DNA of 32,470 bases from a virus. The stretch covers positions 1 through 32,470 of IMG/VR virus record IMGVR_UViG_3300005833_000004; one strand, given 5' to 3'. The translations under genes were made by a program, and so were the position numbers. Of the stretch, positions 1-32,470 are shown piece by piece. Position 1 is the first letter of the stretch. Every line of letters begins with the position of its first letter. A model generated the notes under the pieces. That model was not told where the DNA came from. It saw only the letters and a list, made by a program, of their open reading frames with translations, and made no database searches.

Positions 1-459
1 GACCCATACCCAATACTTCGCCCTTGGTTTGAGTACCCAAATTTTGGATCTGTGGTCTACCCGTATTTGTATGACTTAGACAGTGAGAGACGCACACAGC
101 CCCTCTTTTACCCCGTTATGGATAACATGCACAGGGCGCAGATGGAGCCAACTGTGACAGACATCAACAATGCAATGCAGAGAGGGACTGTAAAGCTCAT
201 TGCACTGGAGACATGGATAGGCATTAGTGTCTTTCGCAAACTGAAGGAAGACATAATGATTCTTGATGAAGAGGTGGAACCAAAACAAAGAAAAGAGGAA
301 GATAGCCACCCTTTTACTGCCCTTGGTACAAAACCCAAGGAACTGAAGAAGAAGTCAAGCGAAGAGGATGTTATTACCCAACCTGCTTATATGGAGGACA
401 CGATTCAAAATGCCTCCCGTTCTAAATTTGGTGGTAGATTTTCCAGCAAAATAGTTTAG
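1..459 (+). CDS. ssDNA annealing recombinase, Sak/DUF1071-like (5' truncated)
   Basis: The reading frame is open to the left edge, so the N-terminus is missing and 152 codons are visible. The segment FYPVMDN followed by DINNAMQRGTVKLIALETW resembles the conserved core of the DUF1071 (Sak3-type, Rad52-like) single-strand annealing proteins, where a 'W/FPVMD...IN.A.QR..VKAIA..GLG' pattern is typical. These proteins anneal complementary single strands during phage recombination and replication. The tail after about residue 105 is Lys/Glu/Ser-rich and looks disordered. A nuclease of the RecB/Cas4 type follows two genes downstream, a usual partner for annealing proteins. The family assignment is from pattern memory, not a search. 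The stop is followed directly by the Shine-Dalgarno (SD) sequence of the next gene. Confidence 0.7.
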   Translation, partial: DPYPILRPWFEYPNFGSVVYPYLYDLDSERRTQPLFYPVMDNMHRAQMEPTVTDINNAMQRGTVKLIALETWIGISVFRKLKEDIMILDEEVEPKQRKEEDSHPFTALGTKPKELKKKSSEEDVITQPAYMEDTIQNASRSKFGGRFSSKIV

Positions 460-468
460 GTGGTTACT

Positions 469-819
469 ATGTCACACGAAGACTTTCAAGAGTCTAAGGG
501 TTTTATCACTGGTTATGAGTCCAATCCAGAATACGCTTCTAGCTATTATGGAACGATAAAAATTCCTCTATCAATGCTTGATGAAGCTATAGAAGCTGGG
601 GAAATATATGTCTACAAAGGAAACAACTATGTAGAGTTGTCCTTCAGCTTGTATGAGTATGATGGGGATTTTGAACCCAGACCAGCATTTAATGGCAGCA
701 TTACCAGGAGAAAACAAAAGAATGGTAATGGCAACGGTAGGTACGACAGAAATAGAAATGATGGTACCGAAAATAGCTCTGGTCGGAGTTCGACACAAAG
801 AAGAGGAAAGCGATTCTAA
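469..819 (+). CDS. Small protein with basic, glycine/asparagine-rich tail
   Basis: 116 residues. The first 75 are mixed and aromatic-rich (ESNPEYASSYYGTIKIPLSML...), with two likely beta strands around GEIYVYKGNNYVELSFSLYEYDG. The last 40 are Arg/Asn/Gly-rich and likely disordered and nucleic-acid binding. ATG 469 is preferred over the in-frame GTG at 460 because AGGTGG (458-463) sits 5 bases upstream of it. The gene starts 9 bases after the annealing-protein stop, so the two are probably cotranscribed. A compact beta domain plus a charged tail next to an annealing protein would fit an SSB-like or recombination accessory protein, but I do not recognise the family and this role is inference. 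Confidence 0.7.
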   Translation: MSHEDFQESKGFITGYESNPEYASSYYGTIKIPLSMLDEAIEAGEIYVYKGNNYVELSFSLYEYDGDFEPRPAFNGSITRRKQKNGNGNGRYDRNRNDGTENSSGRSSTQRRGKRF

Positions 820-840
820 CTAGTTTGGTGAGGGAGTGTG

Positions 841-891
841 ATGAGCTATCTAGCGACCACACTTCCCCTACTATATTTAGGGAGTGTTTAA
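841..891 (+). CDS. Possible 16-residue leader peptide
   Basis: A tiny frame, MSYLATTLPLLYLGSV, is preceded by GGGAG four bases upstream. Its stop TAA (889-891) ends one base before the ATG of the nuclease gene at 893. Translating it would run ribosomes through the nuclease SD. A partial inverted repeat (GGGAGTGTG at 835-843 against CACACTTCCC at 858-867) overlaps its start. A translational-coupling leader is possible, but chance is also plausible for so short a frame. Confidence 0.25.
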   Translation: MSYLATTLPLLYLGSV

Positions 892-892
892 T

Positions 893-1783
893 ATGCATAC
901 AATTTTTGACAAATCCTTAGAGTATTTTGTGGCTTGGTTTAACGTGGGATTATATAGGAGCCATGAACTAGACAAAAGCATTCTTCCGGAAATAGCGGAA
1001 GTGCACGCGGAAGAAGTACATAACAGTCTGATTAGACAGTGTACAGAGAGCAAAAGGAAGGGTATAGGTGTAAGTGAACTTGGGCATCCTGCTGTACTAT
1101 TAGCACTTAAGCATTTGGGGTTTAGTCAAGAATTACCAGCAGTGAAAAGTATATTCTCATTCCACTATGGTGATTGGTTTGAGTCTTTTTTAATTAGCTT
1201 GATGCGGCTTTATGGGCTAGAGGTTACACACCCACAAAAAGAAATTAATTTTCATGGATGTGTGGGTCACATCGACTGTGTGGTTGATGATGAGGTGGTT
1301 GAAATAAAAACTATGAATGACAGAAACTTTAGGAGATTCGTTAATGAACCGTCTGATGCAATTTATGGGTACGCCACGCAGCTATCTTGTTACGCAGAGA
1401 CAATGCAAATGAAGGGTGTTTGGTTGATAATCAACAAAGTCACCAGGGAGTTGATATTAGTTCGCCCTAGTGATGAGCTAGTTAAGGATAGGGTTGCTAG
1501 AGCACTTACATTACTTGAAGCTCTGGAGGGCATAAGGGATGTCGCAGATATATTTGATAACTTTGCTGCTCCAGCACCAGAGGTTGAATTCTATTGCAAG
1601 AAGCCTACAGGAAGACTGTTAGTACCTGAGTCAATGCGTTACTCAGAGTATAGAGGTGCTTTTTTTGATATTAGTGTTGAGAGCAATAAATATGGAAGAC
1701 CTACAGAATACGTCTCATCTGTCTTAGAACCAAATATTTCTATTGAGCTTTTACAAAGAAATCAGGCATTAGTTGCTATGTAG
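893..1783 (+). CDS. PD-(D/E)XK nuclease, RecB/Cas4-like
   Basis: 296 residues. The catalytic core of the PD-(D/E)XK superfamily is visible: GHID with Asp128, then VVEIK with Glu137 and Lys139, then QLSCY with Gln163 and Tyr167 (the QxxxY motif typical of RecB-like and Cas4-like nucleases). The upstream GDWFESFLISLMRLYG segment fits the helix that usually precedes the core. No obvious four-Cys iron-sulfur set is present, so it is closer to lone phage exonucleases than to Cas4. Paired with the upstream annealing protein, it likely resects DNA ends for single-strand annealing recombination. ATG 893 has AGGGAG at 879-884 as SD; an in-frame GTG at 884 is less likely. Confidence is high for a nuclease fold and moderate for the recombination role. 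Confidence 0.8.
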   Translation: MHTIFDKSLEYFVAWFNVGLYRSHELDKSILPEIAEVHAEEVHNSLIRQCTESKRKGIGVSELGHPAVLLALKHLGFSQELPAVKSIFSFHYGDWFESFLISLMRLYGLEVTHPQKEINFHGCVGHIDCVVDDEVVEIKTMNDRNFRRFVNEPSDAIYGYATQLSCYAETMQMKGVWLIINKVTRELILVRPSDELVKDRVARALTLLEALEGIRDVADIFDNFAAPAPEVEFYCKKPTGRLLVPESMRYSEYRGAFFDISVESNKYGRPTEYVSSVLEPNISIELLQRNQALVAM

Positions 1784-1800
1784 AGGGAGAGGAATTTGGT

Positions 1801-2568
1801 ATGGCTAGCATCCACTTATTTGCTGAGGAACGTTTGGGCTGGTGCACTGGTGCAGATAGATATCATTTTAGGTACTTGGTTGGTGCACTAGTAGACAATG
1901 GTAATAAGTTCGTTTGTAGAGAGTGCTTACATTATCTTAAATCAATAGGAGCAAAGGTAATTAACCCTAATGCAGCAACTAATGCCGCACCTAAGAAATC
2001 AATGGTGCGTTCTAGAAAAGTTAAAAAAGCCAGAACTAAAAAAGTCTACTTGAGTAAGGAAGAGGTAAAGCGAAGAATACTCAAGTATTTGTCTACTGGT
2101 TTCTTTTCTTATCTGGAGATATATGAGGAGGTTGACCATAGGTTAACTTTTTCTACTATGTTGATTGTTCTCTGCGGTATGAGGAGAAGCAAAGAAATAA
2201 CCTGTATACGAGATTCCAGTCGTGGCAATAATATTTGCACGACTACTGAAAGAAGGGAACTTTTGGAGAGAGCCTTTGGGGATAACCACCAAAGTGCTCT
2301 TATTAGGCTATTTAGAGAACTAAAGGAAGTCGCAATCATAGATGCAGCAAGGGGTTTAGGTAGACCTAGACCTACTGTGGCTTCTTGGGTACGCAAATTA
2401 GAAAAGGATGGCATGCTTCAGTGTCGAGTTACATCAAGGCGAGGTAAAAAAGGCAAAGATAAAGTGTGTAAAATTTCATGGGGGCAAGAACCTGAGATTG
2501 CCAATGTAGATTATGTAGTTAATAGAGCTTATTACGAGGGGAAGGAAGATGACTTACAGGACAAATGA
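1801..2568 (+). CDS. Winged-helix DNA-binding regulator
   Basis: 255 residues. The N-terminal 55 contain Cys15 and a Cys-x2-Cys pair (residues about 38 and 41; VCREC), perhaps a small metal site. A Lys/Arg-rich linker follows (residues 65-85). Next comes a first helical bundle (KEEVKRRILKYLSTGFFSYL...). Near residues 175-225 a clear winged helix appears: AARGLGRPRPTVASWVRKL is the helix-turn-helix and DGMLQCRVTSRRGKKGK the basic wing. ATG 1801 follows GGGAGAGGA by about 9 bases. It lies 17 bases after the nuclease stop and overlaps the next small gene by 20 bases, so it belongs to the recombination operon. Its targets are unknown. Confidence 0.75.
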   Translation: MASIHLFAEERLGWCTGADRYHFRYLVGALVDNGNKFVCRECLHYLKSIGAKVINPNAATNAAPKKSMVRSRKVKKARTKKVYLSKEEVKRRILKYLSTGFFSYLEIYEEVDHRLTFSTMLIVLCGMRRSKEITCIRDSSRGNNICTTTERRELLERAFGDNHQSALIRLFRELKEVAIIDAARGLGRPRPTVASWVRKLEKDGMLQCRVTSRRGKKGKDKVCKISWGQEPEIANVDYVVNRAYYEGKEDDLQDK

Positions 2569-2719
2569 TGGAGCGCCAAAAGGTTACATTTATCAAGATG
2601 AAGAAGGTAAGTGGGTTGTAGAGAGACCTATAGAACCAACTTGGGTTGGAGGAGAGGATTGGGAAATTCAACCATTGTCACAAGAGGATGTTGAAGAGTT
2701 GACGGACGAAATATTCTAA
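2549..2719 (+). CDS. Small acidic protein (56 aa)
   Basis: A 56-codon frame beginning MTYRTNDGAPKGYIYQDEEG and ending DVEELTDEIF. It has an excellent SD (GGGGAAGGAAG directly upstream) and overlaps the end of the regulator gene by 20 bases. The protein is strongly acidic, has five Trp/Tyr near its centre (WVVERP, TWVGGEDWE) and no membrane segment. The family is not recognised. Its stop is followed after about 27 bases by an intrinsic terminator, so it is probably the last gene of the first operon. Confidence 0.7.
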   Translation: MTYRTNDGAPKGYIYQDEEGKWVVERPIEPTWVGGEDWEIQPLSQEDVEELTDEIF

Positions 2720-2745
2720 ACAAAGGTTTGTCGATGCACATCAGG

Positions 2746-2781
2746 GGGGAACGCGCATAATGCTTGTTCCCCTTTTCTTTT
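2746..2781 (+). terminator. Intrinsic terminator of recombination operon
   Basis: GGGGAAC (2746-2752) pairs with GTTCCCC (2766-2772). Within the loop, GCAT (2755-2758) can also pair with ATGC (2760-2763). TTTTCTTTT follows at 2773-2781. It ends transcription of the plus-strand genes 1-2719. Confidence 0.9.
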
Positions 2782-2787
2782 AAATGT

Positions 2788-2813
2788 AGAGAGAGAGATA
2801 GAGAGAGGAGAGA
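2788..2813 (+). repeat. GA-rich tract before gene 2820
   Basis: An almost pure GA/GATA run between the terminator and the ATG at 2820. Its GGAGAG end probably serves as the SD. A complementary (CT)8 run lies at 7522-7537 at the far end of the same plus-strand module. Confidence 0.7.
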
Positions 2814-2819
2814 AAAATC

Positions 2820-3080
2820 ATGTTGTACAAAGATGCCATAACACTAGGGCAGCTTATTACTTGCAAAAGGAAGTTACCTAGTGTTGATGACTATCACCCT
2901 GGACAACAAATAGTGGTCACAATTTTTATTTTTCCGCTTACACCAGTTACGGAAGATATGCCTACACTCACTGAGCAGGATCTACGCACAAAGGAAGTCA
3001 AATTTGAGTTGCTTCTATATAAGCAAGAAGACCGGGTATGGAAAGCATGGACTTGTGCCACTCCTGTGGTCATGGAATAA
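2820..3080 (+). CDS. Hypothetical protein (86 aa)
   Basis: 86 residues starting MLYKDAITLGQLITCKRKLP. It is a mixed protein with probable beta strands (QQIVVTIFIFPLTPV and VKFELLLYKQEDRVWKAW), and no membrane helix or motif I recognise. The SD is the purine-rich GGAGAG ending about 6 bases before the ATG. It is the first gene after the terminator at 2781 and lies 18 bases before the next small gene. No function can be assigned. Confidence 0.6.
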   Translation: MLYKDAITLGQLITCKRKLPSVDDYHPGQQIVVTIFIFPLTPVTEDMPTLTEQDLRTKEVKFELLLYKQEDRVWKAWTCATPVVME

Positions 3081-3098
3081 AAAATTTGGAGAAAATAT

Positions 3099-3275
3099 AT
3101 GGATAGGAATTTCGCAAAATTAGTGGTTAGGGTCATACCAGGGGCATGCCCCTTTGCGCATACCTATTGCTTCGGGAAATTCAAGGTGGTTATTCCTCCA
3201 CTTTGTAAGATTAATCCGTGGTATGAAGACTTAATGGCACTTAGATTTAGAGCACTATGCGCACTAGAAGCTTAA
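3099..3275 (+). CDS. Mo-dependent nitrogenase C-terminal-domain-like mini-protein
   Basis: 58 residues; SD TTGGAG is 10 bases upstream. The sequence runs VIPGACPFAH, then a short segment, VVIPPLCKINPWYEDLMALR and FRALCALEA. This closely follows the domain known as 'Mo-dependent nitrogenase C-terminus', whose usual form reads roughly 'IP..CPFER...F.r....IPPLCKLNP.YE.L..LRFRAL.YLa'. The domain is widespread in cyanobacteria as small stand-alone proteins of unknown activity, and its name does not imply nitrogen fixation by itself. Here the N-terminal helix before CPF is short and the Cys-rich C-terminal tail is absent, so the protein is trimmed to the core. A phage copy suggests host-derived cargo that interacts with a cyanobacterial process. 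Family recognition is fairly confident; function is unknown. Confidence 0.7.
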   Translation: MDRNFAKLVVRVIPGACPFAHTYCFGKFKVVIPPLCKINPWYEDLMALRFRALCALEA

Positions 3276-3331
3276 GTAATTCACTCTCGTAGAATTTGGA
3301 GAAACTTGCAAATTATGTGGATGTCAAATGA

Positions 3332-3366
3332 GTTTCTAGTGAAACTTAGCAAACTTCACTAGAAAC
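3332..3366. promoter_or_regulatory. 12-bp perfect inverted repeat, operator-like
   Basis: GTTTCTAGTGAA (3332-3343) and TTCACTAGAAAC (3355-3366) are perfect inverses separated by 11 bases. A third partial copy (ACTAGTGAAA) follows from about 3370, and GAAACTTGCAAA/GAAACTTAGCAAA form a direct repeat at 3301 and 3341. No T-run follows. The 188-base gap between genes 3275 and 3463 holds only this element and AT-rich DNA, so an operator or promoter region for the 3463 operon is likely. Confidence 0.6.
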
Positions 3367-3462
3367 TGAACTAGTGAAAAGTAAAGGAAAACTAGGAAGC
3401 ATGGTCAAACATACTAAATATAAACTAAGTTGGAGGGAAGTTCACAAACAATGAGGTGAATT

Positions 3463-3771
3463 ATGCAAACATTGGATGGGTATTTAGGGAAGACTGAATT
3501 CGCAGCAACAAGAGGGTGTTGTAGGAAAACAGTAAACAAATTTGACAGGTACTGTAGGATATGGATTCCAGATTATAGAAAGGAGACAATGTTAGGAATG
3601 CCCCTAACAAACTACCAAGTCTGGGTGCTTACTATTGTTATGCATTTGTCAAAGGAAGTCAGAAAAGACATTTTAGTGAAGAACATAGTAGTAAATAGAC
3701 TAAACAAGCTATCAAAAGCAGAATACTTAAAGGGGGAGACAAATAATGGCGAGTATAACCAAGGTATGTGA
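3463..3771 (+). CDS. Putative HTH DNA-binding protein (102 aa)
   Basis: 102 residues. The N-terminal part (GYLGKTEFAATRGCCRKTVNK) has the spacing of a helix-turn-helix of the MerR/excisionase or replication-initiator type ('EFA...G.SRKTVNKFDRYCRIW'). A second helical part contains YQVWVLTIVMHLSKEVRKDI. SD GAGGTG precedes ATG 3463 by 6 bases. It is the first gene after the inverted repeat at 3332-3366 and could be its cognate regulator, which is inference. Its last 26 bases overlap the next gene in another frame. Confidence 0.6.
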   Translation: MQTLDGYLGKTEFAATRGCCRKTVNKFDRYCRIWIPDYRKETMLGMPLTNYQVWVLTIVMHLSKEVRKDILVKNIVVNRLNKLSKAEYLKGETNNGEYNQGM

Positions 3772-4165
3772 AGAGTTAAACATCACTAATGAGAAGGCTA
3801 GAGAGCTGCTAGAAGCCATTACAGAAGAGGTTAATGATGAGCTAACTGATGAAGAAGTTGAATACCTAAGAGAAAGCATTAAGGCAGAGACAGGGCTTGC
3901 AACAAGGCTTACAGACACTGGGATGCAGAGCAACAAGCCACAGGATAAGCAGACAATCAACCTTGATGTCAACCCAAAGACTGTGATACTGGAGCGTATT
4001 TCTCTTCTGAGGGAAATCAACTCCTATGTAAACAACCATGCAATCCATCTTACAGAGGATAGCTACAATGAAATGCTTAGCAATCTATGCTCTAAGATGG
4101 ACAAGCAAAATGGTGAGTTAAAATCTATACTGGATTCAGTAAAGAACCCACAATTGGGGGAGTGA
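3746..4165 (+). CDS. Acidic helical protein (139 aa)
   Basis: 139 residues starting MASITKVCEELNITNEKARE. The first 45 residues look like a small HTH or UBA-like helical bundle rich in Glu. The middle (TDTGMQSNKPQDKQTINLDV) is likely a linker, and the C-terminal half is a long amphipathic helix with coiled-coil character (ERISLLREINSYVNNHAIHL...). GGGGGAGACAAATA upstream of ATG 3746 is a strong SD, which supports this start despite the 26-base overlap with the preceding gene. Family not recognised. It ends in GAGTGA, which overlaps the GTG start of the next frame. Confidence 0.6.
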   Translation: MASITKVCEELNITNEKARELLEAITEEVNDELTDEEVEYLRESIKAETGLATRLTDTGMQSNKPQDKQTINLDVNPKTVILERISLLREINSYVNNHAIHLTEDSYNEMLSNLCSKMDKQNGELKSILDSVKNPQLGE

Positions 4166-4446
4166 AAAAGCAAGGGTTCGGGTCAGGAAGGGGAGGAAAA
4201 ACCCCACCTAATCCGAACCTTTTTTCTAGGTTTGGGGCAGTATTTTTAATAGTTTGTTTGTTGGGCAGCTATGTCTTCGTTTCCCAGTATCAAAATACTG
4301 TCTATCTTTTGTATGACAACACTACTTACACAGTGCCAACAATAAAACCTATAAATAACAAAAGTAAAAAGAGTGAAACACACATCCGGAATAGGGGTCG
4401 GAAGAAGCCGCCTATACACAAAAAGCGTAGAAACTCCAGCCCGTAA
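4162..4446 (+). CDS. Small single-pass membrane protein (94 aa), 5' end spans a terminator
   Basis: 94 residues from GTG 4162. A Gly/Lys/Pro-rich start is followed by one hydrophobic helix (FGAVFLIVCLLGSYVFVS, residues about 25-42), then a polar segment and a very basic C-terminus (RNRGRKKPPIHKKRRNSSP). The predicted form is a bitopic protein with a positively charged tail. The GTG has no well-spaced SD (GGGGG ends one base upstream), so coupling to the previous stop would be needed. The 5' end of the frame coincides with a strong hairpin and T-run (4175-4225), so either the start is wrong or transcription is attenuated here. No family recognised. Confidence 0.45.
   Translation: MKKQGFGSGRGGKTPPNPNLFSRFGAVFLIVCLLGSYVFVSQYQNTVYLLYDNTTYTVPTIKPINNKSKKSETHIRNRGRKKPPIHKKRRNSSP
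4175..4225 (+). terminator. Intrinsic terminator/attenuator inside the operon
   Basis: GGTTCGG (4175-4181) pairs with CCGAACC (4213-4219). Inside it AGG (4185-4187) pairs with CCT (4207-4209), and GGGG (4190-4193) with CCCC (4202-4205). T6 follows at 4220-4225. This is a textbook terminator shape, 10 bases after the stop of gene 3746-4165. Confidence 0.75.
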
Positions 4447-4582
4447 GCCTTATAGTCCTGTAGGGTTTGCAGAATTCTTACTAATAATCTCAATGATTAT
4501 TAACTTTGGAACATTCATTATTGTCGCTGGGGTATCAAATCAGGTGCAGACATATGGTCAGGAACAGCAACGGGGGAACTGA
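4373..4582 (+). CDS. Small single-pass membrane protein (69 aa)
   Basis: 69 residues from GTG 4373, the only usable start in the frame, with no clear SD. A basic N-terminus (GVGRSRLYTKS) is followed by one hydrophobic segment (FAEFLLIISMIINFGTFIIVAG, residues about 32-54) and a short polar tail (QTYGQEQQRGN). It overlaps the previous gene by 74 bases and the next by 29. Its place in a row of small membrane proteins before an ATPase supports it being real, but coding evidence is modest. Family not recognised. Confidence 0.45.
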   Translation: MKHTSGIGVGRSRLYTKSVETPARKPYSPVGFAEFLLIISMIINFGTFIIVAGVSNQVQTYGQEQQRGN

Positions 4583-5234
4583 CAACCCCAACGAGAACTC
4601 TAAAGTAACCCTTGAGGTCGGGGGGATGTTTGGGAAGAGAATCTCCCAAGTGAACATCCACGGTAATAGGACAGTCAACCCGATGGATGACTTTGCTTAT
4701 AACTGGAGTAGATACATATTTTTCCCCGCCAGACCCCCAGACATATTAATAAATGCTGGCGTGACTGTGGCTGGAACTGCCTTTGTGGTGACGTTTCTAG
4801 CCACTTTTACGATGGTTGAATTAATCGTACCAGCCACACTAATTGGCATGCTGGGGCTAACCAGTTGGTTCGCTGTAAAGATAAACAGAAGCCTATTAGT
4901 GCCGTCGATAGCTAGAACAATCCTGACTATTGGTGGCATAACACTTGGGATTATTGGCACTACACAATATGGAAGTGGAACACAAGGAAAGGTCGCCAAC
5001 ACTGCGACCAACGGAAATCAGGCAGTTGTTAGTCACAAAGCAAAGGGCAACAGCAGCGGGGTTAACCCTAATGGGCGTACTGTGGCTGCTAATCGCAGTC
5101 GTGCTGCTACAGTACACGGGGCATCTAAAGGCGTTGCATCTAAAACGGTGGTTATTGCTAAGTGCCGTGGGAGTAGGTGTGTCGGCAATGATGGTACGAC
5201 GTATATCTTTAGAAAACGAGTTCATCCACAATGA
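4554..5234 (+). CDS. Multi-pass membrane protein with basic C-terminal domain
   Basis: 226 residues from ATG 4554, which has AGGTG 7 bases upstream; the frame opens earlier at TTG 4506 without an SD. The N-terminal 55 residues are polar. Two or three hydrophobic helices follow (DILINAGVTVAGTAFVVTFL..., MVELIVPATLIGMLGLTSW, and IARTILTIGGITLGIIG). The last 90 residues are Gly/Ala/Ser/Lys/Arg-rich and end with a pair of cysteines (KCRGSRCVGNDGTTYIF). It overlaps the ATPase gene by 164 bases if that gene starts at 5071, in a different frame. It is likely a membrane partner of the ATPase; family not recognised. Confidence 0.6.
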   Translation: MVRNSNGGTDNPNENSKVTLEVGGMFGKRISQVNIHGNRTVNPMDDFAYNWSRYIFFPARPPDILINAGVTVAGTAFVVTFLATFTMVELIVPATLIGMLGLTSWFAVKINRSLLVPSIARTILTIGGITLGIIGTTQYGSGTQGKVANTATNGNQAVVSHKAKGNSSGVNPNGRTVAANRSRAATVHGASKGVASKTVVIAKCRGSRCVGNDGTTYIFRKRVHPQ

Positions 5235-6426
5235 CCTACAGGATATAAGCGACCAACAGCGAGCAAACTTTTACTACAAGGCAATGGAGCCAAGCGCAGA
5301 CGAAATAACCATTGAGCTTCCACCTACTCCATTTAAGCCACCAGAGCTTTTTGATTGGGAACTATTCAACACGGAGTCTGACAAGTTTCCACACATTTTG
5401 CTAATTGGGGCTAGTGGTGATGGTAAAAGCGTTACAGCTACTTGGATGTCTACATGGCTTTCGGGGCAAAGCCTTGTAGTTAATCCACATGACAAACCAG
5501 ATGACTTCCCCGGAATTCCATCCTTCTGCGGAGGCAGAAACTATGGTGACTGGGAGGTTGATGAGTCAGTTCCTTTTGAGGGAATAAGGCAAGGGCTGCA
5601 CCCAGACGTATCTGCGGCAAGTTTCTTTAAGTCACTAATTGAGGAGATGGATGAGAGGTACAAGCGAAGAAGGGAAGGGGATGACGACTTCCCTATTGTC
5701 AACATCATAATTGACGAGTTTCCTAGCATTGTGGCGTCCTTGAAGGAGGTACGCATACCATTCCTGAAACTCATTAGGGAAGCCAGGAAGGTTAAACTAC
5801 GCCTGGTTGTCCTTGTTGATGGTGATGAGGTCAAAACCCTTGGTGTGGATGGGGAGGGAAGCACACGAGTGAACCTCAAGTACGTCTACCTTCGTAGCTA
5901 CCTTACCCCCAAGAGGGGAAGAAAGAGTGTCTGTGAAAAGGCTGGGCTAACAGAGGAGGAGACTGAATGGCTACTGTCTCAGCCACACCCAGCAATGGTT
6001 GAAGACACCCCTGCAATAGTCCCAAATCATTATCCAGGAGGTCAAATAAAAGTAGATAATTCAGTGGATAACGATTCAGAATTATCCAATCGTTATAACG
6101 CTGGAAACCCGCATGAAGCTGGGAAATTATCTAATTATCCAATTATTTCAGATAGCAAAAAAGTGCCCCAAAATGACCAAATAGTGGCACTTCAAAATTC
6201 CTGTATATTTCGGGAAATACTACTAAAGCAGGTCATCCTTTACTTCAAAAAAGAGAAGATGACCAAGACCAATATTATCAAAGTCGTCTTTGGGGCAGGG
6301 AGTAATGCGAAGGCGTACAAGCAAATTAAAGACCTGTACGACTATGTGTTGCGATCACACTATCCAGAGGATGACCAAAACGTGGAAGAAGAGTACACAA
6401 CAGAAACCACAGAGGGGGAAAAATAA
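5071..6426 (+). CDS. FtsK/HerA-like DNA-translocase ATPase with N-terminal membrane hairpin
   Basis: 451 residues from ATG 5071. The first 50 form a hydrophobic hairpin (LMGVLWLLIAVVLLQY and RWLLLSAVGVGVSAMMV) with a short basic loop. Walker A is GASGDGKS (residues 113-120). Walker B is NIIIDEF with Asp215-Glu216, followed by FLKLIREARKVKLRLVVLV, as in FtsK/HerA/TraB-type ring ATPases that pump DNA. After about residue 330 a linker leads to a small HTH-like end (TKTNIIKVVFGAGSNAKAYK), which could bind DNA as a gamma or winged-helix domain does. The start is open: TTG 4945 or ATG 4969 lengthen it, and ATG 5188 (better SD, AGGTG) would remove the membrane part. Such genes are known from plasmids and mobile elements; the role here is inferred to be DNA movement at the membrane. 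Confidence 0.8.
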   Translation: MGVLWLLIAVVLLQYTGHLKALHLKRWLLLSAVGVGVSAMMVRRISLENEFIHNDLQDISDQQRANFYYKAMEPSADEITIELPPTPFKPPELFDWELFNTESDKFPHILLIGASGDGKSVTATWMSTWLSGQSLVVNPHDKPDDFPGIPSFCGGRNYGDWEVDESVPFEGIRQGLHPDVSAASFFKSLIEEMDERYKRRREGDDDFPIVNIIIDEFPSIVASLKEVRIPFLKLIREARKVKLRLVVLVDGDEVKTLGVDGEGSTRVNLKYVYLRSYLTPKRGRKSVCEKAGLTEEETEWLLSQPHPAMVEDTPAIVPNHYPGGQIKVDNSVDNDSELSNRYNAGNPHEAGKLSNYPIISDSKKVPQNDQIVALQNSCIFREILLKQVILYFKKEKMTKTNIIKVVFGAGSNAKAYKQIKDLYDYVLRSHYPEDDQNVEEEYTTETTEGEK

Positions 6427-6755
6427 TGAGCATACTAGACATGTTGACCCAATCATTCTGGGACGAAAGAGAAGCAAAAGGAATTAAGGAAGCCTATTCA
6501 TCTGGTGGCATCAGCCGCCAAGAGGCAGAAAAAAGGATGGATAGGCTGCAAGATAGGATTTTAGACAGGAGAGATAGACAAAGTGATGACTATGAGCACA
6601 CCGTTACCTTTTCGATTGGAAAGGAAGAGCCTCAGTTGTCTGACTTCGACCTCTCTACAAGAGACGGTCAGGTTGCGGCTTACAATTCAGGCTGTCTTAG
6701 TGGAAGGGAAAGGTTATTGGTAGAACATTTGCTACTAAAAGGAAGGGACAGATGA
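6426..6755 (+). CDS. Hypothetical charged protein (109 aa)
   Basis: 109 residues, ATG overlapping the ATPase stop (TAATG) with GAGGGGGAAAAA as SD. The N-terminal half is a charged helix (SRQEAEKRMDRLQDRILDRR) with coiled-coil character. The C-terminal half has a short beta-like segment (HTVTFSIGKEEPQLSDFDL) and a final helix. It overlaps thyX by 4 bases (ATGA), which indicates tight translational coupling within this operon. Family not recognised. Confidence 0.65.
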   Translation: MSILDMLTQSFWDEREAKGIKEAYSSGGISRQEAEKRMDRLQDRILDRRDRQSDDYEHTVTFSIGKEEPQLSDFDLSTRDGQVAAYNSGCLSGRERLLVEHLLLKGRDR

Positions 6756-7561
6756 TTGACCCATTGCAAGATGGTAAAAGTTTCATTGAATTGATTGACC
6801 ACATGGGTGGCGACCTAGCTGTTGTAAACGACGCCAGAGCTAGCAGAGCTGTGGTGAGCGAGGATCTAACACCAGGAGACATCAAACTAATGTCATTCCT
6901 GCTGCTTAACCTCACGTCACCACAGCACACTAGCCCACTGCGCGGCACAGCATTTAAGTTCAGGGTTAAAGCCCCACTGTATGTCTGTCGTCAATGGTGG
7001 AAACATCACATTGCTTCCAGCCACATTGATGAACAGTCACAGTGGAACGAACGCAGCCTACGCTATAGCAAGGTCAAGGATGGAGGAGACTACTATGTTC
7101 CTAAAGAGTTTAATACACAGTCAACAACCAACAAACAAAGCAGCGCTGGAGCGCTCTCTATTGATTCTCAAGAGTATCTCCGTGGGATTTTTGATAGTAC
7201 TGCTGAGAGTTGCTGGGATGCATATCAGTCACTCATCAAAGCAGGCGTCAGTCGGGAGCAAGCAAGAGGAGTCCTCCCTCCCTGCTTCTACACCACTTTC
7301 ACCTGGACAGTCTCACTACAGGCAGCCTTGAATTTCATCGACCTACGGGAGGGGCACGGGGCACAAAATGAAATCACTGCATATGCAATGGCACTAGAGG
7401 ATTTAATTTCTCCGCTAGTGCCTAATGTTCTTTATATGTGGAAAGCTAGAAAGAAGTTGATTCATGAGCTACTTGATGGGCTAGAGCCAAAATTAAGAGA
7501 TTGGGTAATGATTTCTCTTCACTCTCTCTCTCTCTCTAAACACTCTAGTCCGGGTCAATAG
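6752..7561 (+). CDS. thyX: Flavin-dependent thymidylate synthase ThyX (variant motif)
   Basis: 269 residues. The enzyme makes dTMP from dUMP with FAD, methylene-tetrahydrofolate and NADPH. The family layout is clear: LIDHMGGDLAVVNDARASR at the N-terminus, then SPLRGTAFKFRVKAPLYVCR, then QWWKHHIAS, and after an insertion NERSLRY. The C-terminal part has GVLPPCFYTTFTWTVSLQAA, NFIDLRE and AQNEI. The signature normally reads RHRxxSxNExSxRY. Here RHR is KHH and about 8 residues (between IASS and NERS) are inserted, so flavin or dUMP contacts may differ. The last 13 residues come from a (CT)8 run and lie outside the fold. Phage ThyX supplies dTTP for replication. It is the last gene of the operon, and its end overlaps the minus-strand gene by 17 bases. 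Confidence 0.9.
   Translation: MIDPLQDGKSFIELIDHMGGDLAVVNDARASRAVVSEDLTPGDIKLMSFLLLNLTSPQHTSPLRGTAFKFRVKAPLYVCRQWWKHHIASSHIDEQSQWNERSLRYSKVKDGGDYYVPKEFNTQSTTNKQSSAGALSIDSQEYLRGIFDSTAESCWDAYQSLIKAGVSREQARGVLPPCFYTTFTWTVSLQAALNFIDLREGHGAQNEITAYAMALEDLISPLVPNVLYMWKARKKLIHELLDGLEPKLRDWVMISLHSLSLSKHSSPGQ
7522..7537 (+). repeat. (CT)8 tract in the 3' end of thyX
   Basis: Sixteen bases of alternating CT inside thyX near its stop encode part of the SLHSLSLSLSK tail. Slippage would change only the last residues. Complementary to the GA tract at 2788-2813. Confidence 0.8.
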
Positions 7562-7817
7562 GAGGAATATCGGCAGCAGGGTCTTGAGATTTGATCCACT
7601 GCCGAATTTTTTTAAGTATCCGCACCATTCTCTTGGCAGATACTTTATTTTCTGGGTCGTCTGCTGCTGCTGGGTCAGCGGGGTCAGCTACATTTCCCCG
7701 ACTTATCCAATCTAGATACTCACGGTAGTTCCTATTTTCTTCCTTAACTGGGATAACCGCATTATCAGAAGTGCGAATGATAGTAGTCCCGTCGAGCGTC
7801 AATTTATATAAAGCCAT
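7545..7817 (-). CDS. Small tail-associated protein after the fibre gene (90 aa)
   Basis: 90 residues. It begins ALYKLTLDGTTIIRTSDNAV, then IPVKEENRNYREYLDWISRGN and ADPADPAAADDPEN. This matches in style the short proteins found directly behind fibre genes in many phages ('YKLT....VIRT.DGA.IP.D..N.DYR.YL.WL..GN.P.PAD'), whose role is thought to be tail-fibre related but is not settled. The C-terminal half is a charged helix (SAKRMVRILKKIRQWIKSQ) and a Pro/Asp tail. It is the last gene of the late minus-strand unit. A plus-strand terminator sits inside its 3' part. Confidence 0.75.
   Translation of the reverse strand: MALYKLTLDGTTIIRTSDNAVIPVKEENRNYREYLDWISRGNVADPADPAAADDPENKVSAKRMVRILKKIRQWIKSQDPAADIPPIDPD
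7570..7613 (+). terminator. Intrinsic terminator of the thyX operon, inside the opposing gene
   Basis: TCGGCAG (7570-7576) pairs with CTGCCGA (7599-7605), and seven T follow at 7607-7613. It lies 9 bases past the thyX stop and protects the convergent late unit from read-through. Confidence 0.75.
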
Positions 7818-7819
7818 AT

Positions 7820-9586
7820 TTAATAGTCAGCGTCAGCTGTCCAGTGATAACCAAAAGTAAGTGATGAGGTAGCATCGTCAGTAAACACGTGGAACCCACT
7901 AGTACAAGTCTGGTCAGTTGTGTTAGATGCTTTATTGGAACCAGCCCTATAAGTTTTCCCAGCATTGCCTACATCATCATAAAGAGTAATTGTTGGGGTA
8001 ATCCTCATTGGAAGATTAAATCTTGTAGAAAGCCCAAATCTACCAGTCTGTACAGCACCATATTCGGCGAATGTCATACCATTAAAAGCTGTAGCTCCTG
8101 CAAAAGTAATGGTGTCATAGCTTTTCTGATAATATCTTTGGGACAATTTCAACTCTAACGCTGGTTCCCTAATAGCAGGCGCTGTAGCAAATGCCCCTCG
8201 CTCTAATTGGACTTGAGCTATTTCTATGTCCCCGGTTCCCTGCCAACCAAATGTGCTTCCTAATGTAGCAGAGAAGTTTGACCCAGCTTGGAAGAAAAAT
8301 TCTAGGATTAGTGCAGAAGTTTGGTTTCCACTAGTACCTATAGTTTTTCCAGAGATTGAGTTGACACTAATTGTAGCTGTGAATTTAGTCCATGTGGTAG
8401 ACAAACTAAACGTCTGCCCACCAATGCCAGTCACATTAGCGGATGGTGAACCACCAGTCCCAAAATATTGCCACAAGTACATCCCAAGTGTTTTACTTGT
8501 GATTGTCGAACGTGCCCAGAAACTTAGAGTTACTTGTTCACCTGCAAATAGGTGAACATTCTCCATATGGTTTTTGAGCGAGTGAAAACTGGCAGCACCC
8601 AAAGAAGTACCTTGAGTTGAATTAGTTACTCTCCAAAAGAATGCTGGATCATTTGGTACAGATGTTTGTCCTGGGCTAAAAGCTTGCCTAGTAACAGACG
8701 TGGCAGCAGAAGTTCCTCCACCATTAGAGTTTTGTGCTAACCACTTATCCGCTGTGTAAATAGTAGTCGTTGTGTTGTCCCAGGTAAAGGTAGTGTTCCT
8801 TTGCCAAACGTCAAATCTTCCATTAATTAGGGCGTTTTTGTATCTACCAGTAGCCACTATTTCAGTTGTGTCTGTCCAATCGAGAGCACCCTTCATCTCT
8901 TGGTGGACAAAAGCAGTGGTAGCTATTCTAGTGTTGTTAGTGTTAGCTGCCTGGGTGGTAGCAGTGGGGTTGCCCCCCAGGGCTGGTGAACCAGATAAGG
9001 CATTAGACACCCTAGTCTGTCCCCATGCTGTGGTCGCTATAGAGGTGTCATTATCCGCATCAGGTGGTGTTGGTGCTCTAGCATCCCCTGTAAGAACTGG
9101 CGCATCTATTTTGGCAAATAGCTGTAATGCATCAAAAGTAGCATTTCTAGTAGGTGGCTGGATAATGTCACCATCCCAGCCAGTGGGGTATGCTCCATCA
9201 TTTGGAAGTGCAACAGTAATAGTCGCTCCCGCACCAACTCCATTTAAGTCTGCTTCCTCTCGCCATCTAATAATTCTGTCAATCTCGGAGTTCCAAAGGG
9301 CAGAGCTAAACCTAGAAGCAAAGCTAATAAGTTGAACTATGCTATTCGGAGTTTTACGACGCACCTGGATAGATGTTCCGTTGGCAATAATTGTGCCGCT
9401 GTAAGTTAGCTGGGTGGCTGTAGTTTTAGCCCAATTTGTGCAGGCACTACCTTCACAGTTAAATGTGCCACCCACAAATATCTGGAAATCTTTGACAGTA
9501 AGGTCTGTCAGTAAATTACAGACAGTGACATTTACAGTGAATGGAGTGCTACCTGGGCTGGTTGTGCTGACATTAGCTGTAGTCAT
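7820..9586 (-). CDS. Tail fibre, T7-type N-terminus with carbohydrate-binding-like C-terminus
   Basis: 588 residues. Residues 1-115 resemble the virion-anchoring domain of T7 gp17-type fibres (PFTVNVTVCNLL...VKDFQIFVGG...SIQVRRKTPNSIV...ALWNSEIDRIIRWREEADLN). Two copies of a short repeat follow, each ending IATTAW or IATTAF after a 'A.L.G.P.A.T......N.T' stretch, as in fibre shafts. From about residue 250 a beta-rich domain begins NALINGRFDVWQRNTTF and continues with TADKWLAQN and VTLSFWARST, a carbohydrate-binding-module-like layout common in fibres. It should bind the cyanobacterial surface. Its ATG overlaps the previous stop (ATGA). Confidence 0.85.
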   Translation of the reverse strand: MTTANVSTTSPGSTPFTVNVTVCNLLTDLTVKDFQIFVGGTFNCEGSACTNWAKTTATQLTYSGTIIANGTSIQVRRKTPNSIVQLISFASRFSSALWNSEIDRIIRWREEADLNGVGAGATITVALPNDGAYPTGWDGDIIQPPTRNATFDALQLFAKIDAPVLTGDARAPTPPDADNDTSIATTAWGQTRVSNALSGSPALGGNPTATTQAANTNNTRIATTAFVHQEMKGALDWTDTTEIVATGRYKNALINGRFDVWQRNTTFTWDNTTTTIYTADKWLAQNSNGGGTSAATSVTRQAFSPGQTSVPNDPAFFWRVTNSTQGTSLGAASFHSLKNHMENVHLFAGEQVTLSFWARSTITSKTLGMYLWQYFGTGGSPSANVTGIGGQTFSLSTTWTKFTATISVNSISGKTIGTSGNQTSALILEFFFQAGSNFSATLGSTFGWQGTGDIEIAQVQLERGAFATAPAIREPALELKLSQRYYQKSYDTITFAGATAFNGMTFAEYGAVQTGRFGLSTRFNLPMRITPTITLYDDVGNAGKTYRAGSNKASNTTDQTCTSGFHVFTDDATSSLTFGYHWTADADY

Positions 9587-9867
9587 CGACAGCCCCTACC
9601 AGTTAGTCTGCGTGCGCTGTGTGTTGCGTCTGCATTAAATAAGGCTTTCTGTTGTTGCAAGTATTTTCTACGGACACCATAGCTAGTATTTTCCTGGTAG
9701 TCATCTTCTGTCGTAGGTGACACATCTCCTGTGTAAGCAACAGTCTGAGGAGTGCCATTTTGGTTAGCAGCTACTTGTCCCTGACCTGTAGTTTTGACTG
9801 ATTGTAGATTAGCTGCAAATAGGTTTGCAATTGCTAATAGTCTTTGTGTAGGTGTACCACTACTCAT
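9583..9867 (-). CDS. Small virion-cluster protein (94 aa)
   Basis: 94 residues from ATG 9867, SD GGAG nine bases upstream; an earlier in-frame codon at 9882 is less likely. It begins MSSGTPTQRLLAIANLFAAN, has a Gln/Thr/Gly-rich middle (TTGQGQVAANQNGTPQTVAY) and a basic end (HSARRLTGRGCR). It overlaps the ejection-protein stop by 8 bases and the fibre start by 4. The position, between the last ejection protein and the fibre, suggests a head-tail or fibre-attachment part. Family not recognised. Confidence 0.7.
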   Translation of the reverse strand: MSSGTPTQRLLAIANLFAANLQSVKTTGQGQVAANQNGTPQTVAYTGDVSPTTEDDYQENTSYGVRRKYLQQQKALFNADATHSARRLTGRGCR

Positions 9868-12800
9868 TACTTTGCACTCCAAATTTAACTCTTAATTCAT
9901 TGTACCTTTTGTCATCTTTAGCTAGCTCTGACACGTAGTCTAGAGCCATCTTATCTGCATCACCTTGTGCTAGTGGTGGAAGACTATTTGCGCCCAAAGA
10001 TTCCAACTTATTCCAGACATCCTTCTTGGGTACATTGTGCTGCTTCATCCATAGCTCAAGCCTTAGTGTAGCTATGCGTAATTTAAATTCTATTTCTCTA
10101 GTTTCCTTGACCTGCTTATACAAATTATCTAGCTCATCTCTGTCGGTAACTTTGCCATTGTAAAGTTGATTGCTTACTCGTCTAATTTCCTTCTTAAGCT
10201 CATTGGCTGTGCCCTCCATTTGGGCATAACTTGTTTGAGTTTGCCTGGCAGTTTCAATGACAGTAAGTGGGATGCCCAATGTCCTTATTGCAAGTGCAGC
10301 CGCTGTCTGCGCCTCTGGTAAATATTTCTCCATGCTTGGCTCAATACGCTGTTTCCCAAAAACAGAATTCTTTGGTGCAACCAGTGGCTTAAATGGGTTA
10401 CGTGGGTCTGTTACCTCTGGTGTACCAAACATGTCGAATGGATTAGTTCTGTTGATTAAATCAAGAGGTGGGTATGCCCCCAGTAGTGCCTTAGCTACAG
10501 GGTTGAGCCTAACCCCAAAGAAAGTAGGATTTCCCTGAATAAACTTCGGTTCCAACTTTGCTCCAGTACGCACGTCAATCCCTGTCCACCATTCGACAGC
10601 CCACCTGGTTAGCGGAGGGGCATTTTTAAAGAACTCAGCAGACCAGTCTTTAAAGTCATATCTATCTTGAATAAAGCGAGTTTGCTCCTCTGTGGAGCCA
10701 GTATAGATGCCTGTGGCTGCCAATGTGCGCTTAGATAACTTGTCAAAGAAGGAAGTTGTGTCGCTCACTGGGTCAAAACTATTGGTCATAATAGCGACAT
10801 AATTTTTGCTCTCTGGGTCTTTCCAAAGAACCAATGGGGAGGCATCCTGTTTCCACTGTGCTATGCCTGCCTCTGGTAGTTCATCTTTTTCATCCCCCGC
10901 TCCACTATTTATAAACTGCCTAATTCTCCAGTAGTTAATAAAAGCTGTTGGGTTGTTCCAAGCATGTCGCACAATACTAGGGGGAATTTTCATCATTGTT
11001 GATGCGAAGGGCATCACATAGCGCCCTGCAAAGGCTGGCACACGTCCTACGTCATCCCACATGTAGAAGTAGTTATCGACGTGCCTCATCTCATCTGCAA
11101 AGTCACCTAGAGCCTCACCTTTGGTTGCAGTTGCAAACTGCCCAAGACGATTCCCTATGCTGGTGTCTGCCCTGGATGATATTGTTGCCCACTTCATGGC
11201 ACTCTCATTGAATTGAGACAACCAAGCAAACCTTGAAAAGACAACATCCTGAGAACTTCTAGCCTGCTCCAAAAGATAGCTAATTCCCTCTAACCAGTTG
11301 TCAGTCTGCTTAGCGGGGCGTATAAAGCCGTGCACCTGTGAGTAATTGAGTAAATATTTCATCCCCCTGACCGGGTTTCCAAAGCCCTTCATGTCCCCTG
11401 CTTTGAGGAAACTTGATTGTGGGACATAATTATTGCCAACGTGTAGAAATACTTCCTCGAATAGACGTTTCTTAGTTACCAGCCTATCCCCCATCTTGTA
11501 CACAGCTTTGGTGTCATCTAATATAGATGTCCCATGCTTCATAACTTTGGTAACATCACTAAAGCCCTCCCACGCCCTAAGGAGGTTCCCACCAGAAGCT
11601 GCAAGAGAGACAGTATTAGTCCACAAATTTCTCAGCACATATCCAGTGCTGATTAGTGATGACTGAACGAATAGCCCACCAAGGTTTCTAAATAGGTTGG
11701 CAACAGTACCCATCTTTTCTGGGGACTTAGTGAGGTCTACGATTGCCGACCATGTGCCCCACACTTCTGGCTGAATTAGCAAATCCCCGCCTTGATATCC
11801 ACTGTGATACTTCCTTATCTCATCAGGGGTTAGACGGCTCCACTGCTCATACATTTTGGGGTTCTGAGCAATCATGTCTGGGGTCGCACTCCACCCATGC
11901 GCTATACCCTCCTCAGTTAGTGTCTTCATCATCAAGCTTTCGCCAGCAGCTTTGCCTAATAATTCCTTGTATTGACTATAAAGTTGTTCTGGGTTGGTGT
12001 TTAGGATTTCTTCCATTTGCTTAAAGGGAAGATTACCATATTGCTGTTTGACATAATCAACCATTTCCTCAGAAAACATGGGGACTTTGGAGAGCAGTCC
12101 CGTGTCCACCAAGTTATCGAGCATCGGTTTCGATACGTTTTCATGTAAATGCTTCACAAAAGTATTATCGACAATCATCTGCCGTAGCTCTTCCGGCTTT
12201 ACTCCCACCAATGTAGACACTAGAAATTCATCCTCTGGGATGTAGTGGAAAGTGTCCCTAGACTTGCTGAAAGCATACTGCAAGCTCAGTGGATTTGGGT
12301 TCCTAATGTACTCCTCATATAGGGTAGCTGCCTCATCTTTGACAAACCCTTTAATATGCTTGCTGCCAGCTGGGGTGAACATCCGTGGCATGTACCCTAT
12401 GCCATCGACATAACCAACATCCAGTCCCATACTCTGAGCCAACATTCGTACACTGTCAAACTTAGCTGTTATTCTGTGGGCTGATGCTAAAATTTCTTCG
12501 ATTTCTTGAGATTGAAAACCCTTTCCTGCAAGTTCCTGCACGAAATTATTGTATCTAGCATCCAAGAAGGCATGCCCTGCTGCATGAATGTTTCTGGCAA
12601 CTTTTTGTTGTGGAATCTCCCCGACTTCGATTGCCTTGAGCAAGAGGTTGTTAGCTTCGCTCCCCTGGATTCCATACTTTTTAGCAATATTGTTAAAGGT
12701 AGTATGTAAAGCTCCAATACCTTCATTTCTTTTGTAGTCAACCAGGAGGTCAATGATATTTGTACCATAGCGTCGAAGCTCAAGTAGTCTGTCCCTGACT

Positions 12801-13147
12801 TGTCCTATGTTAGATAATTTTCCTGTGTTGAGTTTTGAGTATGCTACCCCAATCCAATTAGCTAAAAATGCCTCTACCCTATAGCGATTGGCTGGGTTGA
12901 GGTCATTAATTTTCCCAAACCTTTGGTTGACCACACTGTCCATAAAGGCTCGGTTGCTGGCTTTATTGGCAGTCTCAGCAGCAATGACATCCTTATATTT
13001 AACACTTGCTGCTTCCTGTAGTTTGGCTATACGTTGTGCTCTTTTTAGTGCATCATCTCTCTCTGATGGAGCGAACTTTTTCTTGTTCTTTTCAACCAGC
13101 CCATAAGCATTATTTAGATTCTCTTCATTGCAACTAATAATGCCCAT
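9860..13147 (-). CDS. Large ejection (internal virion) protein, T7 gp16-like in position
   Basis: About 1095 residues from ATG 13147; the frame is open to ATG 13225 (1121 residues). Mostly helical. Visible stretches include GYVDGIGYMPRMFTPAGSKH, WGTWSAIVDLTKSPEKMGTV and ISTGYVLRNLWTNTVSLAAS, the last being membrane-like. A coiled coil (ANELKKEIRRVSNQLYNGK...) lies near the C-terminus. Size, helical content and place just before the fibre fit the DNA-ejection protein that forms the envelope-crossing channel in T7-like phages. The longer start would add a signal-like sequence with a lipobox-like IISC, whose start codon overlaps the start of the divergent plus-strand gene. Neither start has a good SD. 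No enzymatic motif is seen; the transglycosylase is in another protein here. Confidence 0.75.
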   Translation of the reverse strand: MGIISCNEENLNNAYGLVEKNKKKFAPSERDDALKRAQRIAKLQEAASVKYKDVIAAETANKASNRAFMDSVVNQRFGKINDLNPANRYRVEAFLANWIGVAYSKLNTGKLSNIGQVRDRLLELRRYGTNIIDLLVDYKRNEGIGALHTTFNNIAKKYGIQGSEANNLLLKAIEVGEIPQQKVARNIHAAGHAFLDARYNNFVQELAGKGFQSQEIEEILASAHRITAKFDSVRMLAQSMGLDVGYVDGIGYMPRMFTPAGSKHIKGFVKDEAATLYEEYIRNPNPLSLQYAFSKSRDTFHYIPEDEFLVSTLVGVKPEELRQMIVDNTFVKHLHENVSKPMLDNLVDTGLLSKVPMFSEEMVDYVKQQYGNLPFKQMEEILNTNPEQLYSQYKELLGKAAGESLMMKTLTEEGIAHGWSATPDMIAQNPKMYEQWSRLTPDEIRKYHSGYQGGDLLIQPEVWGTWSAIVDLTKSPEKMGTVANLFRNLGGLFVQSSLISTGYVLRNLWTNTVSLAASGGNLLRAWEGFSDVTKVMKHGTSILDDTKAVYKMGDRLVTKKRLFEEVFLHVGNNYVPQSSFLKAGDMKGFGNPVRGMKYLLNYSQVHGFIRPAKQTDNWLEGISYLLEQARSSQDVVFSRFAWLSQFNESAMKWATISSRADTSIGNRLGQFATATKGEALGDFADEMRHVDNYFYMWDDVGRVPAFAGRYVMPFASTMMKIPPSIVRHAWNNPTAFINYWRIRQFINSGAGDEKDELPEAGIAQWKQDASPLVLWKDPESKNYVAIMTNSFDPVSDTTSFFDKLSKRTLAATGIYTGSTEEQTRFIQDRYDFKDWSAEFFKNAPPLTRWAVEWWTGIDVRTGAKLEPKFIQGNPTFFGVRLNPVAKALLGAYPPLDLINRTNPFDMFGTPEVTDPRNPFKPLVAPKNSVFGKQRIEPSMEKYLPEAQTAAALAIRTLGIPLTVIETARQTQTSYAQMEGTANELKKEIRRVSNQLYNGKVTDRDELDNLYKQVKETREIEFKLRIATLRLELWMKQHNVPKKDVWNKLESLGANSLPPLAQGDADKMALDYVSELAKDDKRYNELRVKFGVQSNE

Positions 13148-13159
13148 ATAAAATATAGA

Positions 13160-13172
13160 TATAGTAACTATA
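13160..13172. promoter_or_regulatory. Palindrome TATAGTAACTATA in divergent start region
   Basis: A perfect 13-bp palindrome in AT-rich DNA between the minus-strand ejection gene (ATG 13147) and the plus-strand gene (ATG 13182 or 13224). Each arm contains TATAGT, which resembles a -10 box on both strands, so divergent promoters or an operator are plausible. Confidence 0.5.
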
Positions 13173-13181
13173 CTTACAATT

Positions 13182-13604
13182 ATGACTGACAAAAGCTTTC
13201 TAGTTAAGAGTGACGAGTACTTCATGATTACGCAGAATGAAGACTCTGCAAGCCTAAATCCCCTACTTGTCTTATTTCCTAAGACACAATTTTACGCAGA
13301 CAGTACTACCCCACTGGGCATTAGCGGGGTTTTTAATGGCACAGCCAGAGATAGCATAGCCAGATATTACAAATTCAGGGCAATGGCAGTATCTGACCAA
13401 GCAAGTACCGCTGGTGGCTTTGTAATTCAAGAATCTCAGAATGGCTCTACGAACTGGAGAACTGTGGCTAGCACTACCCTTGCAATTGGTGTCCCTTCTG
13501 CTCTAGAAGCTTCTATTACCCTAAGATATGCAAGAGTTCAATTAACCAATGGTGCAACTGGTCAAGGAACATTAGAAATTGGGTCAAGTTTGAGTGTCTT
13601 ATAG
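13182..13604 (+). CDS. Beta-rich protein, possible virion decoration/receptor-binding (140 aa)
   Basis: 140 residues from ATG 13182, or 126 from ATG 13224; neither has a strong SD. After a polar start, the pattern FVIQESQNGSTNWRTVAST, SITLRYARVQLTNGATGQGT and LEIGSSLSVL is that of a jelly-roll or immunoglobulin-like beta sandwich, as found in phage fibre and decoration proteins ('F.IQ.S.DG.NW..V.....RY.RV..TNG'). It is the only plus-strand gene between 7.6 kb and the right end, has its own terminator at 13627-13667, and faces the ejection gene head-to-head. Independent control suggests a lysogenic-conversion or surface role, or an accessory virion part; this is inference. Confidence 0.65.
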   Translation: MTDKSFLVKSDEYFMITQNEDSASLNPLLVLFPKTQFYADSTTPLGISGVFNGTARDSIARYYKFRAMAVSDQASTAGGFVIQESQNGSTNWRTVASTTLAIGVPSALEASITLRYARVQLTNGATGQGTLEIGSSLSVL

Positions 13605-13626
13605 TTATTTGTAAGTAACCAATAAA

Positions 13627-13667
13627 AAACCCCTTCTAGGATGACCAGGAGGGGGTTTATTTTTTTA
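13627..13667. terminator. Bidirectional intrinsic terminator
   Basis: AAACCCC (13627-13633) pairs with GGGGTTT (13652-13658), extended by a few wobble pairs. T-rich DNA lies to the right on the plus strand (13661-13666). On the minus strand the A-run at 13624-13629 reads as T. It serves both the plus-strand gene ending at 13604 and the minus-strand PP-loop gene ending at 13695. Confidence 0.85.
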
Positions 13668-13694
13668 TCTGCTTATGATTGTACCTTTAGCAAA

Positions 13695-14798
13695 TCACCT
13701 CTTATTTGCCACTAGAGCGGCGAATTCTTTAATGTACTCAGGACAACGGTCATTCCACCAGTCTCGCTCCAGCCTTTCTATATCCTCTACTTTGTAGGTT
13801 TTGGGATATCGACCAATGGATAGAGAATGCTCAATATATTTACACTCCTCAGTAGATATCAAGGTAATTCCGTGTTGTGCAAATTTATCATTCAACACTT
13901 TAATATGTTGCCAGTAATATTTTCTTGACATAACTGCTAAAGCCCCATGTGTTCTAGTCCCATTTTTTGGTGGACGTGGATTCATTAGTCTTAGTTTGTC
14001 ACTTCTCATTTCCTCTAGTAATAGCCTCAATGCTATAGAGAGCGCACTTGGGCAACCTTTATCATCAGTTTTATAATGCTTGGCAACACTAATTACAGGG
14101 CAACCTATGCATCCCATCCTAAGACTGCCCTTTTCATTTTCAGATATGGAGTAGACAGAAGAAATTGTATTGAAAAAGCCAGTGTAGAAAATAGCATCAG
14201 CCGTGAAAAGGTAATCCCAAACATCACAATTTCTCCAACTGATGATTGGTCTAATCACACTGTCCTTTGCTAATTTGTCTATCCCACACTCTGTGGAACC
14301 ACAAGTACTTAATTTGGCATCCCTATTATTTGATTCTCCTCTATGCTCCCCTGTGAGATGCATATATTTGTTAGTCCTATTCATAGGTTCAATCTTTAGC
14401 ACCTTTGTACACCATCGTGCATGTACAGAAGGCACTGGGAACCCATAACCTATCATCTTTGCAAAAAATCTTTCTTCTGGAACTGCTCTCGCAACAACAA
14501 CTGGAATACCTAGTGATTTGACATAGTCAAGAGTTTTGAATGTCAGATCGACCATTGTCGGATATTCAATGGTGGTGTCAGAGTGCAAAACTGTAATGTC
14601 TGTTTTGGATATAAGACCCTTGTTGATAGCCTCAATAACCAATCCCAATACTGCATGGCTATCCTTTCCTCCACTAAAACTCAAATTTATTGAGCCATAT
14701 TTATCCACTGAATCTACAATACTTTTTATAGATTCAACCTTTAACCTTTCTAGTAAATTGTCTTGAAGTAATAACATACTGTCGTATCGTGATAACAT
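13695..14798 (-). CDS. PP-loop enzyme, DndC/PAPS-reductase-like
   Basis: 367 residues. The nucleotide-binding PP-loop SGGKDS is at residues 42-47. LHSDTTIEYP (71-80), ARWCTKVLK (Cys130), GEHRGES (150-156), and PIISWRNCDVWDYL follow in the order seen in the adenylylsulfate/PAPS reductase superfamily. GCIGCP (Cys230, Cys233) with Cys130 recalls the iron-sulfur cysteines of DndC, the ATP pyrophosphatase of DNA phosphorothioation. CGSTEC at 166-171 adds another Cys pair. No dndB/D/E or dndA neighbour is present, so full phosphorothioation cannot be claimed. Alternatives are sulfur transfer to tRNA or nucleotides, sulfate metabolism, or a defence or antidefence function. It has an unusual leader hairpin (14830-14874) and shares the cassette promoter at 15846-15874. 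Confidence 0.8.
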   Translation of the reverse strand: MLSRYDSMLLLQDNLLERLKVESIKSIVDSVDKYGSINLSFSGGKDSHAVLGLVIEAINKGLISKTDITVLHSDTTIEYPTMVDLTFKTLDYVKSLGIPVVVARAVPEERFFAKMIGYGFPVPSVHARWCTKVLKIEPMNRTNKYMHLTGEHRGESNNRDAKLSTCGSTECGIDKLAKDSVIRPIISWRNCDVWDYLFTADAIFYTGFFNTISSVYSISENEKGSLRMGCIGCPVISVAKHYKTDDKGCPSALSIALRLLLEEMRSDKLRLMNPRPPKNGTRTHGALAVMSRKYYWQHIKVLNDKFAQHGITLISTEECKYIEHSLSIGRYPKTYKVEDIERLERDWWNDRCPEYIKEFAALVANKR

Positions 14799-14829
14799 AT
14801 TTTTTGTCTGCTTAGTAGTGTAAGTGGAC

Positions 14830-14874
14830 TGCCGTTATTAATGGGAGTGGGGTCGTGCCCACTCCTTTGCGGCA
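14830..14874 (-). ncRNA. Nested stem-loop leader before the PP-loop gene
   Basis: On the minus strand TGCCG (14874-14870) pairs with CGGCA (14834-14830). Inside it GGAGTGGG (14865-14858) pairs perfectly with CCCACTCC (14851-14844), leaving a 6-base loop. No T-run follows, so it is not a plain terminator. It fills much of the 80-base gap between the ribbon-helix-helix stop and the PP-loop start. Structure is visible; function (attenuation, mRNA processing or protein binding) is unknown. Confidence 0.6.
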
Positions 14875-14878
14875 TCAA

Positions 14879-15031
14879 TTAGAAACCATTCTTTTCAAGC
14901 CAAGCTGTGATAATGTCTTCTATCAACCGTGACCGTGTCTTTGCATTGGTCATCATTACAGCATTATTCAGTCTTTTTGCTGTATCTGGTTTTATGTAAG
15001 CAGAGATGAAAGTCCCTAGTGCCTTACTCAT
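14879..15031 (-). CDS. Ribbon-helix-helix (CopG-like) protein (50 aa)
   Basis: 50 residues from ATG 15031. A strong SD, AAGGGGGAA, precedes it and excludes the longer frame. The layout ALGTFISAYIKPDTAKRLNN (beta strand plus helix A) then TNAKTRSRLIEDIITAWLEK (helix B) is that of MetJ/Arc/CopG-type repressors, which bind operators as dimers through the strand. It sits 10 bases after the antirepressor-like gene in the same operon, so it may regulate the cassette promoter; antitoxin-like genes have the same size and fold, but no toxin is seen next to it. Confidence 0.8.
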   Translation of the reverse strand: MSKALGTFISAYIKPDTAKRLNNAVMMTNAKTRSRLIEDIITAWLEKNGF

Positions 15032-15041
15032 ATATTCCCCC

Positions 15042-15779
15042 TTATTTGGTGTAAGTAATTGTCGAAAAATTGAACGTGCTGATAGCTGCAATTACAGCGC
15101 TATATGGCTTAATGCCATTCTTGATGTTGACTTGTGCCAAAGTTTGGATGATGTCTATACGCCTTAGGGACTCGACACCAAAGTGGTCACGGTTTAACTC
15201 ACCCTTAGTTAAACCCAATTCTTCCTTTATTTGGCTGGGAGTTTTCCCAAACAACCCTACAGACATTACCTTGAAAGCATTGATGTAGTGATACTGGGGA
15301 TTACTAGAGCCATTTGCATCAATGTAGGCTTTGATTTCATCAGATAGAAACCAGAAAGACTCTTTGGTAGCCATCCTGTTCTTCAGGAACGCTTGCCTGT
15401 CTTCCTTTTCAAACTTGATGCCAAATGCATCTGAGAATAATTGGGTTAAAGATAGTCCAACAAGCATTCTTGAGAACTCTACAGAGTGTTTGTTACCCTT
15501 CAGAGTTAACTCAAAAATCAGTCTTTCAAAATCTATTAATGTCAGGCAATTTTCAGACTTTTTGCTCTGGGCATTTTTAACCCTAATTTTGACGAACCTG
15601 GCATCCTTTCCTAGTAAGTATTTGAAGTCTCTCTGAGCGTTATCTTGACGAACCTGGAACAGAAGTGCAGCTTGCTGAATAGAGACTGCAAAGCTTCCAT
15701 CTTCTAAAAGCAGTCCTTCAATTTCAGTATTCCCAAAAGGTACTTGGGTTACGCTTGCAGTTAAAATATTGTTAGCCAT
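15042..15779 (-). CDS. Putative phage antirepressor/regulator (Bro-N-like N-terminus)
   Basis: 245 residues. The N-terminal part (FGNTEIEGLLLEDGSFAVSI, then QQAALLFQVRQDNAQRDFKY) follows the plan of Bro-N or related phage antirepressor domains: a beta hairpin with 'v......' then a helix-turn-helix-like segment. The central part (NCLTLIDFERLIFELTLKGN) is helical, and the end resembles a second DNA-binding or oligomerising part (GLFGKTPSQIKEELGLTKGE). Similar proteins are common in cyanobacterial genomes and their phages, in my recollection. It has its own consensus promoter 60 bases upstream, so it is expressed independently of the late genes. The antirepressor role is inference. Confidence 0.6.
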   Translation of the reverse strand: MANNILTASVTQVPFGNTEIEGLLLEDGSFAVSIQQAALLFQVRQDNAQRDFKYLLGKDARFVKIRVKNAQSKKSENCLTLIDFERLIFELTLKGNKHSVEFSRMLVGLSLTQLFSDAFGIKFEKEDRQAFLKNRMATKESFWFLSDEIKAYIDANGSSNPQYHYINAFKVMSVGLFGKTPSQIKEELGLTKGELNRDHFGVESLRRIDIIQTLAQVNIKNGIKPYSAVIAAISTFNFSTITYTK

Positions 15780-15845
15780 TGTCTAATATCCTAGATTGTG
15801 GTCAGTGGGAGGTTAGAGTTGGTAGCTCTTTCCTCTCATGTCTTT

Positions 15846-15874
15846 AATATAGCTCTACTATCAGAACTTGTCAA
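15846..15874 (-). promoter_or_regulatory. Consensus sigma-70 promoter of the cassette
   Basis: On the minus strand TTGACA (15874-15869), a 17-base spacer and TATATT (15851-15846). This matches the bacterial -35/-10 consensus almost fully. It faces the regulator gene at 15779 with a leader of about 60 bases, and lies just after the stop of the ejection gene at 15902. Confidence 0.85.
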
Positions 15875-15901
15875 GCATTTATAAGGGATTAATTTTGTAG
15901 C

Positions 15902-18900
15902 TCACAGGCAAGGGTTAGTGTCAGGTGACTTAGTATGCTGGATGGTTAAATCATCAGCCTTACCAGCCTTAGCGACCCTTCTGGAGACATCCACTTCACT
16001 CTCAGCCTTTGCTATGGCTGTTAACTTATCTTCTGCTTGCACAAGGTCATTAGCCAACCTGGTGGCTTTCTCTTGAGCTATATCAAAGTTGTCCTGGGTT
16101 TGACTGGCATATCTATAGAGCAACCCACCCTGGCTATCTACACTGGTAGCCTTAGAGTAAACATTATTTGGATACCTCTTTGCAATTTTAGTGTCTGCCA
16201 TGTAGCGAGATATTGCCTGCTCCAGAAGGTCACCAACTCCATGCTGAGTGACAGCATTGGTAGTGATTGGATTTCCCCCACCAGGTTTGCCCAAATAAGC
16301 CACCTGGGTGTCCCCGTTTACAGAATGAACTATTGCGTCATAGCCATTTTTACGCAAAGTGTCATTGATTCTTCTCTGTACATCAAGCCCTACATTTTCG
16401 GGATAGCCAGAATATGAGCCTGCAATAGCCTCATCAACTTTTGGATAAAGCTCCTGTAGGGTCACATCATTTCTAGAAATCCAGCGAGATATTGATTTTT
16501 TGATGGACTGGTCTAATGCTGAAGAATTGACCGCATCAATAATAGATGCCTTAAGCAGCTCATCTACAGCTTTTGTACTATTTATTGGATTTGTGAAGTC
16601 TATCTTAGCCTCATGCACATTACCAACTTCACTAAACTTTCTACCAGTAACATCTGGTAGGTTACGTCCTGGGTGTGCTTTAGCATAGTCTAAGGCATCA
16701 TCTGCCTTATTTGTGAAATATATGGCTGTCCCAAATTCTCCTCTAGAGCCTCCCACCAATGGGTCAATTTTCGCTAGGTCTAAGTCAGTAACCTTTGACC
16801 CATGATAGAAGGTTTGCTGACTCAAGTTAGAAGCCAACTCGGTCTTCGTATTTACACTAATAATTTCTTCACTAGGGTTAAAGGGTATTACCTCGTCAGC
16901 ATCAAGATTTTGCCTACCAACATTTAAACTCTGATTATCCATGTCATCAAAGAAATTGGCTAGAGCCTGCTTTTGCATCTGCAAGTCATCCATGATTTCA
17001 CTTGCTGTCTCTGATGCTTCAAAATATGCATGCTCAATATCTACTAACTCCTGTGTGGCTTGGATACCGTCTGGGGATTTAGTAATTAGGTTCCTGGGAT
17101 AATCCCCCTGCACCTCAGCTAGCTTGAACGGATTGCTCACCTTTGGGGGCATTGTCATTGCTGTTGCGATCGCATCACCATCTTGTGCCAACTTCTGGAC
17201 TTCCTCTGGGGTGGCTACCATAAGTCGCTTCCTAATTTCCTGAAATTTTAATGCTGCCTGTTCAGTAGTTAGTTCTCTAGCCGCCTCTATCAAGTCATTT
17301 CCTGGTGGAAGTAGCTTCTGATGTGGCTCAAGAGTAGCTTCCATATGAATTATTGGTGCGCCCAGACGGTTATATGTAGGATTCTCCTGAGCCAATAAAT
17401 CAAGTCTGCGTTTAGTGAGTGCCCCTGGCTGTGGAAGTATGTCCCCATTGCGAACTGCTAGGTTGGTCAAATCCTCATTGGAGCGAATAACCTGCACCAA
17501 TTCACCAGGTACAACTGGCTCTGCATTAAGGATGGTTTTGACAATCTGATCTGGTGTCTTAGGAATGACTGCTAACTTAGGAACTTCTTCTCTTAGCGTT
17601 GTTGGTCTAAAATTCTCCAATCCTATAACTTTCTCAGATGTCTCCTTTACTGGTTTGGTAGCTTGACCAAAGGTTTTCCAGTAGCTGGGACGGAATAGCT
17701 TAACTATATCCCTTGGCTCTGGGGTGGCAAGGTCTGCAATAAGCCCTGCTGTAAATTCTGGATATCTAAAATATGAGTTGCCCCATTGGTCTGTGAAGCC
17801 TTTCTTAATAGGTTCAGGTATTTTTTTACCAAAAGCTAACTTAGCTGCCTGTATACCAAAATAAGCAAATGGGCTTTTCCAAAGTATTGACCTGTCTGCT
17901 AATTGGTCGAATGTGTCCGGGTTAGATTTAGAGCCAAGAAAAGATAGGGGTCTGTCTGGGGAGGACTCAGTGGTGAAATCGTAGGATTTTCCCAAAAGCC
18001 CTTGAACAAAACTAGGTCTATTTGCTTCTTTCTGGTAATTCCCTGTAGCTATGTTATAAAGACTAGTTGCCCCAGCTTGTACAGCATTCTGCCCTATCCC
18101 AAGTGTATACAACACAGACCCTAAGTAACCCTCCCCAAAATCACCATACTTACCTGCTGCTGAACCTAGGGGAAGCCATAGTGGTAACTTCCAGGCATTC
18201 CCCCAGGGGTCTTTCTTGAACTCTCCCCAAAGCTGCTTATAGCCAGCCCACGGGTCGAAGTTATTTTTCTTGGCTTCTGCTTCCAGACCAGTCAGACCTT
18301 CTTCCCAAAAATTCTTAACTTGATTAGTCGAATAAACACTACCAAAAGGATTCCTAAGTGGGTCGGGGTTAAAACGTCCATCAACCCAGGGCATGCCGGG
18401 AATGCCTGGACGCTGAAGGCTTTGGCGGAGATTGTCCTCCGCTTGGGGGACTTGTGGGGCTGCACGCTTAAACCACTGCTCTGTCTCCCTATCGAGCTGC
18501 TGCTTATAGCTATCAGGAGTGTTGTATACAGTAGGGGTCGTCTCCCCAGATAAATATGAGTCTTCATAAGGAATTTGCTGAGCTTGCTTTAATAGCTCCA
18601 ATTCCTGTTGCTGCTTGGCTTGAATCTCTACTGGAACCTGTGTACCAAATCCCTGTGGTATAGACGGGTCGACAGCAAAGCCACCGCCCTCTTGTGATGG
18701 TGCAATTCCCAAACTCCCAGTCCCCTCTGGGATGCCTGGGACATTAGGATTTATCAGTGGTGGGTTGATTGCATCTAGAGGAAGGTTTTCATGCTGAATT
18801 TCCCCATCTTGTTGTATCTGCGGTGTTTGTATGTCCAGTGGAGATATAGGTGCTACATCCTGTGGTGCGTCTGGTGGTGGCTCTGGTATGTCTTGTTGTT

Positions 18901-18994
18901 GTACTGGTGGTGGTGTGAGTATAGGTGCTGGTGGTACTTGTCCGCCTTGCAACCTAGGGTCATTCTTGTTTTCAGTTTCATTAATTAATCCCAT
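15902..18994 (-). CDS. Large ejection protein with ADP-ribosyltransferase-like domain
   Basis: 1030 residues. The first 130 are Pro/Gln-rich and disordered (PPAPILTPPPVQQQ...). The middle is helical with aromatic-rich stretches (WAGYKQLWGEFKKDPWGNAW). From about residue 720 to 905 an ADP-ribosyltransferase fold is suggested: TFYHGSKV (His731), then GEFGTAIYFTNKADDALDYA (Tyr759), then NGYDAIVHSVNGDTQVAYLG. These match the H-Y-[E] layout of ARTs carried in phage virion 'polyvalent' proteins. The expected final Glu appears as Thr/Gln (DTQVAY), so catalysis is uncertain. It lies between two ejection proteins, so it may be injected and modify host targets. ATG overlaps the previous stop (TAATG). 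The C-terminal end abuts the inserted cassette. Confidence 0.75.
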   Translation of the reverse strand: MGLINETENKNDPRLQGGQVPPAPILTPPPVQQQDIPEPPPDAPQDVAPISPLDIQTPQIQQDGEIQHENLPLDAINPPLINPNVPGIPEGTGSLGIAPSQEGGGFAVDPSIPQGFGTQVPVEIQAKQQQELELLKQAQQIPYEDSYLSGETTPTVYNTPDSYKQQLDRETEQWFKRAAPQVPQAEDNLRQSLQRPGIPGMPWVDGRFNPDPLRNPFGSVYSTNQVKNFWEEGLTGLEAEAKKNNFDPWAGYKQLWGEFKKDPWGNAWKLPLWLPLGSAAGKYGDFGEGYLGSVLYTLGIGQNAVQAGATSLYNIATGNYQKEANRPSFVQGLLGKSYDFTTESSPDRPLSFLGSKSNPDTFDQLADRSILWKSPFAYFGIQAAKLAFGKKIPEPIKKGFTDQWGNSYFRYPEFTAGLIADLATPEPRDIVKLFRPSYWKTFGQATKPVKETSEKVIGLENFRPTTLREEVPKLAVIPKTPDQIVKTILNAEPVVPGELVQVIRSNEDLTNLAVRNGDILPQPGALTKRRLDLLAQENPTYNRLGAPIIHMEATLEPHQKLLPPGNDLIEAARELTTEQAALKFQEIRKRLMVATPEEVQKLAQDGDAIATAMTMPPKVSNPFKLAEVQGDYPRNLITKSPDGIQATQELVDIEHAYFEASETASEIMDDLQMQKQALANFFDDMDNQSLNVGRQNLDADEVIPFNPSEEIISVNTKTELASNLSQQTFYHGSKVTDLDLAKIDPLVGGSRGEFGTAIYFTNKADDALDYAKAHPGRNLPDVTGRKFSEVGNVHEAKIDFTNPINSTKAVDELLKASIIDAVNSSALDQSIKKSISRWISRNDVTLQELYPKVDEAIAGSYSGYPENVGLDVQRRINDTLRKNGYDAIVHSVNGDTQVAYLGKPGGGNPITTNAVTQHGVGDLLEQAISRYMADTKIAKRYPNNVYSKATSVDSQGGLLYRYASQTQDNFDIAQEKATRLANDLVQAEDKLTAIAKAESEVDVSRRVAKAGKADDLTIQHTKSPDTNPCL
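17166..17173. other. Single HIP1 octamer GCGATCGC
   Basis: The only copy of the highly iterated cyanobacterial palindrome that I found in the window, inside the ART-bearing gene. Most cyanobacterial chromosomes carry it about every one to a few kb, so it is rare here. Confidence 0.8.
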
Positions 18995-21900
18995 TAGCCC
19001 ACCTCTGCCTCATGCGGAATGATTGGGCTGCCACTAGCTGCCAATTGATTGCAAACAGCACAATCTGAATGATATTTATCATGAATAATATTTGCCGAGC
19101 TAACTCGCCTAGAACGGCTATTAACCCTATACTTACGCCCAACTTCCCGACCAATATGTTTTTCTATATATTCCCCAATAGACCCACCATTTCCATCTCT
19201 CATGTCAAGGACGCTGGTGTCCCCTTTTTTAAGCTTTGGTAGTAAGGCAGGTCTTTGGAACAACGTATACAATTCTTCAATACTCTTGATATTCCCCCGT
19301 GCACCCCATTTATTGGCATACTTTTTAAATAGCTCGAATTGGTCTACAGAAGACATATTTTTAATGGAGCTTAGACCACCAAATTCATCTCTCTGTTCCC
19401 CACAATACTGAAACAGACCAGTACATCCGTACTGGTTTACTAATTGTTCATCAAACCCAGATTCAAAGTAAACAACATCAGCAAGCCACACAGCAGGTAC
19501 ACCAAGCCATGATGCTGTTTCTGCTAACTTATTAGCTAAGGCTTTATCCTTGGCTAACCTTGTATAACCATAATTACTTCCTGGTTTATTTACTCTGGCT
19601 AAATTTACCCCCTCAATCCTTGACTGCACTGGCATACCCCTAATTGGGTTAGCTCTGTTGTATTCTGTATGGGCACTAATAGGGATAGCAGCTAATTCTG
19701 TAGTTGGGGAATAAACCATACCCCCAGCCAGAAACCTCCCTAATGGTAGCTTTAGTGCCCTAGAGCTTACTCTGGGTAGGGCGACAGGGGGATTATTAGA
19801 ATAAGGACTATAAAAATTATTAAGTTCGTTATTTCTCCTTGGAGAACGACTCACAAACCCAGATTTAACTTCCTGCAAAAAACTTACTGGATTAGTTGTG
19901 CCCTCAAAATAATACTGAGTAGTACCATCCCTAACTTCAAAATGTAAATGTTGCTGTCCTGGAGCGCCAGTGTCACCAGACCTAGCTAGCACTTGCCCAG
20001 GTTGTACCTCTTGTCCTGGGGTCACAAAAGCCCCACTCAGGTGTGCGTACCTAAGCACACGACCGTCAGGTATTTTGACATCTATATAGTTGCCATACCC
20101 CTTCCCTGTTTGTCCATTTATTTGTGTCTCAGACCTAACTACCACCCCAGCCACCGGGGATATCACGGGAGTACCAGAAGCAACAGCAAAGTCTACGCCT
20201 GCATGTGGTCTACCACGCCTTGCATAGACAGCAGAGCCAGCCCCACCCCACTCGTCGCTTACTGTCACTTGTGTACCAGGTCGAAATGGTACGGCAAAAT
20301 TACTTTTCCCATAAGTAACTGACTGTAATTGATTAGAGGCAATTATAGGCTCATGGGTTATTCCATCCAAGGATTTCGTAAGCCCTATCCTTGTTGGGTT
20401 TGCTGCTAACCCAGTACCCCCACGATTAAAATTTGGCGTTACCCCCTGACCTGTAACTTGTTTGGTTGCAGGCAAATTATTAATCAGAGTTGTATAACCA
20501 CTAATCTCACCCTTAAATCTAGACCTCATGGTCTCCAGGGAGCTGCCCTTACCTTCGGTGTTGAAAACATCATCCAACCCAAACCTAGCTACGCCCGCTT
20601 TGGTGTTAGCAAGATTTGACTGGAGTTGGGCTATCTGAGTATTGAATTCCTTGTCAATATTTTGAAGAATATTCCCCACAGATGTAATGTCTAGCGCTTT
20701 AGTGGCTGTGCTGGTCACAGTTGGTTGCATCTCTGGGGGAAGCTTATCAATATTTGATAATGCTATAGCTCTAAGCGCATCCAGAATTTCTGTATCCCCT
20801 CCGCCACCAGCCTTTAGCTTTTCATATTCTTGCTGAATCCTGTACTTCCTAATTTGCAAATCTGAAATTGTAGTGACAGTATTGGTCTTTAGCTTGGCAT
20901 AATCCTGATACTGCTTGTAGACTGAGCCAACATGCTCCCAAAACCTCACTCCCTTAGTATTGGGGTCATTGAGGATTGCATTAGCTGAACCTTCCCCTTG
21001 CTGTATCAGTGTACCTACAGCGTCCCCAACATTGTGCTCATTGAATTGTACTCGGTTGGCTTGGGTTACAATATTACGCTTTTCTAGTTCACCTAACTGA
21101 ACCCCAAGTTGCTCAGTTTCGACATTGCGGCGAACGTCTGCCAGCGGGTCAGCCAAGGCTGTAACGTCACCAAACTGTAACTGGTTCTCTGAGGCAATTG
21201 CCATAAGCCTAGCCCGTCGCTCAGCCTCAGGCATAGTCCTATAGCTTTCTTCCTCCCTTAGGGTATTAATCTGGGTGAGCGCGCTACTAAGGCGCTGGTT
21301 ATATGCCAGAACCTTAACCTTGGCATCCAGACCCATCTGCCCAGAAGAAAGCATAGTCTCAGTGGCAGCTAGGCGCACCCTCAAACTATCTTGCAGAGAT
21401 AAATTGTTCTCTTTTATGTAATTGAGTGATGTCTGCTCAAGATTTTGTATGCCCTCATCTACTGGCACTAGACCAGAAGCTATCTTGGCTGAATCAGCCA
21501 TAGCTTGCAACCTAAACCTTTTTTCTACAAGTTCTGAACTGTAGTTCTGGACTTGTTTTACATTGTCATAGGTTGCCTGAAACTGCCTATTCTGCTCCCC
21601 ATGTGCTTGAGCCAGAATGCGTTGTGTGGCTTCCACTGTAAATTGTGGAGTCACTCGCCCCCTATGCGTTTCGTTCAACTTTTGCAATCTGGACTCAAGC
21701 TCTGACATCCCATACTGGTACAGGATGGGCTGCGCCTCAAGCTCCAACTTTGCATAATCTGGCAGGGCTACCTGCTGTTCGTAGTTTTGCTTTAGCTTCT
21801 GGGTGAGTGCCTGCTGCTTTTCATCAACATACTTCCCTTCAGCCCTGTTAGCATCCTGGATGGCGATAGCCAACCGTATGGATTCCCTCTGGTCGGCTAC

Positions 21901-22302
21901 TGCATCTCTTGCTTGCTTGTATCTGGACTCCTGTTGGGCAGCTTTCCTTTTTTCCTCAGAATCATGATAGTCAAACAGCATCTTGGAAATTCCACCAAGA
22001 GTCTGTGCCGTCTGTGCTTCTTGCCTCCCAGCTAGCTCGGCTTGGGTGCGGGCGACCGCAACCTGTGCCTCGTTTGTTTTGATTGCATTCTCAGTTACTT
22101 GCTGAGATATCTGTGCAGATAGCTGTGACCCACCAGATAATGAATCTGCTGCTCCTTGTAGTCGCTGAGCAGCACCTTGGAAGTATTGCTGTGAGTTATT
22201 CTGACCAGGTGGTATTAGGTCAGCGGATGGAAGCGATACATTTTTTCTTGATAGGTCAGTCCCCACCACCCTCAAAGGAAACCCACCATATTGCCTAGCC
22301 AA
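18994..22302 (-). CDS. Ejection protein with M23 endopeptidase and lytic transglycosylase domains
   Basis: 1102 residues from TTG 22302, chosen because AGGGAGGG lies 8 bases upstream and the previous stop is at 22304; the frame is open further up (ATG 22347) without an SD. The N-terminal two thirds are helical and Gln/Ala-rich. At residues about 680-810 lies an M23 metallopeptidase: GRPHAGVDF (His~700, Asp~704), RYAHLSGAFV, and QHLHFEV (His~786, His~788), the zinc ligands. At about 940-1000 a transglycosylase SLT-like motif reads ESGFDEQLVNQYGCTGLFQY, with Glu~948 as the probable catalytic acid. Both enzymes cut peptidoglycan, at peptide and glycan bonds, so the protein should open the cell wall for DNA injection. 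In T7 the transglycosylase is in gp16, so the arrangement differs. Confidence 0.85.
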   Translation of the reverse strand: MARQYGGFPLRVVGTDLSRKNVSLPSADLIPPGQNNSQQYFQGAAQRLQGAADSLSGGSQLSAQISQQVTENAIKTNEAQVAVARTQAELAGRQEAQTAQTLGGISKMLFDYHDSEEKRKAAQQESRYKQARDAVADQRESIRLAIAIQDANRAEGKYVDEKQQALTQKLKQNYEQQVALPDYAKLELEAQPILYQYGMSELESRLQKLNETHRGRVTPQFTVEATQRILAQAHGEQNRQFQATYDNVKQVQNYSSELVEKRFRLQAMADSAKIASGLVPVDEGIQNLEQTSLNYIKENNLSLQDSLRVRLAATETMLSSGQMGLDAKVKVLAYNQRLSSALTQINTLREEESYRTMPEAERRARLMAIASENQLQFGDVTALADPLADVRRNVETEQLGVQLGELEKRNIVTQANRVQFNEHNVGDAVGTLIQQGEGSANAILNDPNTKGVRFWEHVGSVYKQYQDYAKLKTNTVTTISDLQIRKYRIQQEYEKLKAGGGGDTEILDALRAIALSNIDKLPPEMQPTVTSTATKALDITSVGNILQNIDKEFNTQIAQLQSNLANTKAGVARFGLDDVFNTEGKGSSLETMRSRFKGEISGYTTLINNLPATKQVTGQGVTPNFNRGGTGLAANPTRIGLTKSLDGITHEPIIASNQLQSVTYGKSNFAVPFRPGTQVTVSDEWGGAGSAVYARRGRPHAGVDFAVASGTPVISPVAGVVVRSETQINGQTGKGYGNYIDVKIPDGRVLRYAHLSGAFVTPGQEVQPGQVLARSGDTGAPGQQHLHFEVRDGTTQYYFEGTTNPVSFLQEVKSGFVSRSPRRNNELNNFYSPYSNNPPVALPRVSSRALKLPLGRFLAGGMVYSPTTELAAIPISAHTEYNRANPIRGMPVQSRIEGVNLARVNKPGSNYGYTRLAKDKALANKLAETASWLGVPAVWLADVVYFESGFDEQLVNQYGCTGLFQYCGEQRDEFGGLSSIKNMSSVDQFELFKKYANKWGARGNIKSIEELYTLFQRPALLPKLKKGDTSVLDMRDGNGGSIGEYIEKHIGREVGRKYRVNSRSRRVSSANIIHDKYHSDCAVCNQLAASGSPIIPHEAEVG

Positions 22303-22303
22303 A

Positions 22304-23458
22304 TTATTGCCCTCCCTGCCTAAAGCCAGAAATATAGCCGTAGCCATTAGGTTGATAGCTTGGCTGATTAGCCACTGGAACAGAGGATGACTTAGCACGC
22401 CCACCTCCACCACTAAAAGCTGACGATGCCGCTTGATAAGCGTTAAATCCTGCCCCCAGTACTCCAAAGATACTAGGATTAGTTATCGCCCCCTTTTGAG
22501 TAGCTATCTGTGCCTGTACAGCCTGCCCTGCACCCTTAATCGCACTCTCTTGTGATTGCCTCTGTATGTCGTAAAAACTAGTATTCAACGCTTGCTGTGC
22601 AGAATCTATCGTATATGCTGTATTCTGTGCTGCACGGGCTGCTTCTATGCCTAGTTGGTTCATCTGATAGTTGTTCTGCACCTCTTGCTCGTTGTAGGCT
22701 TGGTTTAGGTCGATAAACTGTCTGCCTCGCTCCGCACTTCCAGCTAAGAAATCAGCCTCATTTGCACCCATCTGTCTTGTAATATTAGCTACAGCTTCAG
22801 CATTCAAGCCACCCTGACGAACCTGGTCAACAATTTGGTTGTATCTTTGCAAATAACTTGCAGACGTATCCTGCCCAGACATTGCCATATTCATGAGGTT
22901 AGCTGCGTCAGATAGAGACAACCCAGCTACATCCCCATTAGCAAACCCAGCCATAGTGGTAGCCTCTGCCCGCTTGCGCTCAGCTTCAGCATTGAGGACA
23001 GACACACCCTGGTTAGCTAAGTCTGTCAACTGCTGCCTGCCTTGCTCGGCTTCTGTGGCAATCAGTCCAGAAGCTTGAATTTGAGAACCATACCTTGTTT
23101 CCTGAGACTGTCCAACCAACTGCTGGTTTTGCGTCTGCGCCTCAATGGCTTGCTGCTGCACACCAAACTGCTGAGTATTCCTATTTATTGTGTCCATGAG
23201 AGCAGCCTGATTGAGGGCATTCTCGTCAGTGAACTTAGCAATCTCTCTCTTTGCAGTATCTATCTGACCTTGAAAATCAGAGTATAGTTTTTGTCTCTGT
23301 AGCTCAATTAGCCTCAGCTTAGTATTTTGTGCTTCTATAGCTGATTGCTGGTTTAGAGCACTACGCTGTGCGTCAGCTTGCTGTTGGGCAGCACTATGCT
23401 GGGAGACTGCGCCAGCGACCCCAAGAACCGCACCTACGACTGGAACCGCTGCGCCCAT
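22304..23458 (-). CDS. Internal virion protein, T7 gp14-like
   Basis: 384 residues from ATG 23458 (SD GGAGG, 8 bases upstream); TTG 23464 is less likely. A hydrophobic Gly/Ala N-terminus (AAVPVVGAVLGVAGAVS) is followed by a long Gln/Ala-rich coiled coil (QHSAAQQQADAQRSALNQQS...), and a second Gly/Ala segment (GAITNPSIFGVLGAGFNAYQ) lies near the end, then a Gly/Ser tail. This is the build of the smallest ejection protein of T7-like phages, which leaves the capsid first to make an outer-membrane pore. Position directly before the larger ejection proteins fits. Similarity is by composition and order rather than by clear sequence. Confidence 0.75.
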   Translation of the reverse strand: MGAAVPVVGAVLGVAGAVSQHSAAQQQADAQRSALNQQSAIEAQNTKLRLIELQRQKLYSDFQGQIDTAKREIAKFTDENALNQAALMDTINRNTQQFGVQQQAIEAQTQNQQLVGQSQETRYGSQIQASGLIATEAEQGRQQLTDLANQGVSVLNAEAERKRAEATTMAGFANGDVAGLSLSDAANLMNMAMSGQDTSASYLQRYNQIVDQVRQGGLNAEAVANITRQMGANEADFLAGSAERGRQFIDLNQAYNEQEVQNNYQMNQLGIEAARAAQNTAYTIDSAQQALNTSFYDIQRQSQESAIKGAGQAVQAQIATQKGAITNPSIFGVLGAGFNAYQAASSAFSGGGGRAKSSSVPVANQPSYQPNGYGYISGFRQGGQ

Positions 23459-23460
23459 CT

Positions 23461-23724
23461 TCAATACCTCCGGTTAAACTCTTTTCTTAATGCATCAACA
23501 ATAAATTTGCACTCATCCCCAGTAAATTCCATAGTGATGTCGACCACTGGAGTTTTCTGGGTTGCCCCAATGTGGGTCAAAGCATGACCAGTTTGTACCA
23601 ATTGCGCTTTTACCAACTCTTCATTTAAGAAAACATATGCTTTAAAAAACTGGTCGATTATCATCTTCATCCTGTCCTTTGCACCGTATGGATTTTCCTT
23701 AAAATCAAATTCTAGATAACTCAT
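23461..23724 (-). CDS. Hypothetical protein (87 aa)
   Basis: 87 residues starting MSYLEFDFKENPYGAKDRMK with a strong SD (GGGGGC, about 8 bases upstream). A helix (MKMIIDQFFKAYVFLNEELV) is followed by a beta segment (TPVVDITMEFTGDECKFIVD) and a C-terminal helix. Overlaps the previous gene by 20 bases and abuts the gp14-like gene. It may form a pair with the gp49-like neighbour. Family not recognised. Confidence 0.7.
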   Translation of the reverse strand: MSYLEFDFKENPYGAKDRMKMIIDQFFKAYVFLNEELVKAQLVQTGHALTHIGATQKTPVVDITMEFTGDECKFIVDALRKEFNRRY

Positions 23725-23980
23725 TGTCTTGCCCCCTATATAAAATTTCTTGCAATAGATATCCTTCTAGCTTCCAAAGTTGATTAGCAATATCTTCTAA
23801 AGCAACAGTTAAGCCTATCTTTTCATCAAATTCTTTTGGGTCAACACATGCACCAACACCTACCAAAACAAACCCATTTGGAAACTGTAAAGCTACAACT
23901 AAAACTTTGTCAAATAAAACCTGCTTCTCCATTGTTGCCAGATTAATTAGCTCGTCTATTTTTTTCGGTAAAACCTTCAT
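23705..23980 (-). CDS. N4 gp49/Sf6 gp66 family protein
   Basis: 91 residues. The stretch FPNGFVLVGVGACVDPKEFD, then EKIGLTVALEDIANQLWKLE and GYLLQEIL follows the small phage family known from N4 gp49 and Sf6 gene 66, whose members read roughly '..LKNGF.V.GESACV.P.NFD.E.G...A...A..KIW.L.GYLL...L'. Function of the family is unknown to me. Its ATG overlaps the nozzle stop (TAATG) with SD AGAGGTGG. It is more often found among early or accessory genes, so its place in a virion operon is a mild oddity. Confidence 0.75.
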   Translation of the reverse strand: MKVLPKKIDELINLATMEKQVLFDKVLVVALQFPNGFVLVGVGACVDPKEFDEKIGLTVALEDIANQLWKLEGYLLQEILYRGQDNELSRI

Positions 23981-26900
23981 TATCCACCTCTAGTCCAATG
24001 AATATAACGACTTCCCTTAAGTGTAGCTGATAGCTGATACCCACTGAAAATAAACGCTGTTTCGTCAAAATTCCAGAGCAAAAGCTGATAGGTTGCCCCT
24101 AGTCCCTGTAAAGGCTCCTTAAACAAGCCATCCCTCCTATACGAATACCCTGGTGGGTCGATGTCAAACTGGGCATCGTCCCACAATATTGCTGAGTATC
24201 CATACATGTCGTAAATATTTTCAGCATCATCATCACTGTCATATTTGACAGCAACACTAACATTTTGCCTAATCTTTGGGACGCCTACAATTTGTTCAGC
24301 GGATTGCCCACTAGTAACATTAACCTCACTAATATTGAAGGTACGTTGACCCAAAGTATTGTCAAAAAAAGCAAACAAATGCTTTACTCGCTTGAGCTTC
24401 AATAAAGCCTTTTGGGTTAGGAGTGGGCTTGTGTACAAAATTTGGTAGGCTTGCCCAATAATCAAAATAGAATTGGTAACAGCATTTATATTTACTCTGT
24501 ACACCCCACTGCTCTCATTTACTGTGTAGTCTGTGGTAAGTACCTTCAGAACATTATCAACTATCACTATTTCGTGCTCATAATTTTGAGGAGAGAAAAC
24601 GCCATAAGTAACTTGACCAATGTCTTCTTCCGTGACAGGACGCCTCATGTAAATATTCAAAACTTTCCCAGCACCTGGGTTTAATAGCAAATATATGTTC
24701 CCATTGGGTAGTTTTACCCAATCAGTACTAAATACCTGAGCTACTCCATTAAGAGTCACATAGCAGTCCTGTAAATTTGTTATTGGTAGTAAATCAAATC
24801 CCCTATACTGCCCACTGTCTGAACGATTCACTGGATACTCATGTACTGTGTCTGTAGTGGTATAAGTTACATAAGAACGAGGGCTTGTATTGTAATTGGT
24901 TGCAGACCCATTGCCAACATAATGCTCAGCAAAATCTATGTACCGCTCATACCCAAAACGAATAAGCAGAAAGTCAGTGGGAACCTTAGAGCCATCCCTA
25001 TACCTACAGCAGCCCATAAGGAATCCAATGCCATTAGCTCGGTCAACATAGGTTAAAGCAACATAAGCATTAAATCCAATTGGTGTTGTGTACTCAGTCC
25101 AGCTTTCCCGAAACGTGTTATAAACAAGCAACACATCGGATGTGTAGCTGGTTCCACTTACTGGCAGCCCTATAAAGACATATCTATTCGTGCCATCGTA
25201 AGCCATCCAAGAAAGGTTCTCATATGCAGGATTTAGGGTTATTCCGAACTTCGTGCGGATTTTTATTGACTTTTCAGCAGCCTCATACTCGTTCGTACTG
25301 GACGTTAGAGTTAAGTCAAAAATCCCAATATCTGACAAATACAATATACTCCTGTCAGTTCTTACAAGAGAATACGAGTTTACCAAACCAATATTCGACA
25401 CAAACACAGCAAATTTATTCCGTTGTGTTAACACGGTTTGATTCCCAAAAATTCGGAACGCCGCTTTTCTCGTCAACACAAATAGATTATTCTGCCACTC
25501 AATAATACCCTTTACAATATCGTCTGGCTGACTAGCTAAGATTATATCAAGTGGGTCAGTATCCAGTGTAGAAAAGGAATCCACCTGAAAAGAATTATAA
25601 TTTACACCCGGAGTAACACTGTCAAAAACATTACTAAAAACTACTGTTAATGGTTGGTCTGGGAACCCAGAAAATACCAACCTACCTTGATAAAGTGAAA
25701 CATTCCGTGGATGGCTGCCTGTTAAGTAATTGCTATATAACCCTATTCCATAAATGGGAATATACCCACCATCGGCATAGTCATCTCTCACATTAGTAGC
25801 TGCACTTCCTATATCCCTAACTTGTACATTTACAATCTCTACCCTTGCATCTTTGGGGATACCAATTACTGTAGCGGCTTCAAAATCCAAATATTTACCA
25901 GCACTGCTAGTACTAGTGAGAGGAGTGCTAGTATCACTAGAGCGTAAGTACCAATCCCCATAAGTCGCACTTCCTACACCTGCATTAGTATTTTGTGATT
26001 TAGCTGTACTGTTTACAAAAACCTTTAAATATTGTCCTTGAATATCTGTGGAACCATTAAAAAATATTCGTCGTCTTCTACTTAGATAGACAGGTCGAGA
26101 TTGACCATCTGTCGCAGAAGCTGGTACGAACTCCTTACCAAAGGTAATAAACAATGGTGAGGGGTTTACTTTTTTCCCAGCAGCTTGCTTATATGGAGTG
26201 CCATCAGAATGACTATACTCATCAGCAGTAGATGGTTCTCTGTCAGTCTTTAGTGTAAAAGAATCATTATATGCAGTGCTTTTATAAGCCCTTATTGGAT
26301 AATTGAAGTTTAAGTCCGCTTCAATAAAATCTCTAATTTCAGCAGGTAAAGTAATAACTTGGTCTGGGTCGTTGGATAATCCTGTACCCCCTGAGGATTG
26401 TGAAGTCAACTCAGTTACACTACTGAAAAATCTATCTCCATTAAAAAGGAATGCCTCAGCATACCAATGCCAAACAACCAAAATGATATCAAAGGTGTAA
26501 GTTCCAGCAGCTATGTTGTTAGTGAAGGTAACCGTTGTTGTGCCCGCTCCATAAACAACTGAAGAAACATCCGTCTTCAAAACCCTGTCCTGGAACACCA
26601 AGACATTTGCGTTAGTTGCATTGACATATCTAGTATCACTGGTGAAAGCTATGCTGTTGAAAGGTGCACCGCTCGTAACTGTTGTGGACTTCTCAACAAA
26701 CTTTAGCTCAACAGGGCAGTTGACCCCTGTAGTCAAAATTAGCTTTGGCTCAATATCTGGAATTGCGACATAAGTAGCTCTAATGTCACCCCCGTTAGAG
26801 TCCCAGACATTAGATTTGGTCATTCGTACTGTGGCTACATCATTTTCAATAATGAATAATCTTAAATCCTTGCGGCTCTTTTGAACGACAAAATTATAAG

Positions 26901-27174
26901 CTAGGGCTGTAGTATACGTAATCAAGGAGACACCACCCACAGCAGTGCTTGCCAACCCCTCCTCTTTAAACAGCACTCTAGTGCCCTTGCGTTTAGTAAT
27001 CTGCCCAGAGATAAGAACCTCTGTGTTCAGTAATTCTGGGGAGTCTTCATAGGGGATATTAAGAGGACTTGCTAATGTATTCAGTCCACCAAAATTATTA
27101 CTGAAGATATCAGTTTCCTTAGTTGACTGCCCAGACCTATTCTGCTCTAAATTTTTATCCTGTGAAAATGTCAT
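23980..27174 (-). CDS. Tail tubular protein B / nozzle, T7 gp12-like
   Basis: 1064 residues. It begins with an unstructured polar segment and then NNFGGLNTLASPLNIPYEDS, a start typical of T7-like tail nozzle proteins, which usually open with a 'GV..Q.P...' consensus region. The rest is beta-rich with many aromatic and Thr/Ser residues (a beta-propeller-like pattern, for example RDKDLRLFI-like strands and NRYVFIGLPVSGTSYTSDV). It is longer than T7 gp12 (794 residues), with extra beta domains in the C-terminal 300 residues. The nozzle closes the short tail and carries the fibres. Its ATG overlaps the preceding stop by four bases with SD AGGAG. Confidence 0.8.
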   Translation of the reverse strand: MTFSQDKNLEQNRSGQSTKETDIFSNNFGGLNTLASPLNIPYEDSPELLNTEVLISGQITKRKGTRVLFKEEGLASTAVGGVSLITYTTALAYNFVVQKSRKDLRLFIIENDVATVRMTKSNVWDSNGGDIRATYVAIPDIEPKLILTTGVNCPVELKFVEKSTTVTSGAPFNSIAFTSDTRYVNATNANVLVFQDRVLKTDVSSVVYGAGTTTVTFTNNIAAGTYTFDIILVVWHWYAEAFLFNGDRFFSSVTELTSQSSGGTGLSNDPDQVITLPAEIRDFIEADLNFNYPIRAYKSTAYNDSFTLKTDREPSTADEYSHSDGTPYKQAAGKKVNPSPLFITFGKEFVPASATDGQSRPVYLSRRRRIFFNGSTDIQGQYLKVFVNSTAKSQNTNAGVGSATYGDWYLRSSDTSTPLTSTSSAGKYLDFEAATVIGIPKDARVEIVNVQVRDIGSAATNVRDDYADGGYIPIYGIGLYSNYLTGSHPRNVSLYQGRLVFSGFPDQPLTVVFSNVFDSVTPGVNYNSFQVDSFSTLDTDPLDIILASQPDDIVKGIIEWQNNLFVLTRKAAFRIFGNQTVLTQRNKFAVFVSNIGLVNSYSLVRTDRSILYLSDIGIFDLTLTSSTNEYEAAEKSIKIRTKFGITLNPAYENLSWMAYDGTNRYVFIGLPVSGTSYTSDVLLVYNTFRESWTEYTTPIGFNAYVALTYVDRANGIGFLMGCCRYRDGSKVPTDFLLIRFGYERYIDFAEHYVGNGSATNYNTSPRSYVTYTTTDTVHEYPVNRSDSGQYRGFDLLPITNLQDCYVTLNGVAQVFSTDWVKLPNGNIYLLLNPGAGKVLNIYMRRPVTEEDIGQVTYGVFSPQNYEHEIVIVDNVLKVLTTDYTVNESSGVYRVNINAVTNSILIIGQAYQILYTSPLLTQKALLKLKRVKHLFAFFDNTLGQRTFNISEVNVTSGQSAEQIVGVPKIRQNVSVAVKYDSDDDAENIYDMYGYSAILWDDAQFDIDPPGYSYRRDGLFKEPLQGLGATYQLLLWNFDETAFIFSGYQLSATLKGSRYIHWTRGG

Positions 27175-27872
27175 AGAGTATATCTCCTATTCCTCTTATA
27201 CATATTCATCTGTCCACCAATAGGAGTCTTAGCATTTCTGGTTCTCAACTGATGCAGCATTTGGTCGAATTCCTGTGCAATCATTTGGGCAGACTGCGCG
27301 TCCTCCAAATGCCTCACAGTCATTAGGTACACAGCCCTCTTTCTCACCAATGGAATTATGTACTCAGGAACTGGGAAAACACCTGTTGTAGTGGTCGGTG
27401 GAACCATGTCCCTAAGCGCATAAAAAACTACCCTAGCTTGCCCACTTGAGTCTGTAGGATATGGGTTCACTCTAGCCGTATTATACGAATCCATAGTCCA
27501 CACAATGGGTCTTGTGGATGTCTCACTTGTTGACACAAACCCATCTGGTACTATGGTTGCATCAAAGATTTCTGGATCAACATAGTTCAGCCTTTGATAA
27601 GCTCCACCAAACCCAGTACTATCCCAGCTAACATACTCAATTCTCTGAATATTAGATAAAGTCGCTACCTGATTTACCCAGGTTGTGGCTAGAATCTTGT
27701 CATAGAGCCACTCCCAAGTATGCAAATGTTGCAAATCACGAACAGCTTCTTGCACATATTGGCTAGCTTTCTTAGCAAAGGGGGAAACGATAGCGGTTAC
27801 TTGCCGCTCTCCTATATCGAGTAAAGTTTGATTTATTACTTCTAATAAAGTTGAAGTAGACGAAGCAACCAT
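27171..27872 (-). CDS. Tail tubular protein A / head-tail adaptor, T7 gp11-like
   Basis: 233 residues, helical at the N-terminus (LLEVINQTLLDIGERQVTAI) and then a beta domain (WEWLYDKILATTWVNQVATL...), ending in a helix and a basic tail (NMYKRNRRYTL). 'LL..IN..L..IGE..V' followed by a helix ending at 'W' is the typical start of T7-like adaptor proteins that sit under the portal. Order (capsid, this gene, nozzle) and size support the call. It is preceded by a terminator at 27924-27949, which would reduce its transcription relative to the capsid gene. Confidence 0.85.
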   Translation of the reverse strand: MVASSTSTLLEVINQTLLDIGERQVTAIVSPFAKKASQYVQEAVRDLQHLHTWEWLYDKILATTWVNQVATLSNIQRIEYVSWDSTGFGGAYQRLNYVDPEIFDATIVPDGFVSTSETSTRPIVWTMDSYNTARVNPYPTDSSGQARVVFYALRDMVPPTTTTGVFPVPEYIIPLVRKRAVYLMTVRHLEDAQSAQMIAQEFDQMLHQLRTRNAKTPIGGQMNMYKRNRRYTL

Positions 27873-27923
27873 ACTATTTACTCTAAGTTGTTAATTACTC
27901 CTATTTTTACATATAAGCATAAG

Positions 27924-27949
27924 AAAACCCCCTAGGGGGAACAAGGGGG
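27924..27949 (-). terminator. Terminator downstream of the capsid gene
   Basis: On the minus strand CCCCC (27949-27945) pairs with GGGGG (27932-27928) across a 12-base loop, followed by TTTTC (27927-27923) and more T. It lies 34 bases after the capsid stop, as the T7 terminator follows gene 10. Confidence 0.65.
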
Positions 27950-27982
27950 CAACGCCTAAAGGAATGCTACTCTATCTATATT

Positions 27983-28999
27983 CTATGGTGCCGTATGGAT
28001 AATAACTGCATGGTCAGGTCGGTAAACCTTAGCACCATAAACCTGTGTACTAACTACAGCATTCATCTGAAACAAGTTTTCCCTGGAAGACTCAACACTA
28101 GGGGTTTTCTGCATAGCCAATATACAGTAATCAGAGTTGTACATTAAAGCTGTAGTAAAGCCCGTATCTAGAGTAGTCAGTGACGCTACTTCAGTAGGTA
28201 ATTGTGTAGGCACGTATGGAGAACCAACTACACCAGGAGTGGGCTGCTGTGGAGCACCCGAACCATTTTGATAACCAGTCAAGCTATTAGCAGTAACATT
28301 ACTAGACATCATTACTGATAGACCATAAATCTGCCCAACTTTACCAGTCTGGGTTGGTCGCCCATCACTGTAATCCACACTGGTAAATTCAGTAATTGTT
28401 AATAGGTCATTATATTGACCTGGAGACCCTAACAGATATCGGTCGGCTGGTACATCTACTTCATCCAAGATTTGCTTCCCTGCAAGCAATGCAGCCTTAG
28501 ACAAAGCAAGCTTTGTGCCTCCAGAAGTGCCATCAGAAGTGTTATAAATACGTTGCGTAAACGCACCACTAACACTTGAATTGAACACTGCTCTCTGAGC
28601 AAGAACAAAATTGTCTAAGTCTCTTGCTAGAGCATACCCTACTTCACGGGTGTATTCACCCATAGCATCATAATCTGCCTGAATTCTGAGAATATCCTCA
28701 ATACCAAAACTGGCTTCTTTGTACTTGTCAATAATGATTGTGTACTCAGTATCAGTTCGGGCTTGCAGCTGGACTGGTGTCTCAGCAATTTTATCAAAAA
28801 CAGCTAACCTGGAAACTAGCGGTATATGAACTTTATCTCCCTTTCGCCCCACCATAGGAAGCTTCTTACAAGTACCTGCTGCAATCAAGCTGGCATCTCT
28901 AAAACGCTTAATCTCATTTGACCAAATTTCCGGAATGAAGACATCCCCACGCACAGTAGTAAATAAACTACCCTGATACGCACCACCAGGTAAAGCCAT
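27983..28999 (-). CDS. Major capsid protein, HK97 fold, T7-like
   Basis: 338 residues. The N-terminal part (VFIPEIWSNEIKRFRDASLI, then KLPMVGRKGDKVHIPLVSRL) and the later parts (TEYTIIIDKYKEASFGIEDI and VGYALARDLDNFVLAQRAVF) are typical of T7-like HK97-fold capsids: N-arm, E-loop, spine helix. The C-terminus (QTPSVESSRENLFQMNAV-like, VYGAKVYRPDHAVIIHTAP) is also typical. Length is close to T7 gp10A (345). SD GGAG, start 3 bases after the scaffold stop. Highest expected expression of the unit, as the terminator behind it suggests. Confidence 0.9.
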   Translation of the reverse strand: MALPGGAYQGSLFTTVRGDVFIPEIWSNEIKRFRDASLIAAGTCKKLPMVGRKGDKVHIPLVSRLAVFDKIAETPVQLQARTDTEYTIIIDKYKEASFGIEDILRIQADYDAMGEYTREVGYALARDLDNFVLAQRAVFNSSVSGAFTQRIYNTSDGTSGGTKLALSKAALLAGKQILDEVDVPADRYLLGSPGQYNDLLTITEFTSVDYSDGRPTQTGKVGQIYGLSVMMSSNVTANSLTGYQNGSGAPQQPTPGVVGSPYVPTQLPTEVASLTTLDTGFTTALMYNSDYCILAMQKTPSVESSRENLFQMNAVVSTQVYGAKVYRPDHAVIIHTAP

Positions 29000-29001
29000 A
29001 G

Positions 29002-29895
29002 CTAGCTACTCCAATCTATTAATCCGTTTTCGCTGGCGCTAACTATCTGAGACCAATACTTGCGTTTCTCTCTTTCACTCATTGCCGCAATCTGCCTTCC
29101 AGTGAACTTCTCTGGCTGGGCTGCTCCAGTTTGGCTAGCCTTTGTTGTGCTTTTTTCTATGGAAGGTACTTCTGGATTGCTTATCTTATTTGTCATCTCA
29201 ATATCCTTCCACAGTTTCACTGCACCCATTGGGTCACGGTCTACAAGTCTCTGAGTCACTGGGTCTAGCTTTTGAAATACGTCGACAACTTGACCCATAC
29301 GCTTTTGGTACTCAGTATCATCTACTCCCCATATCTGCTTAATGTGCGCTTGCTGCTTTTGGATGTTCCGTTCCTGCTTCTGCCTTTCTAATTCAGAAGC
29401 AAGTTGATTGGCTTTCTTTAGAGACACCCTTCTGTTTTTATATTCATCAAAGGAGTGCCCTAAAAACTTCTCCATAAGTGAAGCCCATTGCTGGAATTCA
29501 GGGTCAGTCTCATTTACATTCAGGTCTGGAACGCCATAATCCTCACCTAATTGCAAATAAGATAAATCTACAGTCTCAAGATTAATAGAAGAATCATCAA
29601 CTACTCCCTCTTGAGTTGGGGATTGTTTCTCTTGCGTTGCCTTTGGTGGCTCGCTAAGAGGTGCCTTATGCGCCAACTCGGCTAGTCGCTTAGCTAGGTC
29701 AGATTCCTCAATTGTTGCTGAATCAGTTGTTGAAGTGGCAACATTTTCATCAACGTCTCTAACTATCTGTGCGTCAGAAGCCTGCAAAGGTGCTGGCTCC
29801 ACATATGCTTCAGGGAAGTCAGTGTTGTCAACAATCTGAGAGCGCTCTTCACTAGCACGGCTTCCACCTACGGTTGGGTCTGCATTAATTGCCAT
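29002..29895 (-). CDS. Capsid scaffold protein
   Basis: 297 residues, acidic, Glu/Gln/Ser-rich, with a disordered N-terminal 110 residues, a short folded part (LGEDYGVPDLNVNETDPEFQ), a charged coiled coil (KKANQLASELERQKQERNIQ) and a basic C-terminus (TGRQIAAMSEREKRKYWSQI). Acidic, low-complexity, helical proteins just before the capsid gene are scaffolds in T7-like phages. A basic C-terminal helix for capsid contact fits. The call rests on position and composition. Confidence 0.85.
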   Translation of the reverse strand: MAINADPTVGGSRASEERSQIVDNTDFPEAYVEPAPLQASDAQIVRDVDENVATSTTDSATIEESDLAKRLAELAHKAPLSEPPKATQEKQSPTQEGVVDDSSINLETVDLSYLQLGEDYGVPDLNVNETDPEFQQWASLMEKFLGHSFDEYKNRRVSLKKANQLASELERQKQERNIQKQQAHIKQIWGVDDTEYQKRMGQVVDVFQKLDPVTQRLVDRDPMGAVKLWKDIEMTNKISNPEVPSIEKSTTKASQTGAAQPEKFTGRQIAAMSEREKRKYWSQIVSASENGLIDWSS

Positions 29896-29921
29896 AATAC
29901 AAATATACTACCTACTAAACA

Positions 29922-31937
29922 TTATTGCACTGGCACTGGTGGTGGCACACTTGGGTTATCTATGCCAGCTAAGTTCTTCATCAAATCCATACCACCATCT
30001 GATTCTAGTTGACCCTGTACTGCATGTTGCATAGGCTGCCCACCCATTTTACCTAGCTCCTGATTTAATGCATCCATACCTGTCCCCATACCACCAGGTT
30101 GCTGCATAGGTGCTGTGCCACCCATCTGTCCACCAGCATTATCTGGCGTTGGTTGTGGGTTGTACCCCTCAATTACAAATCGCTCAATTTCATCCAAACC
30201 AAGCATCCTAGCTATCTCTAGCTGCAAATTGTGATAGTTAAGATTAGCTTTTGTTTCAGGATACTGGCTGCACACTTGAAGGAATTGCAATAACTTGTTG
30301 AGCTTATAGTCCTTATCAACTACATGGTCAGCTCCAACTGGCATTAATTTAAAATCATTTTGTAGCTCTTCAACACCCACAGCAACATAATCGAATTCGC
30401 CCGGCTCTGCCCCTGGGATTCTGACAATCTCATCCTCAGACTGAAATTGCTGAATCTGCCTAAATAACTTCTCAAGCAAAACAATCAATCCTGTCTCTTC
30501 AATATGCTTGTGTACACCAGCTAGACGATTACCCCCAGCATCCCTGGTAGCTATAATTTCCTGGGCAGTAACTCGTTCCCCACTCCGTCCCTGACCTACG
30601 CCTACAAAGGTTCCAGTACCCGTGTTTTTGTCTATACGTTGCTCTAAAAATTGAGACTCCTCATAGGTCACAACATAAGCCTGTGGCATTTCTATAGGCT
30701 TAATGCTACCCATCTGAGATACAGGAAAGATTTTTCCTGGTGCAGTATACATCTCATCTGGCTGCAAAGTCCCATCATTAAGGTACTCCCACATGCAGTC
30801 GGACGAAACTGACATATTATCAAGCCTGGAATTAGTCAAAATGTTTAACTCGTGCAACATTCCCAATGTAGGCTCAATCACACCAACTCCCATAGATGAG
30901 CGAACTATTGGAATGTAGTTGGTAATGACAAAAGGCTTACCACACCAATAAGGATTAGTCTCAAACCTAAGCAGCTTTGCTCCACAAACAACTGCCCTAA
31001 CATCATGGTAGGTTTTGGTCTCCAAGTGAACATCACCCCAAAACTCAAATAGCTCAATCTCATCTGACCAATTTGCATTGTCCCGCCCACTATAGACATT
31101 CAGCCCCTGATAGTATTTGACCTCATCCTTATTAGATTGGCTGGTATCGTACATCCTGACCCCAGCTTTCATTCCCCTGATGTCATCTATTGTCACACCA
31201 GTGTAGTGTCCAGAACGTATACACTGAGCCAATTCAGCCCTTGTTTTATAAAACCTTCTAATAAAATTCCCACGATTTGGGTCGCAAGATTGGGGAGAAA
31301 TGAAGACATCAAACATATCCAAGGTTTCAAAATCTGGAGCATTCTGGATTATCTTTTCCACCTCTTCGGTTTTGTAAGAAATCTTTTCTCCAAAACCCAA
31401 TGCCTTTGATGTGGGACTGTGCACTCTTACCCTAGTCTTCCATTTAGTGGTCTCATACCTCCAAGGCAAAGCAATACAGCTATTGCCTGTGATAAGCAAC
31501 TGCCTAAGAAACATTTCCCAATTTGAAATGAAATTACTCTCCCTAAGCTTCTTTTGAGTAAACTTTTTGACAACCTCCGCTAACTCAAAGTAACCGGGGT
31601 TTAGAGGTACAGCATCAAACCAATCTTGATTAGGGAAGAATGCTTGCTGCAAATAAGCGAGGATAGTTTCAACGTTATCGAAAGCCTTTCCCACATTAAT
31701 GCGGTGTCTCCAATCATTATTGACATCTCCCACTGTACGCAACATTTGTGACCGCATAGCTTCAATACTCTGGGGCGAGCCAAGATAAGCTGCCCAGCAC
31801 TCAAGCCAAGTTTCTTCCTTAGTCAGCCGTGCAATAGAAAAGGTTTTTAGCTCGTTAACAATATATCCAACAATATCTGCGTTCTCGTCTCCAAGGGTGT
31901 TGTTCTTACCAGTTACCGTCGTAATAAAATCCTTCAT
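29922..31937 (-). CDS. Portal (head-tail connector) protein
   Basis: 671 residues. The dodecameric portal through which DNA is packaged and ejected. Conserved-style segments of podovirus portals are seen: AFDNVETILAYLQQAFFPNQ and DWFDAVPLNPGY near the N-terminus, FLRQLLITGNSCIALPWRYE, DMFDVFISP, and the 'ERVTAQEIIATRDAGGNRLA' region in the C-terminal part. The last 75 residues are Gly/Met/Gln/Pro-rich, likely disordered. It is longer than T7 gp8 (536 residues), so closer in size to P22-type or other podovirus portals. ATG overlaps the terminase stop (TAATG) with SD GGAGGTG. Confidence 0.9.
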   Translation of the reverse strand: MKDFITTVTGKNNTLGDENADIVGYIVNELKTFSIARLTKEETWLECWAAYLGSPQSIEAMRSQMLRTVGDVNNDWRHRINVGKAFDNVETILAYLQQAFFPNQDWFDAVPLNPGYFELAEVVKKFTQKKLRESNFISNWEMFLRQLLITGNSCIALPWRYETTKWKTRVRVHSPTSKALGFGEKISYKTEEVEKIIQNAPDFETLDMFDVFISPQSCDPNRGNFIRRFYKTRAELAQCIRSGHYTGVTIDDIRGMKAGVRMYDTSQSNKDEVKYYQGLNVYSGRDNANWSDEIELFEFWGDVHLETKTYHDVRAVVCGAKLLRFETNPYWCGKPFVITNYIPIVRSSMGVGVIEPTLGMLHELNILTNSRLDNMSVSSDCMWEYLNDGTLQPDEMYTAPGKIFPVSQMGSIKPIEMPQAYVVTYEESQFLEQRIDKNTGTGTFVGVGQGRSGERVTAQEIIATRDAGGNRLAGVHKHIEETGLIVLLEKLFRQIQQFQSEDEIVRIPGAEPGEFDYVAVGVEELQNDFKLMPVGADHVVDKDYKLNKLLQFLQVCSQYPETKANLNYHNLQLEIARMLGLDEIERFVIEGYNPQPTPDNAGGQMGGTAPMQQPGGMGTGMDALNQELGKMGGQPMQHAVQGQLESDGGMDLMKNLAGIDNPSVPPPVPVQ

Positions 31938-32470
31938 TAATACACACCTCCATACTTCCTATTTATAGGATGACGCTTCCTATACCTCTCTAAGTGCACC
32001 TTGCTATTTCCAGCTAGCGGAACAGACACCTCAATCATTATTGCTATAGCATCCAAAAAGTCATCATGCACCCTGTTGTTGACATCCATAGAGAAATACT
32101 CAATCTCTTCCTTAAATACTGCCAGAGACAACAATGGTTTCGTCAACCAAATCTTTCTATTGGTGAAGTATGGCTCCAGCATCATTTGAATACGAGCCTT
32201 CTTTTCCCCCTTGGGCTTATACTCATTGACAACAATTGGTCTAAATCGATTAAAGCTAGATCGAAGCATGTGCGCCAGCACTAATTGGAAAGCGACAACC
32301 TCAATTGTGACTGCGTTGAGATTCCATTTGTCACAAAGCTCAAATATTGTTGCAATAATTTGCTCTGGCATCATTTTGCCAAAACGAAAATCTATGACGT
32401 GTAAGTTCCTATCTTTGTCATGCCCACCAATGAGCAACACAGTATTGTCTGCCTTCTTTTTTTGGGACAC
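31937..32470 (-). CDS. Terminase large subunit, C-terminal nuclease part (5' truncated)
   Basis: 177 codons visible; the frame continues past the right edge, so the ATPase half is outside. The RNase H-like nuclease of terminases is recognised by NAVTIEVVAFQ (Glu57 of this fragment, second metal ligand) and VHDDFLDAIAI (Asp, third ligand) near the C-terminus. The first Asp would lie just outside the window. The end is basic (RYRKRHPINRKYGGVY). It cuts the packaged concatemer. Placing the large terminase right before the portal differs from T7, where it is at the end of the late genes. Confidence 0.85.
   Translation of the reverse strand: MSQKKKADNTVLLIGGHDKDRNLHVIDFRFGKMMPEQIIATIFELCDKWNLNAVTIEVVAFQLVLAHMLRSSFNRFRPIVVNEYKPKGEKKARIQMMLEPYFTNRKIWLTKPLLSLAVFKEEIEYFSMDVNNRVHDDFLDAIAIMIEVSVPLAGNSKVHLERYRKRHPINRKYGGVY

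Follow-up and report, generated by a model that had tools for sequence, protein, structure and literature searches.

A probable moron-like cassette between two late virion genes in a genome fragment of a cyanopodovirus

The window, by which we mean the whole stretch of 32,470 bases analysed here, is an IMG/VR virus record and likely a fragment. Its late genes include the terminase end, portal, capsid, tail tube, an M23 peptidase internal protein, an internal protein with an ADP-ribosyltransferase (ART) domain, a 'host specificity' protein and a tail fibre, and they match those of the freshwater cyanopodoviruses now named Saffermanviridae. These genes mark the window as part of a Saffermanviridae-like cyanopodovirus genome. 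Its closest match on record is Mastigocladus phage CHP58, which came from a hot spring in Chile (right-flank gene 53% identical, tail-tube protein 63%), and scans of viral contigs for nearer kin of the right-flank gene, queried either with the window sequence by itself or with CHP58, found none. The features found at the locus are the following.

15902..18994, minus strand: left flank, virion protein of the internal (ejection) type, with an ART-like domain
13148..15901: block read as inserted, 2,754 bp, missing from every relative examined
15846..15874, minus strand: sigma-70-like promoter, TTGACA-17-TATATT, 11/12 consensus
15042..15779, minus strand: BRO-N/KilA-N-fold regulator (antirepressor-like), 245 aa
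14879..15031, minus strand: ribbon-helix-helix (RHH) protein, 50 aa, ribosome-binding site AAGGGGGA
14799..14878, minus strand: structured leader ahead of the PP-loop gene, with an 8-bp hairpin inside a TGCCG/CGGCA stem
13695..14798, minus strand: PP-loop, PAPS-reductase-like enzyme, 367 aa
13625..13658, both strands: bidirectional intrinsic-terminator-like hairpin between the PP-loop and plus-strand genes
13182..13604, plus strand: protein of 140 aa with homology to the C-terminal domains of tail/late proteins from phages
9860..13147, minus strand: right flank, virion protein of internal/tail type (PHROG 'host specificity'), with 13147 as its likely true start

The ends of the flank genes were set by alignment with five relatives. 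The stop of the ART gene lies at 15902-15904(-) and the ATG of the next virion gene at 13145-13147(-); because the homology of this downstream gene begins at ATG 13147, a start at 13225 is unlikely to be the real one. An empty site was found in 11 distinct relatives, namely CHP58, A-4L, Pf-WMP3, Pf-WMP4, TR020 and six IMG/VR contigs (L010, L012, L013, L014, L017 and L067). The two flanking genes are 5 bp apart in CHP58 and A-4L, and abut or overlap within tens of bases in the nine others; across relatives the gap ranges from -23 to about +140 bp, the widest being that of Pf-WMP3 (annotated ends). None of the cassette proteins was found by tblastn in these 11 phages, and in the window both flanking genes are intact up to the block ends. 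The initial annotation had described a block breaking an expected run of ejection genes, flanked by virion genes of one operon, and had asked whether related phages all lack an empty site. The opposite was found: 2,754 bp in the window, against flank genes that abut, with no block between them, in 11/11 relatives.

Since related phages show the empty site, the block is, on the simplest reading, an insertion. No target-site duplication, terminal inverted repeat, integrase, transposase or homing nuclease was found in it, and for lack of such marks a transposon or intron origin was rejected. Foreign origin was also considered from composition. The GC content of the block, 39.2%, falls at the 1st percentile of structural windows, yet in dinucleotide signature it agrees with the phage itself and ranks with the most phage-like windows, so that composition gives no sign of a recent foreign origin. 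The block is known from one assembled contig.

The flank proteins have features of their own. At residues about 728-835 the left-flank protein contains a conserved ART-like stretch (FYHGS...GTAIYFT...ALDYA), shared by its CHP58 counterpart (FFHGS...GTAIYFT). It matches Pfam ART-PolyVal weakly (20.4 vs 31.2 bits) and, at 1e-4, a PHROG named RNA polymerase ADP-ribosylase. It is possible that this protein is an injected host-modifying enzyme; its ejection role we infer from its family. In nearly all relatives the ART protein has a Cys no more than about three residues from its C-terminus (PCL, FCL, PCQF, PCGF, PCE) and the next virion protein a conserved Cys near residue 4-7, and the window proteins have the same near-C-terminal and near-N-terminal residues, a sign that both genes are complete at the block ends (pattern taken from window positions 15905-15913(-) and 13130-13147(-), and from L004, L005, L010, L012-L015 and L067). 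Such paired Cys residues could possibly tie the ejected proteins together, covalently or through a metal. As a separate observation, contig L019 encodes at 3798-5267 (+) a protein made of many short repeats, SSLxSSLYSSL, with antisense frames that are also long and open.

We then turn to the expression signals of the block. The consensus promoter proposed initially was recovered as a sequence signal, and its 11/12 match is the only one of that quality in the 32 kb window. Chance predicts about 0.9 such sites in the whole window when both strands are counted, so the match by itself carries no significance; one that falls in the right 123-bp gap and in the right orientation has p ~0.001. Between its -35 and -10 elements, at 15853-15861, lies the 9-mer ATAGTAGAG, which we take to be Arc-operator-like; this candidate Arc operator was dropped, as the 9-mer occurs in 29/100 shuffled windows. 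The leader forms a stable double stem between the RHH and PP-loop genes (-23.9 kcal/mol, z -3.6, with 0/200 shuffles as low). It matched no Rfam family, and its identification with a known RNA was set aside. The bidirectional terminator also stood, with T-tracts on both sides of the hairpin: on the plus strand a hairpin of -17.5 kcal/mol is followed by the T-tract ATTTTTTTAT, and the minus-strand terminator is weaker. The Saffermanviridae-type cyanopodoviruses have no RNA polymerase of their own (PMC6129581), and host-type promoters are therefore expected in them.

In a profile search the regulator matched phrog_2657, a transcriptional regulator, at 3e-12, while a Pfam search gave no Ant or Bro-N match at E<=0.01. 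An AlphaFold model built from five family members reached a pLDDT of 77, and Foldseek matched it to viral BRO-N, KilA-N and Ant N-terminal domains, with E values of 1e-4 to 6e-4 for BRO-N/Ant. The PDB matches were DdrC, the N-terminal domain of granulovirus Orf22, and the Ski/Dachshund and Mbp1 DNA-binding domains. The model thus supports a BRO-N/KilA-N-type fold for the N-terminal domain, and the initial description as antirepressor-like is upheld at the level of the predicted fold. Relatives of the regulator occur in phage contigs, in a Calothrix prophage-like region, in other cyanobacteria and on a 4.5 kb Crinalium plasmid.

The neighbouring gene was supported as a ribbon-helix-helix gene by a score just above the cut-off of Pfam RHH_1, the only model matched (20.7 vs 20.5 bits). 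At least eight loci, all of them in the more distant half of the family to which the regulator belongs, have an RHH gene directly adjoining the regulator gene, and these adjacent genes occur on both chromosomes and plasmids of cyanobacteria. Genes matching RHH_5 are rare (31 matches in eight genomes of about 59 Mb); the single match in G130 (6.9 Mb) and the two in G283 (3.5 Mb) all adjoin regulator-family genes. In a phylum-wide scan, an RHH neighbour was found at 7/30 family loci vs 0/20 control loci, a count that is partly circular because the RHH profile took training sequences from five of the loci, and most of the seven positives contributed to it. Within the close regulator subfamily, RHH pairing was confined to the window and, with the genes in convergent layout, the Crinalium plasmid, and the RHH proteins paired elsewhere are not close relatives of that of the window. 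That plasmid, pCRI9333.08 (4.5 kb, positions 120-2815), carries two regulator-family members, one per subfamily; the gene between them has an RHH-looking N-terminus by eye and no Pfam match. A search for all four cassette genes together elsewhere, suggested initially, did not find them: only the regulator and RHH genes recur. Because the regulator family adjoins RHH genes on cyanobacterial plasmids and chromosomes, the pair is, by gene neighbourhood, a recurring module. The cyanobacterial pairs share with the window a member of the same regulator superfamily, BRO-like, beside an RHH gene, here RHH_5, but there the RHH gene usually comes first, no PP-loop enzyme is present and the subfamily is a distant one.

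The third minus-strand gene, for which no clear ribosome-binding site was seen, encodes an enzyme that keeps the SGGKDS motif and Cys130/166/171/230/233, conserved in an alignment across phage relatives. It matches PF01507 at 8e-15 and phrog_12882 at 1.8e-27. The initial annotation called it DndC-like, which holds in part: the PP-loop assignment stands, but the enzyme is not DndC. Against DndC TIGR03183 (NCBIfam) the enzyme scores 82.9 bits, far below the cut-off of 290.4, and against CysH-type equivalog models 28.9 bits, with a cut-off of 254.2. A maximum-likelihood tree joins it to an IMG/VR phage protein (93/96 support) and leaves it out of the branch of cyanobacterial DndC, its exact place being unsure because branches are long. 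A protein of DndC length is encoded in many cyanobacterial genomes; the two tested, both from that branch, are true DndC, with scores of 713-718 bits. The PP-loop core of DndC aligns with the enzyme, but DndC has about 530 aa vs 367, falls in a separate branch, and its partners dndD and dndE were not recognised among the ORFs scanned in the window, itself a fragment. By score and tree, the enzyme groups with phage PAPS-reductase-like proteins and not with DndC. With this family (phrog_12882/phrog_424) it shares the PP-loop motif, the cysteine pattern and its tree grouping; it differs by an identity of 25-36%, by its site in a late operon and by the lack of a neighbouring methyltransferase, none being recognised in the window. 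Four phages (Mae-JY29, RR1-A, Dobby and phiC725A) have its relatives next to or near DNA methyltransferases, and the closest relative adjoins genes read by eye as AlkB-like and MazG-like. As the phage relatives often adjoin DNA methyltransferases, a role in nucleic-acid modification is suggested. In the hot-spring Thermus phage Tsatsa, a PAPS-reductase-like gene is an insert relative to IN93 (PMC11437467); at 1710-2669 in that genome, it offers a parallel to the cargo gene of the window.

The plus-strand gene, oriented against the late genes, had been described as a divergent gene for a beta-rich protein. Its presence stood, and it is not an orphan. Its product is 39% identical to the C-terminal domain of Sphingomonas phage Scott gp19, whose gene lies in the late region next to those for terminase, tail fibre and endolysin, and 33% identical to the C-terminal domain of a protein that follows BppU and collagen-like genes in a Spirosoma phage-like plasmid. 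Because of this homology to both C-terminal domains, it is probably a tail- or surface-type domain. A single-sequence structure model of it was discarded (pLDDT 40).

Because the block is missing at the same place in relatives, holds its own gene set, and has promoter and terminator signals of its own, we consider it likely to be a moron, that is an accessory cassette gained in this lineage by insertion exactly between two virion genes of the late operon, with its own host-type promoter and terminator. The regulator, RHH and PP-loop genes would then form one operon, transcribed by the host RNA polymerase from the promoter at 15874(-). The RHH protein would repress this promoter, and the BRO-N-fold regulator, acting on DNA or on a repressor in antirepressor fashion, would relieve or redirect the repression. 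The PP-loop enzyme would be the payload, with DNA or some other nucleic acid as its most likely target, and the plus-strand gene, encoding its tail- or surface-type domain, would end at the shared terminator. Self-regulation, and expression at a time different from that of the late genes, are plausible from this layout.

Working in this way, the cassette would resemble the 'ant moron' (immI) of P22, which is its closest functional parallel, a likeness drawn from layout and not from homology of the parts. P22-like phages hold a variable ant moron/immI (mnt, arc, ant, sieA) in the late operon, between genes 16 and 9; it has antirepressor and RHH-class repressor genes, is independently expressed and is missing in some relatives (PMC2629481, PMC8022706). 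The initial suggestion that this kind of accessory system is undescribed was therefore not sustained, as P22-like phages hold one at the same functional place. Common to both is the late-operon site beside an ejection-protein gene (a role assigned to the window flank from its family). The window regulator resembles Bro-N and Ant N-terminal domains in predicted fold, with no Pfam match to these families at E<=0.01, and beside the Arc/Mnt-family repressors of P22 stands a putative repressor that matches RHH_1 alone, just above the cut-off. The window phage differs in belonging to another virus family and being presumed lytic, in having a PP-loop enzyme and a tail-like domain where P22 has sieA, and in having one RHH gene and no recognised antisense RNA.

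Some points weigh against the moron reading: composition gives no sign of a recent foreign origin, in the close regulator subfamily the RHH pairing is limited to the window and the Crinalium plasmid, the promoter match is at chance level if its position is disregarded, and the block comes from a single contig. A more specific form of the same explanation makes the enzyme a counter-defence cargo, which would thiolate phage DNA or alter it in another way, or would disturb the phosphorothioation of host DNA or a related restriction system, the regulator/RHH pair only timing its expression. The methyltransferase genes near its relatives in four phages, the AlkB-like and MazG-like neighbours, and the DndC-length proteins of many cyanobacterial genomes (true DndC in the two tested) speak for it; yet the window, where part of the early region is missing, has no recognised methyltransferase, dndD or dndE, and PP-loop enzymes take many substrates. 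We regard this form as possible but tentative. That the enzyme is instead a PAPS/APS reductase raising host sulfate assimilation would agree with its PF01507 match and with the cysH-type auxiliary metabolic genes that, going by article titles, are often annotated in phages; with CysH-type models at 28.9 vs 254 bits, DndC-type models matching better, and a multi-cysteine pattern common to phage proteins adjoining methyltransferases, it seems quite unlikely.

The regulator and RHH genes might also be a toxin-antitoxin-like or plasmid-maintenance module from a cyanobacterial plasmid, now merely persisting. RHH genes are paired with family members on Leptolyngbya and Pseudanabaena plasmids, with a related layout on the Crinalium plasmid, and Makarova et al. 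(2009) count phage repressor/antirepressor (Xre-Bro) pairs among toxin-antitoxin-like pairs (PMC2701414). The BRO-N-fold protein has no recognised toxin domain, however, the gene order differs and the intact enzyme motif speaks for a selected cargo, so that this origin is unlikely. It is improbable, in our estimate, that an undescribed mobile BRO-N-fold regulator/RHH module moves among cyanobacterial plasmids, prophages and a lytic-type cyanophage, and that its role here is to drive a DndC-like PP-loop enzyme, standing alone, against which or through which phosphorothioation of host DNA is countered or exploited. A chimeric assembly or annotation artefact, to which a single metagenomic contig and the low GC of the block could point, is very improbable: both junctions are clean within one phage, the dinucleotide signature equals that of the rest, and the ORFs are intact and have homologues.

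If the block is a moron, the 'ant moron' solution is suggested also in a cyanopodovirus family not known for one, and using different proteins. This would favour the view that the spot next to ejection-protein genes in the operons of short-tailed phages is a permissive site, tolerant of self-contained cassettes of regulators and cargo, and the cassette offers a concrete enzyme as a candidate for counter-defence in cyanobacteria, many of which have DndC-type DNA modification genes.
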